Of a DNA stretch of 64,000 nt, positions 1 through 64,000 are shown in pieces. The notes under the pieces were generated by a model. It was not told the origin of the DNA and did no database searches. It saw nothing but the letters and a program-made list of their open reading frames with translations. The position numbers were made by a program, and so were the translations under genes. The first letter of the stretch is position 1; each line of letters opens with the position of its first letter. The DNA comes from Streptomyces sp. NBC_00250 (GTDB taxonomy: Bacteria; Actinomycetota; Actinomycetes; Streptomycetales; Streptomycetaceae). The stretch covers positions 1,922,001 through 1,986,000 of the forward strand of contig NZ_CP108088.1 in the NCBI RefSeq assembly GCF_036192275.1, in the 5' to 3' direction.

Positions 1-1060
1 CCAGGTTGCCCTGGCCCAGGTCGAGTTCGCCGGGCTTCTGGCCCCCGCTGTGGCCCCAGGACTGCCAGATCATCCGGGTGTCGACGCCGCGCTCGCGCAG
101 CCGGTCGTAGGTGGCCCGCGCCTCGTTGAGGTTGAAGAGGGTGTCGGCCTGGCCCTGGACGATCAGGGTGGGTGCGGTGACCCGGTCGACGTACGAGACC
201 GGGGAGACGCTGCGGGCGTAGGCGAGCATCTTCTCCGTCTCGGCCCCGGGGTAGCGGCCGGAGTTGAGGAGCCGCACGGTGTCGCAGGCGTCGGAGACGA
301 AGTGCAGACAGCCGAGCGAGTTGATCCGGCTGGGGTCCAGGGAGGGGACGAGCAGCGGCTGCCCCTCGCCCATCAGATAGAAGCCGTTCGCCCACTGCCA
401 CTTGAAGACGCCGGGGGTGGTGCGGTCGGCGGCGTTGGGGGCGAGGGAGTACGCGAGGTCGTTCCAGGTGATGAGGGGGACGAGGGCGTCGATGCGGCGA
501 TCGACGGAGGCGGCGGCCAGCTGTACGGCTCCGCCGTAGGAGCCGCCGATCATGCCGACCCGCGGGTCGCCCGCGCCGTCGCGGGTGACGAAGTCGACGC
601 GCGTGCCGTCGTCCGCCGCCCGGCCGCCGGCGAGGAAGTCGACGAGCCGGGCGGCGGCGCGGCCGTCGATCTCCGGGTCGTCGAGGGAGATCAGACAGCC
701 GGACTTCCCGAAGCCGAGGCCCGAGTAGACCAGGCCGACGTAACCGCGCTCGGCGAAGGCCTTGCCGATGGCGTCGGTGGAACCGTCGCTCTTGCTGCCG
801 CCGAAGCCGTTGGTGGCGAGGACGGCGGGTGCGGGATGCCCGGCGTCCACACCCGTCGGCCGGTAGAGGTCGGCGTCGACGGCACAACTCCGGCCGCCCG
901 CCTCGACGGTGAACCGGAGCGGGGTGACGGTGTAGGAGCCGGTGACGGCCTCCGCCTCGGCGCCGCTCGCGGGCGCGGCGAGAGCCAGGGGCGCGGCGAG
1001 TGCGGCCGCACCGGCCACGAGGGCGAGGGCTGTGCGGGAACGGGGCACGGCACGGGACAC
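1..1060 (-). CDS. Secreted CocE/X-Pro dipeptidyl-peptidase-type alpha/beta hydrolase (3' end beyond left edge)
   Basis: An exported serine hydrolase, probably a peptidase or esterase of the CocE/X-Pro aminopeptidase (S15-like) group; the substrate is not evident. The first 353 residues are present and the C-terminal part lies outside the window. A twin-Arg-poor, Ala/Leu-rich signal peptide ends near the AAPASGAEA stretch (about residues 28-36). The nucleophile elbow GGSYGG puts Ser at 174. The expected acid is Asp306 (in VQGQAD) and the base His337 (in WGHSGG), so the triad is complete in the visible part. The GTG start is preceded by GGAGG five bases upstream. The gene sits downstream of the LD-carboxypeptidase gene on the same strand but has its own promoter and two operator-like palindromes, so it is probably controlled separately from that peptidase cluster. 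What I infer rather than see is the exact substrate class. Confidence 0.85.
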   Translation of the reverse strand, partial: MSRAVPRSRTALALVAGAAALAAPLALAAPASGAEAEAVTGSYTVTPLRFTVEAGGRSCAVDADLYRPTGVDAGHPAPAVLATNGFGGSKSDGSTDAIGKAFAERGYVGLVYSGLGFGKSGCLISLDDPEIDGRAAARLVDFLAGGRAADDGTRVDFVTRDGAGDPRVGMIGGSYGGAVQLAAASVDRRIDALVPLITWNDLAYSLAPNAADRTTPGVFKWQWANGFYLMGEGQPLLVPSLDPSRINSLGCLHFVSDACDTVRLLNSGRYPGAETEKMLAYARSVSPVSYVDRVTAPTLIVQGQADTLFNLNEARATYDRLRERGVDTRMIWQSWGHSGGQKPGELDLGQGNL

Positions 1061-1101
1061 AGAGACCTCCACGCTGAGGACGACGCCGAGAGACCCACCG
1101 C

Positions 1102-1119
1102 ACCTACCGACTGGTAGGT
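1102..1119. promoter_or_regulatory. TetR-type operator-like inverted repeat
   Basis: ACCTACC-GACT-GGTAGGT, a perfect 7-bp inverted repeat with a 4-bp centre. It lies in the predicted 5' leader of the secreted hydrolase gene, just downstream of the predicted transcription start. Size, symmetry and position resemble TetR-family operators. The regulator is not in the immediate neighbourhood. Confidence 0.5.
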
Positions 1120-1134
1120 ACCCGGGCAGCGCCC

Positions 1135-1163
1135 ATGCTGTGACACGTGTCAGAGACCGTCAA
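1135..1163 (-). promoter_or_regulatory. Promoter of the secreted hydrolase gene with a palindrome in the spacer
   Basis: On the minus strand there is a TTGACG -35 box, a 17-bp spacer and a CAGCAT -10 box. The spacer contains the perfect 12-bp palindrome TGACACGTGTCA (1141-1152), ideally placed for a repressor. Promoter function is inferred from the sequence only. Confidence 0.5.
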
Positions 1164-1199
1164 TGCACCGGACGAAGGTTATTGACGGAGATTCAGTGA

Positions 1200-1226
1200 A
1201 GGCCGTCCGGGCGTCCGGGACGGCCT
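1200..1226 (-). terminator. Hairpin downstream of the LD-carboxypeptidase gene
   Basis: AGGCCGTCC and GGACGGCCT form a 9-bp stem around a 9-base loop, 18 bp after the stop codon. There is no clear U-tract, which is common in Streptomyces terminators. It would separate the peptidase operon from the downstream hydrolase gene. Confidence 0.45.
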
Positions 1227-1243
1227 CCACCCCCGCGTCCCGC

Positions 1244-2221
1244 TCAGCGCAGCGCCGGCACGTCCAGCGTGAGCGTGCCCTTGTCCGCGTCCAGCACGCC
1301 GGACACCCCCAGCGGCATGGTCAGCGCCGTCTCGCTGTGCCCGAAGCCCAGTTCCTCCACGACCGGCACCCCGAGACCGCCGAGCCGGTCCGCGAACACC
1401 GCCCGCACCTCCTCGTACGGGCCGCACTCCGCCCAGGATCCGAGGCCGATGCCCGCGACACCGTCGAGCAGACCGGAGCGCAGGAGTTGGGTGAGGATGC
1501 GGTCGAGGCGGTACGGCTCCTCCCCCACGTCCTCCAGGAGGAGCAGCCCGCCGCGGGCCGAGGGCCGGCCGTGCGGGGTGCCGAGGTCGGCGGCGAGGAG
1601 GCTGACGCAGCCGCCGAGCGTCACGCCCCTGGCCCGGCCCGGCACCAGGGTCCGTGCCGTGTCCAGGCCCAGTGTCCGTACCGACTCGGGTTCGAACAGG
1701 GTGGCCCGCAGCGACTCCCGGGTGCGCGAGTCGGAGAGGAAGGTGCCCGCGGCGACCATCGGACCGTGCAGGGTGGCGTAACCGGCCCGGACGGCGAAGG
1801 CCTCGTGGAGGGCGGTGATGTCGCTGTAGCCGACGAACACCTTGGGTCCGGCCTCCCGGACCGCCCTCCAGTCGACGAGGTCGACCATGCGCTGCGCCCC
1901 GAAGCCGCCGCGCGCGCAGAGGACGGCGGAGACCGAGGGGTCGCACCAGGCCTCGGTCAGATCCCGGGCGCGGGCCCGGTCGGCGCCCGCGAGGTAGCCG
2001 AGGGTGGGGTGGGTGTCCAGGACGTGCGGGGCGACGACGGGATCGAGGTCCCAGCCGCGCAGGATGTCGAGCCCCGCGCGCAGCCGCTCCTCGGGGACGG
2101 GCCCGCTGGGCGCGACGACCGCGACCCGCGCGCCGGGCCGCAGCCGGTCGGGACGGGTGAGCGACCTGACGTGCGGCCGGGCCTCCGCCCTGGCGTCGAG
2201 GTCGGCATCGGGCGCGGTCAC
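1244..2221 (-). CDS. LD-carboxypeptidase (peptidase S66, murein tetrapeptide carboxypeptidase/MccF family)
   Basis: A cytoplasmic serine carboxypeptidase that cleaves an amide bond between an L- and a D-amino acid, classically removing the terminal D-Ala from murein tetrapeptides; MccF-type members instead cleave antibiotic peptide conjugates. The 325-residue length is typical of S66. The nucleophile lies in GYSD (Ser133), the Glu in LLLLED (Glu230), and the His in GFGHSE (His295), giving the Ser-Glu-His triad of the family. The N-terminal region has the expected AVVAPSGP strand. There is no signal peptide, so it acts on imported peptides. The GTG start overlaps the stop of the upstream S9 peptidase gene (GTGA), so the two are translationally coupled. 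With DppA and M20 peptidases upstream, a role in degrading peptides containing D-amino acids is likely. Confidence 0.9.
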   Translation of the reverse strand: MTAPDADLDARAEARPHVRSLTRPDRLRPGARVAVVAPSGPVPEERLRAGLDILRGWDLDPVVAPHVLDTHPTLGYLAGADRARARDLTEAWCDPSVSAVLCARGGFGAQRMVDLVDWRAVREAGPKVFVGYSDITALHEAFAVRAGYATLHGPMVAAGTFLSDSRTRESLRATLFEPESVRTLGLDTARTLVPGRARGVTLGGCVSLLAADLGTPHGRPSARGGLLLLEDVGEEPYRLDRILTQLLRSGLLDGVAGIGLGSWAECGPYEEVRAVFADRLGGLGVPVVEELGFGHSETALTMPLGVSGVLDADKGTLTLDVPALR

Positions 2222-4221
2222 GTGCGGTACTCCAGGTCGGGCACGTCCGTCCGCTCGACGCCGAAGGTCCGCGCGTACAGGGAGAGTTCGGCCTCCAGGG
2301 CACGCACCATCGTGTCGGCCCTGCGGAAGCCGTGCCCCTCCCCCTCGAAGGCGAGGTAGGCGTGCGGGACACCCCGGCCGGCGGTGCGGGTGAGGAAGCG
2401 CTCGGCCTGCGCGGGCGGGCAGATGACGTCGTCTAGGCCCTGGAGCAGCAGGAAGGGAGCGGTGACGCGGTCGACGTGCTCGATCGGCGAGCGCTCCTTG
2501 TAGCGGGCGGGTACGTCGTCGATCGACCCGATGAGTCCGTGCAGGTACTGGGACTCGAAGTCATGGGTCTCGTCGGTGGCCCAGCCGCGCAGGTCGAGGA
2601 TGGGGTAGATGATCGTGCCGCAGGCGTAGACGTCGGTGCTGACGAGGGAGGCGGCGCTCGTCCAGCCGCCCGCGCTGCCGCCGCGCACGGCGAGCCGGGC
2701 GGGGTCGGCGGTGCCCTCGGCGGCGAGGGCCTGGGCGACGGCCGCGCAGTCCTCGACGTCGACGACGCCCCACTGCTCGCGCAGCCGCTCGCGGTACTCC
2801 CGGCCGTAGCCGGTGGAGCCGCCGTAGTTGACCTCGGCGACCCCGATGCCCCGCGAGGTGAAGTAGGTGATCTCCAGGTCGAGGACGAGCGGGGCGTGTC
2901 CGGTGGGACCGCCGTGCGCCCAGATCACATAGGGCGGCAGCTCGCCCTCCGGCCCGGTGAACCGGGGGTGGTGGGGCGGGTAGATCTGCGCGTGGACCTC
3001 CCGCCCGCCGGGGCCGGTGAACGTACGGAGGCGGGGCTCGGGATGGTGGGCGGGGTCGACGGCGTCGGTGTGCGCGGCGCCCACGACCCGGGTGCGTCCG
3101 GTGCGGGTGTCGAGTTCGACGATCTCGTACGAGCGGTGCGGTCCGGCGGCGACGCCGGCGACCCGGGTGCCGTGGGCGGCGAGCGTCGAGGCCCATTCGG
3201 TCCAGGGTCCGACGGCGTCGACGAGTGCGCCGCGCTCGGGGTCGAGGATGCCGAGGGTCGTGGTCCCCTTGCCGTGGACGACGGCGATGAGGCCGTTCTC
3301 CAGGGGCGTGAACCAGTTCAGCCCGATCTTCCAGAGCGGTCCGCCGAACTCCTCGGCGCGGGGGCAGAGCGCGGCCGGTTCGCCCAGGCCGCCGTCGGCG
3401 TCGATCTCCGCCCGGTAGAGGTTCCACCAGCCGGTGCGGTCGCTGACGAGGAGCAGCCTTCCCGCCGCGTCCCAGTCGACCTGCGGGATCGACTCGGCGG
3501 GCCCGCCCGCGACGGTCCTCGTCTCCCGGAAGGTGCCGTCGGGGGCGACCTCGGCCAGTTGGACCTCGGTGCCGTCCCAGGGCATCCGGGGATGGTCCCA
3601 GGCGATCCAGGCCGCCCGGCGCCCGTCCGGAGAGAGCCGGGGTCCGGTCACGAACCGGTGCCGCCCGTCGGAGAGTTCACGCACCGCCGCGCGGTCCTCG
3701 GCGGCCGAGCCGTCGAGGGGTACGGCGACGAGCACCCGGCGCACATCGGTCGGGGCGGGGCCGGTGAACTCCTCCAGGACGCACCACACCTCGCCCCGGT
3801 CCGGGTGGATCACCGGGTCCACCCAGCGCAGTCCGCCGCCGGTGCCGGAGACGGGGGTGAGGGGCCTGGGCCGCGCGCCGGGAGCGGCATCGGGCTCGTA
3901 CGCGTAGAGCCGCTGGTCGGGGAAGTGACAGAACACGGCGAGCGGTCCGCCCGCCGGGCGGGCGACCGCGGCCCAGGGCAGTCCGCCGTACTCGATCACC
4001 CGGCTGCGGACGTTCCACGGGGCGGGCAGCATGCTCTGCTCGGTGCCGTCGGCGCGCCGCCGGACGAGGGCGCGCCGACCGCCCTCGGCGGGACGCGGGT
4101 CGGTCCACCACAGCTCGTCGCCGACGACGCCGAGGTACTCGGGCCGCCCGTCGTGGGCGGCGGCGAGTGCCGCGTCGACGGGTGACGGCCAGCTGCCGTA
4201 GGCGGCCGTGGTCGTGGCCAT
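2218..4221 (-). CDS. S9 family (prolyl oligopeptidase-type) peptidase
   Basis: A 667-residue cytoplasmic acylaminoacyl-/dipeptidyl-peptidase-like serine peptidase. Residues about 25-390 look like a beta-propeller, with repeated SPDGRRAAW-type blades. Residues about 400-667 form the alpha/beta hydrolase: HGGPTG oxyanion segment near 437, nucleophile Ser516 in RGGSAGGW, acid Asp598 in QGLDD, and base His630 in GEGHGF. I chose the ATG that begins MATTTAAYGS because GGGGGAG lies five bases upstream of it; an in-frame ATG six codons earlier would place that ribosome site inside the gene. No signal peptide is seen. Its stop overlaps the start of the LD-carboxypeptidase gene. A 17/20-bp tandem-repeat tract separates it from the upstream M20 peptidase gene. 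Confidence 0.93.
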   Translation of the reverse strand: MATTTAAYGSWPSPVDAALAAAHDGRPEYLGVVGDELWWTDPRPAEGGRRALVRRRADGTEQSMLPAPWNVRSRVIEYGGLPWAAVARPAGGPLAVFCHFPDQRLYAYEPDAAPGARPRPLTPVSGTGGGLRWVDPVIHPDRGEVWCVLEEFTGPAPTDVRRVLVAVPLDGSAAEDRAAVRELSDGRHRFVTGPRLSPDGRRAAWIAWDHPRMPWDGTEVQLAEVAPDGTFRETRTVAGGPAESIPQVDWDAAGRLLLVSDRTGWWNLYRAEIDADGGLGEPAALCPRAEEFGGPLWKIGLNWFTPLENGLIAVVHGKGTTTLGILDPERGALVDAVGPWTEWASTLAAHGTRVAGVAAGPHRSYEIVELDTRTGRTRVVGAAHTDAVDPAHHPEPRLRTFTGPGGREVHAQIYPPHHPRFTGPEGELPPYVIWAHGGPTGHAPLVLDLEITYFTSRGIGVAEVNYGGSTGYGREYRERLREQWGVVDVEDCAAVAQALAAEGTADPARLAVRGGSAGGWTSAASLVSTDVYACGTIIYPILDLRGWATDETHDFESQYLHGLIGSIDDVPARYKERSPIEHVDRVTAPFLLLQGLDDVICPPAQAERFLTRTAGRGVPHAYLAFEGEGHGFRRADTMVRALEAELSLYARTFGVERTDVPDLEYRT

Positions 4222-4246
4222 CTGAACTCCCCCTGTCACGGTATTG

Positions 4247-4283
4247 CGCGAACGGTCATGGCGTGACGCGAACGGTCATGGCG
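4247..4283. repeat. 20-bp-period direct repeat (two copies)
   Basis: The 17-mer CGCGAACGGTCATGGCG occurs at 4247-4263 and again at 4267-4283, a period of 20 bp, between the M20 and S9 peptidase genes. Confidence 0.85.
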
Positions 4284-4299
4284 CTCCACGGACGGTCAC

Positions 4300-4347
4300 G
4301 GTTCTGTGCCGTCCACGGTTCTGTGCCGTCCACGGTTCTACGCCGTC
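4300..4347. repeat. 17-bp tandem repeat (about 2.8 copies) running into the M20 stop codon
   Basis: GGTTCTGTGCCGTCCAC is repeated perfectly at 4300-4316 and 4317-4333. A degenerate third copy (4334-4347) covers the last codons and stop of the M20 peptidase gene. The tract looks like slippage amplification of the gene's own 3' end. Confidence 0.85.
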
Positions 4348-5672
4348 TTCAGGTAGTGGTCGAGCACTCTCACGCCGAAGTGCAGGGCGTCCACGGGGAC
4401 GCGTTCGTCGACGCCGTGGAAGAGGGCCCCGTAGTCGAGGTCCGGGGGCAGCCGGAGCGGTGAGAAGCCGTAGCCGGTGATGCCGAGCCGGGAGAACTGC
4501 TTGGCGTCGGTGCCGCCGGACATGGTGAACGGCACGACGTGCCCGTCCGGGTCGAAGCGTTCCACGGCGGCCCGCAGCTTCGCGAAGGTCGGCGAGTCCA
4601 CGGGCGCCTCCAGGGCGACCTCACGGTGGTGGAACTCCCACTCCACGTGCGGCCCGGTCAGCTCGTCCATGGTCGCGGCGAACTCCTCCTCGGTGCCCGG
4701 CAGCGTCCGCCCGTCGATGTAGGCGACGGCCTGGCCCGGGATGACGTTGACCTTGTAACCGGCGTCGAGGATCGTCGGGTTGCTGCTGTTGCGGACGGTC
4801 GGCGCGACGAGGGCGGCGGCCGGCCCGAGCTTGTCCAGGAGGAGGTCCACGTCGAGGTCGGGCGCACGGGTGTCGATGTCGAGGGCGTACAGCGAGGCCA
4901 GCTCGGCGAGGGCGGCGCGGACGGTCGCGGTGAGGCGGACCGGCCAGGTGTGCGAGCCGATCCGGGCGACGGCGTCGGCGAGGCGGGTGACGGCATTGGC
5001 CGTGTTCACCTTGGAGCCGTGGCCGGCCCGGCCGTGGGCGGTCAGCTTGAGCCAGGCGGTGCCCCGCTCCCCCGCGGCGATCGGGTACAGCGTGGTGCCG
5101 GGCTGCGGGTGGAAGCTGAACGCCCCGGACTCGCTGATGCCCTCCGTGCAGCCGTCGAAGAGCGCGGCGTGCCGGTCGGCGAGGAAGCCGGAACCGTCCT
5201 CGGCGCTCGCCTCCTCGTCGGCGGTGTAGGCGAGGACGATGTCGCGGCGCGGCCGGATGTCCTGCCGGGCCCAGGAGCGGACGACGGCCAGGACCATCGC
5301 GTCCATGTTCTTCATGTCGACGGCGCCGCGCCCCCACACGACCCCGTCGCGGACCTCGCCGGAGAAGGGGTGGGTGGTCCACTCGGCGGGGTCGGCGGGC
5401 ACCACGTCCAGATGTCCGTGGACGAGGAGTGCCTCGGCCGAGGGGTCGGTGCCGGGGATGCGCGCCACCACGTTGGTGCGGCCGGGGGTCCGCTCCAGGA
5501 GGGTGGGTTCGATGCCGGCGGCGGCGAGCCGCTCGGCGACGTACTCGGCGGCGGGCCGCTCACGGCAGTCGCCGCCGCCCCGGTTGGTGGTGTCGATGCG
5601 GATGAGCTCGGAGGTGAAGGTGACCACCTCGTCGAGCGCCGTCGTGTCCGGGCCCCGGACCTCCTCAGCCAT
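4338..5672 (-). CDS. M20/M25/M40 family metallopeptidase
   Basis: A 444-residue cytoplasmic two-zinc peptidase or deacylase of the ArgE/DapE/CPG2 family. First metal ligand His87 is in the GHLDVVP motif, bridging Asp119 in GAVDMK, and the general base/ligand pair is in the TADEE segment (Glu153-154). A late His occurs in the ALFHGVDER segment near the C terminus. The lid/dimerisation domain occupies roughly residues 200-320. The start is ATG with GGAGGAG five bases before it. The start overlaps the end of the upstream DppA-like gene by 8 bp, implying co-translation. Substrate cannot be read from sequence; context (D-aminopeptidase, S9, LD-carboxypeptidase) suggests a dipeptidase or peptide deacylase in the same pathway. 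Confidence 0.92.
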   Translation of the reverse strand: MAEEVRGPDTTALDEVVTFTSELIRIDTTNRGGGDCRERPAAEYVAERLAAAGIEPTLLERTPGRTNVVARIPGTDPSAEALLVHGHLDVVPADPAEWTTHPFSGEVRDGVVWGRGAVDMKNMDAMVLAVVRSWARQDIRPRRDIVLAYTADEEASAEDGSGFLADRHAALFDGCTEGISESGAFSFHPQPGTTLYPIAAGERGTAWLKLTAHGRAGHGSKVNTANAVTRLADAVARIGSHTWPVRLTATVRAALAELASLYALDIDTRAPDLDVDLLLDKLGPAAALVAPTVRNSSNPTILDAGYKVNVIPGQAVAYIDGRTLPGTEEEFAATMDELTGPHVEWEFHHREVALEAPVDSPTFAKLRAAVERFDPDGHVVPFTMSGGTDAKQFSRLGITGYGFSPLRLPPDLDYGALFHGVDERVPVDALHFGVRVLDHYLKTA

Positions 5673-6498
5673 ACTGCTCCTCCACTGCGGCCGAGACGAT
5701 GGTCGTGACCGCCTTGAACGTGCGAATTGCCTCGTACATCGTCTCGCTCGTGTACGTGACGCGCCGCTCTGCGCTTCGCGCCACGCCGGGAACCACCGTG
5801 GCGGCGGCGCCCAGGTGCTCGGCGTCGAACTCCAGCTCCACGGTGAAGGGGCCGCCGCGGACCGGCTCGTGGCGCACGGCGAGCGCGGCGCCGGTCTTGG
5901 CCGCCGCCCGGATGTCGGCAGCGGTTCGGGCCGGGGTCCGGCACACCGCCGCGTACCGCGAGACGTAGTCCTTGACGGCGACCTTGGGTGCCTCCGGCGC
6001 GTAGCCGAGGGCGTCCTCGCAGGTGAGGTCGTCGCCGGTGACCAGGACGACGGGGACGCCGTACTCCGCGACCACCTGGGCGTTGAGCAGGCCCTCGCCG
6101 GCCCGCTCGCCGTCGAGCCAGACCCCGGTGATCGAGTTGGCCAGATAGGTGTGCGCAAGGACCCCTTCGGTGCCTGCGCCGGTGTGGTAGCCGACGAAGG
6201 CGATGCCGTCGACGTCCCCGTGCTGCACGCCCTCGACCATGCTGAGCTCCTTGTGCCGCCCGGTGAGCATCTCGGCCCGCTCGTCGAGCTGCTCGAGGAG
6301 CAGGTTCCGCATGGTCCAGTGCGCTTCGTTGATGAGGACCTCGTCCGCGCCGCCGTCGAAGAAGCCCAGGACAGCGGCGTTCACGTCGGAGGTGAACATC
6401 GAGCGGCACCGCTGCCACTCGGGAGTGCCGGGCAGCACGTCGGCGGGCCAGGTCACACCGGTCGCGCCCTCCATGTCGGCGCTGATGAGGATCTTCAT
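5665..6498 (-). CDS. dppA: D-aminopeptidase DppA-like (peptidase M55)
   Basis: A cytoplasmic zinc aminopeptidase that, in the characterised Bacillus enzyme, releases D-Ala from D-Ala-D-Ala and D-Ala-Gly-Gly. The 277-residue product begins MKILISADMEG, which supplies the N-terminal zinc ligands Asp8 and Glu10. Further candidates are His60 (NEAHW), His105 (GYHTGAG) and His116. The length matches M55 enzymes. I chose the ATG that puts the conserved strand at residue 1; a GTG three codons earlier is possible, and neither has a strong ribosome site. It is the first clear enzyme gene of the minus-strand peptidase operon and overlaps the M20 gene by 8 bp. Unlike Bacillus, no dipeptide permease genes are adjacent. 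Confidence 0.9.
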   Translation of the reverse strand: MKILISADMEGATGVTWPADVLPGTPEWQRCRSMFTSDVNAAVLGFFDGGADEVLINEAHWTMRNLLLEQLDERAEMLTGRHKELSMVEGVQHGDVDGIAFVGYHTGAGTEGVLAHTYLANSITGVWLDGERAGEGLLNAQVVAEYGVPVVLVTGDDLTCEDALGYAPEAPKVAVKDYVSRYAAVCRTPARTAADIRAAAKTGAALAVRHEPVRGGPFTVELEFDAEHLGAAATVVPGVARSAERRVTYTSETMYEAIRTFKAVTTIVSAAVEEQYG

Positions 6499-6594
6499 GT
6501 CTGGCACCGTACGCGCCGCCCGGCGGCCTCACCACCCCTGTGGAAAACCGTCGTTGGAGTGGACCACTGGCGATCACCGGGACGGCCGTACGGA

Positions 6595-6900
6595 TCACCC
6601 CGACCCCGTCGGACATCCCCTGGGGTCCTCCTCCGCGAGGCGGCGCAGGGCGGCTGCGACCTGGTCCCCGGGCGGTGTGCCGTCGTCCGGGCCGGCCAGG
6701 TGGGGCCGGAGGAGGCCGGGGAGGGCGAGGCACGCCTGGCGGGCACTGGTGCCGTCTACCGGGTCACGGCGTGGGCGCGTGCTGTCCGGCAGGGGGAAGC
6801 CGCCGCGCGGCGGAGGCCCGTCGGGGGCGGAGTCGCGGAGGCTCTTGGCGTACGCGAGGAGGGAGGGTGCGAGCGTCGACCGCTCGTACGGTGCGCTCAT
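6595..6900 (-). CDS. Small unknown protein (101 aa), coupled to an 11-codon upstream ORF
   Basis: I do not recognise this gene. The 101-residue product is Pro/Arg-rich in the middle, has no membrane segment or signal peptide, and ends in a short helix-prone region. Its ATG has no ribosome site of its own. Instead it overlaps the stop of an 11-codon ORF (ATGA) that does have one, so initiation probably depends on termination of the short ORF. It lies 97 bp upstream of dppA on the same strand and may be the first gene of the peptidase operon. Codon bias is Streptomyces-like, but reality of the gene is moderately uncertain. Confidence 0.45.
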   Translation of the reverse strand: MSAPYERSTLAPSLLAYAKSLRDSAPDGPPPRGGFPLPDSTRPRRDPVDGTSARQACLALPGLLRPHLAGPDDGTPPGDQVAAALRRLAEEDPRGCPTGSG

Positions 6901-6932
6901 CGCGCGGGGTGGGACTCGATTCCGTAGGTCAT
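6897..6932 (-). CDS. 11-residue upstream ORF (leader peptide candidate)
   Basis: An ATG preceded by CAGGA seven bases upstream encodes 11 residues (MTYGIESHPAR) and stops in an ATGA overlap with the 101-codon gene. It may be a translational-coupling leader, or the true start of that gene separated by a frameshift. Confidence 0.35.
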   Translation of the reverse strand: MTYGIESHPAR

Positions 6933-7073
6933 GACGGCATCCTGGTCGGCGGCCGACCGCCGCACCATCGATTCTCCCGAGGCCCGATGCATGGAATCGG
7001 ACGAAACATCGCCAAGGGGTGCGTATAGGCTGTCGGCCGCAGTTCTCGTAACCGACCCTCCGGAGTGCTCTCG

Positions 7074-8276
7074 GTGACCACCGCCCTCGACCCGTCCGAC
7101 ATCTCCCCCGCCGTCCCCGCGCCCGCCGACACGTCGGAGGGGTTCTGGGTCCAGCAGCCCGAGTCGCCGGTCGCTGAGGCCGCCGAAGCGACCGAGGCCC
7201 CCGCCGACGAGCCCTCCGACCAGCCCGCCGCCGACCTCGGCCCCGTCGCCGCCGCCGACCTCGACCCCGTCGCCGCCGCCGACCTCGACCCCGTCGTGGT
7301 CCGTGACGCCCTGGACTTCGGGGTCTATGCGCGGACCGGCGGCTGGGCCTTCGCCCTCAAGGTGGCGCGCAGTGTCCGGCCCGGCGGCCAGCCCGCCGAG
7401 GGGACGGCCGCGACGAAGGTGTCGGCGAAGGCGTTCGCGGAGCTCGCGGGGTGCTCGCCGGAGCGGGTCATGCGCTACTACAAGGCCTGGGACATGGCGG
7501 CCGACGACGGTCTCGTCCCGCAGTTCGAGGTGCTCGTGCCGGGTGAGGACGTCGAGCTGCCCGACGCGGACGTCTGGCTCTCGTACTACACCTCCCGCAA
7601 CAGTGCCTCGTCCGTGCGCGGTCAGGCGATCAGCGCGGCGGCCGAGGCGGAGGGCATCCGGCCGACGAAGGCGCTTGAGGTCGCGGAGAACCCGACGGCG
7701 CTGCGGGCCGCGATCCTCGCCGACCCGGGGACGGCGGAGGCGGCGCGCGGCGCGCTCCTCGACCGCATGAAGGAGGACCCGGCCCTTCAGACCGAGATGG
7801 CCCGCGCCTTCGCGCGGACCGACGACCTGAAGAAGGCGGTGGCGAGCGAGGCGAAGGCGGCCGACCGGATCGGTTACGTGCGCCAGATCGTCGAGAACGG
7901 CCAGATCAAGACCCCGGCCGGGCAGACCGTGGACGCGCCGGCCGAGCTGCGGGCCGAGGCGGAGCGGCATCTGTCGCTCCTCGACGAACTCGACGACTCG
8001 GAGGAGGCCGGCGAGTGGGCCGGCGAGGCGTACGACACCGTCAGGGGTCTGGTCGCCAAGGCGGTCGAGGAGGATCCGGCGCTCCGGGTCCAGGAGCGGC
8101 GGACGAAGTTCTACAACAGCCTGCAGAAGGCGACGAAGGTCTTCGAGGAGCTGACCCTGGACGAGGTGATGGAGGAGGACATCTACGAGGCCGACATGCT
8201 CCAGCGCCTCGAAGCCCTCCAGGAGGCGATCGGCACCTGCATCAGCGCGCTGCGCAAGGCGACGACCACTCCCTGA
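7074..8276 (+). CDS. Unknown 400-residue cytoplasmic protein with an N-terminal acidic repeat
   Basis: Not a family I can name. The first 80 residues are Ala/Asp/Glu/Pro-rich and contain three copies of an 8-residue AADLxPVA repeat. Residues about 80-230 look globular, with a helix-turn-helix-like stretch (AKAFAELAGCSPERVMRYYKAW). This is followed by a helical, charged region to the C terminus (many EA/KA pairs, e.g. AVASEAKAADRIG). No signal peptide or membrane segment is present. I chose the GTG at VTTALDP because GGAG lies 8 bases upstream; a GTG three codons earlier overlaps that site. The possible HTH suggests a DNA-associated or ParB-like role, but this is only a guess. The gene converges on the immunity gene across a strong bidirectional terminator. 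Confidence 0.75.
   Translation: MTTALDPSDISPAVPAPADTSEGFWVQQPESPVAEAAEATEAPADEPSDQPAADLGPVAAADLDPVAAADLDPVVVRDALDFGVYARTGGWAFALKVARSVRPGGQPAEGTAATKVSAKAFAELAGCSPERVMRYYKAWDMAADDGLVPQFEVLVPGEDVELPDADVWLSYYTSRNSASSVRGQAISAAAEAEGIRPTKALEVAENPTALRAAILADPGTAEAARGALLDRMKEDPALQTEMARAFARTDDLKKAVASEAKAADRIGYVRQIVENGQIKTPAGQTVDAPAELRAEAERHLSLLDELDDSEEAGEWAGEAYDTVRGLVAKAVEEDPALRVQERRTKFYNSLQKATKVFEELTLDEVMEEDIYEADMLQRLEALQEAIGTCISALRKATTTP
7227..7296 (+). repeat. 24-bp in-frame tandem repeat (three copies)
   Basis: Units at 7227-7250, 7251-7274 and 7275-7296 (last one partial) differ by a single base. They encode an 8-residue repeat in the acidic N-terminal segment of the unknown protein. Confidence 0.85.
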
Positions 8277-8299
8277 GCGCGGCGGCTCAGTCCTGAAAA

Positions 8300-8339
8300 G
8301 AGGGGAGCCCCGACCGATGTCTCGGTCGGGGCTCCCCTC
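8300..8339. terminator. Bidirectional terminator hairpin
   Basis: Two perfectly complementary 18-base arms (8300-8317 and 8322-8339) flank a TGTC loop. It lies between the convergent unknown gene and the immunity gene. Confidence 0.85.
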
Positions 8340-8385
8340 CTGCTTCGCCCGTGGCCGGGCCGGTACGACCGGCCCGGCCGCGCTC

Positions 8386-8958
8386 CTAGTGAGCGTCGAG
8401 CCAGCGGCGTGCCGCCGGGCTCAGCGGGGGCTCGTCCGGATAGTCCAGGAATCCGGCCGCCAGATCCTCGGCCCACTCCCGGAGCACCCGCGAACGATGC
8501 GGCGCCTTCAGCACCGAGGTGCTGATCGCGTGCTCCCACGTCGTCGCGAAGAGCAGCACGTTCCCGTCGAGCGAGAGCATGCGGAACTCGGGACGGCAGG
8601 GGGCGCTGCCGAGGGGCCCGGCGGCTCCCGCGCCCATGATGTCCCATTCGGGCTGCAGCTCGACGCAGTACCACTGCAAGCCGTCGTCGTCCGCGGTGTC
8701 CAGCGCGAGCAGGAACCTTCGGTCGGTCTCGGAGAAGAGCCCTCCTTCGACCGCCAGCCGGTACCAGTCGGCGTTCGCCCTCTCGTGCAGCTGCGGTTCG
8801 AGGACGTCCAGCATGGCTTCGACGCGCCCGTCCGAGGCCGGGCAGCTCGCGGCCTGGCCGGTGACGACGGGCGGAACGAGCCCCTCGGGCTCGGTCCATC
8901 CGTCGACGAGCGACAGACCCGCTGCGGCCAGTGAGTCCACTGCGGCCGGCGGCTTCAT
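8386..8958 (-). CDS. Predicted immunity protein for the RHS toxin
   Basis: A 190-residue soluble protein with no signal peptide, rich in Asp, Glu, Leu and Trp, with a calculated-looking acidic character typical of toxin-neutralising proteins. I do not recognise a named immunity family. The case rests on position: its ATG overlaps the toxin stop codon (ATGA), it is the only gene directly downstream of the variable toxin tip, and a terminator follows. GGAGG lies about 12 bases before the ATG, inside the toxin coding sequence. A cytoplasmic protein that binds the C-terminal domain of its neighbour would protect the producer. The 190 residues contain the segments RFLLALDTADDDG and ELQPEWDIM, which may help a family search. 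Function is inferred, not seen. Confidence 0.7.
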   Translation of the reverse strand: MKPPAAVDSLAAAGLSLVDGWTEPEGLVPPVVTGQAASCPASDGRVEAMLDVLEPQLHERANADWYRLAVEGGLFSETDRRFLLALDTADDDGLQWYCVELQPEWDIMGAGAAGPLGSAPCRPEFRMLSLDGNVLLFATTWEHAISTSVLKAPHRSRVLREWAEDLAAGFLDYPDEPPLSPAARRWLDAH

Positions 8959-11900
8959 CGGGGAGACCCACCTCCATGACTCGCGTACCAACCGGATCCC
9001 GGCTGGTTCCACCTGCCTGGCAGGCGCCCGGCATATCCGTATTCGTGGACCGTATTGTAATTGTGGCCCAGGACGTACCCGACGACGCCGTCGGAGCGGA
9101 CGAGAACGCGGTTCAGGGTGTCCCGGCCTCGCCTGTCCAGGACGGTGTACACCGTCGCGTCGTACCACGGGTTGTTGGTGTTGTAGGTGGTCACACCGTT
9201 TCGCACCCTGCGGGCGTCGTACCAGTCGAGACCGTTGTTGTTGACCCGCTGAGCCTGCCGACCGCTCTCCACACGGTTCACGGTCGCGTGCACGTCACCC
9301 GGGATCTCGGACCAGTTCTGCGCGTTCTCCGCCTGGCGCTTCTCCGTGAGCTCCGGCGAGTACGGGTCGACTTCCTCGCCACCGGTGGGGCAGCTTTCGT
9401 TGTGGTTGAGGAGCGAGGTGCCCGACGCCGTCACGTAGTACGTGTGGAGGTCGGAGACCGTCAGGTTGTGAACCGTGGCCGCCTGGGCGGTCCTGCGCTC
9501 GACGGCGGTGATCTGGACCCGGGTTCCGGCGCTGGTCTCCAGCCACTGGCCCGACGTCAGGTCGGTGGCCTTGAGCCAGGCACGGAGCTGGGGCACCCAG
9601 AACGGGTGGCCCTCGGTCGCGGTGACCTGGGCCGTCTTCGACCCGGCCTTGCCGTCGGTGTCGACGGTGATCGTGACGAGGTGCTTGAGGCCCTGGCCCG
9701 TGATCTCCGCGGTGACCGTCTCGACCCGGGTCTCACCGGACTTGGGGTCGGTCGCGAGGACCTTGTCGCCGGTCCTGACCTTCTCGATCGGCTTGGTGGA
9801 GCCGTCGGCCATCAGCACCTTCGTGCCGGGCACGAAGCTGTTGCAGCCGGACTTGCCGGAGCCGCCGCCACCGCTGGATCCACCGTTGCTGCGGGAGGAA
9901 CCGCCGGAGCTTCCGCCCGGCTTGGACCCGCCGGACTTGCCCCCCTTGCCTCCGCCCGCCTGCGAGGAGGACTTGGGAGCGGCCTTGGCCTGGGAGCTCT
10001 TCTGAGCCGGGTTACCGGTCTTCTTCTTGGCGGCCGCCGCCGCTTCGGCCTTCCGTTTGGCGGCCTCGGCCGCCTTCTTCTTGGCCCGTTGCGCGGCCTC
10101 CTTCTTCGCCTTCTCGATGGCGGCCTTCTTGGCCCTGAGAGCCGCTGCCTCGGCCGCCTTGGCCGCCTTGAGGACGGCTTCCGCGGCCGCCTTCGCCTTC
10201 TTGAACGCCTGGATGGCGTTGATCGTGCGGTCGACCGCCCTCAGGACGGACGGGATCTTGCCCAGCTTGGTCCACGGGATCGCCCCGATGATCATGCTGC
10301 CGCAGGACCACATGTCACCGCCGAAGCAGGCCATGGCGTCGGTGAGGCCGATGAAGTCACTCAGGACGCTCCAGGCCGCGGCGAGGATCACCGAGGTCAG
10401 GGACTTGCCCGAGGTGGCCTGCGCCTGCGCGACCTGCGCCGCGGAGAGACCCGCGCCCACGAGGGCCGCCGCCTTCTCCGAGGCGGTCAGGGTGATCGCC
10501 TCACCGGTCGGGTCCGCGTGGGTGACCGGGTTGTTGTGCGCGTAGACGTATCCGTTGGCCTGCAGCGGGTCGTTCAGGTCCATCTGCGGGTCGGCGGACA
10601 GGAATCGTCCGACCACCGGGTCGTAGAGTCGGGCGCCCAGCAGCGTGTAGCCGGAGGCGTCGTCCCGGGTCTTGTTGAGGAACCCGGTGTGCGCCTGCAT
10701 GTTGGCGCCGACGGTGCCGGCACCGCGCTGGTTGCCGAACGCGTCCTGCTTGCGGATCCGCACGTCCATCGAGGCGCTCAGCGCGACCTCGGTGTAGGTG
10801 GAACCCTGGTGGTCCGTGGTCAGAGCGACCAGCCGGTCCGCAGCCGTGCCGTAGGCGTAGCGCATGACCGAGCCACTGGGGGTGGTGTAGGTGCGCTGCG
10901 AGTTGACCAGGACGCCGCCCTGCTGGACGGTGACCTCCGTGTCACCCAGGTTCAGGGTGGCCGTCTTGCCGTTGATGGTGAGCAGACGCTCGCCACCGGG
11001 ACCGTAGATGTGACGGGTGTCGTTCTGCGGCGCCCACAGCTGCGCGGCGGAGGCTCCGTCGCACGTGGCCAGGACGATCGCCGTGCCGCTGGCCGAGTTG
11101 GCACCCTGCACCGCCAGGCACAGGTTGGACGCGATGTGCGTCAGCTGGCCGGCGGCGTTGCGCTTCAGCTCCTGCGCCGCGGCCGCCGCGGGGGTGGCGG
11201 CGCACTTCTGGACCTGTACCGCGGATCCGGGAGTGTTGGCTGCCGGCTGGACGCACCAGTCGTCGAGCACCGACAGCGCGCCCCGGTTGGCGTCGATCTG
11301 CGGAGTTGTCGGCGTGCTCGGGGTGGGGGTGAACTTCCAGCTCTGCGCCGCGGAGGCGTTGCAGGTGTACAGCTGGACCGCCTGTGCGGCGGCCGGGATG
11401 CCGCTCTTGAGGTCGAAGCACTTGTCGGCCAGGCCCATGTAAGGGGTCTTGCCGCCGGCGCCCGCACCGGTGATCCGGTCGACCTTGCCGTCCGGCGTCC
11501 AGGTCAGCGTCTGCTTGTCACCGTTGTCGAGCGAGGTGACGGACTTCGTCTGACCCGTGAGCTCGTACAGGCGCTCGGCCTCGGCCTTGACCTGCGCACC
11601 CGCGGGGGTGGTGTAGGTCTTGGAGGCCTTGGTGAGCGTGTGCGGCTGGCTCTTGGCCGCGCCCACACCGTACTCGTACGTGGTGGTCGCGTCCTTGGCC
11701 GTGGCGCCGGTCAGGTCCTTCTCGACCAGCTTGGTGCGGTTGCCGAGGAGGTCGTACTCGTACTCCTGCCAGTAGCCGGAGGTGTCCTTGCCCGCGGCGA
11801 CGTTGAGCGTGCCGTCCGTGTTCTTCGGAGCGGTGCAGTTCTCCTGGTCCTTGGAGGTCCAGGCCGTCTTCAGCTGACCCAGCGGGTCGTACGTGAAGCA

Positions 11901-14900
11901 CTGCCGCTCCTCGATCCCGGTGGCGTGCTCACGGATGCCCGTGACGTTGCCCGCGGGGTCGTAGGCGTACTCGCGCTTCGAGACCAGGTTGCCCTCGACC
12001 GGACCGACACCGACCGTCTGCTCCCGGTAGACCATCTGGTTCTGCAGCTCGCCGGTGGACTCGTCGTACGAGTTCTGTGACCACACCCGGTACGGCACCG
12101 CGCCCATGGTCGAGCGCATGACCTGGCCGTAGGGCGAGTAGACCGTCTCCGAGCCGTACCAGTCCTTGCCGGAGATCGAGAGCGGGTTGCCGTCCTTGTT
12201 GTAACGGATGACCAGCTTCTCCGGGTCGAACTTGCCGGCCTTGGGAAGGTGCGCCTCCTCCAGCATGCCGTTGTCGGAGAACTTGTAGTCGTACTGGTAG
12301 TCCGCGGGGATGCCCCACGTTGCGGCCACCGAAGACGGCAGGGACAGCGTCGTCGAGGTCGGCTGGTAGTCCGTCGTGTAGCCGTTGACCTTCTGCGTGT
12401 ACGCCAGGCCGTCGGTGTACCGGGTGGCGGAGGCGGGCATGCCCTTGCCGCCGGCGACGGAGTCGTACGAGAACCCGGCGAGAAGCGTGCCCGTGGAGCC
12501 GCTCAGGCGCTGCTCCTTGGGCCGGGACAGCTCGTCGTATCCGTTCCAGATCGTCACGCCACGCGCGTCGGTCGTGGTCAGGGGCCGGTCACGGTCGTCG
12601 TACGTCAACCGCGTGGTGCCCGTGTCCGGGTCGGTCGCGGTCTCCATCCGGCCACGCATGTCGAACGTCCACGACCACGGGTGGGTCGGGTCGGCCGAGC
12701 TCGTCGCCTTGGTCAGCTGACCGCGGCTGTCGTACGTGTAGCGCGTCGACGTGTAGCCGCCGGGCGCCGCCGGGTTGGTGGTGTCCGTGCGGACGGTGCG
12801 GCCGAGGGCGTCGGTGTAGACCTTGTAGGCCGAGGCGCCCTGCGGGTGGATCACCTTCGACCAGTCGGATCCGTACTGGTAGCGGGTCGCCTTCTCGGGC
12901 ACCTCCTGCGAGATGGCCTCGGTGGTCCCGGGGGCCTTCACCTTGAGGACCGGCATCTCCTCGAGCACGCGGCCGAGGCCGTCGTACTTGTACCGGGTGA
13001 TGTTCGGGACCGTGGTGTCGGCGCGCGGGGTGAACAGCTCGCCGCTCGGGGTGTCCTCGTTGAGGTAGGCGTTGTTGGTCTGGTAGACCTCACCGGCGCT
13101 GTTGTACAGCGTGTCGGTGATCAGACGGCCACCGCCGTCCGCCTCCTCCTGCGACTGGCGCTCGCGGCCGAGACCGTCGTAGATCGTGACGGACTTCTCG
13201 ACCCGGTCCTCGTAGCCACGGCTGTAGGTCGTGATGTACGGGGGCTTGCGGAGGGTGCCGCCGTTCGGATCGTTCGGGTCGGGCTCCTCGTCCGGAGTCA
13301 CGTACTCGGCCTTGAAGTCCGGTACCTTGCCCGCGCCCGGTGTCCGGCCGGGAGCCCAGGCCTCGGCGAGACGGCCCAGCGGGTCGAACGACGCCTCGCT
13401 GACGTGGCCGTTGGCATCGGTCGTCTTCAGCGTGACCGCGCGGCCCGGCTCCACCTCCTGGACCTGGGTGTGGCCCAGCGGATTCGTCTGGGTGATCTTG
13501 AAAACCTGACCCGTCGGCGGGTCGAAGGCGATCGAGGACTCCCTCTTGTCCGGGTCGATCTGCTTGGTGACACGGCCCATGGCGTCGAAGACGACGGTGC
13601 CGCCGGTCTGGAAGCCGGTGCCGTCCGCCTTCAGGGACCACGTCTCGGTCGCCAGACCACGGTTCGCGTCGGCGGGCGCCGTGCCGTACACCGTGTTGTC
13701 GTACGCGGTCCGTGCGCCGGCGGTCAGCGTCTTGAGATCACCCCAGTTCGCGTCGGCACATGCCGTGGGCGAGACGAGGACCTGCTTGGTCAGACCGATG
13801 ATGTTCTTGGTCGTGTTGTGCAGGTACTCGAGCTTGGTGCAGGACTCGTCACCGGTCTTGACGGGGTCGGCGTCGCCGAACGACTCCACCTGCGTGGGCA
13901 GACCGTGGACGCTGTCGAACGTCGTCCTGGTGCGGACGCTCCGCAGGGTGCGGGTGTCGTCACCCGTGCCCGACGACTTCGTGTACGCGATCTCCTCGGG
14001 CTCGGTGACGCGCCACGCCTTCAGCGGGTCGAGGCCGTCGCCGCGGGTGCGGCTGGCGAGCTCGGTGGCCTCGGGGACGGTGAGGCTGCGGGTGAGCCAG
14101 TCGCCGTCGGCGTCGGTCGCGTCGGAGTAGCTGAACTCCTCGGCTATGCGGCCGGCGAACGCCTCGCGGTCGTAGACCGTGGCACCGTCGTGGGTGAGCG
14201 TGGCGCCCGCGATGTTCTTCATCGGGACGGTGTCGCCCATGCCCCGGTAGAAGCGGGTGACCGCCTTGGTCTTCGGTCCCTCCGTCCCCGGCGTGTCCTC
14301 GCCCGGGGTGGAACCCTCGCCGTTGTCGGCGGCGACCTTCCGCTCGCCCGTGACGACGGCGGTCTGCTCGAAGCCCGCGAACTGCGAGTACGTGCGTGTG
14401 GACTTCTTGCTGAACTCCGCCTCGGCGAGCTTCCAGCCGGCGTTCTTGTAGTCGTACGACGTCCGCGTGGAGTACGAGCCGTCGACGTTCGGCAGCTCCT
14501 CGATGGAGTCGACCACGTACTTGTGGAACCAGTCGATGTCCTCGACCTCGGCGTCCGGGTGCCAGTACATCGGGTAGCACAGACGCGTGTTGGCCTTCAG
14601 AGCCGCGGTGTCCGTCTTGCCGGGCAGGCCCTGCCTGCTGGCGCAGCCGTCCTCCGCGTCACCCCAGGTCGGCATCTTGTAGGTGACGACGGTCTCGCCG
14701 CCGTACTCGTTGACGACGCGGCCGATGCGCAGCCTGGCGAAGCCGGGGCGCGGGTCGATCGGCTCCCCCTTGTCCTCCCCGGCGGTCTTCCGGAGCAGGA
14801 CGCGGTTCGGCATCTCCTCCTCGTTGGACTCGAACCGGATCGGGTTGAGCTTGACCGAGGCGTCCGTCGAGCCGTTGCGGGCGTAGCCGGTGCGCTGGAT

Positions 14901-17039
14901 GGACTCCAGCCACAGGGCCGTGTTCGGGCCGGTCTTGAGGACGGGGAAGTTCTGCGTGAGCTGGTACTGGTCGACGTCCTGGCGCGCGGTGGTGTCGGTG
15001 CGGCGCTGGGCCGAGGTGGTGATCTTGTCCAGGCGCTTGGTGGACCAGAAGGTCGGGCCGGCGTTCCAGCACTTCTTCTTGTCCGTCGAGGTGACCGCCT
15101 GGCACCGCAGGTCGACGGGGGTGTCGTACCAGATGCGGTACTTGCCCGGGTCGGTCGACGTGAAGTTCGCGTCGCTGCAGGTCAGCGCGCCCTCGGCGAA
15201 GCAGCGCTCGTCGACGCCGAATCGCACGCGGGCCGGGGCCGTGGCGCTGAAGACGGTGTCCTTGCGCTGGCCGTAGTCGATGTGCTTCAGGAAACCGCCG
15301 CGGTGGTACTCGACCGGGCCCTTGAAGTAGAAGTTCTTCGCGTAGTAGTTCTTCTCGCGCTCCCACCACAGCGACATGGCGTTGCCGTGGACGTCCTCGA
15401 CGTAGTCGAGGTTCCACTGCCAGGCCTGGTTGCAGGCGGACGACTTCCAGTCGGTGGTCGTCGCGCCCTTGTAGCAGGGCTCGCCCGGGTGGTTGCCGTA
15501 GACCGGCACCGCGAGCACGGAGTCGGTGTACGGGTCGTCGGCGGCGGTGTCGTTGTCCGACCAGCCCGGGAGCTTGTTCAGGCCGAAGTGGTACTTCGTG
15601 CCGTCCCTGGTGGTGACAACCCAGTACTCGCCGTCGGCGTCCTTCATGCCCGAACGCGGGTCCTTGGACGTGTCCTTGAACCGCTCGATCTTCGAGCCGT
15701 CACCGTTGGCGCTGAACCACTTCTGCTTGGCCTCGTCCCACACCAGCTCGGTGGTCATGCCGCCCAGCGACAGGGTGGCGTTCTCCGAACCCCAGCACAG
15801 GTCGGCGGTCTTGTGGGTCGAGTTGTTCGAACCGGCCTTCTTGGAGTCCTGGCGGCAGTTGACGTACGTCCGGCTGATGGAGCCCGGGTTGTAGTCCCAG
15901 CCGTCGCCGATCCAGGAGGCCTGGTTGTTCGACGCCGAGGTACGGCCGTCGACCGTCTGCGACGAGTAGCTCAGGCTGACCTTCGGTGTCAGACCGCCGG
16001 CGGCCTCCGGGACCTGCACCTGGTAGCCGTAGGTGAAGGCGCCGTTCGACGAGCCGGCGGCCCAGGAGCCGGCGGACAGCAGCGGCGAGGCGGTGAAGTC
16101 GCCGGTCGCCGAGGCGCCGGTGTCCATCGCGCCGACGACCTGGCGGCCGGAGGAGTCGACGGCCGGGAGGGCGACCTGCCGGGCCGAGACGCCGGAGACC
16201 TTCGAGCGGGCGACGCCGTCGTCGAGCAGGTTCGCGACCGGCACCGATCCGGACAGGATCTTGCGGGTGGGCGCGTTCTTCTTGAGCTTGGCCTTGGTGG
16301 GGGCCTTGGCGGCCGGCACCTCCTTGACCGTGGACCGCAGCCGCTCGATGTCGTCGGCGACCTCGCGCGAGCCGGACATGGTCTCCGTGCCGGTGTCCGG
16401 GGCGCAGTCACCGGTGTCCGGGGAGTCGATGACGCAGTTCGGCAGCAGGACCAGGCCGAAGCGCTCGGCGGCCTGGGGTCCGTAGCGGTCGGCGAATCCG
16501 GTGGTGTCGACCTCGAGCGTGACCTGCGCGGCCGGATCGGCGGTCGCCGGCGGGACGACCTCCATGATCATGCCGGGGACGCCGGTCTCCTCCGACGTGG
16601 TGGTCGACTTGACCGAGACCCGCCAGTCACCGGCGATCGCCGCCGGGTCCTGACCGGCCGGCACACCGACCGCGACCGGCAGACCGGCAGACGTGGTCTC
16701 GTTGACCACCGGGACCGAGGTGCCCGGCTGGGTCTGCGCCGTCAGCGGCGCCTTGCCGGTGTCCGCCGCCCACGGGTCGACGGCCCCCGGCACGTAGGGA
16801 TCGATCTTCTGCTCGTCCCCGAGGCTCAGCGTCTTGTCGGCGCTGGCGTCGTCGGCGAGCGCGGTGCTCTCCGGGATGTCCGGCAGGTCGACCTGGGAGG
16901 TCGTCTGCTCACGGCTCATCCCGTCGCCCGGGACGGCCAGGGCCTGCGAGCCCAGACTTGTCACCGTCAATACCGATGACAACAGAAGGACGGTCGCCGT
17001 GCGGCTTCGCCGACGGCGCCGTCGTTGTGACTCTGTCAT
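8955..17039 (-). CDS. Secreted RHS-repeat polymorphic toxin with ricin-type lectin insert and HINT domain
   Basis: A 2,694-residue exported toxin. The layout is: Sec-type signal peptide after a run of seven arginines (cleavage near Ala35); N-terminal SpvB/YD-shell-like region; YD/RHS repeats from about 1150 to 1850; a ricin-type beta-trefoil at about 1863-2005 (AQSW and AQLW QxW-like motifs, paired Cys); the RHS core ending GRFLSADP...DPTG near 2150; a Lys/Ala-rich helix; a Gly/Ser linker; a HINT autoprocessing domain at Cys2399-Asn2547 (CNSFVPGTKV start, HN end); and a 147-residue variable tip. In RHS toxins the shell encloses the tip, and HINT cleavage is thought to release it. The tip is not one I can assign to a nuclease or deaminase family. 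The ATG chosen starts MTESQ; an ATG 16 codons upstream (17087) has a better GGGAG site and remains possible. It is divergent from the FG-GAP protein gene. Confidence 0.92.
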   Translation of the reverse strand: MTESQRRRRRRSRTATVLLLSSVLTVTSLGSQALAVPGDGMSREQTTSQVDLPDIPESTALADDASADKTLSLGDEQKIDPYVPGAVDPWAADTGKAPLTAQTQPGTSVPVVNETTSAGLPVAVGVPAGQDPAAIAGDWRVSVKSTTTSEETGVPGMIMEVVPPATADPAAQVTLEVDTTGFADRYGPQAAERFGLVLLPNCVIDSPDTGDCAPDTGTETMSGSREVADDIERLRSTVKEVPAAKAPTKAKLKKNAPTRKILSGSVPVANLLDDGVARSKVSGVSARQVALPAVDSSGRQVVGAMDTGASATGDFTASPLLSAGSWAAGSSNGAFTYGYQVQVPEAAGGLTPKVSLSYSSQTVDGRTSASNNQASWIGDGWDYNPGSISRTYVNCRQDSKKAGSNNSTHKTADLCWGSENATLSLGGMTTELVWDEAKQKWFSANGDGSKIERFKDTSKDPRSGMKDADGEYWVVTTRDGTKYHFGLNKLPGWSDNDTAADDPYTDSVLAVPVYGNHPGEPCYKGATTTDWKSSACNQAWQWNLDYVEDVHGNAMSLWWEREKNYYAKNFYFKGPVEYHRGGFLKHIDYGQRKDTVFSATAPARVRFGVDERCFAEGALTCSDANFTSTDPGKYRIWYDTPVDLRCQAVTSTDKKKCWNAGPTFWSTKRLDKITTSAQRRTDTTARQDVDQYQLTQNFPVLKTGPNTALWLESIQRTGYARNGSTDASVKLNPIRFESNEEEMPNRVLLRKTAGEDKGEPIDPRPGFARLRIGRVVNEYGGETVVTYKMPTWGDAEDGCASRQGLPGKTDTAALKANTRLCYPMYWHPDAEVEDIDWFHKYVVDSIEELPNVDGSYSTRTSYDYKNAGWKLAEAEFSKKSTRTYSQFAGFEQTAVVTGERKVAADNGEGSTPGEDTPGTEGPKTKAVTRFYRGMGDTVPMKNIAGATLTHDGATVYDREAFAGRIAEEFSYSDATDADGDWLTRSLTVPEATELASRTRGDGLDPLKAWRVTEPEEIAYTKSSGTGDDTRTLRSVRTRTTFDSVHGLPTQVESFGDADPVKTGDESCTKLEYLHNTTKNIIGLTKQVLVSPTACADANWGDLKTLTAGARTAYDNTVYGTAPADANRGLATETWSLKADGTGFQTGGTVVFDAMGRVTKQIDPDKRESSIAFDPPTGQVFKITQTNPLGHTQVQEVEPGRAVTLKTTDANGHVSEASFDPLGRLAEAWAPGRTPGAGKVPDFKAEYVTPDEEPDPNDPNGGTLRKPPYITTYSRGYEDRVEKSVTIYDGLGRERQSQEEADGGGRLITDTLYNSAGEVYQTNNAYLNEDTPSGELFTPRADTTVPNITRYKYDGLGRVLEEMPVLKVKAPGTTEAISQEVPEKATRYQYGSDWSKVIHPQGASAYKVYTDALGRTVRTDTTNPAAPGGYTSTRYTYDSRGQLTKATSSADPTHPWSWTFDMRGRMETATDPDTGTTRLTYDDRDRPLTTTDARGVTIWNGYDELSRPKEQRLSGSTGTLLAGFSYDSVAGGKGMPASATRYTDGLAYTQKVNGYTTDYQPTSTTLSLPSSVAATWGIPADYQYDYKFSDNGMLEEAHLPKAGKFDPEKLVIRYNKDGNPLSISGKDWYGSETVYSPYGQVMRSTMGAVPYRVWSQNSYDESTGELQNQMVYREQTVGVGPVEGNLVSKREYAYDPAGNVTGIREHATGIEERQCFTYDPLGQLKTAWTSKDQENCTAPKNTDGTLNVAAGKDTSGYWQEYEYDLLGNRTKLVEKDLTGATAKDATTTYEYGVGAAKSQPHTLTKASKTYTTPAGAQVKAEAERLYELTGQTKSVTSLDNGDKQTLTWTPDGKVDRITGAGAGGKTPYMGLADKCFDLKSGIPAAAQAVQLYTCNASAAQSWKFTPTPSTPTTPQIDANRGALSVLDDWCVQPAANTPGSAVQVQKCAATPAAAAAQELKRNAAGQLTHIASNLCLAVQGANSASGTAIVLATCDGASAAQLWAPQNDTRHIYGPGGERLLTINGKTATLNLGDTEVTVQQGGVLVNSQRTYTTPSGSVMRYAYGTAADRLVALTTDHQGSTYTEVALSASMDVRIRKQDAFGNQRGAGTVGANMQAHTGFLNKTRDDASGYTLLGARLYDPVVGRFLSADPQMDLNDPLQANGYVYAHNNPVTHADPTGEAITLTASEKAAALVGAGLSAAQVAQAQATSGKSLTSVILAAAWSVLSDFIGLTDAMACFGGDMWSCGSMIIGAIPWTKLGKIPSVLRAVDRTINAIQAFKKAKAAAEAVLKAAKAAEAAALRAKKAAIEKAKKEAAQRAKKKAAEAAKRKAEAAAAAKKKTGNPAQKSSQAKAAPKSSSQAGGGKGGKSGGSKPGGSSGGSSRSNGGSSGGGGSGKSGCNSFVPGTKVLMADGSTKPIEKVRTGDKVLATDPKSGETRVETVTAEITGQGLKHLVTITVDTDGKAGSKTAQVTATEGHPFWVPQLRAWLKATDLTSGQWLETSAGTRVQITAVERRTAQAATVHNLTVSDLHTYYVTASGTSLLNHNESCPTGGEEVDPYSPELTEKRQAENAQNWSEIPGDVHATVNRVESGRQAQRVNNNGLDWYDARRVRNGVTTYNTNNPWYDATVYTVLDRRGRDTLNRVLVRSDGVVGYVLGHNYNTVHEYGYAGRLPGRWNQPGSGWYASHGGGSPR

Positions 17040-17531
17040 GGCAAGGCGATTCCGCCCTGACCATGACAGTGGTTCTGAAGCACGCATCACGCGTCGACTC
17101 CCACCCAGACGAACAAGACAACGGAGGAGGTGCGGAAACACCAAAGAGCACGCGCCTGGTTCAGGCGCGTGCGTGCGCACTCTCTGTCATGTCCGTGCAG
17201 TTTTCAACATCGGCCGAGCGGTCGAGGTGGGCCCGCCAGTGAGATTCGCCACGGTGCAGTAGCAAACAGAAGCTCACACTATCGATCTTCGCGATAGATC
17301 GGATACGGAGCGCGTTTCCCACCTAAAGCGCTATCAAAACACGTTGAACCGCGGTTCCGTGACGCCCCCTCAAGCCTGTACCAAGAATTCGTAACAGCTT
17401 CATAAAGTCTTCAGATATGGACGTCCCGAGGCGAACGTGTGATCGTGTGCGCGCCTTGTGCCCCGCGGACGGTCCGTCGGGGCCGCCTGTGCTGTCCGAA
17501 AATCCCTCTGGTCCCACGGGAGTAGACCGCC
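17040..17531. other. Divergent intergenic region between the RHS toxin and FG-GAP protein genes
   Basis: 492 bp, markedly more AT-rich than its surroundings between about 17240 and 17430. It must carry both promoters, but I cannot place -35/-10 boxes confidently. It contains two dyads: CTATCG-N7-CGATAG at 17279-17297 and GAACCGCGGTTC at 17346-17357. No convincing small gene or RNA is visible. Confidence 0.6.
17346..17357. promoter_or_regulatory. Perfect 12-bp palindrome with LexA-box geometry
   Basis: GAACCGCGGTTC has the GAAC-N4-GTTC spacing of actinobacterial SOS boxes. The central CGCG departs from the usual RNRY preference, so LexA binding is only a possibility. Confidence 0.3.
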
Positions 17532-20500
17532 GTGCCCGCGCCGCCTCGTCTTCTCAGCCCGTTCGTGCGCACGCGCACACGGCTCACACTCACTCTCGGC
17601 CTCGTACTGGCCGCACTCACCGCCGCGCTCCTGCCCTGGTGGCAGCCGAGCACGCCTTCGCCCCTCAGCTCCCCCCGCTCGCCCCGTACGGATGCCAAGC
17701 AGGCGTCGACCGGACCGAAGGATGAGGCCGCTGCCGCGGCCGAGGCCAAGCGCACCGGCAAGAAGGTGCTCGTCGACACGGCGACCACCGCCACCGAGCT
17801 GATCTGGGCGCTGCCGAACGGCCAGATGCGCACCCAGATCCACGCGCTGCCCCAGCGCGCGAAGAACGCCCAGGGCAGGTGGGCGCCCATCGACAACACC
17901 CTGCACCGGACGGAGAAGGCCGGCGCTCTGGCCGTCCGCCCGGTCAACCCGGCCGTGCCCGTCCGCTTCTCGGGCGGCACCTCCGGCAAGGATCGCGCCG
18001 ACCGCTCGTTCACCCGTCTTCCGCTCGCCGAGGGTGCGGGCGACGCGTCCGTCCTCGCCGAGGTCGACCTCGGCGGCCACACCATCGCCTACACCTGGCC
18101 CGGCGCCCTGCCGAAGCCGGTGCTCGACGGCCCGCGGGCCCTCTACTCCGAGGTGTTTCCCGGCGTCGACCTGCTCCTCGTGGCGCGCGAGGAGGGCGGC
18201 TTCGGCCAGCTTCTGATCGTCAAGAACCGCGAGGCCGCACGGAACAAGGACCTCGCGACCGTCTCCTACGGCCTGCGGTCGAGCACCGCGGTCTTCCGGC
18301 AGGACGCCAAGGCCAACCGCGTTCAGGTCCTCGACAAGACGGGCACGGAGGTCGGCACCATCCCGACCCCCTTCGCCTGGGACTCCAGCGGCCGGGACCC
18401 CGAGCTCAAGCCGGGCACCCCCCAGCGCACGTCGGTCGCCGGCCCCGCCGACGTCCTGAAGCTGTCGGGTCTGACCGGCATCGAGCCCGGCGCGCGCTCC
18501 GCGCAGCTCCCGGTCGCGCTCGACGGCGACGGCACCGGTACGGCTGCCCTGAACCTGGGCCTGGGCCGGACCGGCCTCCTCGACCACCCGGACACGAAGT
18601 ACCCGGTCTTCATCGACCCGCCGCTCAACAGCGGCTGGGCAGGCTGGACGACCGCGTACAAGAAGTACCCGAGCTCCAGCTTCTGGAACGGCACGAACTT
18701 CTCCTCCGGCACCTCCGACGCACGCGTCGGCTACGAGAGCGACACCGGCGGCCTCGGCCGCTCCTTCTGGCGGATGAAGTTCTCGTCCAGCTACGAGGGC
18801 GCGAAGTTCACCCGAGCCACCTTCAAGGTCAAGAACAACCACTCCTGGTCCTGCACCGCGCGTGAGTTCCAGTTCTGGCAGACCGGCTCCATCTCGTCCG
18901 GTACGACCTGGAACGCGCAGCCGAGCTGGTCGACGAAGCTCGACTGGCAGTCCTTCGCCCACGGCTGGTCCTCGAGCGGCTGCCCGGACGCGTACGAGGC
19001 GTTCAACGTGCTGGCCGGAGTCCAGAAGAGCGCGGACGCCGGCGCCGAGACCCTCACCTTCGGCATGCGGGCCACCAGCGAGGGCGACACCCAGACCTGG
19101 CGCAAGTTCCTCGCGACCTCCGCCGTCGTGGAGGGTGACTTCAACCGTGCCCCGTCCCAGCCGACCAACGGCACGTCCTCGCCGGGCGGCGCGTGTGTGC
19201 CCGGACCGACCAACAGCGTCACCATCGGCCGGACCACCATCACCCTGAAGGCCAAGGGCTACGACGCGGACAACACCATTCCCAAGCTGCGGTTCCGGTT
19301 CTGGAAGTCCGGTGCGGCCACCAAGACCGAGTACCTCGCCACCGCGGACTCCACCGGCTACGGCCAGATGGTCATCCAGGCCGACAACGCGCTGCTGACG
19401 GGCCTCACGGGCAACACCCTCTTCTCCTGGGACGTTCGCGCCGAGGACGCGGCGGGTGCGGTCTCCACGTTCTTCCCGGTGGGCGACGAGCCGTGCCGGA
19501 TCACCGTGGATCCGACCGCACCGCCGCAGCCGGACATCACCAGCACCGTGTTCACCGAGGCCACGCCCGACGGCAAGACCTGGGCCAAGGTCAAGTACGG
19601 CACCGCCGGTGACTTCACCTTCAGTGCCGCCGGCGCGACCAAGTTCAAGTACGCCTTCGAGGGCGAGAGTCTCATCGAGACGCCGCCTCCCACGAACGGC
19701 AAGATCACCCTCCCCGACGTCCGTCCCCGGCACGCGGGTCCGACCGCCCTGTACGTCTACGCCTACGACGTCAACGGCAATCAGAGCATCAAGGGCGACT
19801 ACTCCTTCTACCTGCCGCCGCGCGACCGCGCCGACGGTCCGATGGACACCGGTGGCGACGACATAGCCGACCTGCTGGTGCTCTACCCGGACGGCAAGCT
19901 GAAGAACTGCGTGGGTGCGCCCGCCGACCCGGCGGTCCCCGGCACCGGCGGTGAGCTGTACAGCTGCCTGGCCGCCTCGTACGTGACCAAGGACAAGAAG
20001 GTCGATCCGCCGAACCACTGGATCGACACGGCCGGTACCGCGTCGCTGATCGCCCACTACAACGACACGTACCCGGGCGACGGTTCGACCGACCTGTTCG
20101 CGGTCACCCCGGACAAGAACTTCTGGATCTACCCGGGTGACGGCTACGGCAGCTTCAACGTCGACGAACGGATCAAGATCCGCCTGCCGGCCAACGCCCC
20201 CGCGCCGTCCACCTGGACGCAGCTGAAGGCGATCGGCGACATCACCGGCGACAAGCTGCCCGATCTGGCCCTGCGGGCCGGGCCGGCGTTCTGGGTGCTG
20301 TCCGGCTACACCGGCGCCACCTTCCAGACCGCGACGCTGATGGAGGGGACCGCATGGGCCCGCCGTGACATCGTCAACATCGCGGACATGAACAAGGACA
20401 GCACGCCGGACCTGCTGTGGCGCAACCTGGACAACGGCAACATGTACGTCCGCCACGGCAAGCCCGGTACGGGCGGCGCCGGCAGCATCGACCTGGAGTC

Positions 20501-20741
20501 GATCAAGGTGGCGGTCAACTCGCTCAACGGTGACGTCGCGTTCGGTACGACGTGGACCGAGGCCAACGTGATGTCCGCGATCGGCATCCCCGATGTCAAC
20601 AAGGACGGCGTACCCGACATCTGGGCCCGCTTCGGTGACACCGGCAACGTCAAGCTGTACTACCCCTCCACCACCAACACCAACGCGCCGGCCAGGACCG
20701 TCCTGGGCGTCGACTGGCGGGGCATCCGTGCCTTGGGCTGA
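17532..20741 (+). CDS. Secreted FG-GAP/VCBS-type repeat protein with DNRLRE-like region
   Basis: A 1,069-residue exported protein, divergent to the RHS toxin gene. An N-terminal hydrophobic segment (about residues 18-35) after an Arg-rich start acts as signal peptide or anchor. The next 550 residues resemble the beta-rich DNRLRE/lectin-like region common in Streptomyces RHS-associated secreted proteins (Trp-rich segments such as GWAGWTTAYKKYP). From about residue 772 there are FG-GAP/VCBS-type calcium-binding repeats (DTGGDDIADLLV, DITGDKLPDLAL, DMNKDSTPDLLW, DVNKDGVPDIWA). The GTG start has GGGAG about 10 bases upstream. Such proteins resemble the TcB/SpvB half of Tc toxin cocoons, so an accessory or delivery role for the RHS toxin is plausible but unproven. 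A strong hairpin terminator follows. Confidence 0.85.
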   Translation: MPAPPRLLSPFVRTRTRLTLTLGLVLAALTAALLPWWQPSTPSPLSSPRSPRTDAKQASTGPKDEAAAAAEAKRTGKKVLVDTATTATELIWALPNGQMRTQIHALPQRAKNAQGRWAPIDNTLHRTEKAGALAVRPVNPAVPVRFSGGTSGKDRADRSFTRLPLAEGAGDASVLAEVDLGGHTIAYTWPGALPKPVLDGPRALYSEVFPGVDLLLVAREEGGFGQLLIVKNREAARNKDLATVSYGLRSSTAVFRQDAKANRVQVLDKTGTEVGTIPTPFAWDSSGRDPELKPGTPQRTSVAGPADVLKLSGLTGIEPGARSAQLPVALDGDGTGTAALNLGLGRTGLLDHPDTKYPVFIDPPLNSGWAGWTTAYKKYPSSSFWNGTNFSSGTSDARVGYESDTGGLGRSFWRMKFSSSYEGAKFTRATFKVKNNHSWSCTAREFQFWQTGSISSGTTWNAQPSWSTKLDWQSFAHGWSSSGCPDAYEAFNVLAGVQKSADAGAETLTFGMRATSEGDTQTWRKFLATSAVVEGDFNRAPSQPTNGTSSPGGACVPGPTNSVTIGRTTITLKAKGYDADNTIPKLRFRFWKSGAATKTEYLATADSTGYGQMVIQADNALLTGLTGNTLFSWDVRAEDAAGAVSTFFPVGDEPCRITVDPTAPPQPDITSTVFTEATPDGKTWAKVKYGTAGDFTFSAAGATKFKYAFEGESLIETPPPTNGKITLPDVRPRHAGPTALYVYAYDVNGNQSIKGDYSFYLPPRDRADGPMDTGGDDIADLLVLYPDGKLKNCVGAPADPAVPGTGGELYSCLAASYVTKDKKVDPPNHWIDTAGTASLIAHYNDTYPGDGSTDLFAVTPDKNFWIYPGDGYGSFNVDERIKIRLPANAPAPSTWTQLKAIGDITGDKLPDLALRAGPAFWVLSGYTGATFQTATLMEGTAWARRDIVNIADMNKDSTPDLLWRNLDNGNMYVRHGKPGTGGAGSIDLESIKVAVNSLNGDVAFGTTWTEANVMSAIGIPDVNKDGVPDIWARFGDTGNVKLYYPSTTNTNAPARTVLGVDWRGIRALG

Positions 20742-20764
20742 CCCGGCCCCCGTCCGCTGATCCC

Positions 20765-20804
20765 GAGCCCCGGCCGCCTGCCTCGCAGCAGGCGACCGGG
20801 GCTC
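20765..20804. terminator. Terminator hairpin after the FG-GAP protein gene
   Basis: Arms of 17 bases (20765-20781 and 20788-20804) pair with one mismatch around a 6-base loop. It separates the convergent FG-GAP and MFS genes and may work in both directions. Confidence 0.8.
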
Positions 20805-20823
20805 GGTCTTCGGCGCGAGCCGG

Positions 20824-23319
20824 TCAGTCCTGGTGGCCGAGCTGGAGGTCGCGCTCGGTGCGGCCGCCGCCGGCCATCTGGAGGACGGTCGCGACGGGCG
20901 GGTAGCCGGCGGCGATGACGGTGTACTCGCCGGAGGACAGGTCCACGAAGCGGAAGGTTCCGTCGACCCCGGTGGTGAGGGTGTCGACGACGTTGCCGGC
21001 GGCGTCGAGCAGGGTGACGCGGGCGTCCTCCACCGGGCGCCCGCCCCCGGCCCGTACCGTGCCGCGCAGCACCGCCCCGCCGGCGAGTTCGATGTCCTGG
21101 CGGGTCTCGCGGGAGGACTGGACGCTCACCGGGAGCGCGGCGGGCCGGAAGGCGGGGGCGCTGGCGGCGAGCGTGTACTCGCCCGCGACCAGTTCGGAGA
21201 TGACGTACCCGCCCTCGCGGCCGCTGCGGGTGGAGGCGACGACCTCGCCGCGTACGTCGGTGAGGGTGACGGCCGCGTCCCGTACGGGCGTCCCGTCGGC
21301 GGTGACGACGCTGCCCGCGAGCCGCCCGGCCCCGCCGAGGACGACGTCGAGTTCGACGGGCCGGTCGCCGACGGTCACGGAGACGGCCTGGGGCTGGTGT
21401 CCGCCGGCCGCCGCGATGAGGACGTACGCGCCGCCGCCGGGAACGCTGAGCGCGTACCGCCCGTCCTCGCCGCTGGCGCCCCGGCCGATCTGCCGGCCCT
21501 GGACGTCGATGAGGGTGAGGGCGGCCCGGGGGACGCGGCTGCCGTCGTGGTGCTGGACGGTGCCGCAGACGGGGAGCCCTGAGTGCGGCGGGGCGAAGGA
21601 CACGGGGGCGGACGCGAGGGCGGACGCGGGGGCGGCGTGCCGGGCGTGCGGGACGGCCTGGACGCCGCCGAACTCGTCGGCTCCGGTGGCCTCGGTGGTG
21701 GGGCTGTGGTGGGTCACCAGCGGTTTCTCCTTGAGGAAGAAGGCGAGGACGAGGCCGAGCACGAGGACCGGCACGAGGTAGAGGAAGATCCGCGGCATCG
21801 CGTCCGCGTACGCCTGGATGTAGGCGTCGCGGACGGCGGGCTGCAGGGTGTGCACCGTCTGCGGGGTGATCGACTCGGCGGGCGGCAGGGAGGTGGCGCC
21901 GCCGGAGAGGACGCTGGAGAGCCGGTCGCCGAGGGCGTCGTCGAGCCTGGAGGCGAAGAGGGTGCCGAAGACGGCGGCGCCGACGCTGCCGCCGATCTGG
22001 CGGAAGTAGTTGTGGGCGCTGGTGGCGGTGCCGAGGTCGGTGGGGCGTACGGAGTTCTGCACGGCGAGGACGAGCACCGGCATCACCAGGCCGATGCCGG
22101 TGCCGAGGACGGCCTGCCAGAGGCTGAGCTGGAGGCGCGGGGTGTCGGCGTCCAGGTGGGAGAGCAGCCACATGCCGAGGGCGGAGAGGGCCCCGCCGAG
22201 CAGCGGGTAGATCTTGTAGTGGCCGGTGCGGCTGATGAGCTGGCCGGAGACGACGGAGGCGATGACGATGCCGCCCATGAGGGGCAGCATCAGGAGGCCG
22301 GACTCGGTGGCGGTGGCGCCCTCGACCATCTGCAGGAAGCTGGGGAGGTAGCTGGCGGCGCCGAAGAGCGCGATGCCGACGACGGCGCCGACGAGGGCGG
22401 TGACGGTGAAGACGGAGTCGCGGAACAGCCGGAGCGGGATGAGGGGTTCGGGCGCGAAGTGCTCGACGACCAGGAAGAGCAGGGTGGTTCCGGCGGCCCC
22501 GCAGGCGAGGGCGATGACGACGCGGGAGTCCCAGGCGTACTCGGTGCCGCCCCAACTGGTGAGCAGGACCAGGCAGGTGGAGGCGGCGGCGAGGAGCAGG
22601 GCGCCGAGGACGTCGAAGCGCGCGCGTGCCGTGGGCTTGGGGAGTTTGAGGACGCCGGCGACGACGGCGAGGGTGACGAGCCCGAAGGGCACGTTGAAGT
22701 AGAAGCACCAGCGCCAGGAGACGTGGTCGGTGAAGAAGCCGCCGAGCAGGGGTCCCGCGACGGAGGCGAGGCCGAAGGCGGCGCCGATCAGGCCCATGTA
22801 CCGGCCGCGTTCCCGGGCGGGCACGATGTCGGCGATGATCGCCTGGACGCCGATCATCAGGCCTCCGGCGCCGATGCCCTGGATCGCGCGGAAGGCGATG
22901 AGTTCGTCCATGCTGCGGGACCAGCCGGCGAGGCCCGAGCCGATGACGAAGACGACGATGGCGAAGAGGAAGACGCCCTTGCGGCCGAGGAGGTCGCCGA
23001 GCTTTCCGTAGATCGGCAGGCCGATGGTGGAGGTCAGCAGGTAGGCGGTGATCGCCCAGGACATCCGGTCGAGGCCCTGGAGTTCGCCGACGATCTTCGG
23101 CAGGGCGGTGGCGACGATCATCTGCTCGAGCGCGGCGAGGAGCAGCGCGAGCATCAGGCCGCAGAAGACGAGCCGGACGCGGCGGGGGTCGAGGTGGTCG
23201 GTCGGTGCGGGGTCGGGCGGTGGGGCGAGGTGGGCGGGAGGGCCGCCCGCGGCGAGCGGTTCCGTGCCGTCTGCGCCCGCTGTGTCTTCGGCGGCTTCGG
23301 CCATCGTGATCGCACCCAC
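20824..23319 (-). CDS. DHA2-type MFS transporter fused to three Ig-like/carboxypeptidase-regulatory repeats
   Basis: An 831-residue inner-membrane protein. Residues about 45-545 form a 14-helix EmrB/QacA-type proton-driven exporter: motif A is [11 protein letters not shown], motif C-like GPLLGG, and a large loop precedes the last helix ([18 protein letters not shown]). After a His/Ala-rich linker, residues about 575-831 hold three beta-sandwich repeats of about 82 residues (GTVQ..., GSVV..., GTVR...), each with the V-x-A-x-V-T-L and G-x-Y-x-L signatures of the CarboxypepD_reg/Ig-like fold. GTG at VGAITM is favoured because AGGGGAG precedes it by 7 bases; an ATG five codons later is the alternative. 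Drug or lipid export is the family role. No adjacent TetR/MarR regulator is seen. The topology predicted for 14 helices would put the repeats inside the cell, which is odd for this fold. Confidence 0.92.
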
Positions 23320-23484
23320 GTACCTGCTCCCCTCGTCACGGCGTCTGCGCCGCGCCATTCTTCGCATTGGGCACGAAGGGGGAGCAAGTCGGGCGGTACG
23401 GGAGGCCAGTGGCACCCGAGGAACCGAACGGCCCTGCGCCACGGCGCACTTGGGGCGCTCATCAGCGCGTTTACGAGGAGGCCC

Positions 23485-23508
23485 GCGCCCCCCGGCGCAC
23501 GGGGGCGC
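23485..23508. terminator. Hairpin between the SRPBCC and MFS genes
   Basis: GCGCCCCC and GGGGGCGC pair around an 8-base loop, 50 bp downstream of the SRPBCC stop. It has no U-tract. Confidence 0.4.
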
Positions 23509-23557
23509 CGTTACGGGGGTGCGGGCGATCCACTCGAATCGGTGAACGCTCCGGGCG

Positions 23558-24001
23558 TTACTTCTCGACCTCGTCCGCCAGCTTGGCGAGAACGGCGTCG
23601 TAGATCCTGCCGAGGCCCTTGGGCGCGAAGGTCCGCTCGAAGAAGCCGCCGACGCCGGTGGCACCGTCCCAGACGGTGGTGACGACGGCCTTGGACTTGC
23701 CCTCGCCGGCCGGGGTCACGAGCCAGGTGGTGACCATGGAGGAGTTGCGGTCCTTCTCGACGAGCTGCCCGTCGGTGGGCTCGGTGACCTCCAGGAGGCA
23801 GTCGCGGACGCGCTTGCTGGTGGCCTGCAGCTTCCAGTGGACGAGGGTGCCCTCGCCGTCGCCGCCCTCGCGCACCTCGTACTCGCTGAAGTGCTCGGGG
23901 AGCAGCTTCGCGCGCGTGCCGCTGTAGTCGGCCAGCGCGTCGAACACCGTCTCCGCGTCCGCGGCGATGATCCGTTCCGTGGTGGCCTCGACCTGCGCCA
24001 T
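23558..24001 (-). CDS. SRPBCC family protein (polyketide cyclase/START-like)
   Basis: A 147-residue cytoplasmic helix-grip protein. It starts with the usual amphipathic strand and the [11 protein letters not shown] segment, continues with a central antiparallel sheet ([21 protein letters not shown]), and ends with the long C-terminal helix ([15 protein letters not shown]) that caps the ligand cavity. These proteins bind hydrophobic ligands; the ligand here is unknown. The ATG is preceded by GGAGGA. The gene is divergent from the radical SAM gene across 147 bp that contain the LexA-type box, so it could share that control. A hairpin lies downstream. Confidence 0.88.
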
Positions 24002-24092
24002 TGACTTCCTCCAGCTCGTGGTTCCTCAGGGGTGTGGGCCAAGAGAACCACGTGGGCTCCGGGGCGCGAAATCCGGGTTGCGACGATCAAGG

Positions 24093-24104
24093 GAACAGGT
24101 GTTC
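24093..24104. promoter_or_regulatory. LexA-type SOS box upstream of the radical SAM gene
   Basis: GAAC-AGGT-GTTC is an exact match to the GAAC-RNRY-GTTC core of Gram-positive/actinobacterial SOS boxes. It abuts a TATTCT -10-like element (24105-24110), 45 bp before the radical SAM start codon, where LexA would block transcription. It is also 92 bp from the divergent SRPBCC start. Confidence 0.75.
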
Positions 24105-24148
24105 TATTCTGACCGAACGGTCGAAGCAGAGCCATCGAGGAGGCGTCC

Positions 24149-25180
24149 ATGCGCTGGGACAATCTGGGCGACACCCCTGCCGCTCCCGCCGACGTCGCCC
24201 TCTTCGGTGCGGACGCGGTGACCACCCGGACCTTCGACACCCCGGAGTTCCGGGGCATCACCTTCCACGAGGCACGGGCCCGCTCGATCCTCAACCGGGT
24301 GCCGGGCGCCTCCCGGATGCCGTTCGAATGGACGGTCAACCCGTACCGGGGCTGCACGCACGCGTGTGTGTACTGCTTCGCCCGCAAGACCCACAGCTAC
24401 CTCGACCTCGACACCGGCCTCGGCTTCGACTCCCAGATCGTCGTCAAGGTCAACGCCCCGGAGGTGCTGGCCCGCCAGCTCGCCTCCGCCCGCTGGCAGG
24501 GCGCGCACATCGCGATGGGCACCAATGTCGACTGCTACCAGCGGGCCGAGGGCCGCTACCGTCTGATGCCGGGCATCCTCACCGCCCTGCGGGACCACGC
24601 CAACCCCTTCTCGATCCTCACGAAGGGCACGCTGATCCTGCGCGACCTGGAGCTCCTCACCCAGGCGGCCCGGGTCACCGAGGTCGGCATCTCCGTCTCC
24701 GTCGGCTTCACCGACGAGGAGTTGTGGCGCACGATCGAACCCGGCACCCCCTCCCCGCAGCGCCGGCTCGACGTGGTCCGCACGCTCGGGGAGCACGGCA
24801 TCGACTGCGGGGTCCTGATGGCCCCCGTGGTGCCCTTCCTCGGCGACCGGCCCGAGCAGCTGCGCGACACGGTCCGCGCGATCGCCGAGGCCGGGGCGAG
24901 TTCGGTCACCCCGCTCGTCCTGCATCTGCGGCCGGGCGCCCGCGAGTGGTTCACGCAGTGGCTGCGGCGCCACCACCCCGGCCTGGTCGGGCGGTACGAG
25001 CGGATGTACGCGGACGGGGCCTACGCGCCCACGTGGTACCAGCGCCGGATCACCCGTCAGGTGCACGAACTGGCTGCCGAGTTCGGCATCGGTCCCGCGG
25101 ATCGCGGCGCGACGCGGCGGACACCCGTACCGGAGGAGCCGTCCCTCGCTGCCGCCCCCGAGCAGCTCACCCTCCTCTGA
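24149..25180 (+). CDS. Radical SAM protein, Rv2578c/SplB-like family
   Basis: A 343-residue cytoplasmic [4Fe-4S] radical SAM enzyme related to spore photoproduct lyase-like proteins. The cluster-binding CTHACVYC motif places cysteines at 69, 73 and 76, followed by the SAM-fold strands (HIAMGTNVDCYQ, ISVSVGF, APVVPFLGD). The C-terminal region has HLRPGAREWF and YAPTWYQRRI segments typical of the actinobacterial family. ATG follows GAGGAGG by six bases. A canonical SOS box sits over the promoter, so a DNA-damage role is likely; my recollection is that the mycobacterial homologue is listed among LexA-regulated genes. The precise reaction is unknown. The following secreted peptidase gene is 116 bp downstream and probably not co-regulated. 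Confidence 0.9.
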   Translation: MRWDNLGDTPAAPADVALFGADAVTTRTFDTPEFRGITFHEARARSILNRVPGASRMPFEWTVNPYRGCTHACVYCFARKTHSYLDLDTGLGFDSQIVVKVNAPEVLARQLASARWQGAHIAMGTNVDCYQRAEGRYRLMPGILTALRDHANPFSILTKGTLILRDLELLTQAARVTEVGISVSVGFTDEELWRTIEPGTPSPQRRLDVVRTLGEHGIDCGVLMAPVVPFLGDRPEQLRDTVRAIAEAGASSVTPLVLHLRPGAREWFTQWLRRHHPGLVGRYERMYADGAYAPTWYQRRITRQVHELAAEFGIGPADRGATRRTPVPEEPSLAAAPEQLTLL

Positions 25181-25296
25181 GCGCGCTCCTCCGATCATCG
25201 GACCGGTCACCTGACACGCCGTCCGATCCCCCTCCGTTCGGGTCAACTCTCGGCGAAACAGGTCCTCTCCACGCCCGTTCGGGACACAAACGCCCT

Positions 25297-26889
25297 ATGA
25301 CCCCACGCGCAGGAATGCTGATCGCCGCAGGAGCGCTGGTCGCCGGGACGGTCACCGTCCTGCCCGCCGCCCCCGCGGGTGCCGGTGAACCGGCCCCCCG
25401 CCCGTTCCCCCCGCTCGCCTGGACCGGCTGCGCCACCGAGGCGTACCCGAAGCTCCAGTGCGCCACCCTCAGGGTGCCGCTCAACCACGACGACCCGGCC
25501 GGCCGGACCGTCACCCTCGCCCTCACCCGGATCCCGCACACCGCGAAGACCTTCCAGGGGCCGCTGCTCGTGAACCCGGGCGGGCCCGGCGGCAGCGGCC
25601 GCGGCATGGCCGGGTACGTGGCGTCCTCGCTGCCCCCGAAGGTGGCCGCCGAGTACGACGTGATCGGCTTCGACCCGCGCGGGGTCGGCAAGAGCGAGCC
25701 CGCGCTCGACTGCAAGCCCGGCCACTTCGACCCGGTCCGCCAGGACTCGGTGCCGAGCGACGCCAAGGGCGAGCGGCTCGCGATCGAGCGGGCACAGGCC
25801 TTCGCCGCGGCCTGCGGCAAGAAGTACGCGGACGCGCTGCCGTACATCGACACCGTGAGCACCGCCCGGGACATGGACCTGATCCGGCGCGCCCTCGGCG
25901 CACAGAAGATCAACTACCTCGGCTACTCGTACGGCACCTACCTGGGCGCGGTGTACGCGCGGCTCCACCCGGACCGGGTGCGGCGCATGGCGCTGGACTC
26001 CGTGGTGAACCCGCACGGCGTCTGGTACGAGGACAACATCGCGCAGGACTACGCCTTCGACACCCGCCACAAGGACTTCATGGCCTGGGTGGCCAAGCAG
26101 GACGCCGTGTACAAGCTGGGCACCGACCCGGCGGCGGTCGAGGCGGCCTGGTACCGGATGCGCGACGCACTGCGCGCGAAGCCGGCCGACGGCAAGGTCG
26201 GACCGGGCGAGCTGGAGGACACCTTCCTGCCCGGCGCGTACTACAACGGCTACTGGCCCCGGCTCGCGAAGGCCTTCTCGGCGTACGTCAACGACGCGGA
26301 CGCGGTGCCGCTGAAGGAGGCGTACGAGCGGTACGCGGAGGCCGACGCGGCCGCCGACAACGGCTACTCGGTCTACACGAGCGTGCAGTGCCGGGACGCG
26401 GCCTGGCCCCGTGACTGGAGCGTCTGGCGCAAGGACAACTGGGACGTGCACGCCAAGGCGCCCTTCTCCACCTGGAACAACGCCTGGTACAACGCGCCGT
26501 GCGCGTTCTGGCCGGTGGAGTCGCTGACCCCGCCGGACGTCACCAACGACCAGGTGCCGCCGGTCCTCATCCTCCAGGCCACGGACGACGCGGCGACGCC
26601 GTACGAGGGCGGGGTCGCGCTGCACCGGCTGATGCGCGGCTCCAGCCTGGTCGTCGAGGAGGGCGGCGGGAACCACGGGGTCACCCTCGGTGGGAACGAC
26701 TGCATGGACGGGCACCTGTCCACCTATCTCGCCACGGGCAAGGTCCCGCGCGCCGAGGGCGAGGGCGAGGTGGACGCCGCCTGCGCGACGCTCCCGGAGC
26801 CGAAGGCCGAGCCGCTGACGCGGTCCGCACCGCCCCTCGCCGAGTCGGCCGGCGCCGCCCTGCACGGGTTCCTCGGCCACGTGCGCTGA
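25297..26889 (+). CDS. Secreted tripeptidyl-aminopeptidase-like alpha/beta hydrolase (peptidase S33)
   Basis: A 530-residue exported protease of the Streptomyces Tap/SlpD/SlpE type, which removes N-terminal tripeptides from extracellular proteins. The signal peptide ends near PAGAGEPA (about residues 27-32). The oxyanion region is NPGGPGGSG (93-101), the nucleophile Ser211 is in GYSYGT, the acid lies in QATDDAATP and the base His in GGGNHGVTL. The C-terminal TAP-like domain contains the final Cys-rich segment (NDCMDG). The ATG is chosen by the signal peptide; the upstream sequence has no good Shine-Dalgarno site. A hairpin terminator follows. This gene complements the cytoplasmic peptidases at the left of the window in peptide scavenging. 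Confidence 0.9.
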   Translation: MTPRAGMLIAAGALVAGTVTVLPAAPAGAGEPAPRPFPPLAWTGCATEAYPKLQCATLRVPLNHDDPAGRTVTLALTRIPHTAKTFQGPLLVNPGGPGGSGRGMAGYVASSLPPKVAAEYDVIGFDPRGVGKSEPALDCKPGHFDPVRQDSVPSDAKGERLAIERAQAFAAACGKKYADALPYIDTVSTARDMDLIRRALGAQKINYLGYSYGTYLGAVYARLHPDRVRRMALDSVVNPHGVWYEDNIAQDYAFDTRHKDFMAWVAKQDAVYKLGTDPAAVEAAWYRMRDALRAKPADGKVGPGELEDTFLPGAYYNGYWPRLAKAFSAYVNDADAVPLKEAYERYAEADAAADNGYSVYTSVQCRDAAWPRDWSVWRKDNWDVHAKAPFSTWNNAWYNAPCAFWPVESLTPPDVTNDQVPPVLILQATDDAATPYEGGVALHRLMRGSSLVVEEGGGNHGVTLGGNDCMDGHLSTYLATGKVPRAEGEGEVDAACATLPEPKAEPLTRSAPPLAESAGAALHGFLGHVR

Positions 26890-26910
26890 CCTCGGACCCA
26901 CCCACCGGCC

Positions 26911-26939
26911 ATGCCCGCCGCCGCAAGGGGGGCGGGCAT
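26911..26939 (+). terminator. Terminator hairpin after the tripeptidyl-aminopeptidase gene
   Basis: ATGCCCGCC and GGCGGGCAT form a 9-bp stem with an 11-base loop, 21 bp after the stop, ending in TT. Confidence 0.6.
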
Positions 26940-26968
26940 TGTCGGTGCCGTGCGCGAGGATGTGGGAC

Positions 26969-27448
26969 ATGACGAGCCACCTGACCCACGTCCCCGCTCC
27001 CGACGGCATCGCCGCCAGCCCCCAGTACAGCCATGTCGTGTGGGGGACGGGCCGCTTCGTGGCGATATCCGGCCAGTGCGCGTTCGACGCCTCGGGCGCG
27101 GTGGTCGGGGAGGGTGACGCGGTGGCCCAGGCCCATCAGGTCTTCGCGAACCTGGACCGCTGCCTCGCCGCGGCGGGCGCCGGGTTCCAGGACGTGGTGA
27201 AACTGACGTACTTCGTCACGGACGTCGCCCATCTCCCGGCCGTACGAGAGGCCAGGGACGCCCATTTCGCGGGGGCGCCGCTGCCGGCGAGCTCGGCGGT
27301 CCAGGTGTCGGCGCTCGTCCGCCCGGAACTGCTCGTGGAGATCGAGGCGTTCGCGCTGGTTCCGACGCGGGCGGAGGAGGAGTCCGGTACGGCCGATGTC
27401 TCCCGCCCGCGTCTTCGGTCAGTGGGCGGTGTCGAGTCGGCCCAGTGA
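26969..27448 (+). CDS. RidA/YjgF/YER057c/UK114 family protein
   Basis: A 159-residue cytoplasmic protein. RidA enzymes hydrolyse reactive enamine/imine intermediates released by PLP enzymes; some members act on other substrates. The core (about residues 1-130) shows the GRFVAISGQ strand, the central helix (NLDRCLAAAGAGFQDV), the KLTYFVTD strand and the C-terminal VRPELLVEIEAFAL strand with the Arg expected near the active site. The last 27 residues are an extra charged tail, and its end overlaps the convergent HEAT-repeat gene by 30 bp. The start is the ATG after GAGGA at 8 bases; an upstream in-frame start lies within the terminator hairpin. No obvious partner gene. Confidence 0.88.
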   Translation: MTSHLTHVPAPDGIAASPQYSHVVWGTGRFVAISGQCAFDASGAVVGEGDAVAQAHQVFANLDRCLAAAGAGFQDVVKLTYFVTDVAHLPAVREARDAHFAGAPLPASSAVQVSALVRPELLVEIEAFALVPTRAEEESGTADVSRPRLRSVGGVESAQ

Positions 27449-28051
27449 CCGTTCGGCCTCGGCGCCGAGCCGGGGGTGCGGGAGCGCTGCCTCCAGGGCG
27501 GGGCGCGCCCGCGGATCACCGAGGGTGCCGAGGCCCTCGACGCAGGCGAGGCCGACCCGCCAGTGCGGGTCGTCGGCGGGCAGCCGCCGTTCGAGGACGG
27601 TGATCAGGGCGGGTACGGACTCGGGGGCGCGGAGGGCGGCGAGCAGCCGGATCGGCAGCAGGGCGTAGGCGACGCGGAGTTCGTTGGTGGCGAGGGCGGC
27701 GGCCGCGCGGGCGGTACGGGGGTCGCCGAGCCGGGTCAGGGCGTGGGCGGCGGTGACGCAGCGCTCCGGGTCGCGGTGGTTGAGGAGGAGCACGAGGGCC
27801 TCGAAGGCGCGCGGGTCGCCCGCGACGCCGAGGGCGTAGGCGGCGATCTCGCGGGCCCAGAGGGGCTGTCCGGGTGCCGTGAGGACGTGGTGCAGTTCCT
27901 CGGGATCGGTGGTTTCCGCGAGATGTCCGAATGCCGCCGGGACGGTTCCGGTGTCATTCTCGATCTCGTCCCGCAATCGATCGATCATCGAGCAGAATTC
28001 CGGATCCTCGGCGTATTCCATGAATCCGAGCCTATCCGCGATCCAGATCAC
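27419..28051 (-). CDS. HEAT-repeat domain protein
   Basis: A 210-residue cytoplasmic alpha-solenoid protein. About five HEAT/PBS-lyase-type repeats are visible, each with the A-x-x-L/A-L-x-x-L-G-D-P-R/E pattern (ALGVAGDPRAFEAL, ALTRLGDPRTARAA, GLGTLGDPRARPAL). There are no catalytic residues, so a protein-binding scaffold role is likely. GTG at MIWIADRLGF is favoured because GAGGAA lies just upstream; an ATG ten codons later is the alternative. Its 3' end overlaps the RidA gene by 30 bp in the opposite direction. It is divergent from the 3-hydroxyacyl-CoA dehydrogenase gene across 270 bp. Confidence 0.85.
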   Translation of the reverse strand: MIWIADRLGFMEYAEDPEFCSMIDRLRDEIENDTGTVPAAFGHLAETTDPEELHHVLTAPGQPLWAREIAAYALGVAGDPRAFEALVLLLNHRDPERCVTAAHALTRLGDPRTARAAAALATNELRVAYALLPIRLLAALRAPESVPALITVLERRLPADDPHWRVGLACVEGLGTLGDPRARPALEAALPHPRLGAEAERSLGRLDTAH

Positions 28052-28131
28052 ATTTTCCTCAACTTCCCGGGACTGGCGCGCTCGTTACCGGCCGGTTAGT
28101 CTCAGGTGAGCGGGGCACCCCCCGCGCTTCT

Positions 28132-28160
28132 CACAACGGCCTGGTGACGCAGCCGTTGTG
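28132..28160. promoter_or_regulatory. 29-bp dyad upstream of the hydroxyacyl-CoA dehydrogenase gene
   Basis: CACAACGGC-N11-GCCGTTGTG, perfect 9-bp arms, 162 bp before the start codon in the divergent intergenic region. It could be a regulator site or a leader hairpin. Nearby at 28087 is the 10-bp palindrome ACCGGCCGGT. Confidence 0.4.
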
Positions 28161-28321
28161 GGTGTCGGTCGGTTCGGCAGTTTCGACGTGACTCCGGGAC
28201 AGAGTCCGTCTCCCTTTCTCTCAGGGCATAGCCCTTTCTCCGGGCAGCGCCCTCATTCATTCCCGCGCCTTTCGTGCGCGCACTGCCCTCAGTCGTCACT
28301 CTTCCTCTCAGGAGTCCCCTG

Positions 28322-30103
28322 ATGGACACCCCTCTCTCCACCATCGCCGTCGTCGGTCTCGGCACCATGGGCACCGGTATCGCCGATGTCCTCGCCCGGG
28401 CCGGCCGCGAGGTCATCGGCATCGACATCAGCGACACCGCCGCCGCCCAGGCCGTCGCCGCCCTGGAGGCCTCCACCGCCCGTGCGGTGGCCCGTGAGCG
28501 GATCACCGAGGAGGAGCGGCAGGACGTCCTGGCCCGCTTCCGTACCTTCTCCGACCTCCACGCGGCCGCCGAGGCCGATCTCGTGATCGAGGTCGTGCCC
28601 GAGTCGTACGAGGCGAAGCAGGAGGTCTTCCGGGCCCTCGACGGCATCGTCCGGCCCGGCACCATCATCGCCACCGGCACGAACGCGCTCTCCGTCACCC
28701 GGCTCGCCGCCGACTCGGCGCACCCCGAGCGCGTCCTCGGCCTGCACTTCTTCACCCCGGTCCAGGCCATGAAGCTGGTCGAGGTGGTCTCCTCCGTGCT
28801 GACCGACCCGCGGGCCGTCGACGCCGTCACCCGGCTCGCCCTGGACCTCGGCAAGGAGCCGGTGGCGGTCGGCGACCGGGCCGGGTTCATCGCGGACGGA
28901 CTGCTCTTCGGCTACCTGAACCAGGCCGCCGCCATGTACGAGGCGAAGTACGCCTCCCGCGAGGACATCGACGCGGCGATGAAGCTGGGCTGCGGTCTTC
29001 CGATGGGCCCGCTCGCGCTGCTCGACCTGATCGGCGTCGACACGGCCCGTACGGTCCTGGAGGCCATGTACGCGGACTCCCACGACCGGCTGCACGCCCC
29101 GGCCCCGATCCTCAAGCAGCTCAGCGAGGCGGGTCTGACCGGCCGCAAGTCGGGCCGCGGTTTCTACACGTACGAGGCGCCGGGCTCCGGCGAGGTCGTG
29201 CGGGACGCGCTCACCCCGCTCGGCTCCGCGGACGCCGCCGGCGGCCGCGAGATCCGCTCGGTCGGCGTCGCCGGCTCGGGCACGATGGCCTCCGGCATCG
29301 CCGAGGTCTTCGCCAAGGCCGGGTACCAGGTCGTCCTCGCCGCCCGTTCCCAGGAGAAGGCGGACACGGCGAAGGCCCGGATCGCCAAGTCGCTGGCCCG
29401 CTCGGTCGACAAGGGCCGGATGACGGGCGAGGCCCGTGACACGACGCTGGCCCTGATCACCGCGGCGGGCACGCTCGACGCCTTCGCCGACGTCGACCTG
29501 GCCCTTGAGGCGGTCGCCGAGGACCTGGCGATCAAGCAGGAGCTGTTCGCGCGGCTCGACAAGATCTGCAAGCCGGGCGCGGTGCTGGCCACCACGACCT
29601 CCTCGCTGCCGGTCGTGGCCTGTGCCCGCGCCACCTCGCGCCCGCAGGACGTCATCGGGATGCACTTCTTCAACCCGGCTCCGGCGATGAAGCTGGTCGA
29701 GATCGTCCGTACGGTGCTGACCGGCGACGACGTCCACGCCACCGTCCGCGAGGTCACCACGAAGATCCGCAAGCACCCGGTGGACTGCGGCGACCGGGCC
29801 GGGTTCATCGTGAACGCGCTGCTCTTCCCGTACCTGAACAACGCGATCAAGATGGTCCAGGAGCACTACGCGACGCTGGACGACATCGACGCCGCGATGA
29901 AGCTGGGCGGCGGGTACCCGATGGGCCCGTTCGAACTGCTCGACGTGGTCGGTCTGGACGTCTCGCTGGCGATCGAGCAGGTGCTGCACCGCGAGTTCCG
30001 CGACCCGGGCCTCGCCCCGGCCCCGCTCCTGGAGCACCTGGTGGCGGCGGGCTGCCTGGGCCGCAAGACGGGGCGCGGCTTCCGCGAATATGCCCGACGC
30101 TGA
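28322..30103 (+). CDS. Tandem-duplicated 3-hydroxyacyl-CoA (3-hydroxybutyryl-CoA) dehydrogenase
   Basis: A 593-residue cytoplasmic NAD(P)-dependent dehydrogenase that interconverts acetoacetyl-CoA and 3-hydroxybutyryl-CoA or related acyl groups. It is a head-to-tail fusion of two full ~285-residue units. Each unit has a Rossmann glycine motif (GLGTMGTG near 12-19 and GSGTMASG near 316-323), the catalytic HFFTP/HFFNP His, the GDRAGFI segment, and a helical C-terminal domain (DLIGVDT/DVVGLDV, GRKSGRGFYTY/GRKTGRGFREY). ATG follows AGGAG at 7 bases. It lies just upstream of the TetR and ethylmalonyl-CoA genes, where the crotonyl-CoA precursor is needed. A terminator hairpin follows, so it is transcribed separately from them. 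Confidence 0.93.
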   Translation: MDTPLSTIAVVGLGTMGTGIADVLARAGREVIGIDISDTAAAQAVAALEASTARAVARERITEEERQDVLARFRTFSDLHAAAEADLVIEVVPESYEAKQEVFRALDGIVRPGTIIATGTNALSVTRLAADSAHPERVLGLHFFTPVQAMKLVEVVSSVLTDPRAVDAVTRLALDLGKEPVAVGDRAGFIADGLLFGYLNQAAAMYEAKYASREDIDAAMKLGCGLPMGPLALLDLIGVDTARTVLEAMYADSHDRLHAPAPILKQLSEAGLTGRKSGRGFYTYEAPGSGEVVRDALTPLGSADAAGGREIRSVGVAGSGTMASGIAEVFAKAGYQVVLAARSQEKADTAKARIAKSLARSVDKGRMTGEARDTTLALITAAGTLDAFADVDLALEAVAEDLAIKQELFARLDKICKPGAVLATTTSSLPVVACARATSRPQDVIGMHFFNPAPAMKLVEIVRTVLTGDDVHATVREVTTKIRKHPVDCGDRAGFIVNALLFPYLNNAIKMVQEHYATLDDIDAAMKLGGGYPMGPFELLDVVGLDVSLAIEQVLHREFRDPGLAPAPLLEHLVAAGCLGRKTGRGFREYARR

Positions 30104-30136
30104 GCCGGGAGCGGCCGGCTGGGGCGGTCTGCTGAG

Positions 30137-30165
30137 CCTCCCGGGCACCGTCGGTGCCCGGGAGG
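30137..30165 (+). terminator. Terminator hairpin after the hydroxyacyl-CoA dehydrogenase gene
   Basis: CCTCCCGGGCACC and GGTGCCCGGGAGG pair perfectly (13 bp) around a GTC loop, 33 bp after the stop. Confidence 0.8.
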
Positions 30166-30218
30166 GCTCCCCGCCCCCACCTGGGCACACTCCCCCTCCG
30201 ATGCAGTACGTTCGGACC

Positions 30219-31049
30219 ATGCCCAAGGCCGCGAAGACACCCCGTGCCACGTCCCCGTCCGACGCTCCGGAGAGCGCGGCGGGTACTCGCGCCGCCGCCC
30301 AGCGGCTCAAGATGCGCCGGGAGCTCGCCACGGCCGCGATGGAGCTGTTCGCGACCAAGGGGTACGAGGCCACGACGGTCGACGAGATCGCGGCCACGGC
30401 GGGGGTCGCGCGGCGGACCTTCTTCCGTCACTTCCGCTCGAAGGAAGAGGCGATCTTCCCCGATCACGACGACACCCTGGTGCGGGCGGAGGCGGTGCTG
30501 AACGCGGCCCCGCCGCACGAGCACCCGCTCGACACGGTGTGCCGGGGCATCAAGGAAGTCATGAAGATGTACGCGGGGTCCCCTGCGGTCTCCGTGGAGC
30601 GCTACCGGCTCACGCGTGAGGTGCCGACCCTGCGGGAGCGGGAGATCGCCTCGGTGGCCCGCTACGAGCGGCTGTTCACCCGCTATCTCCTCGGGCACTT
30701 CGACGAGCGCGACCACCACGACGGCAACGACGACCCGCTGCTCGCCGAGGTGGCGGCCTCGGCGGTCGTCACGGCCCACAACCACGTCCTGCGCCGCTGG
30801 CTGCGGGCGGGGGGCCAGGGCGACGTGGAGTCCCAGCTGGACCACGCCTTCGCGATCGTCCGGGAGACCTTCGGCTCGGGCATAGGCGCGGGCCGCCCGG
30901 CCCCTTCCTCGTCCGCCCCGGGCACCGCCGAGCCGGCTCCGTCCGTCCGTGCCTCCACCACCGGTGACGTGGTGGTCGCCGTGGCCCGTACGGACGCACC
31001 GCTCGACGAGGTCATGCGCACGATCCAGCAGGCGCTGACGAAGAGCTGA
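30219..31049 (+). CDS. TetR family transcriptional regulator
   Basis: A 276-residue DNA-binding repressor. The HTH is at about residues 30-75 (LATAAMELFATKGYEATTV...VARRTFFRHFRSKEEAIF, typical TetR_N). The C-terminal ligand domain is helical and is followed by a Pro/Ser-rich linker and a final TGDVVVAVARTDAPLDEVMRTIQQAL segment. I chose the ATG at MPKAAKTP; an ATG six codons upstream is also in frame, and neither has a strong ribosome site. The gene lies between the hydroxyacyl-CoA dehydrogenase and the ccr operon in the same orientation. The palindrome over the ccr promoter is therefore a plausible target, by context only. A U-tract terminator follows. Confidence 0.9.
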   Translation: MPKAAKTPRATSPSDAPESAAGTRAAAQRLKMRRELATAAMELFATKGYEATTVDEIAATAGVARRTFFRHFRSKEEAIFPDHDDTLVRAEAVLNAAPPHEHPLDTVCRGIKEVMKMYAGSPAVSVERYRLTREVPTLREREIASVARYERLFTRYLLGHFDERDHHDGNDDPLLAEVAASAVVTAHNHVLRRWLRAGGQGDVESQLDHAFAIVRETFGSGIGAGRPAPSSSAPGTAEPAPSVRASTTGDVVVAVARTDAPLDEVMRTIQQALTKS

Positions 31050-31065
31050 CCCCCCTTCCCACGAC

Positions 31066-31102
31066 GAAGGCCGCCCCTCCGGGGGCGGCCTTCGCCCGTT
31101 TT
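31066..31102 (+). terminator. Intrinsic terminator after the tetR gene
   Basis: GAAGGCCGCCCC and GGGGCGGCCTTC form a 12-bp stem with a 4-base loop, followed by GCCCGTTTT. Confidence 0.85.
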
Positions 31103-31179
31103 GACCTGCGGTTCGATCGATCATCGCTCATCTGTGACCGGCAGATTGCATCTGAGTGAAATTGTTGGCACGCAGTGCC

Positions 31180-31208
31180 TTGTCACGTGACACGCCGTGC
31201 CATACGTT
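31180..31208 (+). promoter_or_regulatory. Predicted ccr operon promoter with a palindromic operator
   Basis: TTGTCA (-35), 17-bp spacer, TACGTT (-10). The perfect 12-bp palindrome TGTCACGTGACA (31181-31192) covers the -35 box. The promoter is 228 bp before the ccr start codon, so a long leader is expected. Confidence 0.5.
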
Positions 31209-31223
31209 GATGGTGTCCGGGCG

Positions 31224-31255
31224 GCCGGCGCGCAGAGGTCTCCTCGTGCGCCGGC
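31224..31255 (+). other. Strong hairpin at the predicted 5' end of the ccr mRNA leader
   Basis: GCCGGCGC (31224-31231) pairs with GCGCCGGC (31248-31255), and an inner GAGG-TCT-CCTC stem extends it. It could stabilise the mRNA 5' end or regulate the leader. The remaining leader to 31435 shows nothing else that I can support. Confidence 0.45.
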
Positions 31256-31435
31256 TGTCCCCACAAGCGATCGTGATCGTGCGCCCGGACGCCTGCGTCA
31301 CAGGCACCCTCAGCGCCCACCAGGCGCGGCCCGCACCACCCCGCCGAACCGACGGCACACCTCCACAGCAGCAGCCCCAGACGTAACTCTCAGCGCGTCC
31401 TCCCCTCAGGACGCCGCACCGCCGGAGGCAACCCC

Positions 31436-32773
31436 GTGAAGGACATCCTGGACGCGATCCAGTCCTCGGACTCCACGTCCGCCGACTTCGCGAACATCCC
31501 GCTCCCCGAGTCGTACCGCGCCATCACCGTCCACAAGGACGAGGCGGAGATGTTCGCCGGGCTCGCCAGCCGCGACAAGGACCCGCGCAAGTCGCTGCAC
31601 CTCGACAACGTGCCGGTGCCCGAGCTCGGCCCGGGCGAGGCCCTCGTCGCCGTCATGGCCAGCTCCGTGAACTACAACTCGGTCTGGACCTCGATCTTCG
31701 AGCCGGTCTCCACCTTCGGCTTCCTGGAGCGCTACGGCCGGCTCAGCGACCTCAGCAAGCGCCACGACCTGCCGTACCACGTCATCGGCTCCGACCTCGC
31801 GGGCGTCGTGCTCCGCACCGGCCCGGGCGTGAACTCGTGGAAGCCCGGTGACGAGGTCGTCGCGCACTGCCTCTCGGTCGAGCTGGAGTCCTCGGACGGC
31901 CACAACGACACGATGCTCGACCCCGAGCAGCGCATCTGGGGCTTCGAGACCAACTTCGGCGGCCTGGCGGAGATCGCGCTGGTCAAGTCGAACCAGCTGA
32001 TGCCGAAGCCCGACCACCTGAGCTGGGAGGAGGCGGCCTCCCCCGGTCTCGTCAACTCCACCGCGTACCGCCAGCTGGTCTCCCGCAACGGCGCCGGCAT
32101 GAAGCAGGGCGACAACGTCCTCATCTGGGGCGCCAGCGGCGGCCTCGGCTCGTACGCCACGCAGTTCGCCCTGGCCGGCGGCGCCAACCCGATCTGTGTC
32201 GTCTCCTCCCCCGAGAAGGCCGACATCTGCCGGGCGATGGGCGCCGAGGCGGTCATCGACCGCAACGCCGAGGGCTACAAGTTCTGGAAGGACGAGCACA
32301 CCCAGGACCCGAAGGAGTGGAAGCGCTTCGGCAAGCGCATCCGCGAGCTCACCGGCGGCGAGGACATCGACATCGTCTTCGAGCACCCGGGCCGCGAGAC
32401 CTTCGGCGCCAGCGTCTACGTCACCCGCAAGGGCGGCACCATCACCACCTGTGCCTCCACCTCGGGCTACATGCACGAGTACGACAACCGCTACCTGTGG
32501 ATGTCGCTCAAGCGCATCATCGGCTCGCACTTCGCCAACTACCGCGAGGCGTGGGAGGCCAACCGCCTGATCGCCAAGGGCAAGATCCACCCGACGCTCT
32601 CCAAGGTGTACTCCCTGGAGGAGACCGGCCAGGCCGCCTACGACGTCCACCGCAACCTGCACCAGGGCAAGGTCGGCGTCCTCGCGCTCGCGCCCCAGGA
32701 GGGCCTGGGAGTCCGCAACCCGGAGATGCGCGCCCAGCACATCGACGCCATCAACCGCTTCCGCAACATCTGA
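31436..32773 (+). CDS. ccr: Crotonyl-CoA carboxylase/reductase
   Basis: The signature enzyme of the ethylmalonyl-CoA pathway: NADPH-dependent reductive carboxylation of crotonyl-CoA to ethylmalonyl-CoA in the cytoplasm. The 445-residue length is that of the medium-chain dehydrogenase/reductase-type Ccr. The four residues reported to hold CO2 in the Kitasatospora enzyme are all present at the same numbers: Asn81, Phe170, Glu171 and His365. The nucleotide-binding region is WGASGGLGSYATQ (231-243). GTG follows GGAGG at 7 bases. It is the first gene of a tight operon (ecm starts 14 bp later). The product also supplies ethylmalonyl-CoA extender units for polyketides. Control is probably through the palindromic promoter upstream. 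Confidence 0.97.
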   Translation: MKDILDAIQSSDSTSADFANIPLPESYRAITVHKDEAEMFAGLASRDKDPRKSLHLDNVPVPELGPGEALVAVMASSVNYNSVWTSIFEPVSTFGFLERYGRLSDLSKRHDLPYHVIGSDLAGVVLRTGPGVNSWKPGDEVVAHCLSVELESSDGHNDTMLDPEQRIWGFETNFGGLAEIALVKSNQLMPKPDHLSWEEAASPGLVNSTAYRQLVSRNGAGMKQGDNVLIWGASGGLGSYATQFALAGGANPICVVSSPEKADICRAMGAEAVIDRNAEGYKFWKDEHTQDPKEWKRFGKRIRELTGGEDIDIVFEHPGRETFGASVYVTRKGGTITTCASTSGYMHEYDNRYLWMSLKRIIGSHFANYREAWEANRLIAKGKIHPTLSKVYSLEETGQAAYDVHRNLHQGKVGVLALAPQEGLGVRNPEMRAQHIDAINRFRNI

Positions 32774-32787
32774 GCCCGGGACCATAG

Positions 32788-34809
32788 ATGACTGAGCGCC
32801 AGAAGGACCGGCCGTGGCTCATGCGGACGTACGCCGGTCACTCGACCGCCGAGGCGTCCAACGAGCTGTACCGGCGCAACCTCGCCAAGGGTCAGACCGG
32901 CCTCTCGGTCGCGTTCGACCTGCCGACGCAGACGGGCTACGACCCCGACCACATCCTCGCCCGCGGCGAGGTCGGCCGGGTCGGCGTCCCCGTCTCGCAC
33001 CTCGGTGACATGCGGCGGCTGTTCCAGGACATCCCCCTGGACCAGATGAACACCTCGATGACCATCAACGCCACGGCGATGTGGCTCCTGGCGCTCTACC
33101 AGGTGGTGGCCGAGGAGCAGGGCGCGGACGTCACCCGGCTCCAGGGCACCACCCAGAACGACATCGTGAAGGAGTACCTGTCGCGCGGGACGCACGTCTT
33201 CCCGCCCGGCCCCTCCCTCCGCCTCACGACGGACATGATCACCTACACGGTGAACAGCATCCCGAAGTGGAACCCGATCAACATCTGCAGCTACCACCTG
33301 CAGGAGGCGGGGGCCACTCCGGTCCAGGAGATCTCGTACGCGATGTCCACCGCGATCGCGGTGCTCGACGCGGTACGCGACTCCGGCCAGGTCCCGGCGG
33401 ACCGCTTCGGCGAGGTCGTCGCCCGTATCTCCTTCTTCGTGAACGCGGGCGTCCGCTTCATCGAGGAGATGTGCAAGATGCGCGCCTTCGGCCGCATCTG
33501 GGACAAGGTCACCCGCGAGCGGTACGGCATCGAGAACGAGAAGCAGCGCCGGTTCCGCTACGGCGTGCAGGTCAACTCGCTCGGTCTGACCGAGGCCCAG
33601 CCGGAGAACAACGTCCAGCGGATCGTCCTGGAGATGCTGGCCGTCACCCTCTCCAAGGACGCCCGCGCGCGTGCCGTGCAGCTGCCCGCCTGGAACGAGG
33701 CGCTCGGACTGCCGCGGCCGTGGGACCAGCAGTGGTCGCTCCGCATCCAGCAGGTCCTCGCCCACGAGTCCGACCTCCTGGAGTACGAGGACATCTTCGC
33801 CGGCTCGCACGTCATCGAGGCCAAGGTCGACTCGCTCGTCGAGGAGTGCCTGGCCGAGATCGAGCGGATCCAGGAGATGGGCGGCGCGATGGCCGCCGTC
33901 GAGTCCGGCTACCTCAAGTCGCAGCTCGTCTCCTCGCACGCCGAGCGGCGCGCCCGGATCGAGGCCGGCGACGAGAAGATCATCGGCGTCAACATCTTCC
34001 AGGCGACCGAGGAGAACCCCCTCACCGCCGACCTGGACACCGCGATCATGACGGTGGACCCGGCGAACGAGGCGCGGGTCGTCGCGGCCCTCCACGAGTG
34101 GCGCGACAACCGCGACGAGACCCGCGCCCAGGAATCCCTGGCGACGCTGAAGGCGACGGCTGCCGGTGACGGCAACCTCTTCGCCGCCACCCTGGAGTGC
34201 GCGCGTGCGGGCGTCACGACCGGGGAGTGGTCCTGGGCGCTGCGGGACGTCTTCGGCGAGTTCCGCGCCCCGACGGGCGTGTCCTCGGCCCCGGTCGCGG
34301 TGACGGCCGAGGCGGGCACGCCGCTGGCCCTGGTACGGGACAAGGTGGCGCGGACCGCCGAGGAGATGGGCGTCGGGCGGCTGCGGCTGCTCGTCGGCAA
34401 GCCGGGCCTGGACGGGCACTCCAACGGGGCCGAGCAGATCGCCGTACGCGCGCGTGACGCCGGTTTCGAGGTGGTCTACCAGGGCATCCGGCTGACGCCC
34501 GAGCAGATCGTGAGCGCCGCCCTCGCCGAGGACGTGCACTGCGTGGGTCTGTCGATCCTCTCCGGCTCGCACTCCGAGCTGGTCCCGGACGTCCTCGACC
34601 GCCTCCGCGAGGCGGGCGCGACCGACGTGCCGGTCATCGTCGGCGGGATCATCCCGAACGCCGACGCCGCAGAACTGAAGCGTGCGGGTGTGGCCGCCGT
34701 CTTCACACCGAAGGACTTCGGTATCACGGAGATCATCGGACGTATCGTCGACGAGATCCGGACAGCGAACAAGCTCCACCCCCTTGAAAGTACGGAGGTC
34801 CCCGCATGA
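32788..34809 (+). CDS. ecm: Ethylmalonyl-CoA mutase (MeaA type), coenzyme B12-dependent
   Basis: Rearranges (2R)-ethylmalonyl-CoA to (2S)-methylsuccinyl-CoA. It is a 673-residue single-chain mutase: a TIM-barrel acyl-CoA domain (about 1-510; AFDLPTQTGYDPDH, NTSMTINATAM, GTTQNDIVKEY motifs) and a C-terminal B12-binding domain with the DxHxxG cobalt-ligand motif (Asp542, His544, Gly547) followed by VGGIIPNAD. The length and the lack of an N-terminal extension fit MeaA-type rather than methylmalonyl-CoA mutase large subunits. ATG start, weak ribosome site, so probably coupled to ccr. The last four bases overlap the start of the lyase gene (ATGA). Confidence 0.95.
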   Translation: MTERQKDRPWLMRTYAGHSTAEASNELYRRNLAKGQTGLSVAFDLPTQTGYDPDHILARGEVGRVGVPVSHLGDMRRLFQDIPLDQMNTSMTINATAMWLLALYQVVAEEQGADVTRLQGTTQNDIVKEYLSRGTHVFPPGPSLRLTTDMITYTVNSIPKWNPINICSYHLQEAGATPVQEISYAMSTAIAVLDAVRDSGQVPADRFGEVVARISFFVNAGVRFIEEMCKMRAFGRIWDKVTRERYGIENEKQRRFRYGVQVNSLGLTEAQPENNVQRIVLEMLAVTLSKDARARAVQLPAWNEALGLPRPWDQQWSLRIQQVLAHESDLLEYEDIFAGSHVIEAKVDSLVEECLAEIERIQEMGGAMAAVESGYLKSQLVSSHAERRARIEAGDEKIIGVNIFQATEENPLTADLDTAIMTVDPANEARVVAALHEWRDNRDETRAQESLATLKATAAGDGNLFAATLECARAGVTTGEWSWALRDVFGEFRAPTGVSSAPVAVTAEAGTPLALVRDKVARTAEEMGVGRLRLLVGKPGLDGHSNGAEQIAVRARDAGFEVVYQGIRLTPEQIVSAALAEDVHCVGLSILSGSHSELVPDVLDRLREAGATDVPVIVGGIIPNADAAELKRAGVAAVFTPKDFGITEIIGRIVDEIRTANKLHPLESTEVPA

Positions 34810-35771
34810 CCAGCCCCGTGAACCGACTCCGCCCCCGCCGCTCCTGCCTGGCGGTCCCCGGTTCCAACCCGCGCTTCCTGGAGAAGGCCCAGGGCCTCGC
34901 GGCCGACCAGGTCTTCCTGGACCTGGAGGACGCGTGCGCCCCGCTGGCCAAGCCCGAGGCCCGGCACACCATCGTGAAGTTCCTGAACGAGGGCGACTGG
35001 ACCGGCAAGACCCGTGTCGTCCGCGTCAACGACTGGACGACCCACTGGACGTACCGTGACGTCGTCACCGTCGTCGAGGGCGCCGGCCAGAACCTCGACT
35101 GCATCATGCTGCCGAAGGTCCAGGACGCCCAGCAGATCGTGGCGCTCGACCTCCTGCTGACCCAGATCGAGAAGACGATGGGCTTCGAGGTCGGCAAGAT
35201 CGGCATCGAGGCGCAGATCGAGAACGCCCAGGGCCTCACCAACGTCAACGCGATCGCGCAGGCCTCCCAGCGCGTCGAGACGATCATCTTCGGCCCGGCC
35301 GACTTCATGGCCTCCATCAACATGAAGTCGCTGGTCGTGGGCGAGCAGCCGCCCGGCTACCCGGCGGACGCGTACCACCACATCCTGATGAGCATCCTGA
35401 TGGCCGCCCGCGCCAACAACCTCCAGGCGATCGACGGCCCCTACCTCCAGATCCGCAACCCGGAGGGCTACAAGGCCGTCGCGCAGCGCGCCGCCGCCCT
35501 GGGCTTCGACGGCAAGTGGGTGCTGCACCCGGACCAGGTCGCCGCCGCGAACGAGATCTTCTCGCCCTCGCAGGAGGACTTCGACCACGCCGAGCTGATC
35601 CTGGACGCGTACGACTACTACACGTCCGAGGCCGGCGGGAAGAAGGGCTCCGCGATGCTCGGCGACGAGATGATCGACGAGGCCTCCCGCAAGATGGCCC
35701 TGGTCATCTCCGGCAAGGGCCGCGCCGCCGGTATGCAGCGCACCAGCAAGTTCGAGATCCCGGAGGCCTGA
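34806..35771 (+). CDS. mcl1: HpcH/HpaI-CitE-type lyase, L-malyl-CoA/beta-methylmalyl-CoA lyase
   Basis: A 321-residue TIM-barrel, Mg-dependent enzyme that cleaves beta-methylmalyl-CoA to glyoxylate and propionyl-CoA, the exit step of the pathway, and may also act on malyl-CoA. Visible motifs are the N-terminal RRSCLAVPGSNPRF, the metal-binding DLEDAC segment, IGIEAQIENAQG with the ligand Glu, and FGPADFMAS. The C-terminal helix packs over the CoA site (KWVLHPDQ). Length and context separate it from citrate lyase beta subunit. It is translationally coupled to ecm by an ATGA overlap and followed 5 bp later by the MaoC-type hydratase gene. Confidence 0.92.
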   Translation: MTSPVNRLRPRRSCLAVPGSNPRFLEKAQGLAADQVFLDLEDACAPLAKPEARHTIVKFLNEGDWTGKTRVVRVNDWTTHWTYRDVVTVVEGAGQNLDCIMLPKVQDAQQIVALDLLLTQIEKTMGFEVGKIGIEAQIENAQGLTNVNAIAQASQRVETIIFGPADFMASINMKSLVVGEQPPGYPADAYHHILMSILMAARANNLQAIDGPYLQIRNPEGYKAVAQRAAALGFDGKWVLHPDQVAAANEIFSPSQEDFDHAELILDAYDYYTSEAGGKKGSAMLGDEMIDEASRKMALVISGKGRAAGMQRTSKFEIPEA

Positions 35772-35776
35772 GTCCG

Positions 35777-36301
35777 ATGCAGTTCGGTCGCACCTACGAA
35801 GAGTTCGAAGTCGGCGCCGTCTACAAGCACTGGCCCGGAAAGACGGTCACCGAGTACGACGACCATCTCTTCTGTCTGCTGACGATGAACCACCATCCGC
35901 TGCACATGGATGTGAATTACGCCGAGAACACGACGGACTTCGGCAAGAACGTCGTCGTCGGCAACTACATCTACTCGCTGCTGCTCGGCATGTCCGTGCC
36001 GGACGTCTCCGGCAAGGCCATCGCCAACCTGGAGATCGAGTCGCTGCGGCACGTGGCGCCGACCTTCCACGGCGACACGATCTACGGTGAGACCACGGTC
36101 CTCGACAAGACCCCGTCGAAGTCGAAGAACGACCGCGGCATCGTCTACGTCGAGACCAAGGGCTACAAGCAGGACGGCACCCTCGTGTGTGTCTTCCGCC
36201 GCAAGGTGATGGTCCCCACCGAGACGTACATCAAGGAGCGCGGCGGCGAGCAGCCCGGCCGCCCCGAGCTGATCGAGCCCGCCAAGAAGACGGAGAAGTA
36301 G
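35777..36301 (+). CDS. mch: MaoC-type hydratase, probable mesaconyl-CoA hydratase
   Basis: A 174-residue hot-dog-fold enzyme predicted to hydrate mesaconyl-C1-CoA to beta-methylmalyl-CoA. The hydratase-2 type motif is visible as NHHPLHMD (His43, Asp45 the likely catalytic pair). The fold continues through VVVGNYIYSLLLGMS and the FHGDTIYGETTVLDK strand pair. It is about half the length of the two-domain Mch of Alphaproteobacteria, so it probably acts as a dimer of single hot-dog units. The assignment is by position between the lyase and dehydrogenase genes. GGAGG lies 10 bases before the ATG, inside the end of the lyase gene, and only two bases separate its stop from the next ATG. Confidence 0.85.
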   Translation: MQFGRTYEEFEVGAVYKHWPGKTVTEYDDHLFCLLTMNHHPLHMDVNYAENTTDFGKNVVVGNYIYSLLLGMSVPDVSGKAIANLEIESLRHVAPTFHGDTIYGETTVLDKTPSKSKNDRGIVYVETKGYKQDGTLVCVFRRKVMVPTETYIKERGGEQPGRPELIEPAKKTEK

Positions 36302-36303
36302 CC

Positions 36304-37509
36304 ATGGCCCGACTCGCCCAGACCGCCGGGCTCACGGACGTCCAGCAGGAGATCCTCAAGACCGTCCGGGAGTTCGTCGACAAGGAGATCATCCCGGTCG
36401 CCACCGAGCTGGAGCACCGCGACGAGTACCCCCAGCAGATCGTCGACGGGCTCAAGGAGCTCGGTCTGTTCGGTCTGATGATTCCCGAGGAGTACGGGGG
36501 TCTGGGTGAGTCGCTCCTCACCTACGCGCTGTGCGTGGAGGAGATCGCGCGTGGCTGGATGTCGGTCTCCGGCATCATCAACACGCACTTCATCGTGGCG
36601 TACATGCTGAAGCAGCACGGCACCCAGGAGCAGAAGGACTACTTCCTTCCGCGGATGGCGGCCGGCGAGACGCGTGGCGCGTTCTCGATGTCGGAGCCGG
36701 CCCTCGGCTCGGACGTGTCGGCCATCACCTCGAAGGCGGTGAAGGACGGCGAGGAGTACGTCCTGAACGGCCAGAAGATGTGGCTGACGAACGGCGGCAC
36801 GTCGTCGCTGGTGGCCGTTCTCGTCCGAAGTGACGAAGGCCACCCGGAGGGCACCGCCCCCCACAAGTCGATGACGACCTTCCTCGTCGAGAAGGAGCCC
36901 GGCTTCGGAGAGGTCCGCCCCGGCCTCACCATCCCCGGGAAGATCGACAAGATGGGTTACAAGGGCGTCGACACGACCGAACTCATCATGGACGGACTGC
37001 GCATTCCGGCCAATCGGGTCCTCGGCGGGGTCACCGGCCGAGGGTTTTACCAAATGATGGACGGCGTCGAGGTCGGCCGCGTCAACGTGGCGGCCCGTGG
37101 CTGCGGTGTCGCTCAGCGTGCTTTCGAGCTCGGTGTCTCGTATGCCCAGCAACGTCACACTTTCGGCAAGGCGATCGCCCAGCACCAGGCGATTCAGTTC
37201 AAGCTCGCCGAGATGGCTACCAAGGTCGAGGCCGCTCATGCGATGATGGTGAATGCAGCACGCAAAAAGGACTCCGGGGAACGAAACGACCTCGAAGCAG
37301 GGATGGCGAAGTACCTCGCCTCCGAATACTGCAAGGAGGTCGTCGAGGATGCCTTCCGCATTCACGGCGGCTACGGGTTCTCCAAGGAGTACGAGATCGA
37401 GCGCCTCTACCGCGAGGCGCCGATGCTGCTCATCGGTGAAGGTACCGCCGAGATCCAGAAAATGATCATTGGTCGTCGGCTGCTCGAGGAGTACCGATTC
37501 CAGGGTTGA
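36304..37509 (+). CDS. mcd: Acyl-CoA dehydrogenase, probable methylsuccinyl-CoA dehydrogenase
   Basis: A 401-residue flavoprotein predicted to oxidise (2S)-methylsuccinyl-CoA to mesaconyl-C1-CoA. It has the normal acyl-CoA dehydrogenase layout: N-terminal helices with PEEYGGLG, middle beta domain with the FAD-binding FSMSEPALGSD and MWLTNGG motifs, and a C-terminal helical domain with RHTFGKAIAQHQAIQ and IHGGYGFSKEYEIERLYR. The catalytic base is the Glu in IGEGTAEIQ (Glu379). The Alphaproteobacterial Mcd has an extra ~150 N-terminal residues; this one does not, so function rests on operon context. It is the last gene of the tight ccr operon; a 169-bp gap with a possible promoter precedes psd. 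Confidence 0.88.
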   Translation: MARLAQTAGLTDVQQEILKTVREFVDKEIIPVATELEHRDEYPQQIVDGLKELGLFGLMIPEEYGGLGESLLTYALCVEEIARGWMSVSGIINTHFIVAYMLKQHGTQEQKDYFLPRMAAGETRGAFSMSEPALGSDVSAITSKAVKDGEEYVLNGQKMWLTNGGTSSLVAVLVRSDEGHPEGTAPHKSMTTFLVEKEPGFGEVRPGLTIPGKIDKMGYKGVDTTELIMDGLRIPANRVLGGVTGRGFYQMMDGVEVGRVNVAARGCGVAQRAFELGVSYAQQRHTFGKAIAQHQAIQFKLAEMATKVEAAHAMMVNAARKKDSGERNDLEAGMAKYLASEYCKEVVEDAFRIHGGYGFSKEYEIERLYREAPMLLIGEGTAEIQKMIIGRRLLEEYRFQG

Positions 37510-37595
37510 TTGTCGGTTTTGAGTCGTTTCGGCCGCGAAGAAGATCACACCCTGTGTTCGTCTTCCGGCCGTCGACTCGGTTCCTGGCTTACCCA

Positions 37596-37619
37596 GTTGC
37601 GCCCCGCAACCGATAGCAT
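37596..37619 (+). promoter_or_regulatory. Possible psd promoter with small inverted repeat
   Basis: GTTGCG-CCC-CGCAAC (37596-37610) lies directly before a TAGCAT -10-like box (37614-37619), 60 bp upstream of the psd start. No good -35 box was found. Confidence 0.3.
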
Positions 37620-37678
37620 CGAGGGAAAGCCGCCGTCCCCCGTTGCCAGTGCGGCATCATCCGCTACGAAGGTCATCC

Positions 37679-38335
37679 ATGCCCCACAGCCAAACCTCTG
37701 CACACCGCGACAGCCTCACGGGCGTACGCCTCGCGCGCGGAGCATCGCCGTGGCTCCTGCCGACCGTCGCCACCGCGGCGCTCAGCCTCGTGCGCGCGCG
37801 CAAGTCGAAGCGTGCCGCGGCCATCGCCGTGCCGGTCACCGCGCTCGCGGCCGGCATGCTGTGGTTCTTCCGCGACCCCGAGCGTGAGATCGCTCAGGGC
37901 CGGGTCATCTCCCCCGCCGACGGTGTGGTGCAGAGCATCATGCCGTGGAAGGACGGACGGACCCGGGTCGCCATCTTCATGAGCCCGCTGAACGTCCACG
38001 TCAACCGCGCGCCGCTGGCCGGCACCGTGACGTCCGTGGAGCACGTTCCCGGTGGGTTCGTCCCGGCGTTCAACAAGGAGAGCGAGAACAACGAGCGCGT
38101 TGTCTGGCACTTCGACACCGAGCTCGGCGACATCGAGATGGTGCAGATCGCGGGGGCCGTGGCCCGCCGCATCGTGCCGTACATCCCGCAGGGGACCAAG
38201 GTCGAACAGGGTGACCGCATCGGTCTGATCCGCTTCGGCTCGCGCGTCGACATCTACCTCCCCGAGGGTGTCGAGGTCGCCGTCGAGGTCGGCCAGGCCA
38301 CCACAGCGGGGGTGACTCGCATTGACCGTGATTGA
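37679..38335 (+). CDS. psd: Phosphatidylserine decarboxylase
   Basis: Converts phosphatidylserine to phosphatidylethanolamine at the membrane. The 218-residue proenzyme is the short, archaeal/actinobacterial type. An N-terminal hydrophobic segment (about residues 40-62) anchors it. The self-cleavage site is Gly-Ser188 in the FGSRVD motif, which generates the pyruvoyl group. Other conserved parts are WFFRDPER, SPADGVVQ and FMSPLNVHVNR. ATG follows AAGG at 7 bases. Its last codons overlap the start of pss by 8-14 bp, so the two steps of PE synthesis are made together. Its neighbours upstream are the ethylmalonyl-CoA genes, in the same arrangement I recall for S. coelicolor. Confidence 0.95.
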   Translation: MPHSQTSAHRDSLTGVRLARGASPWLLPTVATAALSLVRARKSKRAAAIAVPVTALAAGMLWFFRDPEREIAQGRVISPADGVVQSIMPWKDGRTRVAIFMSPLNVHVNRAPLAGTVTSVEHVPGGFVPAFNKESENNERVVWHFDTELGDIEMVQIAGAVARRIVPYIPQGTKVEQGDRIGLIRFGSRVDIYLPEGVEVAVEVGQATTAGVTRIDRD

Positions 38336-39194
38336 TCCCGACACACGGGCCGCCGACTGGGTCGCCGGCACCGATGCGGAAGCGGCCGAAGAGGCCGAGG
38401 AGATGCCGCTGTCGCTGAGGCTGTCCATAGCGGACGCCCTCACGCTCGGTAACGCCACGTGTGGATTCATGGCGGTGTACTTCACCACCACGGGCATCCT
38501 CATCCCGCACCTCACGGGCAGCACGGAGACCGGCATGGCGCGCAACAGCGCCGCCACCGCCGTGATCCTCATGCTGGCCGCGGCGATCTTCGACCTGTTC
38601 GACGGCATCGTGGCGCGCAAGCTCCGCTCGTCGCCGATGGGCGCCGAGCTCGACAACCTCTCGGACCTGATCAGCTTCGGTCTGGCACCGGCCTACTTCG
38701 TACTCGTGTACGGCATGGTCACGCCCGGCGCGCAGCAGAAGGTCTCGGCGGTGGCCGCGATCGTGGTGCTGCTCGCCGTGGTGCTGCGGCTGGCGAGATT
38801 CTCCTGCGTGACCATGAAGGACGGCATGTTCCAGGGCATGCCGAGCCCCTTCGGCGCGCTGACGGTGGTCTCGATCGTGCTCCTGGAGCTGCCGTTCATC
38901 CCGACGCTGCTCGCGATCATCGGTGTCGCCTGGCTGATGGTGAGCCGGGTCGAGTACCCCAAGCCGCGGGGCATCCTCGCGGTGGCGATGCTCAGCTGGA
39001 TCGTCGGTGCGATGGGCATGCTGGCGGCCTGGGCGTTCGACGCTCCGGGCGGACAGTTCCTGCTCCAGACCGGGTGTGCGCTCCAGGTCGTGATGGGCGC
39101 CGTGATCCCCCTCTTCGCGACGGCCCGCCGGGTGAACACCTTCCGCGGCAACCGGCGTGAGAGCCGGGAGGCGCGGGCGGCACAGCTGCCGTAG
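38322..39194 (+). CDS. pssA: CDP-diacylglycerol--serine O-phosphatidyltransferase
   Basis: Makes phosphatidylserine from CDP-diacylglycerol and serine; the product is used by the adjacent Psd. It is an integral membrane protein of 290 residues (from the TTG start) with six to eight hydrophobic segments. The CDP-alcohol phosphotransferase signature is complete: Asp91, Asp94, Gly95, Ala98, Arg99, Gly107, Asp111 and Asp115. A TTG (38322) or GTG (38328) start is possible, both inside the psd coding region and behind GGGGGTGA. The C-terminal tail is Arg-rich (FRGNRRESREARAA). A perfect hairpin terminator follows. Confidence 0.94.
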   Translation: MTVIDPDTRAADWVAGTDAEAAEEAEEMPLSLRLSIADALTLGNATCGFMAVYFTTTGILIPHLTGSTETGMARNSAATAVILMLAAAIFDLFDGIVARKLRSSPMGAELDNLSDLISFGLAPAYFVLVYGMVTPGAQQKVSAVAAIVVLLAVVLRLARFSCVTMKDGMFQGMPSPFGALTVVSIVLLELPFIPTLLAIIGVAWLMVSRVEYPKPRGILAVAMLSWIVGAMGMLAAWAFDAPGGQFLLQTGCALQVVMGAVIPLFATARRVNTFRGNRRESREARAAQLP

Positions 39195-39214
39195 GCGAGA
39201 GAACGACCGATGTA

Positions 39215-39255
39215 CGGAAGGGCCCCGGAGGCGATTCGCCTCCGGGGCCCTTCCG
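39215..39255. terminator. Bidirectional terminator between pssA and the GNAT gene
   Basis: Perfect 18-bp arms (39215-39232, 39238-39255) with a 5-base loop between convergent genes. Confidence 0.88.
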
Positions 39256-39266
39256 TGTGCCCGGGG

Positions 39267-40268
39267 CTACCCCAGTCGCTTGTAGTAGAGCGTGGTCGCG
39301 CGCAGGACGCCGGCCGGGTCGGCGGCGAAGTCCGGGATCGTGCCCGCGGCCGTCCAGCCCGCGCCCCGGTAGAGGCGCTCGGCCGGGCTGTCGGTCTGGG
39401 TGTCCAGGACGAGCAGGGTGAGGCCGGTGGCGGCGGCGTGGGCCTCGGCCGTGGCGAGCAGCCGGTGTCCGAGGCCTCCGCCGCGGGCCGCGCGGTGCAC
39501 CAGGAGCCGGGCGATCTCGCCGCGGTGCCTGCCGTTGGCCGTGCCGCCTCGGACGAGGGTGACGACGCCGGTGAGGGTCCCGTCGGGGCCGTGGGCCGCC
39601 CAGACGTCCCGGGCGCCCTCGGCCGCCTCCTCGGCGACGCGCGCCCACCAGGCGGCCGCCTCGGGGGCCGCGAGGGGCGCCAGGAAGCCGACGGAGGCGC
39701 CGGAGTCCACGGCGTCGACGAGGAGCGCGGCGAGACCGGCGGCGGCGTGCGCCCGTACGGCGTCGGGGGTGAGGCGCTCGATGACGTCGACCGGCTTCTC
39801 CAGGCACAGCAGGTCGGGCCGCTCGTCCCAGGAGTCGACCGTCTCGAAGCCCAGGGCGCGGTAGAGGGCCAGTGGCTCCTCCCGCCAGTTCCAGACGGTG
39901 AGGCGTACGGCGGCGGCGCCGGAGACCGCTGCGCGGCGCAGGGCCGCGGTCATGAGGGCCTTCGCGATCCCCTTGCGGCGGGCCTCGGGCGCCACCCAGA
40001 GCCGCTTGATCTCGGGCGCCCGGCCCCCGTGCGGGGCCTTGAGGACGACGCAGCCGGCCGGCAGGTCGTCGCCGGGCGGGGTGGCGAGCAGGACCGTGTC
40101 GGCGGCGAACGCGCCGGCCGGGTCCTCGACCTCGGCGCGGTATACGGCGGGGAGCTGGGCGACCTGCTCCACCGCCGTCCCCTTCTCGGCCTGGTTGACC
40201 AGGTGGTAGGCGGCCAGCAGGTCAGGGAGGCGTGGGTGGGAGCGGTTCTCCTCGATGCGTGCAGTCAT
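39267..40268 (-). CDS. Tandem GNAT-domain N-acetyltransferase
   Basis: A 333-residue cytoplasmic protein with two acetyltransferase domains. The first (about residues 1-155) has the acetyl-CoA loop WVAPEARRKGIAKAL near 92-106. The second (about 175-333) has LVHRAARGGGLGHRLL and the LYRGAGW C-terminal motif, and looks the more complete. Such pairs often retain one active and one structural copy. The substrate is unknown. The ATG at MTARIEEN is chosen; a GTG five codons upstream is possible and ribosome sites are weak. It is divergent from the epimerase gene across 59 bp. Confidence 0.87.
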   Translation of the reverse strand: MTARIEENRSHPRLPDLLAAYHLVNQAEKGTAVEQVAQLPAVYRAEVEDPAGAFAADTVLLATPPGDDLPAGCVVLKAPHGGRAPEIKRLWVAPEARRKGIAKALMTAALRRAAVSGAAAVRLTVWNWREEPLALYRALGFETVDSWDERPDLLCLEKPVDVIERLTPDAVRAHAAAGLAALLVDAVDSGASVGFLAPLAAPEAAAWWARVAEEAAEGARDVWAAHGPDGTLTGVVTLVRGGTANGRHRGEIARLLVHRAARGGGLGHRLLATAEAHAAATGLTLLVLDTQTDSPAERLYRGAGWTAAGTIPDFAADPAGVLRATTLYYKRLG

Positions 40269-40314
40269 GGGCCCGAGCTTCACACCGCGATGTTTCGGGA
40301 ACGTGAAGATCTTT

Positions 40315-40320
40315 TACGCT
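40315..40320 (+). promoter_or_regulatory. -10-like box implying a leaderless mRNA
   Basis: TACGCT ends 7 bases before the ATG of the epimerase gene, so transcription would start at or next to the start codon; there is no Shine-Dalgarno site. The -35 region is weak. Confidence 0.35.
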
Positions 40321-40327
40321 GGGGCCC

Positions 40328-41176
40328 ATGCGTGTACTTGTAGCGGGCGCCACGGGCGCCGTCGGTCGTCAGCTCGTGCCGCGCCTGGAGGCGGCCGGCC
40401 ACGAGGTCGTGGGTCTGTCACGGCGCGGGCCGAACCCCGTGGACGTGCTGGACGCCGGGGCGGTGCACCGGACGGTGGCCGAGGCCGCGCCGGACGCGGT
40501 GGTCCACCAGCTCACGGATCTCGGGGCGGCGGACGGCTCCGCGAACAACCGCGTACGGGTCGAGGGCACCCGGAACCTGGTGGACGCGGCGCGCGCGGCC
40601 GGCGTCGGCCGGATCGTCGCGCAGTCGATCAGCTGGGCGTACGCCCCCGGGGACGCGCCCGCCGACGAGTCCGTACCGCTCGATCCGACGGAGGAGGTGC
40701 CCCGGTCGCGCATCGTCGCCGGGGTGCGGGCCCTGGAGTCCGCCGTGGCCGAGCTCCCCGAGGCGGTCGTCCTGCGGTACGGGATCCTGTACGGCCCCGG
40801 CACCTGGTACGCGCCGGGCGGCGCCGTGGCCGCCGCGCTCGCCGGGGATCCGGCGGCCCGGTTCCTCGGAAGCACGGCGGCCGACGACGGGGTGAGCTCC
40901 TTCGTGCACGTGGCCGACGCCGCCGAGGCGGCCGTACGGGCCCTCGCGTGGCCCTCGGGCGCGTACAACGTGGTGGACGACGAGCCCGCGTCCGGGCACA
41001 CCTGGCTGCCGGTCCTCGCGGAGGCCCTGGGCGTCCCGGCCCCGGCGCGGAGCGAGGGCCGGGTGCCGTGGGCGCGGGGCGCGGTGAACGCGCGGGCCCG
41101 TGCCCTGGGGTGGGCCCCGGCCCACCCGTCCTGGCGGACGGGCTTCGCGGACCGGGACCCGGGCCGCCCCGGCTGA
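40328..41176 (+). CDS. NAD-dependent epimerase/dehydratase-family (extended SDR) protein
   Basis: A 282-residue cytoplasmic Rossmann protein. The dinucleotide motif is GATGAVG (7-13). The central strand and active-site region show the SISWAYAP segment and the LRYGILYGPGTWY motif typical of the family, although the classical YxxxK is not clear, so catalysis is uncertain. The C terminus has the AYNVVDDEPASGHTWL and ALGWAPAHPSWRTGF signatures seen in NmrA/epimerase-like oxidoreductases. No close partner gene; the stop is only 4 bp from the end of the convergent livK gene. Probably translated from a leaderless message (see the -10-like box). Confidence 0.85.
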   Translation: MRVLVAGATGAVGRQLVPRLEAAGHEVVGLSRRGPNPVDVLDAGAVHRTVAEAAPDAVVHQLTDLGAADGSANNRVRVEGTRNLVDAARAAGVGRIVAQSISWAYAPGDAPADESVPLDPTEEVPRSRIVAGVRALESAVAELPEAVVLRYGILYGPGTWYAPGGAVAAALAGDPAARFLGSTAADDGVSSFVHVADAAEAAVRALAWPSGAYNVVDDEPASGHTWLPVLAEALGVPAPARSEGRVPWARGAVNARARALGWAPAHPSWRTGFADRDPGRPG

Positions 41177-41180
41177 CCCG

Positions 41181-42446
41181 TTACGGGGTGTAGGACTTCG
41201 CGGCGTCGGCGACGAAGGGCTGACGGACGGTGCGCATGCCGCCGGGGACCTTCTTGTCCGGCTGGATGATGACGGACTCCCGGGACGACGGGGCCTTGGG
41301 GTCGCCGAGGTCGTGGCTCATCCCGAAGCCGGCGTCGTAGGACGTCAGCGTCAGGAGCGCCTTGTCGACACCGTCACGGGTGAGGTCCTTGCTCTCGCAG
41401 GCCTTCTTCAGGGCCTCGCCGAAGACGCTCGCCGCGGTCCAGCCGGCGACGATGCCGTTGTCGAGGGAGTCGCTCGGGTAGGCGGCCTTGTAGTCGGCGA
41501 CGAGCTTCTTCGCGGTCGGGGTGTCCGCGCCGATGGGGAGGCTCGGGGAGGCGAACCAGTACATCTTCTCCAGGGCGGGACCGGCCTGGGTGCCGAGGAG
41601 CTGCGGGGCGAAGGCAGAGTTGTTGCCGATGACGGGCACCTTGAGGCCGGTGGCGGCGGCGACCCCGACGAGGGAGGCGGCCTGGCGGGGGCCCGCGCTG
41701 ATGACGATGCCCTTGACCCCGGCCTGCTTGAGCGCCGCGACCTGCGCCGACATGTCGTTGTCGGTGGGCTTGATCTTCTGCTCGACGACGGTCAGGCCCG
41801 CCTTCTCCGCCGCGTACTTCGAGCCCTTGAGGGCGTTCTCGCCGTAGTCGCCCTCGAAGTAGACGTGGCCGAGCTTGTCGCCCGACTTCAGGCCCTTCTC
41901 CTTGAGCAGGAAGTCGACGGCGTTGATGGTCTCGACGTCGTACGTGGCGCCCAGGACGCGGATGTACGGGGAGCCCAGCAGCGAGGCCGACCAGGCCTGC
42001 GGGAGGACGAGGCCCTTGTCCTTGACGTCCACCCGGGGCTTGACGGCGGCGACGAACGGGGAGCCGATGAACTGGGCGTAGCCGACGACCTTCGGCTCCA
42101 GTTCGGTGTAGGCGGCGAGGGCCTTCTGCGGGTCGTAGCCGTGGTCGCGGACGGTCAGCTCCAGCTGTCGGCCGCAGATCCCGCCGGCGGCGTTGACCTG
42201 CTTCACGTACAGCTGCTGGGCCTGGGTGACGCTCTTTCCGAGGGTGGCGTACACGCCGGTCATGTCGGTGAGCGCGCCGAGCGAGATCGTCTTGTCGGTG
42301 ACGCCCTCGCCGGTCTTCACCCCGCCCGCGCCGGTCTGCTTGCCGTCGCCGGTCTTCGCCTTGGAGCTGCATCCGGCGGCGGTGAGGGCGACCAGTGCGG
42401 CGAGCGCGGCGGCCAGGCCCCGCACGGCCTGTCGTCTGTGGGTCAT
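41181..42446 (-). CDS. livK: Branched-chain amino acid ABC transporter substrate-binding lipoprotein
   Basis: A 421-residue extracytoplasmic binding protein anchored by a lipid. The lipobox LTAAGC puts the modified cysteine at 26. The mature part begins with the type I periplasmic-binding core ISLGALTDMTGVYATLG and keeps the two-lobe pattern (GIVISAGPRQAASL, WTAASVFGEALKKACESKDL). The ligand is presumably a branched-chain amino acid or amide, given the LivFGHM genes. It is the last gene of the five-gene liv operon and is coupled to livM by an ATGA overlap. Its stop lies 4 bp from the convergent epimerase stop, with no room for a classical terminator between them. Confidence 0.93.
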   Translation of the reverse strand: MTHRRQAVRGLAAALAALVALTAAGCSSKAKTGDGKQTGAGGVKTGEGVTDKTISLGALTDMTGVYATLGKSVTQAQQLYVKQVNAAGGICGRQLELTVRDHGYDPQKALAAYTELEPKVVGYAQFIGSPFVAAVKPRVDVKDKGLVLPQAWSASLLGSPYIRVLGATYDVETINAVDFLLKEKGLKSGDKLGHVYFEGDYGENALKGSKYAAEKAGLTVVEQKIKPTDNDMSAQVAALKQAGVKGIVISAGPRQAASLVGVAAATGLKVPVIGNNSAFAPQLLGTQAGPALEKMYWFASPSLPIGADTPTAKKLVADYKAAYPSDSLDNGIVAGWTAASVFGEALKKACESKDLTRDGVDKALLTLTSYDAGFGMSHDLGDPKAPSSRESVIIQPDKKVPGGMRTVRQPFVADAAKSYTP

Positions 42447-43579
42447 CGTGTCTCCCCTGAGGGTTCGGTGGTGGTAGGGGTGTGCGTGGGGTTCTTGGGG
42501 CTCTTGCCGCTTCCGGGTTTCCCGGGCCTTCGGGCCGCGAGCCGGGCCAGGCCTCCGGGCAGGAAGAGCACCACCGCGACGACGGCGGCGCCGTACAGGT
42601 AGCGCGCGGCCTCCCCCGGTGCGATGCCGCCCGTTCCCGGGGCGGAGACCAGCGGGAGCGCGTCGCTGTAGCGGTTGAGGAGCTGGGGCAGGAGGGAGAC
42701 GAAGACTCCTCCGGCCACCGCGCCCGCGACCGAGCCGAGGCCGCCGATGACGATCATCGCCAGGTATTCGAGGGAGAGAGCCATGCCGAAGTACTCCGGC
42801 ACCGTGCGCTGGAAGACCAGGGCGAGCAGGACGCCGGCGAGGCCCGCGTACATGGAGGACAGGACGAAGACGGCGGCGCGGTAGCGGGCGACCGGGATGC
42901 CCATGACGCCGGCGGCGATCCGGTGGTCGCGGATGGCGTTCATCGCGCGTCCGGGGCGGCCCTTCAGGACGCCTCGGGCGAAGAGCACCCCGCCGAGGAG
43001 CAGGACCAGTCCGAGGTACCAGAGCTTCTCCACCGCCCCGAACGGCACCTGTGCGACGAGGAGTTCGGTGTCGTCGAAGGTGAGGCCGAAGAGGGAGAGC
43101 GGCGGGACCGCGCGGCCGTTGTACCCGCCGGTGAGGTCATGGGCGTTGAAGAGCACGTGCTGGCCGATGAAGATCAGCGCGAGGGTGGCGATGCCGAGGT
43201 ACGCGCCGCGCAGCCGACCCGCGATGGGGCTGAACACCCCGCCCGTCAGGCCCGCGAGGGCGACCGCGAGGACGGCGGCGAGCCAGCCGGGCAGGCCGAG
43301 CCCGGCGAGTCCGTCGGTGCCGTCCCCGGCGAAGGCGCAGTAGCCGTAGGCGCCGACGGCGAGGAAGAAGGCGTGTCCCATGGAGAGTTGGCCGGTGGCG
43401 CCGGTCAGCAGGTTGATGCCGATCGCGCCGAGGGCGGCGACCATCGCGAACAGTCCGGCCTGGAGCCAGAACCGGTCGAGGTAGAAGGGCAGGACGAGGA
43501 GGACGAGGCCGGCGGCGACCCCTCCGTACAGCGCCGGGGTGCGGACCCGCAGGCCGCTCCGGGCGAGGGTCTCAGACAC
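42443..43579 (-). CDS. livM: Branched-chain amino acid ABC transporter permease LivM
   Basis: A 378-residue inner-membrane permease with about nine hydrophobic helices and the LivM-type sequences INLLTGATGQLSMGHAFF and GIATLALIFIG. The EAA-like cytoplasmic loop follows GRPGRAMNAIRDHRIAAGVMGI. The C terminus is a Pro/Thr-rich tail (PTTTEPSGETR) that continues into the ATGA overlap with livK. GTG follows AAGGAG at 7 bases, inside the end of livH (8-bp overlap). It pairs with LivH to form the translocation channel. Confidence 0.93.
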   Translation of the reverse strand: MSETLARSGLRVRTPALYGGVAAGLVLLVLPFYLDRFWLQAGLFAMVAALGAIGINLLTGATGQLSMGHAFFLAVGAYGYCAFAGDGTDGLAGLGLPGWLAAVLAVALAGLTGGVFSPIAGRLRGAYLGIATLALIFIGQHVLFNAHDLTGGYNGRAVPPLSLFGLTFDDTELLVAQVPFGAVEKLWYLGLVLLLGGVLFARGVLKGRPGRAMNAIRDHRIAAGVMGIPVARYRAAVFVLSSMYAGLAGVLLALVFQRTVPEYFGMALSLEYLAMIVIGGLGSVAGAVAGGVFVSLLPQLLNRYSDALPLVSAPGTGGIAPGEAARYLYGAAVVAVVLFLPGGLARLAARRPGKPGSGKSPKNPTHTPTTTEPSGETR

Positions 43580-44462
43580 GGGCGAGCTCCTTCGTGCCGA
43601 AGAGTCCGGCCGGGCGGATCAGGAGCACCCCGACCATGACGAGATAGGGGGCGAGGTCGCCGATCCCGCGGCCGAGGAACGCCAGGTCGCTCTGGTAGCC
43701 GGTGGCGAGGGACTCGGTGACGCCGACGAGGAGGCCGCCGACGAGGGCGCCCGTGGTGGAGTCGAGGCCGCCGAGGATGGCGGCGGGGAAGGCCTTGAGC
43801 GCGGCGAGCGAGGTCGCCCGCTCCAGGCCCGGGGTCGGGAAGACGGTCAGGAAGAGCGCGGCGACGGCGGCGAGACCGCCGGCGACCGCCCAGGCGCCGA
43901 TCGAGACCCGGCCGAGCCGGATGCCCATGAGGGCGGCGGTCTCCTGGTTCTCGGCGGCGGCCCGCATGGCGACGCCCCAGGAGGTGTACCGGAAGGCCAG
44001 CAGGAAGGCGGTGATGAGAAGGGCCGCGGCGAGCAGGGCGGCGATCCGGGTCTCCGCGATGGTGACCCCGCCGACGGTGACGACGGCGTCGCCCCAGGGG
44101 TCTCCGAGGGCGAGGATGTCGGTGCCGATCCGGCGGGTCAGCTCGGTGGCGAGCAGGATGTCGACGCCGATGGTGACGATGGCGAGGACGCTGTGGTCGC
44201 CGCCCCGGTGGCGGCGCATCACGAGGAACTCGACGGCCGCGCCGACCACCGCCGCGCCGGCGATGCCGGCGAGCAGGGCGGGCCAGAAGCCGATCTCGTC
44301 GTGGAGGACGGCGGTCACGTATCCGCCGGCCAGCAGGAGGGAGGCGTGGGCGAAGTTGACGACCTCGGTGGCCCGGAAGATGACCACGAAGCCGAGGGCG
44401 ATGAGGGCGTAGATCGAGCCCAGTGAGATGCCGTTGATCAGGAACTCGGCGAAGGTGCTCAC
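43572..44462 (-). CDS. livH: Branched-chain amino acid ABC transporter permease LivH
   Basis: A 296-residue inner-membrane permease, about eight helices, beginning INGISLGSIYALIALGFVVIF, the LivH hallmark, with the downstream NFAHASLLLAGGYV and the cytoplasmic MRAAAENQETAALMGIRLG loop that contacts the ATPases. GTG start (VSTFAEF) behind GAGGAG at 8 bases. It starts inside the last codons of livG (4-bp overlap) and overlaps livM by 8 bp. Confidence 0.94.
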   Translation of the reverse strand: MSTFAEFLINGISLGSIYALIALGFVVIFRATEVVNFAHASLLLAGGYVTAVLHDEIGFWPALLAGIAGAAVVGAAVEFLVMRRHRGGDHSVLAIVTIGVDILLATELTRRIGTDILALGDPWGDAVVTVGGVTIAETRIAALLAAALLITAFLLAFRYTSWGVAMRAAAENQETAALMGIRLGRVSIGAWAVAGGLAAVAALFLTVFPTPGLERATSLAALKAFPAAILGGLDSTTGALVGGLLVGVTESLATGYQSDLAFLGRGIGDLAPYLVMVGVLLIRPAGLFGTKELARV

Positions 44463-45382
44463 GCGGCGGACTCCTCTCCGAGGTAGGCGCGGACGACCGC
44501 CGGGTCGTTCTGGACGTCGGCGGGTGCCCCGTCGGCGATCCGGCGGCCGAAGTCGAGGACGGTGACGGAGTCGGCGAGCCGCATCACCAGGCCCATGTCG
44601 TGCTCGACGAGGAGCACCGAGATGCCGAGGCTGTCGCGGACCCCGGCGATGACCGAGGCGGTACGGCGCCGCTCGTCCGCGGTCATGCCGGCGACGGGCT
44701 CGTCGAGCAGCAGGAGCTTCGGCTCCATGCAGAGGGCGCGGGCCAGTTCGGCGAGTTTCTGCTGCCCGTACGGGAGGGAGCCCGCCGGCCGCCCGAGCTG
44801 CTGCTCCAGGCCGACGAAGGCGGCGATCTCCCGGACCCGGGCTCGGTGGCGCGCCTCCTCGCGGGCGGCGGAGGGGAGCCGCAGTCCGGCGGCGACGAAG
44901 CCGGTACGGGTCAACCGGTGGCGGCCGAGCATCAGGCTGTCCTCGACGGTGGCGCGGGGCGGCAGGGCCAGGTTCTGGAAGATCCGGCCGACGCCGAGGT
45001 CCGCGATCCGGTGCGGGGGCAGGGCGGTCAGCTCGTGCGGGCCGAGGTGAACGGAGCCCTCGGTGGCGCGGTAGACGCCGGAGAGGACGTTGAAACAGGT
45101 GGACTTCCCGGCGCCGTTGGGCCCGATGAGGGCGTGCACGGTGCCGGGCCGGACGGTGAAGCCGACGCTGTCGAGGGCGGTGAGGCCGGCGAAGCGGACG
45201 GTGAGGTCGCGGACTTCGAGAGCGAGTGGTGCTGCGGGGCCGGGGGCGCCAGGGGTGGTCGCTGCTGGGGGGACGGGAGCGCCGGGGGTGGTCGCTGCTC
45301 GGGGGCCGGGGGCCGTGGGGCCGTCGGGTCCGGGCTCCGGATCGGGTCCCGGGGGCTGGTGCGGTGTCGGCCGTGCTGTCAT
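44459..45382 (-). CDS. livG: Branched-chain amino acid ABC transporter ATP-binding protein LivG
   Basis: A 307-residue cytoplasmic ATPase. The first ~53 residues are an unusual Pro/Ala/Gly-rich extension with an 11-residue repeat. The ABC core begins at LEVRDLTVRF; Walker A GPNGAGKS is at 87-94, the LivG-type signature is LPYGQQKLAELARAL, Walker B LLLLDEP, and the H-loop is in LLVEHDMGLV. ATG follows GGGAGGA. Its ATG overlaps the end of livF (ATGA). It works with LivF as the motor for LivHM. Confidence 0.93.
   Translation of the reverse strand: MTARPTPHQPPGPDPEPGPDGPTAPGPRAATTPGAPVPPAATTPGAPGPAAPLALEVRDLTVRFAGLTALDSVGFTVRPGTVHALIGPNGAGKSTCFNVLSGVYRATEGSVHLGPHELTALPPHRIADLGVGRIFQNLALPPRATVEDSLMLGRHRLTRTGFVAAGLRLPSAAREEARHRARVREIAAFVGLEQQLGRPAGSLPYGQQKLAELARALCMEPKLLLLDEPVAGMTADERRRTASVIAGVRDSLGISVLLVEHDMGLVMRLADSVTVLDFGRRIADGAPADVQNDPAVVRAYLGEESAA
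45246..45304 (-). repeat. 33-bp in-frame direct repeat in livG
   Basis: A stretch of about 26 bp beginning GCGCCAGGGGTGGTCGCTGC recurs 33 bp later with two or three changes. It encodes the 11-residue repeat in the LivG N-terminal extension. Confidence 0.7.
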
Positions 45383-46197
45383 CGGGCTTCCTCCCAGCGG
45401 GACAGGACCGGGTGCGTGGCACGGGCGCGGGCCGCGTCGGCGGCGGCGTCCTCGTCGACCACGCCCAGATAGCGGCGGCGTACCTCGTCGGAGGCGGCGA
45501 GTTCGTCGGCCGGGCCGGAGAGGGTGACCTCGCCGACCTCCAGGACGTACGCGCGGGAGGCGAGCCGCAGCGCGAGCGCCGCGTTCTGCTCGACGAGCAG
45601 CACCGCCGTGCCCTGGGCGTTGATCTCCCGGACGGCGTCCGCGATCCGGGCCGCCATCAGCGGGGCGAGCCCGAGCGAGGGTTCGTCGAGCAGGAGCAGG
45701 CCCGGTCCGGCCATCAGGGCCCGGCCGACGGCCAGCATCTGCTGTTCGCCGCCGGAGAGCAGCCCGGCGGGCTGGCGGGCGCGCTCCGCGAGGACCGGGA
45801 AGAGCTCGTGGACCCGGCGGAGCGCGGCGGCCTTCGCCGTCCGGCCGCCGCGTCTGCCGAGCGCTCCGGCGCGCAGGTTGTCCTCGACCGTCATCCGGGC
45901 GAAGACCTGGCGGCCCTCGGGCACTTGGGAGACGCCGGCCGCGACGACGCGGTCGGGCGGCAGCCCGTCGAGCGGCCGGCCGTCGCGGCGCACCGTGCCG
46001 GAGACCACGGCGCCGCCGTGGAACCGCAGGGTGCGCGAGACCGCCCGCAGCAGCGTCGACTTGCCGGCTCCGTTGCCTCCGAGGACGGTGACGATCTCGC
46101 CCGCCGGTACGGTCAGCGACACCTGCCGCAACGCGCGTACCGGTCCGTATACCGCCGTCAGGTCCGTCACCTCGAGGGCGGGTGCGGTACCTCCCAT
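45379..46197 (-). CDS. livF: Branched-chain amino acid ABC transporter ATP-binding protein LivF
   Basis: A 272-residue cytoplasmic ATPase and the first gene of the liv operon. Walker A GGNGAGKS is at 40-47, the signature LLSGGEQQMLAVGRAL, Walker B LLLLDEPSLGLAP, and H-loop region LLVEQN. The ~30-residue C-terminal tail is Ala/Arg-rich and extends past typical LivF. ATG with GGGGAA five bases upstream. The promoter must lie in the 205-bp gap shared with the divergent PucR-type regulator gene. Confidence 0.94.
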   Translation of the reverse strand: MGGTAPALEVTDLTAVYGPVRALRQVSLTVPAGEIVTVLGGNGAGKSTLLRAVSRTLRFHGGAVVSGTVRRDGRPLDGLPPDRVVAAGVSQVPEGRQVFARMTVEDNLRAGALGRRGGRTAKAAALRRVHELFPVLAERARQPAGLLSGGEQQMLAVGRALMAGPGLLLLDEPSLGLAPLMAARIADAVREINAQGTAVLLVEQNAALALRLASRAYVLEVGEVTLSGPADELAASDEVRRRYLGVVDEDAAADAARARATHPVLSRWEEAR

Positions 46198-46402
46198 GGT
46201 TCCCCTTTTCCGGGTTTCCCGGCCGCTTCTTGTTACTCGGCCGTTCGATGGCGCTCACCCCAACACCGCGCCGGACCGCGCGTCCACGGCCCGCGGCCGA
46301 ATCGCTGCCGGTGACCAGCGGGCGCGCCGAAGGGCTGTGCATGCGCACAACGCTGCGCGTCAGGGCTGTGCGGCGGGGGCCGGGGCGGTGGATCCTCCGG
46401 GC

Positions 46403-47611
46403 ATGGGACGGCGCAGACGGCGGACCGGTGACGACTGGAAGGTGCTCGCGCTGGCGTGCACGGCGCTTCTGGAGCGGGTGCCGGAGCTGGTGGACGAGCA
46501 TCTGAGGGAACTCCACGCGTACGAGCCCGCCTACGGGCGGATCCTGCCGTACGACCGGCACTGGCAGGAGGCCGAGGAGGCGATGCGGATCGGGATCGAG
46601 ATGATCTCGGCGCCGCGCAACTCCCCCCGGCGCGACCTGGAGCACGCGGACGAGATGGGCAGGCGGCGGGCCGCGCAGGGCATGCCCCTCGAACTGGTGG
46701 TGCACGCCTACCGGCATGCCGGGCACCTGGTCTGGGACGCGCTGATCGAGGGCGCGGGGGCGGACACGGCGCAGCTCGCGGCGCTGATGCAGTCGGCGAC
46801 GACGGTGTGGTCGGCGGTGGACGCGCAGGCGGACACGGCGTCGGAGGCGTACCGGACGACGGAGCTCGAACTGCGCCGCCGCACGGACGAACAGCTCCAG
46901 GCGCTCCTGGACGCGCTGCTCCAGGGCCAGCGCTCGCCCGAGCTGATCTCGCGGGCGGCGGCGGGCCTGGACCTGCCGGAGCAGGGGCGGTACGCGGTGG
47001 TGGTGCTGCGCTACGACCGGCGGGAGGAGCGGGAGCCGTTCCACCGACAGGTGCAGGGCGAGGGGGTGCGGTTCCTGTGGCGGATGGGGGCCGACTGCGA
47101 GCTGGGGGTGGTGGCGCTGGCCGGGGACACCGGTCTGGACGCGCTGTCGGAACTCCTGGACGGGCGGTGCCCTGGCCCCGGCGGGATCAGTCCGGTGGTG
47201 GTGGGGCTGACCGAGCTGGGCCGGGCGCGGCGGCTCGCCGAGCTGGCGCTGCGGACGTGTCCGCCGGGCAGCCGCGAGATCGTACGGCTCGACCGGCGGA
47301 TGGCGGGCGCCCTGGTGGTGGGCCAGCCGGAGGTGGCGAGCCTGCTGGTCTCGGACGTCCTGGGGGGCCTGCTCGAACTGGACCCGGCGGACCGGGCGGT
47401 GCTCCTGGAGACGCTGGACGCGTGGCTGGAGTGCGAGGGGTCGGCGGGACGGGCGGCGGGACGGCTGTACTGCCACCGGAACACGGTGTTCAACCGCTTG
47501 CGACGCCTTGAGCAGCTGACGGCACGGTCGTTGTCCCGGCCGCGGGACCTGACGGAGATGACACTGGCCCTGGACGCGTTCCGGCTGACGGCCTCGGGGG
47601 GTGCTGTCTGA
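46403..47611 (+). CDS. PucR/CdaR-type helix-turn-helix transcriptional regulator
   Basis: A 402-residue cytoplasmic regulator. The N-terminal half is helical (RsbR/GGDEF-like sensory region of the family), and the C-terminal 60 residues hold the PucR-type HTH (GRAAGRLYCHRNTVFNRLRRLEQLT) followed by LTEMTLALDAFRL. It is divergent from the liv operon, the usual arrangement for a local regulator, so control of branched-chain amino acid uptake is inferred. The ATG at MGRRRRRTGDD is chosen; ribosome sites are weak and an upstream GTG (46388, five codons) is possible. The gene is followed 71 bp later by a small membrane protein gene. Confidence 0.85.
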   Translation: MGRRRRRTGDDWKVLALACTALLERVPELVDEHLRELHAYEPAYGRILPYDRHWQEAEEAMRIGIEMISAPRNSPRRDLEHADEMGRRRAAQGMPLELVVHAYRHAGHLVWDALIEGAGADTAQLAALMQSATTVWSAVDAQADTASEAYRTTELELRRRTDEQLQALLDALLQGQRSPELISRAAAGLDLPEQGRYAVVVLRYDRREEREPFHRQVQGEGVRFLWRMGADCELGVVALAGDTGLDALSELLDGRCPGPGGISPVVVGLTELGRARRLAELALRTCPPGSREIVRLDRRMAGALVVGQPEVASLLVSDVLGGLLELDPADRAVLLETLDAWLECEGSAGRAAGRLYCHRNTVFNRLRRLEQLTARSLSRPRDLTEMTLALDAFRLTASGGAV

Positions 47612-47682
47612 CGGCTTCGGGCGCCGACGCCGTCCGGCGGGCGCGGCCCCGGGTGGCCGAACGGACCTGCCAGGATGGGCCC

Positions 47683-48297
47683 GTGACGATCACTGTGGAC
47701 ATACGTACGAACCGCCCCCGGAGCAGGATCTTCGGGCGGGCGCTGTTGGCCGGGGCGGTGGCCGCGGGAGTCTGCTGTCTGGTGGGGCCCGAGCTCGCCG
47801 AGTCGACCCGGCTGCTCGTCCTGGTCACCGCCTTCGAGCACCGCTGGCCGAGTTTCCTGGTGACGGTCGTGCTGCTCGGCGCGGCGGTGCGGCTCCTCTC
47901 GGACCGGCCGGCGCTCCGGAGGCGGGTGCTCGCGGTGTGCGCGGCCGCGGTCGTCGGTGTCGTGTGGTTCCGGGCGGTCGTCTTCCCGATGATCGGCGCG
48001 GGCTGGCAGGAGACGGGCCGGACGGCGGCGCCCGGGGGCGTGGACCGGTACCTGGTGGTGGAGGAGGGCGCTGCCATGATCGACCCGCTGTGGCGGGTGT
48101 CGGTCGTGGACGGGTCGGGGCTCGCGGCGCGCCATTGGCCGGTCGGCTTCTTCAACGGCGACACCGCCGAGGGCGTACTGGAGCAGGTGGAATGGTCGGG
48201 GTCCGACGCCCTGGTCGTCACGACCGGTGACGGGGTCACGACCGTGCGTCTGGACGCGCGCGACGGGAGGCCGGACCGGGAGCTGTCGGTGCCGTAG
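47683..48297 (+). CDS. Membrane protein of unknown function (204 aa)
   Basis: Not a family I can name. Two or three hydrophobic segments are visible in the first half: about residues 18-38, 48-66 and 80-98. The C-terminal ~100 residues are hydrophilic and beta-rich (RYLVVEEGAAMIDPLWRVSV, VEWSGSDALVVTTGDGVTTVRLD), with an AxxHWPVGFFNGDTAEG segment. GTG with AGGA 8 bases upstream. The last codons and stop are part of a 20-bp tandem duplication. It follows the PucR-type gene on the same strand. Confidence 0.75.
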   Translation: MTITVDIRTNRPRSRIFGRALLAGAVAAGVCCLVGPELAESTRLLVLVTAFEHRWPSFLVTVVLLGAAVRLLSDRPALRRRVLAVCAAAVVGVVWFRAVVFPMIGAGWQETGRTAAPGGVDRYLVVEEGAAMIDPLWRVSVVDGSGLAARHWPVGFFNGDTAEGVLEQVEWSGSDALVVTTGDGVTTVRLDARDGRPDRELSVP

Positions 48298-48319
48298 GCG
48301 AGCTGTCCGTGCCGTAGGC
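48280..48319. repeat. 20-bp tandem duplication across a stop codon
   Basis: Two adjacent 20-bp copies (48280-48299 and 48300-48319) beginning GAGCTGTC differ at one base. The first contains the stop codon of the membrane-protein gene, the second lies just after it. Confidence 0.85.
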
Positions 48320-48364
48320 ACCGGCCGGGGCGTCCGTCGTCGGCAGCGCCCGGGGATGCCCGCG

Positions 48365-48389
48365 TCGGGGCCCCTTGGGAGGGCCCCGA
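48365..48389. terminator. Hairpin between the membrane-protein and glycerate kinase genes
   Basis: TCGGGGCCC and GGGCCCCGA pair (9 bp) around a 7-base loop in the convergent gap. Confidence 0.7.
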
Positions 48390-48398
48390 GACGGGTTC

Positions 48399-49550
48399 CT
48401 AGGCCAGGAAGTCCCCCGCGATGCGGGCCGCCGTGTCCTCCAGGAGCGGGCCCGCGTTCGCGATGCACTTGGCGGTGTCGGGCTCCAGGTCCGTCAGTGC
48501 GTACGCGCGGCGGATGCCCGCCGTGCCCAGGGCCTCCGGCGGGAGGGCCAGGCGGCCGCAGACCGCGACGACCTCCTTGCCGGCGGCACGGGCCGCCGCG
48601 GCGACGCCCGCCGGCGCCTTGCCGTGGAGGGTCTGCTCGTCGAGGGAGCCCTCGCCGGTGATGACCAGGGTCGCGCGGTCGAGGGCGGGGGCGAAGCCGA
48701 GCACCTCCAGCATCAGCTCGATGCCGGGGCGGAAGCTCGCGCCCAGGATGAGCGCGCCGTAGCCGATGCCGCCCGCGCCGCCCGCGCCGGGGGCGAGGGC
48801 CGCCTCGGCCGCCTTGGGGCCGATGGCCTTCTCCAGGACGGTGGCGAAGTGGGCGAGCGCCGCGTCCAGGGTGCGGACGTCGTCCGGGGTGGCGCCCTTC
48901 TGCGGCCCGTAGACGGCGGGGGCGCCCTTGGGTCCGGTGAGCGGGTTGTCGACGTCGCTGGCGAGGATCAGGTCGACCGTGGCGAAGCGGGGGTCGAGGC
49001 CGGTGAGGTCGGCCGTGGCGAGGTCGGCGAGGGCCGCACCGCCGGGTCCCACGGGCGCGCCGGACGCGTCGAGGAAGCGGGCGCCGAGGGCGGCGAGCAT
49101 GCCGGCGCCGCCGTCGGTGGTGGCGCTGCCGCCGACGCCGAAGACGACGGTGGTCGCGCCGGCGTCGAGTGCGGCGCGGAGCAGCTCACCGGAGCCGTAG
49201 GTGGTCGAGGTCAGCGGGGCGAACACACCGGGCGGGAGGAGCTGGAGGCCGGAGGCCTCCGCCATCTCGACGACCGCGGTGGTGTCGCGCAGCGCGAAGG
49301 CCGCGGTGACCGGTTCGCCGAGCGGTCCCGTCACCTGGACCTCGCGGCGTTCGAATCCGGCCGCGACGGCTGCCGCGACGGTGCCGTCGCCGCCGTCCGC
49401 GACGGGCAGTGTCTCCACCGTGAGCTCCGGGACGACCCGTCGCAGTCCTGCTGTGACCCGCTCCGCGACCTGTACGGCCGTGAGCGAGCCCTTGAACTTG
49501 TCGGCCGCCACGAGCACGTGAGCGACCTGAGTTGCTGCCCCGTCCGTCAC
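48399..49550 (-). CDS. glxK: Glycerate kinase (GlxK/GarK family)
   Basis: Phosphorylates D-glycerate, yielding 2- or 3-phosphoglycerate, so it can channel glyoxylate-derived carbon into glycolysis. The 383-residue length and motifs fit GckA-unrelated class II kinases: ADKFKGSLTA near 16, the Gly-rich VADGGDGT (about 49-57), GVGGSATTDGGAG (about 138-150), DVDNPLTGP and ITGEGSLDEQT. GTG behind AGGGA at about 8 bases. It is monocistronic. The glyoxylate it could help assimilate is the product of the ethylmalonyl-CoA pathway upstream, though that link is only metabolic inference. Confidence 0.93.
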   Translation of the reverse strand: MTDGAATQVAHVLVAADKFKGSLTAVQVAERVTAGLRRVVPELTVETLPVADGGDGTVAAAVAAGFERREVQVTGPLGEPVTAAFALRDTTAVVEMAEASGLQLLPPGVFAPLTSTTYGSGELLRAALDAGATTVVFGVGGSATTDGGAGMLAALGARFLDASGAPVGPGGAALADLATADLTGLDPRFATVDLILASDVDNPLTGPKGAPAVYGPQKGATPDDVRTLDAALAHFATVLEKAIGPKAAEAALAPGAGGAGGIGYGALILGASFRPGIELMLEVLGFAPALDRATLVITGEGSLDEQTLHGKAPAGVAAAARAAGKEVVAVCGRLALPPEALGTAGIRRAYALTDLEPDTAKCIANAGPLLEDTAARIAGDFLA

Positions 49551-49810
49551 CTTGCATCCCTTGCTTTCGAACGTGCAGTCGCGCCGAGGCCGACCCTATC
49601 CGTACGGCCGGACGGCGTGCCACCCCCAGATAGACGCATATTTCGCACGATAGTGGGGTCACCTGCGTACGGAGCCGACCGAACGGACCCCACCCGAGCA
49701 GTGCCGGTGCTGTGCTGCGACGCCGGACGCCGCGAGCCCGGCCTGATCGGCAAGACACCCCCTAGGGCCTTCGGCGCGCGGTCGGGCGTCGGATTCGGTA
49801 GACCGGAGGT

Positions 49811-50908
49811 ATGGGCCTCACGCACGGGGAACGACCCCACCCGGAGCTCGCCCACGGGGAGCTCGCGGACCGCGTCCTGGGCGGCTGGACCGGCCGGATC
49901 GCCGGAAACATGCTCGGCAAGCCCGTGGAGCGGGGTGACCACTGGACCCGGGACCGCATCGACGCCTATCTCCGGCTGACCGACGCACTCCCGCTCACCG
50001 ACTACCTGCCGCCCCCACCCCCGGGCGCCGCCGGTTTCGAGCTCCGCCCCGAGTGGGAGCGGTGCGTGCGCGGCGGGATCGAGGGCAGTTGCCGGGACGA
50101 CGACATCGACTGGTCGATCCTGGGGCTGCACCTTCTGGAGACGTACGGTTCCGGCTTCACGACGGAGCAGGTGGGCCGGGAGTGGCTGCTGCGGCTGCCG
50201 TACCTCCAGACCTTCACCGCCGAGCGGGCCGCGTACCGGAACCTCGCCAACGGGCTGAAGCCGCCGCTGACCGCCACGTACGACAATCCGTACCAGGAGT
50301 GGATCGGTGCGCTGATCCGGGCCGACGTCCATGGCTGGACCAGTCCGGGTGATCCACGCCGGGCCGCCTCGCTCGCCCGGCGGGACGCGGTCCTCTCGCA
50401 CTCCGGGAACGGGGTGTACGGGGCGATGTGGGCGGCGGCGCTGATCGCGGCGGCCTTCACCGCGCCGGACGTCGGGTCCGCCCTGGAGTCGTCCCTTGAG
50501 CGGATCCCGGCGAGCTGCCGGCTGGCCCGGACCGTACGGGACACGATCGCGCTGTACGAGGCGGGGCTGGAGTGGCCGGACACCCTGACCACGCAGGCGG
50601 AGCGGACGGCGGGGCTCGGCTGGATCCACACCGTCCCCAACGCGGCCGTGCTCACCGCCGGACTCCTGTACGGGGAGGGGGACTTCACCCGCACGATCAC
50701 GCTGACCGTACGCGGGGGCCTGGACACGGACTCCAACGGGGCGACGGCCGGTTCGGTGGCGGGGGTGATGTGCGGGGCGGCGGCCATCCCGCCGCAGTGG
50801 TCGGAACCGCTGCGGGACCGGGTGCGCAGTGCCGTCTTCGGTTTCGACGGGGTCGGCATCGGTGAACTGGCGGAGCGGACCGTGCGGTTGGCCGAGCGGG
50901 CGGGGTGA
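49811..50908 (+). CDS. ADP-ribosylglycohydrolase family protein
   Basis: A 365-residue cytoplasmic, all-helical dimetal hydrolase of the DraG/ARH fold, which removes ADP-ribose from proteins or nucleotides. Metal-site aspartates appear in DDDID (96-100) and in GGLDTDSNGATAG (Asp305, Asp307), the family's hallmark. The start region is unusual: GGAGG ends one base before the ATG, too close for normal initiation, and no other in-frame start is nearby. The gene may therefore be leaderless or start by another route. It stands alone; a bidirectional terminator follows. Target protein unknown. Confidence 0.88.
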   Translation: MGLTHGERPHPELAHGELADRVLGGWTGRIAGNMLGKPVERGDHWTRDRIDAYLRLTDALPLTDYLPPPPPGAAGFELRPEWERCVRGGIEGSCRDDDIDWSILGLHLLETYGSGFTTEQVGREWLLRLPYLQTFTAERAAYRNLANGLKPPLTATYDNPYQEWIGALIRADVHGWTSPGDPRRAASLARRDAVLSHSGNGVYGAMWAAALIAAAFTAPDVGSALESSLERIPASCRLARTVRDTIALYEAGLEWPDTLTTQAERTAGLGWIHTVPNAAVLTAGLLYGEGDFTRTITLTVRGGLDTDSNGATAGSVAGVMCGAAAIPPQWSEPLRDRVRSAVFGFDGVGIGELAERTVRLAERAG

Positions 50909-50926
50909 AGGGACGGCGGTCACGAC

Positions 50927-50967
50927 GAAGGGCCCGGCCGGAGAATCCGCCTCCGACCGGGCCCTTC
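50927..50967. terminator. Bidirectional terminator between the ADP-ribosylglycohydrolase and 140-residue protein genes
   Basis: Arms of 17 bases (50927-50943 and 50951-50967) pair with one mismatch around a 7-base loop. Confidence 0.82.
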
Positions 50968-50971
50968 CGGG

Positions 50972-51394
50972 TCACTTCGCGCCCGTTTCCTCACATCCCT
51001 CGCCCTGCGCCCCCAGGGCGACGCGGGTGTCCGTGTGCAGAGGGAGGGGGACGACGAAGAGGTAGCAGCCACCGGGCGCTCCGGCCGAGTCCTCGTAGGT
51101 GACCGCGATCCTGATGGCGGTCTCGTCGGCCTCCTGGCGGTACGGGCGCGAGCCCACCGCACGTCGGACGTCAAGCACGCTCAACTCGCCGTCGCGGGCG
51201 GCCGATTCCAGCCGCTGCCGGTCCCTCTCCGCCCGCGTCGGCCCCGGGGTCTCCTCGGGCTGGGGACGGGCGAGGCCGCCGACCATCGCGTTGGCCGCCA
51301 GGAGGCCGATGACGACCAGGAGGACGGCACCGACGACGGCCCAGACGCACCCGCCCACGAGAAGGCGGGTGCGTCGGCCGGGTTCCTCGGACAC
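50972..51394 (-). CDS. Single-pass membrane protein (140 aa) coupled to the SGNH/transglycosylase gene
   Basis: Unrecognised. A single hydrophobic helix (about residues 11-34) follows a short positive cytoplasmic tail, then a charged linker and a hydrophilic domain of about 90 residues with one Cys pair (about 108 and 134). The domain probably faces outside. Its GTG is one base after the stop of the 1,413-residue protein gene (TGA-C-GTG), so it is translated with it. Possibly a membrane partner or anchor for that secreted enzyme, but this is inferred only from coupling. Confidence 0.75.
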   Translation of the reverse strand: MSEEPGRRTRLLVGGCVWAVVGAVLLVVIGLLAANAMVGGLARPQPEETPGPTRAERDRQRLESAARDGELSVLDVRRAVGSRPYRQEADETAIRIAVTYEDSAGAPGGCYLFVVPLPLHTDTRVALGAQGEGCEETGAK

Positions 51395-51395
51395 G

Positions 51396-54300
51396 TCAGG
51401 GGCTTCCGACGTATCCGATGGCGTTCAGGCGCTGGCGCATGACGTCAGCGTATCCGGTGGTGCCGGCGCTCTTGGGGTGGAACGCCTCGCGGCTGAGGCA
51501 CTTGCCGCCCAACGCACCCCACAGGCAGACCCCCGGCTGCGCGGCCGGGTCGCCGAGGTGGAAGTCGCCGTCGCCGTTGGGGCCGAGGACGAACTTGTTG
51601 ATCCACTCCGGGTCGTCACAGCCACTGTGGCCGACGAACGCGTCCACGGGGTTGGCGTACTGGATCTTCTTCCCCGCGGCGCGCATCTTGTCCACGAGCG
51701 CCTGCTGCTTGCCGTTGGCGTAGTTGACGAGCTCCGCCAGGGCGGCGACCTCGGTCATGTCGTAGTAGAGCGAACCCCCGCACTTCACGGTCCGGCTGAG
51801 CAGCTCGGGGTAGCCCATCAGGACGATCTGGGCCTTGTCGGCCTGGAACTCCACGTCGATGAGGACGTCCTCCAGGTTGCCGATCATGGTGTCGACGATC
51901 GCCTTGTACGTCGGCAGGAAGTCCGAGTCGGCGCAGTTGGTGAGATTGCCGCACTCCGTCATGGCGCTGGCGAAGCCGGCCCCGTCGTTGCCTCCGAGGG
52001 TCATCATGACCAGTGTCGTGTCACTGCTCAGGACTCCGGACTCCGTCTGCCTGACCTCGCCGAACTGGCCCTCGTTGTAGGGCTGCGGCCCGTTGTATCC
52101 GTTCGACAGATAGGCGACGTTCCGCGTCATCGCGCCGGAGCACGCGACGAAGCCCAGGTCGGCTGCGGACCCGTAGGTGTCGGCGATGGCACCGAGGGAC
52201 TCGCTGGTGCCGGGCAGCACCAGCTTGCGGGCCCAGGCGTTGGAACTGCGCCGGCAGGCGTTCCACTCCGAGGTGCCGTGGTCCTTGTCGCTCTCCTTGG
52301 AGTAGGACCCGGCCCCCTCACCGGACGTGAAGGAGTCGCCGAGGACCGCGACGATGTGCTTCGGCTTGGCGGCCAGCGGCTGGAAGGCCACGGCGTCCCA
52401 GGCCACGTCCGCGTCGCCGGTGCCGTCCTCGGTGAGGCTGCCCAGCTTCACGCGGGGCGTGCCGGAGACCTTGTACACGCCCAGCGTGACCCAGGTGTTG
52501 GCCTTGTACTCCTGGCCCAGCACTCGGTACCGGGTGAAGTTGCCGTCGCCCAGGTCGATCTCGTACCTGGCCTGCTGGGTGTGGGCGCCGTGGTCGGGGA
52601 TGTGGACCATGATCCGGACCCACTGGTCGAGGGTCCGGCCCAGGGTCCAGGTGCCCTCGGTGGCCAGTCGCAGCCCGTCCGTGTCGGGCTTCCGGGTGTG
52701 GGTGAACCAGAAGTGGTCGCCGTACCCGGCGCCGATCTGGTGCAGGTCGATCTTGCCGGGGTAGGTGCCGTTGGATTCGGCGAAGTTGAACGAGAACGAG
52801 CCGGCGGATGTGCTCGGTCCGCAGGTGTGTCCCGATTGACCCATCGGTGTGACGCCGTTGGCAACGTCGTCGACGATGAGCGAACCGGACGGCAGACCGG
52901 AGGAACACCGCGGCGGGTACGAGGAGTTCTCGTTCGGCTGCTCGGGATAGTCGGCGTTGTTGAAGCGGTGGACGGGGTTTCCGCACTCGGCGGCCGCCTC
53001 GCAGTTCTTCCACGTCACCGCCTCGTGCCACCAGCACTTCAGGTAGAGCGGGTTGGTCTCGTCGGGGTCGCCGGGCAGGGTGCACGGGCCCATGCCGGTC
53101 TTGTTGGAGGCACCGTCGACGATCTTGCTCTGGTCGCAGTCGTTGGACGCGGTGCAGAAGAGCATGTTCGGGGGCTTGGCCCGGGTGCGGGCCGGGTTGT
53201 TGTTCCACCACGCGGCCCGGTAACCGGCCTGCATGTCACCCGGCTTGAACAGCGCCGAGATCGGTCGGGCCGCCCAGCCGATGACCTTCTCCTGGTACGG
53301 CCATTCCTGCGGCCGCGCGGCGTGCGAGTAGTCGTCTCCGCCGGAGGAGGACTCCAGGAACGGCAGACGGTTCTCCTTCCACAGCGGGTTGGCCGGGTTG
53401 TTGGTCCAGCCCACGCCCCACTTGCCGCCGTTGCTGCCGGCCGCGGACTGCGGGTGGAAGCCCGAGTTGTAGGCCCACAGGGCGAAGAACCAGTTCTCGA
53501 TGTACTTCGGCTTGCCGCCGTTGACGGTCATGCCGGCGATCCGGGTCTCGTTCCACTTGGAGGCGAGGATCTGGGCGCCGTACGCGATGTTCGCCGAGTA
53601 GTCGAGCGCCGCGGCCTCCTTCTGCGCCGCCGACAGCTGGGTGTCGGAGACGCGCATGCCGTCGGTGGCCTGGGTGATGCCGTAACCGCAGTCGGCCTTG
53701 CCCCAGTTGACGGCCCACGGGTCCGCCTGGTTGCCGCTGGCGGAGTACGCGATGCCGTAGTAGTTGCCGATGAGGGGGTTGCCGGAGACGCCCGGGACGA
53801 CCGTCCGGGCGGCCTGCCACATGTTCGACTCCTGCGCGGTCACACCGAGCAGGATCTGGGCCGGGATGTGGTACTCGTCGGCCCGGTCGACCACACCGTT
53901 GGGGTCGCCCTCGAGGACGGGCAGCGGGAAGAGCACCTGCGGGCTGTACGGGGACATCCCGGTGTTGTTCCAGTTGGCGGGGCGGTTGGCCCACATGTAC
54001 AGGCCGTCGATCACGGCCTGGTCCACGGCCCACTCGGCCTGGCGAGGCGTCGGCTGCAGGGCCTGCTTGCGCACGTCGCCGCGGGGCACGGCGCACATCC
54101 GCTCGGCCTCGACCGGGTTCGTGGGCGAGCCGGCCGCGGCGGCCAGGGCGGAGCTCGTCGCCGTACCGGCGGCCGAGGTCCTGGCGCCGGACGTCGTCTT
54201 CGCGCCCGGCGTCGTCTTCGCCGTGCCCGCGGAGACGGTCAGCGCGGGCGAGGTCCTGCCGCCGGACGCGACCTGCTGAGGAGCCACGGGCTCGGCGCCG

Positions 54301-55637
54301 GGCTCGGTCTCCAGGGTCACCTTCGCGCCGGTGTCGAGGACGCTCAGCCGGGTGCGTACGGAGCGGGGCTCGTCGGCCGTCTCCTGGGAGGCGAGCGGCG
54401 CGTCGGACCCGGGAGCCCAGGAGGTCCCCACGGCGGCGTCGCCGAGGGTGGACATGCGGTCGTCCTTGGCGAGCGTGCCGGGGTTCTTCACCGCCTCGGG
54501 CAGCGTGCCCTGGGTCGTCGCCTTTCCGGTGACGTACACCGTGCCGTCGACGGTGGAGGACAGGTCCCAGCCGACGAGCGGGCCTCGCGCGAGGGTCGCC
54601 GGGGCGGCCTTGCCCTGACGGATCTGCCGGGCGTCGACGCGGCGGGCCACGCTCTCGTCGGCGGTCGCCGAAGTGGCCTGGGCGCCGGTGGACTTGGCAC
54701 CGGCGGACTTGACGCCGGCGGTCTTGGCACCGGACGCCTGGGGAACGCGCTCGATGTAGGTGACGCCGCCCGAGCGGTCGGGGCGGAGCTGGAAGGGGAT
54801 CGAGGCCGTGCGGGCGATCTCCGTCTCGCGTCCGTCGGTGCCGATGCGGACCAGGCGGTTGCCGTGGGCGGCGATGATGCCCTGGTCGGTGGGGACCGCG
54901 GAGGTGACCTGGCCGTCGAGGCGCAGCGGCGCGGAGCTCTTGCCGGTGGCGGTGTCGACGCTGATCAGACGGGTGGCGTTCTGCTTCTCGCCGTCGTGGG
55001 TGAGCTGGGTGAGGACGGCCTTCTCGCCGGTGCCGCAGCCAGGGGAGAAGTAGGCGAGCGAGGCGGTGCTCGCCAGCTTGGTGACCTTGCCGGTGGTCAG
55101 GTCCACGACGGCCGTGAAGGCGCCGCGGGCCATCAGCTCGGGCTTGTTGGTGAAGGTGCGGGGCGCGTACGCCACCACGGCCCGCTTGCCGGAGCGGGTC
55201 AGACAGGCGTTGCCGATCCAGGCGTCGGCGTCGAAGCCGGGCTCGTAGAGGGTGGCAGCCGTCTTCCAGGCGTAGCCGTCCTTGGCGTCGGCGACCAGGA
55301 CGTGGAAGCCCTGGGCGTCCCCGGACGTGGTCCACGCCCTGTCCTTGGACGTGCGGTACCCGGAACCGATGGTCTTCGCGCGATCGGCGGCGGGAACCCG
55401 GTCGGGGGTCCCCGTGCCGCCGGGCTTCGTCTTCGTCTGCGGCGACCAGCCGGCGGCGGCGCCGGGCGGCGGGGTGTCGGCGGCCAGGGCGAGGCCGGGG
55501 AGGAGGCCCACGAGGAGCGCGGTGGTCGCGGCGGCCGTGGTGAAACGGGCCGCCGTCAGACTGCTGCGACCGCGTCCGGCGGAGCCGCCGGACGCGGTCG
55601 ATCCACTACGTCTTGACGGACGTATACGAGGTGGCAC
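51396..55637 (-). CDS. Secreted propeller-transglycosylase-golvesin-SGNH hydrolase multidomain protein
   Basis: A 1,413-residue exported protein. Signal peptide with cleavage near ALAADTPP (about residue 52). Residues about 60-300 resemble a WD/propeller region, followed by a Lys/Gly/Ala linker. Residues about 590-740 look like a lytic transglycosylase (SLT): GVTAQESN with Glu603, YYGIAY and GYGITQATDGM. About 945-1087 is a golvesin C-terminal-like beta domain. About 1095-1413 is an SGNH hydrolase with GDSFTSG (Ser1102), LGGND, and an EAFHP His block. SGNH enzymes are esterases or deacetylases and SLT enzymes cut glycan strands, so a cell-wall remodelling role is likely. The GTG follows AGGA at 8 bases. 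It is preceded by an AMIN-like gene and followed by a coupled membrane protein. Confidence 0.9.
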   Translation of the reverse strand: MPPRIRPSRRSGSTASGGSAGRGRSSLTAARFTTAAATTALLVGLLPGLALAADTPPPGAAAGWSPQTKTKPGGTGTPDRVPAADRAKTIGSGYRTSKDRAWTTSGDAQGFHVLVADAKDGYAWKTAATLYEPGFDADAWIGNACLTRSGKRAVVAYAPRTFTNKPELMARGAFTAVVDLTTGKVTKLASTASLAYFSPGCGTGEKAVLTQLTHDGEKQNATRLISVDTATGKSSAPLRLDGQVTSAVPTDQGIIAAHGNRLVRIGTDGRETEIARTASIPFQLRPDRSGGVTYIERVPQASGAKTAGVKSAGAKSTGAQATSATADESVARRVDARQIRQGKAAPATLARGPLVGWDLSSTVDGTVYVTGKATTQGTLPEAVKNPGTLAKDDRMSTLGDAAVGTSWAPGSDAPLASQETADEPRSVRTRLSVLDTGAKVTLETEPGAEPVAPQQVASGGRTSPALTVSAGTAKTTPGAKTTSGARTSAAGTATSSALAAAAGSPTNPVEAERMCAVPRGDVRKQALQPTPRQAEWAVDQAVIDGLYMWANRPANWNNTGMSPYSPQVLFPLPVLEGDPNGVVDRADEYHIPAQILLGVTAQESNMWQAARTVVPGVSGNPLIGNYYGIAYSASGNQADPWAVNWGKADCGYGITQATDGMRVSDTQLSAAQKEAAALDYSANIAYGAQILASKWNETRIAGMTVNGGKPKYIENWFFALWAYNSGFHPQSAAGSNGGKWGVGWTNNPANPLWKENRLPFLESSSGGDDYSHAARPQEWPYQEKVIGWAARPISALFKPGDMQAGYRAAWWNNNPARTRAKPPNMLFCTASNDCDQSKIVDGASNKTGMGPCTLPGDPDETNPLYLKCWWHEAVTWKNCEAAAECGNPVHRFNNADYPEQPNENSSYPPRCSSGLPSGSLIVDDVANGVTPMGQSGHTCGPSTSAGSFSFNFAESNGTYPGKIDLHQIGAGYGDHFWFTHTRKPDTDGLRLATEGTWTLGRTLDQWVRIMVHIPDHGAHTQQARYEIDLGDGNFTRYRVLGQEYKANTWVTLGVYKVSGTPRVKLGSLTEDGTGDADVAWDAVAFQPLAAKPKHIVAVLGDSFTSGEGAGSYSKESDKDHGTSEWNACRRSSNAWARKLVLPGTSESLGAIADTYGSAADLGFVACSGAMTRNVAYLSNGYNGPQPYNEGQFGEVRQTESGVLSSDTTLVMMTLGGNDGAGFASAMTECGNLTNCADSDFLPTYKAIVDTMIGNLEDVLIDVEFQADKAQIVLMGYPELLSRTVKCGGSLYYDMTEVAALAELVNYANGKQQALVDKMRAAGKKIQYANPVDAFVGHSGCDDPEWINKFVLGPNGDGDFHLGDPAAQPGVCLWGALGGKCLSREAFHPKSAGTTGYADVMRQRLNAIGYVGSP

Positions 55638-55697
55638 AGGTTCTGTCCTTTACACAAGGGGAGGATGGTGCGGGACACAGCCGGTGGTGCGTGAACC

Positions 55698-56246
55698 TCA
55701 GTGGTTGATGTCGACCACGATGCGGTTCGGGGCGGTGAGCTTGAAGATCCGGTACGAGGAGTGGTCGCCGAGGGCCAGTCCGATGTGGAACGCGCGCGCC
55801 TCGGGGTCGACGATGTCGGTCAGGCCCTGGCCCTTGAGGCTGGGGAAGCCGTACGTCTGGAAGTCCGGGCTGTTGTACACCGACGTCTGGTTGGCGAAGT
55901 CGTAGCGGGTCGCCGGGGAGAGATAGATCTTCAGGTACTGCGCACCCTGGATCGGGACGACGTGCTCGTTGGTCTCGTCGCCGCAGCAGGTCAACGGAGT
56001 CGTCTGGACGCTCGTCGTCCAGGTGGGGATGGCACCCTCGCCCAGGTCGATGACGAAGCGGTCGAACTCCGGGTGGGTGGCGGCGCGTACACCGAGTACG
56101 CAGATCCCCTGGCAGTCCGGGGCGACGGTGACGGCGGCCGTCGCCGCGGAGCCGGTGGCCTGGGCCTGGGGTGCTGCCAGACACAGCATGCCCATCGCGA
56201 AGGCGGCGACGGACGCACCGAGTCGGGCGGTTCTCTTGACGCGCAT
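55698..56246 (-). CDS. Secreted AMIN-like domain protein
   Basis: A 182-residue exported protein. The signal peptide ends near APQAQATG (about residue 27). The mature part is a beta-sandwich of the AMIN-like type (HPEFDRFVIDLGEGAIP, YLKIYLSPATRYDF, HIGLALGDHSSYRIFKLTAPNRIVVDINH), a fold that binds peptidoglycan in amidases. A paired CxxxC-type motif (CQGIC) lies near residue 41 and a CC pair near 84. ATG with AGGAGAGA about 9 bases upstream. It is 60 bp upstream of the SGNH/transglycosylase gene on the same strand and may be the first gene of that cell-envelope cassette. Confidence 0.78.
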   Translation of the reverse strand: MRVKRTARLGASVAAFAMGMLCLAAPQAQATGSAATAAVTVAPDCQGICVLGVRAATHPEFDRFVIDLGEGAIPTWTTSVQTTPLTCCGDETNEHVVPIQGAQYLKIYLSPATRYDFANQTSVYNSPDFQTYGFPSLKGQGLTDIVDPEARAFHIGLALGDHSSYRIFKLTAPNRIVVDINH

Positions 56247-56434
56247 GGTGAGTTCTCTCCTGTTGCCGGTCTGTTCGTCCACAGATGCCCGCCATGTGCA
56301 TGCCACACGGGAGCCGGTCGCACCCTACTTCGATCATGGTCGGAGCAGCAGCGGAATTATGAGAGGGAATCAGGCCGGAGAGTGTCAGGAGATCACGGTG
56401 CTCAGCCTCGCGCGGCGCTCAGCCCCACGGGTAC

Positions 56435-56638
56435 TCAGCCCTGCGGAGGCTCCGGCGGAACGATCTCGCCGGTGCGCCCGGCCTCGTCGCGGCTGACGGC
56501 TCGCGCCTCCGTGCGGTGTCCACGGGCGATGTAGTCACGGACGACCGCCTCGACGGCATCCTGGGGGTTGCCGATACCGGCCAGAACCATGACTTCCACG
56601 ACGAGTTCGGCGTCGAGCGCGATGTTGACCTTGGCCAT
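56435..56638 (-). CDS. VapB-like antitoxin family protein (orphan)
   Basis: A 67-residue cytoplasmic protein with the ribbon-helix-helix-type start MAKVNIALDAELVVEVMVLAG and a short basic/acidic tail. It matches the pattern of DUF2191/VapB-type antitoxins, which repress their own operon and neutralise a PIN-domain RNase. No VapC-like gene is adjacent: the next genes are ogt on one side and the AMIN-like gene on the other. The start ATG has only a weak ribosome site. Probably a solitary regulator or a remnant. Confidence 0.65.
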   Translation of the reverse strand: MAKVNIALDAELVVEVMVLAGIGNPQDAVEAVVRDYIARGHRTEARAVSRDEAGRTGEIVPPEPPQG

Positions 56639-56667
56639 GCCCGGAACCTACACCGCGAGGCGCCCCG

Positions 56668-57165
56668 TCAGAAGAGGGTGGCGTCGCGCCCCGACTCGAA
56701 GGCCAGCAGCCGCTGTTTGCGGTCGAGCCCGCCCCCGTAGCCGGTGAGGCCGCCGCCCGCTCCGATCACCCGGTGGCAGGGGACGATGACGCTGACCGGA
56801 TTCTTGCCGTTGGCGAGGCCCACGGCACGGGAGGCACCCGGATTGCCGAGCAGCTCGGCGAGTTCGCCGTACGTACGGGTCTCCCCGTACGGGATGCGGC
56901 ACAGCTCACCCCAGACCCGGAGCTGGAACTCGGTGCCGACGAGGTGCACGGGGAGGTCGAACTCCGTGAGTTCGCCCGCGAAGTAGGCGTCCAGCTGGCG
57001 GATCGCCTCGCCGAAGGGGCGCGGGTCGGACTCGCCGAAGGTCTCCTCGGACGGACGGTGGCGCTGCCCCGTCATGTGGACGCGGCTGAGGACGCCGTCG
57101 ACGGCGACGAGGGTCAGCGGCTCGTACGGGCTGTCCACGACGGTGTGCCGGACGGTGGGGGCCAT
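56668..57165 (-). CDS. ogt: Methylated-DNA--protein-cysteine methyltransferase
   Basis: A suicide DNA-repair protein that transfers the methyl group from O6-methylguanine (and O4-methylthymine) to its own cysteine. The 165-residue length is typical of Ogt. The acceptor is Cys130 in PCHRVI, with GETRTYGELA and ASRAVGLANG in front forming the HTH and Asn hinge. ATG start is 6 bp after the stop of the Ada-AlkA gene, so the two are co-transcribed and probably coupled. Together they repair alkylation damage to DNA. Confidence 0.95.
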   Translation of the reverse strand: MAPTVRHTVVDSPYEPLTLVAVDGVLSRVHMTGQRHRPSEETFGESDPRPFGEAIRQLDAYFAGELTEFDLPVHLVGTEFQLRVWGELCRIPYGETRTYGELAELLGNPGASRAVGLANGKNPVSVIVPCHRVIGAGGGLTGYGGGLDRKQRLLAFESGRDATLF

Positions 57166-57171
57166 GGCGGT

Positions 57172-58656
57172 TCAGTGTCCTTCGCTGGGCAGGTGGTTGA
57201 TCGGGTGGTCGTCGGTCGCCCAGAGGTACTGGACGGCGTACGCGCGCCAGGGGCGCCAATGCGCCGCGCGGGCGGTGAGGGCGGCCGGGGTGCCGGGCAG
57301 TCCGAGTCCTTCGGCGGCGCGCCGGACGCCGAGGTCCCCGGGGAGGAAGGCGTCGGGGTCACCGAGCGCCCGCATGGCGATGATCTCGGTGGTCCAGGGG
57401 CCGAACCCGGGCAGCGCGAGCAGCCGGGCGCGGGCCTCCTCGCGGTCGTCGGCGGGACCGAGGGTGAGGGAGCCGTCGGCGAGCGCCCCGACCAGAGTGA
57501 GGAGGGTGGTGCGCCGACTGCGGGGCAGGGCGAGCGTCTCGGGGGCGAGGGCGGCGAGCGCCTCGGGGCTCGGGAAGAGATGGGTGAGGCCGCCCTCGGG
57601 GTCGTCGACGGGGGTGCCGTGCGCGGTGACGAGCCGGGCGGCGTGGGTTCGGGCGGCGGCGGTGGAGACCTGCTGGCCGAGGACGGCCCGTACGGCGAAC
57701 TCGGCGGGGTCGACGGTCCCGGGCACCCGGCGGCCCGGCGCCGCGTCGACGATCGGCGCGAGCAGCGGATCGGCGCGCAGCCGCTCGTCGACGGCGACGG
57801 GATCGGCGTCGAGGTCGAGGAGGCGGCGGCAGCGGCTGATGGCATGGGTGAGGTCGCGGGGGTCGGTGAGGGAGAGGCGGCAGGCGATGTGGTCGGCGCG
57901 GGGCGCGAGGGCGACGATGCCGTGGCCGTACGGAAGGTTCAGGGTCCGCCGGTAGGCGCCGTCGCGCCACTCCTCGACGCCGGGGACGGCGGTCGCGGCG
58001 AGGTGGCCGAAGAGGTTGGAGGGCTCCAGCGGCGTGCGGAACGGCAGCCGGAGGCTGATCACGCCCGGGGTGGGGGCCCGGTCGGGGGCCGGGCGGGCGG
58101 CGCGGGCGCGCAGCTCGCCGGGGGTGAGCGCGAAGACCTCGCGGACGGTGTCGTTGAAGGTGCGGATGGCGGAGAAGCCGGCCGCGAAGGCGATCTCGCC
58201 CAGGGGCATCGGGGTCGTCTCGATGAGGACCCGGGCGGTCTGGGCGCGCTGGGCGCGGGCCAGGGCGAGCGGGCCCGCGCCCAGCTCGGCGAGGAGCTGG
58301 CGTTCGATCTGGCGGGTGGACCAGCCGAGCCGCTTGGCGAGCCCGGGGACGCCCTCCCGGTCGACGACCCCGTCCTGGATGAGCCGTACGGCCCGGGCGA
58401 CGGCGTCGGCGCGGACGTTCCACTCGGGCGAGCCGGGGCTGGTGTCGGGCCGGCAGCGCTTGCACGCCCGGAATCCGGCGCGCTGGCAGGAGGCGGCGCT
58501 GGCGTGGAACTCCATGTTCTCGGGCTTGGGCGGGACGACGGGGCAGCTGGGCCGGCAGTAGATCCGGGTGGTGCGGACGGCGGTGAAGAACACGCCGTCG
58601 AAGCGGGCGTCCTTCGACTGGACGGCCCGGACGCAGCGCTCGGTGTCGGTGTGCAT
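57172..58656 (-). CDS. Ada-type methyltransferase/AraC regulator fused to AlkA DNA-3-methyladenine glycosylase
   Basis: A 494-residue cytoplasmic fusion combining damage sensing with repair. Residues 1-80 are the Ada N-terminal zinc/methyl-acceptor domain with four cysteines at 34, 38, 65 and 68. Residues about 85-190 are an AraC-type HTH pair (LAKRLGWSTRQIERQLLAELG, EIAFAAGFSAIRTFNDTVREVF). Residues about 200-494 are AlkA-like: the HhH LPGFGPWTTE and the catalytic Asp441 in PGDLG. Methylation of the N-terminal Cys normally turns Ada into a transcriptional activator. ATG, weak ribosome site. It heads a two-gene adaptive-response unit with ogt. Confidence 0.95.
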   Translation of the reverse strand: MHTDTERCVRAVQSKDARFDGVFFTAVRTTRIYCRPSCPVVPPKPENMEFHASAASCQRAGFRACKRCRPDTSPGSPEWNVRADAVARAVRLIQDGVVDREGVPGLAKRLGWSTRQIERQLLAELGAGPLALARAQRAQTARVLIETTPMPLGEIAFAAGFSAIRTFNDTVREVFALTPGELRARAARPAPDRAPTPGVISLRLPFRTPLEPSNLFGHLAATAVPGVEEWRDGAYRRTLNLPYGHGIVALAPRADHIACRLSLTDPRDLTHAISRCRRLLDLDADPVAVDERLRADPLLAPIVDAAPGRRVPGTVDPAEFAVRAVLGQQVSTAAARTHAARLVTAHGTPVDDPEGGLTHLFPSPEALAALAPETLALPRSRRTTLLTLVGALADGSLTLGPADDREEARARLLALPGFGPWTTEIIAMRALGDPDAFLPGDLGVRRAAEGLGLPGTPAALTARAAHWRPWRAYAVQYLWATDDHPINHLPSEGH

Positions 58657-58759
58657 GCGTCCAGGATCGGGGACGGACGGCTCGCGGGCTGGCGAGAAAA
58701 CGACATGGTGGTCGGACGGCCGTGGTCGTGGCCGGGCGCCCCCGGACCCGCCGGCGTGC

Positions 58760-59521
58760 TCAGACCGTGACGGTCCGGTAGTGGGTGGTGACCCTGCCGT
58801 CCTCGCCGAGGACGTGGAAGGCGAGCGCCGGCGGCTGGTCGAAGTGGACGTGCGGATGGGTCACCGGGCGCTCCCAGGGCAGCCGGATCGAGGAGACGAC
58901 GCCCGGGGCGACGAGCAGCGGGCGCCCGGCGAAGGTCGTGGCGGCGGCGGTGTGGGCGTGGCCCGCGAGGAAGGCGGTGAGGTGGGGATGCCGGTCGGCG
59001 AGCGCGGCGAGCCGCTCCTCGCCGAACTGCCGGATCTCGTCCACGTACGGGGTGTGCAGCGGGACGGGCGGGTGGTGGAAGCCGACGAGGACGGGCACCT
59101 CGCGCGGGGTCCCGGCGAGGACCCCGTCCAGCCACTCGATCGTCTCGTCCTCCAGGAAGCCCTCGTCCTTGCCGGGGACGGAGGAGTCGCAGAGGGCGAT
59201 CACGAAGCCCTCGCCCCGGAGCACCTGGTTGACGGGGGCGTACGGGCGCGTTCCGGGCGTCTCGGGGAGGAGGACCTTCCGGAGGGCGGCGCGGTCGTCG
59301 TGGTTCCCCGGGCAGACGAGCAGCGGGTGACGGGAGGTCAGCAGCTCCCGCACGACGGCGTATTCGTCCGGGGCCGCGTGGTCGGCGATGTCCCCGGTGA
59401 CGAGCACGGCCGCCAGGTCGTACGGCAGGTCCTCCAGGTAGCGCATGACCGCGCGGGTGCGGTCGGCGCTGCGCTGCTCCAGGTCGACATGGATGTCGCT
59501 GACATGGGCGATGACGATCAC
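58760..59521 (-). CDS. Metallophosphoesterase, CpdA/class III cyclic nucleotide phosphodiesterase-like
   Basis: A 253-residue cytoplasmic two-metal phosphoesterase. The family ligands are visible in order: SDIHVD (Asp9, His11), TGDIAD (Asp44), PGNHD (Asn73, His74), a His pair in VGFHHPP, and GHAHT. CpdA-type enzymes hydrolyse cAMP, but similar proteins cut other phosphodiesters, so specificity is open. GTG with GGAGGA 9 bases upstream. It stands alone between the Ada-AlkA gene and the threonylcarbamoyl-AMP synthase gene. Confidence 0.9.
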   Translation of the reverse strand: MIVIAHVSDIHVDLEQRSADRTRAVMRYLEDLPYDLAAVLVTGDIADHAAPDEYAVVRELLTSRHPLLVCPGNHDDRAALRKVLLPETPGTRPYAPVNQVLRGEGFVIALCDSSVPGKDEGFLEDETIEWLDGVLAGTPREVPVLVGFHHPPVPLHTPYVDEIRQFGEERLAALADRHPHLTAFLAGHAHTAAATTFAGRPLLVAPGVVSSIRLPWERPVTHPHVHFDQPPALAFHVLGEDGRVTTHYRTVTV

Positions 59522-59634
59522 GTGACTCGGTCCTCCGTACGGTCGGTGGGCGGGTGCCCGGCCGACCGTACGATGATCACGGTCCGTGCCGTAAGGGCCG
59601 CTTCGCGAGCGGTGGCCTGCTCACGGCGCGTCCG

Positions 59635-60255
59635 CTACTCGAAGCGCGCGGTGTCCCCCGCCCCGCGGCGCAGGACCTCGGGCTCGCCGCTGGAGAAGTC
59701 GACGACCGTGGTGGGTTCGGTGCCGCAGTCGCCGGAGTCGAGGACGGCGTCCACCAGGTGGTCGAGCCGTTCCTTGATCTCCCAGCCCACGGTCAGCGGC
59801 TCGGCCTCGTCGGGCAGCAGCAGGGTGCTGGAGAGCAGCGGTTCGCCGAGTTCGGCGAGCAGGGCCTGGGTGACGACGTGGTCGGGGATGCGGACGCCGA
59901 CCGTCTTCTTCTTGGGGTGGAGCATCGCGCGCGGTACCTCCTTCGTCGCCGGGAGGATGAAGGTGTACGCGCCGGGGGTGGCGGCCTTGACCGCGCGGAA
60001 GACGTCGTTGTCGATGTGCACGAGCTGGCCCAGCTGGGCGAAGTTCTGGCACATGAGGGTGAAGTGATGCCGGTCGTCGAGGTCGCGGATCGCCCGGATG
60101 CGGCTGATGCCGTCCTTGCTTCCGAGTCGGCTGCCCAGCGCGTAGCAGGAATCGGTCGGGTACGCGACGAGCGCACCGTTCCGGATGCTGTCGGCCACCG
60201 TGCCGATGGTGCGCGGCTGGGGGTTGTCGGGGTGCACGTCGAAGTACTTCGCCAT
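59635..60255 (-). CDS. L-threonylcarbamoyladenylate synthase (YrdC/Sua5 family)
   Basis: Makes threonylcarbamoyl-AMP from threonine, bicarbonate and ATP for the universal t6A modification of tRNA. The 206-residue single YrdC domain lacks the C-terminal Sua5 extension. Conserved pieces are AYPTDSCYALG, LMCQNFAQLGQ (in place of the usual LC motif), PGAYTFILPATKEVPR, KKTVGVRIPDH and the SGDCGTEPTTVVDFS C-terminal segment. ATG; the FAD oxidoreductase gene ends 9 bp upstream. Streptomyces genomes usually carry another copy, so this may be a paralogue of the essential one. Confidence 0.9.
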   Translation of the reverse strand: MAKYFDVHPDNPQPRTIGTVADSIRNGALVAYPTDSCYALGSRLGSKDGISRIRAIRDLDDRHHFTLMCQNFAQLGQLVHIDNDVFRAVKAATPGAYTFILPATKEVPRAMLHPKKKTVGVRIPDHVVTQALLAELGEPLLSSTLLLPDEAEPLTVGWEIKERLDHLVDAVLDSGDCGTEPTTVVDFSSGEPEVLRRGAGDTARFE

Positions 60256-60264
60256 GGGGACAGT

Positions 60265-61701
60265 CTAATTTTCGCCGGCGGTGGCGCGCAGCCGACGCCA
60301 GACCGCCTTCGCCGCGTTGTGGCCGGACATGCCGTGTACGCCGGGGCCGGGAGGGGTGGCGGAGGAGCAGAGGAAGACCGCCGGGTGCGGTGTGGCGTAG
60401 GGGCGGAGCGAGAGGGTGGGGCGCAGCAGCAGCTGGAGGCCGCGGGCCGCGCCGCAGGCGATGTCGCCGCCGACGTAGTTGGCGTTGTGGGCGGCGAGTT
60501 CGGGCGGTCCGGCGGTGGCGCGGGCCAGGACGCGGTCGCGGAAGCCGGGGGCGAAGCGCTCGATCTGACGCTCGATCGCCTCGGTGAGGTCGCCGTTCCA
60601 GCCGTTGGGCACATGGCCGTACGCCCAGAAGACGTGCTTGCCCTCGGGGGCGCGGGAGGGGTCGACGAGGCTGGGCTGGGCGGTGATGAGGAAAGGCGTG
60701 TCGGGGGCGGTGCCGGAGGAGGCCTGGCGCAGCGCGGTGTCGATCTCCCGCGCGGTGGGGCCGACCTGGACGGTTCCGGCGCGTCGCGCTTCCTTGGCGG
60801 TCCACGGCACGGGGCCGTCCAGGGCGTAGTCGATCTTGAAGGCGCTCGCGCCGTACCGGTAGTGGTCGTAGTGGCCGCCGAAGCCGGCGATCCGGGCGAG
60901 GGCCGTCGGTGAGGTGTCGAAGACGTAGGCGCGGGCCGGCGGCAGGTCGTCGAGGCGCTTGACCTCGAAGTCGGTGTGGACGGCGCCGCCGAGGTCCTTG
61001 AGGTACGCGGTGAGGGCGTCGGAGATGGACTGCGAGCCGCCCCGGGGCAGGGGCCAGCCGCCGGCGTGGGCGGCGAGCGCGAAGACCAGGCCGACGGCGC
61101 CGGTGGCGAAGCCGCCGAGCGGGGCCATGACATGGCCGACGAGCCCGGCGAAGAGCGCGCGGGCCTTCTCGTCCTGGAAGCGGCGCATCAGCCAGGTGGA
61201 CGGCGGCAGTCCGGTGAGGCCGAAGCGGGCGAGGGTGACCGGGTCGCGGGGCAGCGCGGTGAGCGGCAGCTGCATGAAGTCCCGGGCGAGGGTGTCCCAC
61301 TTGCCGATGTAGGGGGCGACGAGTCTGCGGTACGCGCCCGCGTCGCGCGGCCCGAAGGAGGCTGCGGTCTCGGCGACGGAGCGGGCGAGGACGGCGGCGG
61401 TGCCGTCGTCCCAGGGGTGGGCCATGGGCAGTTCGGGGTGGAGCCACTCCAGTCCGTACCGCTTCAGCGGCATCGTCCTGAAGACCGGCGAACCGGCCCC
61501 GAGGGGATGCACGGCGGAGCAGGGGTCGTGGCGGAAGCCGGGGAGGGTCAGCTCCTGGGTCCTGGCCCCGCCGCCGACGGTCGACTTGGCCTCGAAGACG
61601 GCCACGGAGAAGCCGCGGCGGGCCAGTTCGACGGCGGCCGTCAGTCCGTTGGGCCCCGCCCCCACGACGACGGCATCGAGCATCGACGTCTTCTTCGACA
61701 C
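60265..61701 (-). CDS. FAD-dependent oxidoreductase (phytoene desaturase/amine-oxidase-like family)
   Basis: A 478-residue flavoprotein. The Rossmann motif [10 protein letters not shown] begins near residue 14, followed by the [16 protein letters not shown]-binding turn and the [15 protein letters not shown] segment typical of carotenoid-type desaturases and related oxidases. The C-terminal FAD-site [13 protein letters not shown] is present. No carotenoid genes are in the window, so the substrate is unknown. GTG behind AGGAG at 8 bases. Its stop is only 9 bp before the start of the downstream Sua5-like gene, suggesting co-transcription. No membrane segment is seen. Confidence 0.88.
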
Positions 61702-61764
61702 CTTCGGACTCCTTCGTCAGCCGATGGCCAAGGCTCCCAGGATAGGCGGGGGGTTGTGCCGTCC

Positions 61765-62601
61765 TCACCGGCCCCCGAGGAGGGTCCGGATCCGCTCCGC
61801 GGTCCGGGCGTCCCGGGCCGCGGTGAACGGCAGCGCGTTCCCCCCGGTGATCCGGTACGGCTCCCCCGCGAGGGTCGTGTGCGTGCCGCCCGCCTCGGTG
61901 ACGAGGAGCAGCCCGGCCGCGTGGTCCCAGGCGTACTCCCAGCCGAATGCGGTTCCGTCCAGCGCGCCGCGCGCCACGGCCAGGTACTCCAGGCCTGCGG
62001 AGCCGCACGGGCGGGGGGCGACGCCCTCGGTGACCAGGCCGAGCAGGGCGCGCTTCTGGTCCGGGGTGGTGTAGTCGGGGTGCGAGGTGGCGACCTCCAG
62101 GACCGCGCCCGGGGCGGGCGAACCGGCGTGCAGAGGCTGTCCGTTGAGTGTGGCGCCCCTGCCGCGTACGGCCACGGCGAACTCGTCCAGGGCGGGTGCG
62201 AAGGTCCAGGAGGCGAGCAACTCGCCGTGCTGGGCGAGCGCGACGAGGGTGCAGAAGGCGGGGTCGCCGTGGACGAACTGGCGGGTGCCGTCGACGGGGT
62301 CGACGATCCAGACGGGGGCGTCGCCGCGCAGGGCGTCGTAGACGGCGGGGTCGGCGTGGACCGCCTCCTCGCCGACGACCACGGATCCGGGGAGCAGGGC
62401 GGTCAGGGAGGCCGTGAGATGGGCCTCGGCGGCCCGGTCGGCGACGGTGACCAGGTCGTGCGGACCGTTCTTCTCGACGATGTCGTCGGCGGCGAGCTGC
62501 CGGAAGCGCGGCATGATCTCGGCGGCGGCCGCCTTGCGGACCGCCTCCTCCACCTCGGTCGTCCGGCCGCCGAGGACTTGGTCAAGGAACTCATCGCTCA
62601 T
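61765..62601 (-). CDS. Inositol monophosphatase family protein
   Basis: A 278-residue cytoplasmic Mg-dependent phosphatase. Metal ligands fit the family: Glu78-Glu79 in VGEE, Asp101 and Asp104 in WIVDPVDGT, and the Asp in YAWDHAAG. Candidates are inositol-1-phosphatase, histidinol-phosphatase, or a fructose-bisphosphatase-type enzyme. ATG with a weak ribosome site. It is divergent from the lipoate-ligase-like gene across 112 bp. The next gene downstream is the FAD oxidoreductase, 64 bp away. Confidence 0.9.
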   Translation of the reverse strand: MSDEFLDQVLGGRTTEVEEAVRKAAAAEIMPRFRQLAADDIVEKNGPHDLVTVADRAAEAHLTASLTALLPGSVVVGEEAVHADPAVYDALRGDAPVWIVDPVDGTRQFVHGDPAFCTLVALAQHGELLASWTFAPALDEFAVAVRGRGATLNGQPLHAGSPAPGAVLEVATSHPDYTTPDQKRALLGLVTEGVAPRPCGSAGLEYLAVARGALDGTAFGWEYAWDHAAGLLLVTEAGGTHTTLAGEPYRITGGNALPFTAARDARTAERIRTLLGGR

Positions 62602-62713
62602 GTGTCCAGCTAAGCACGGGGCGCTGACAAGCGGACCGGCGCATCTGTCACCCTCCGTTTCCCCTGGGAGTACCCTTTGGCCGAGTTCACCCCTTACACG
62701 CAGGGAGGGTTCC

Positions 62714-63781
62714 GTGCACGGCGCGTACCACGGTGAGTACAAGGTTCCCGGCGGGAAACTGGTGGTCGTCGACCTCGACGCCGAGGACGGGGTCCTGCGG
62801 AACGTCCGGGTGGCGGGCGACTTCTTCCTGGAGCCGGACGAGGCGATCCTGGCGATCGACCGCGCCCTGGAGGGCGCGCCGGTCGACACGGACGCCGCCG
62901 GTCTCGCGGCACGGATCGACGCGGCGCTGCCGGCGGGCACGCAGATGTTCGGGCTGACCACGGAGGGCATCGGGGTCGCGGTCCGCCGCGCCCTCGCCCA
63001 CGCCACGGACTGGACCGACTACGACTGGCAGCTGATCCACGAGCCGCCGCAGTCCCCCGCCCTGCACATGGCGCTCGACGAGGTCATCACGGCCGAGGTG
63101 GCCGCCGGACTCCGCCCGCCGACCCTGCGGGTCTGGGAGTGGGGCGCCCCCGCGGTGGTCATCGGCAGCTTCCAGTCCCTGCGCAACGAGGTCGACCCGG
63201 AGGCCGCGGAGCGGCACGGCATCCAGGTGGTGCGCCGGATCAGCGGGGGCGGGGCCATGTTCATCGAGCCCGGCAACACGATCACGTACTCGCTCTCCGT
63301 GCCCGACGCCCTCGTGCAGGGCCTGTCCTTCACCGACAGCTACGCCTACCTCGACGACTGGGTGCTCGGCGCGCTCGGCGACATGGGCATCCGGGCCTGG
63401 TACCAGCCGCTCAACGACATCGCCACGGACGCGGGCAAGATCGCGGGCGCGGCGCAGAAGCGGATGGTGGCGGGCGAGGGCGCGGTCCTGCACCACGTGA
63501 CGATGGCGTACGACATCGACGCGGACAAGATGACGGAGGTGCTGCGGATCGGCCGCGAGAAGCTCTCCGACAAGGGCACGAAGAGCGCGAAGAAGCGGGT
63601 GGATCCGCTGCGGCGCCAGACGGGCCTGCCGCGCGAGACGGTGATCGAGCGGATGATCGCCTCGTTCCGGGGCCGGTACGGACTGTCGGAGGGCCACGTC
63701 ACGGAGGACGAGCTGACGCGGGCGAAGGAGCTGGCGGAGACGAAGTTCGGCACGCGGGAGTGGACGGCGCGGGTGCCGTAG
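62714..63781 (+). CDS. Lipoate--protein ligase-like (BPL/LplA) protein with N-terminal accessory domain
   Basis: A 355-residue cytoplasmic ligase-fold protein. Residues about 1-90 resemble the LplA accessory domain (PGGKLVVVDLD, VRVAGDFFLEPDEAILAI, DRALEGAPV), which normally sits at the C terminus. Residues about 100-355 are the catalytic domain with RRISGGGAMFIEPGNTITYS, a variant of the lipoyl/biotinyl-transferase motif, and the Lys in TDAGKIAGAAQKR. It probably adenylates and transfers lipoate or an octanoyl-like acid to a carrier protein, but the acceptor is unknown. GTG behind GGAGG at 6 bases. Divergent from the inositol-phosphatase-like gene. Confidence 0.85.
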   Translation: MHGAYHGEYKVPGGKLVVVDLDAEDGVLRNVRVAGDFFLEPDEAILAIDRALEGAPVDTDAAGLAARIDAALPAGTQMFGLTTEGIGVAVRRALAHATDWTDYDWQLIHEPPQSPALHMALDEVITAEVAAGLRPPTLRVWEWGAPAVVIGSFQSLRNEVDPEAAERHGIQVVRRISGGGAMFIEPGNTITYSLSVPDALVQGLSFTDSYAYLDDWVLGALGDMGIRAWYQPLNDIATDAGKIAGAAQKRMVAGEGAVLHHVTMAYDIDADKMTEVLRIGREKLSDKGTKSAKKRVDPLRRQTGLPRETVIERMIASFRGRYGLSEGHVTEDELTRAKELAETKFGTREWTARVP

Positions 63782-63821
63782 CCGCGGCCCGGCCCCCGTG
63801 CCCCCTGCGTAGGGTGGCGGC

Positions 63822-64000
63822 ATGCGTGTCGAGGGGCCGGTGAAGCCGGGACTGCGGATGGAGTGCGCCGACGGGCGACGGTTGGTGCTGATGCAGGGCG
63901 CCGTCCCCGTACTCTTCGCCCGGCAGCGGGCCACCCACCACGGCCTGCACTACGCGCGCACCGGCCGGTACGCCTCTCCGCTCGCCCCGCTCCGGGCCGA
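63822..64000 (+). CDS. Unknown gene, 5' end only
   Basis: Fifty-nine codons are visible before the right edge, starting ATG behind AGGGTGG at 3-4 bases. The sequence (MRVEGPVKPGLRMECADGRRLVLMQGAVP...) is basic and compact with no signal peptide. It is too short to assign. It follows the lipoate-ligase-like gene by 40 bp on the same strand and could be co-transcribed with it. Confidence 0.5.
   Translation, partial: MRVEGPVKPGLRMECADGRRLVLMQGAVPVLFARQRATHHGLHYARTGRYASPLAPLRA

Follow-up and report, generated by a model that had tools for sequence, protein, structure and literature searches.

A probable divergent barnase-like toxin tip and its co-diverging partner in an RHS locus of Streptomyces

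The C-terminal tip of an RHS polymorphic toxin from Streptomyces sp. NBC_00250 is likely (we put the probability at about two in three) to be a divergent barnase/RNase Sa-like RNase toxin of the BECR fold, which would be released by a HINT domain and neutralised by the product of the adjacent gene, P0002, a protein that sequence searches do not relate to barstar. This proposal draws on sequence comparison and on predicted structures. The RHS toxin-immunity layout itself is known; the locus is best read as adding to it a divergent barnase-like tip and a partner family missing from the libraries searched.

The toxin gene and its shell

The stretch analysed (the window) comprises 64,000 nucleotides of contig NZ_CP108088.1, positions 1,922,001 to 1,986,000. 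In window coordinates, its relevant features are as follows.

8955..17039, minus strand: RHS polymorphic toxin gene, 2694 residues, no internal stop in frame
16932..17039, minus strand: likely Sec signal, Arg-rich and hydrophobic N-terminus, about residues 1-36 (judged by eye)
11034..11429, minus strand: Ricin_B_lectin domain, residues 1871-2002 (Pfam, E 2.2e-21)
9399..9845, minus strand: HINT domain, Cys2399 to Asn2547 (Pfam PT-HINT and residue positions)
8958..9398, minus strand: C-terminal tip, residues 2548-2694, putative divergent barnase/RNase Sa-like domain (fold, profile)
9057..9248, minus strand: residues conserved among 24 tips, R2598 (9246-9248), D2605 (9225-9227), W2625 (9165-9167), R2644 (9108-9110), H2659 (9063-9065) and Y2661 (9057-9059)
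8969..8975, minus strand: GGAGGTG, probable ribosome-binding site of P0002, 10 bases ahead of its ATG (by eye)
8386..8958, minus strand: P0002, 190 codons, probable immunity gene (start overlapping the toxin stop as ATGA, position, co-divergence)
8298..8341, minus strand: strong 44-base hairpin after P0002, probable terminator (folding energy)

The architecture proposed in the initial annotation is borne out. Both RHS/YD repeats (Pfam, E 2e-12) and an RHS core (residues 2099-2179; NCBIfam, E 2e-15) are present. The PT-HINT match (residues 2410-2547, E 3.7e-18) precedes the tip, the catalytic Cys2399 and the terminal Asn2547 are both where they had been placed, and the 147-residue tip begins right after that Asn. 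The toxin start is uncertain: the reading frame is open up to 17180, with a further ATG 48 bases upstream of 17039.

The Ricin_B_lectin domain, absent from the initial annotation, sits inside the RHS shell, with YD repeats on one side and the RHS core on the other; the same Pfam domain is given for the relatives P0003-P0007. The divergent neighbour of the toxin gene (17532-20741, plus strand) encodes a protein of 1069 residues, which matches an FG-GAP repeat (E 7.7e-8) and has, by eye, a hydrophobic N-terminal stretch.

Fold and profile of the tip

Searched as a single sequence against Pfam, NCBIfam, PDB sequences and PADLOC, the tip yields no informative match. The Pfam model PF00545 does not match it, and among 15 members of the tip family one reaches E 0.058. 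Searches of NCBIfam across 24 tips and of the PDB with a profile of 15 tips (A1) likewise gave no match. To this extent the earlier failure to place the tip in any nuclease family is upheld; fold, profile and sister loci nonetheless point to the barnase/RNase Sa group, and what had been suggested as a possible new effector domain looks like a divergent branch of that group rather than a wholly new domain. We found no title describing this tip family in a literature search at the level of titles.

The predicted model has helices at 15-29 and 34-45, before strands at 63-66, 69-72, 81-87, 93-100, 106-109 and 117-119. This agrees with the BECR fold as an excerpt of PMC3482391 defines it, namely N-terminal helices preceding a four-stranded meander. 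The nearest solved folds are those of the RNase Sa/barnase group, and the matches listed all belong to this one family. When the tip profile was compared with the microbial RNase profile (hhalign), the score was above those of shuffled profiles, none of which attained it; controls gave 11.9 with the reversed profile and 14.8 with the immunity profile, and the global mode gave 9.4.

A search of the PDB with profile A2 raised RNase A chains (single chains E 0.22 and weaker). E 0.0024 was reached solely in tandem constructs, whose two domains have i-E 9.5 and 9.9, and these matches were set aside as a tandem-construct effect.

The active site

R2598, W2625, R2644, H2659 and Y2661 are invariant across the 24 tips compared. 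D2605 is present in 22 of them, and within the domain proper no other column is acidic in 16 or more tips; one leader position outside the domain proper has an acid in 17 of 24. RNase Sa has residues equivalent to Glu73 and His102 of barnase. Those two are the catalytic residues of barnase according to an excerpt of PMC9321962. Alignment by hhalign places R2644 and H2659 opposite the active-site Arg and the His of the microbial RNase. The catalytic Glu falls opposite V2630 in hhalign but opposite D2627 in MAFFT; Glu occurs once in the former column (I 20, V 3, E 1) and never in the latter (G 13, D 5, N 5, A 1). With the Arg and His of microbial RNases matched, the tip probably acts as these enzymes do, yet it falls short of PF00545 on two defining points, the Pfam model and the catalytic Glu. 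Asp2605 together with Arg2598 probably takes over the role of the Glu.

The sole Glu at column 2630 belongs to a tip linked to barstar (L054:200-520), in which Thr replaces the conserved Asp at 2605, the reverse of the remaining tip family. Two other barstar-linked tips (L052, L053) have a Glu one residue ahead of this column.

Sister tips paired with barstar

Barstar is an inhibitor of RNases, and barnase and barstar form the textbook enzyme-inhibitor pair. At four loci (L050, L052, L053 and L054) the partner gene of the tip encodes a Pfam Barstar domain (E 4.2e-15, 3.7e-12, 5.3e-13 and 5e-10, respectively). Judged by profile comparison, these four tips are relatives of the window's tip (eight window-type against four barstar-linked tips, hhalign probability 96.4, E 1.4e-9). 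In a control, the RHS tip of L109, which does match PF00545 (E 2.8e-5), also has Barstar (E 6.2e-22) encoded behind it. A table in PMC3482391 likewise assigns Barstar to Ntox21, predicted to be a BECR toxin. The P0002-type partner appears to serve the window's branch where sister branches use barstar.

These loci bear on two other explanations of the tip. It might keep a barnase-like fold but have lost RNase activity, doing harm in another way, for example by binding a translation component. The composition of the two candidate Glu columns agrees with such a loss, which we nevertheless find unlikely: all 24 tips have the His and Arg of the RNase site, three of the four sister tips guarded by barstar also lack Glu in column 2630, and PMC3482391 describes BECR toxins whose active-site residues are different. 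An unrelated fold, be it of a nuclease or of some other toxin, that resembles RNase Sa through a common alpha+beta arrangement is also unlikely, as the listed structure matches are uniform in family, shuffled profiles never attain the observed score and sister tips are paired with barstar.

Relatives and distribution

A region search for the tip found seven RHS proteins with 52-74% identity. At E 0.01 or better the tip is present in seven of 392 genomes of the genus, its own included; a tip match with two stops (L007) was left out. Diverged tips with a common motif lie upstream of P0002 relatives. Profile A1 gave 18 matches in 17 of the 392 genomes. A P0002-type gene is directly downstream in 12 of these (two of which, G000 and G004, represent one species) and another gene in four; of the remaining two, L055 is full-length without a recognised partner and L051 is truncated. 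A P0002-type gene thus follows 12 of 13 full-length non-barstar tips. The gene after the L055 tip (L055:1489-1797) belongs to neither the P0002 type nor barstar and matches nothing in Pfam; perhaps it represents a third immunity family. Partner counts refer to the flanks examined, 1500 bases at whole-genome loci and up to 4000 elsewhere; at L017, L062 and L066 the upstream flanks are short and a missing tip says little.

The tip family is mainly found in Streptomyces, and also in Actinoplanes utahensis (L068), Kitasatospora (P0091) and one organism named Actinacidiphila (P0003); Streptoalloteichus tenebrarius has a broken copy (L076). Profile A2, run over 346 genomes of the phylum, matched the window's own genome only.

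The neighbouring gene P0002

The downstream 190-residue gene is as initially annotated, its ATG overlapping the toxin TGA as ATGA. The hairpin that follows it has a folding energy of -45.7 kcal/mol, against a mean of -20.2 (sd 3.07) for 200 shuffles. Against Pfam, NCBIfam, PDB sequences and PADLOC, P0002 as a single sequence was no more informative than the tip: the sole Pfam match, Glft2_N (E 0.15), is under the cut-off, and Pfam detects no Barstar domain (PF01337). The immunity profile A3 had no match in the PDB. Modelling both proteins, proposed earlier as a check, led to microbial RNase folds for the tip, but Foldseek found nothing at E 0.001 or better for the 190-residue protein. The relatives number 82 proteins, P0002 included; one of them is labelled SMI1/KNR4 in its source, and another contains PF19383. 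By these comparisons P0002 would represent an immunity family beyond Pfam and NCBIfam as searched here.

The claim of a toxin-immunity layout is supported and, furthermore, strengthened because tip and neighbour co-diverge independently of the shell (r 0.93, 18 loci), varying as a unit apart from it. The co-divergence analysis left out same-genome repeats (L018, L038-L045, L047-L049 and L056), tip-less loci, the broken L076, the truncated L051, the partnerless L055 and all four loci linked to barstar.

P0002 matches occur in 77 of the 392 genomes of the genus and are commoner than tip matches. Among 94 such matches, 35 lie inside open frames of at least 549 codons, stop to stop; at L035:1489-1959 a P0002-like sequence begins a long frame and is followed by weak HEAT/LRV-like matches under cut-offs. 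Actinoplanes utahensis has two tandem P0002-type genes behind one tip (L068:3995-4537 and L068:4679-5221). Close relatives without a tip in the flanks examined (L010, L011, L013-L016, L057-L061 and L063) may be orphan immunity genes or genes with another role. That P0002 is a co-inherited accessory and not an immunity protein would suit the lack of a tip in the flanks examined at 19 of 30 genus-genome loci and 12 of 21 named loci, as well as the long frames and the repeat-like sequence into which that of L035 runs, but it is very improbable in view of the ATGA overlap, the near-constant presence behind full-length non-barstar tips, the co-divergence and the barstar occupying the same place in sister loci.

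Proposed mechanism and its meaning

If the tip is a barnase-like RNase, the RHS shell would export it from the producing cell, and the HINT domain, as is expected for its family, would cut after Asn2547 and free it. In a competing cell the tip would cleave RNA independently of metal, as fold, profile and barstar linkage suggest, with H2659 and R2644 forming the active site as in microbial RNases and Asp2605 with Arg2598 in place of Glu. P0002, judging from layout and co-divergence, would bind the tip and protect the producer.

It is tentatively conceivable, at clearly less than even odds, that a branch of the barnase superfamily lost its catalytic Glu, shifted the role to Asp2605 with Arg2598 and swapped barstar for an unrelated, co-diverging inhibitor family. 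If this is the case, the barstar-linked sisters would record steps of the change: L054, one sequence, keeps Glu in the old place and lacks Asp at the new site. A tip family mostly devoid of the catalytic Glu would make it possible to test an enzyme working without the usual base, and branches with either barstar or an unrelated partner would do the same for inhibitor replacement.

Comparison with known systems

The CDI complex of E. coli A0 34/86, chain I (PDB 5t86), is counted among the closest known systems; this entry is named in a published table about another immunity protein, and a separate paper names the strain and a CdiA-CT from it. RNase Sa and barnase (PF00545) share with the tip the nearest solved folds, a profile similarity above shuffles and the matching Arg and His. 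Unlike them, the tip falls below the Pfam model, does not keep the catalytic Glu, has an invariant R2598 and a near-invariant D2605, and belongs to an RHS protein whose partner is not barstar. The conserved residues given for Tox-Barnase in an excerpt of PMC3482391 (H, H, [ST], FP, [STD]) differ from those of the window's tip and, unlike the Imm-Barstar of such cassettes, P0002 has no Barstar match. Tox-Barnase/Imm-Barstar cassettes, as described there, nevertheless resemble the window's locus in their RHS shell and in the order of tip and immunity gene, and Barstar also partners the sister tips of the window's family.
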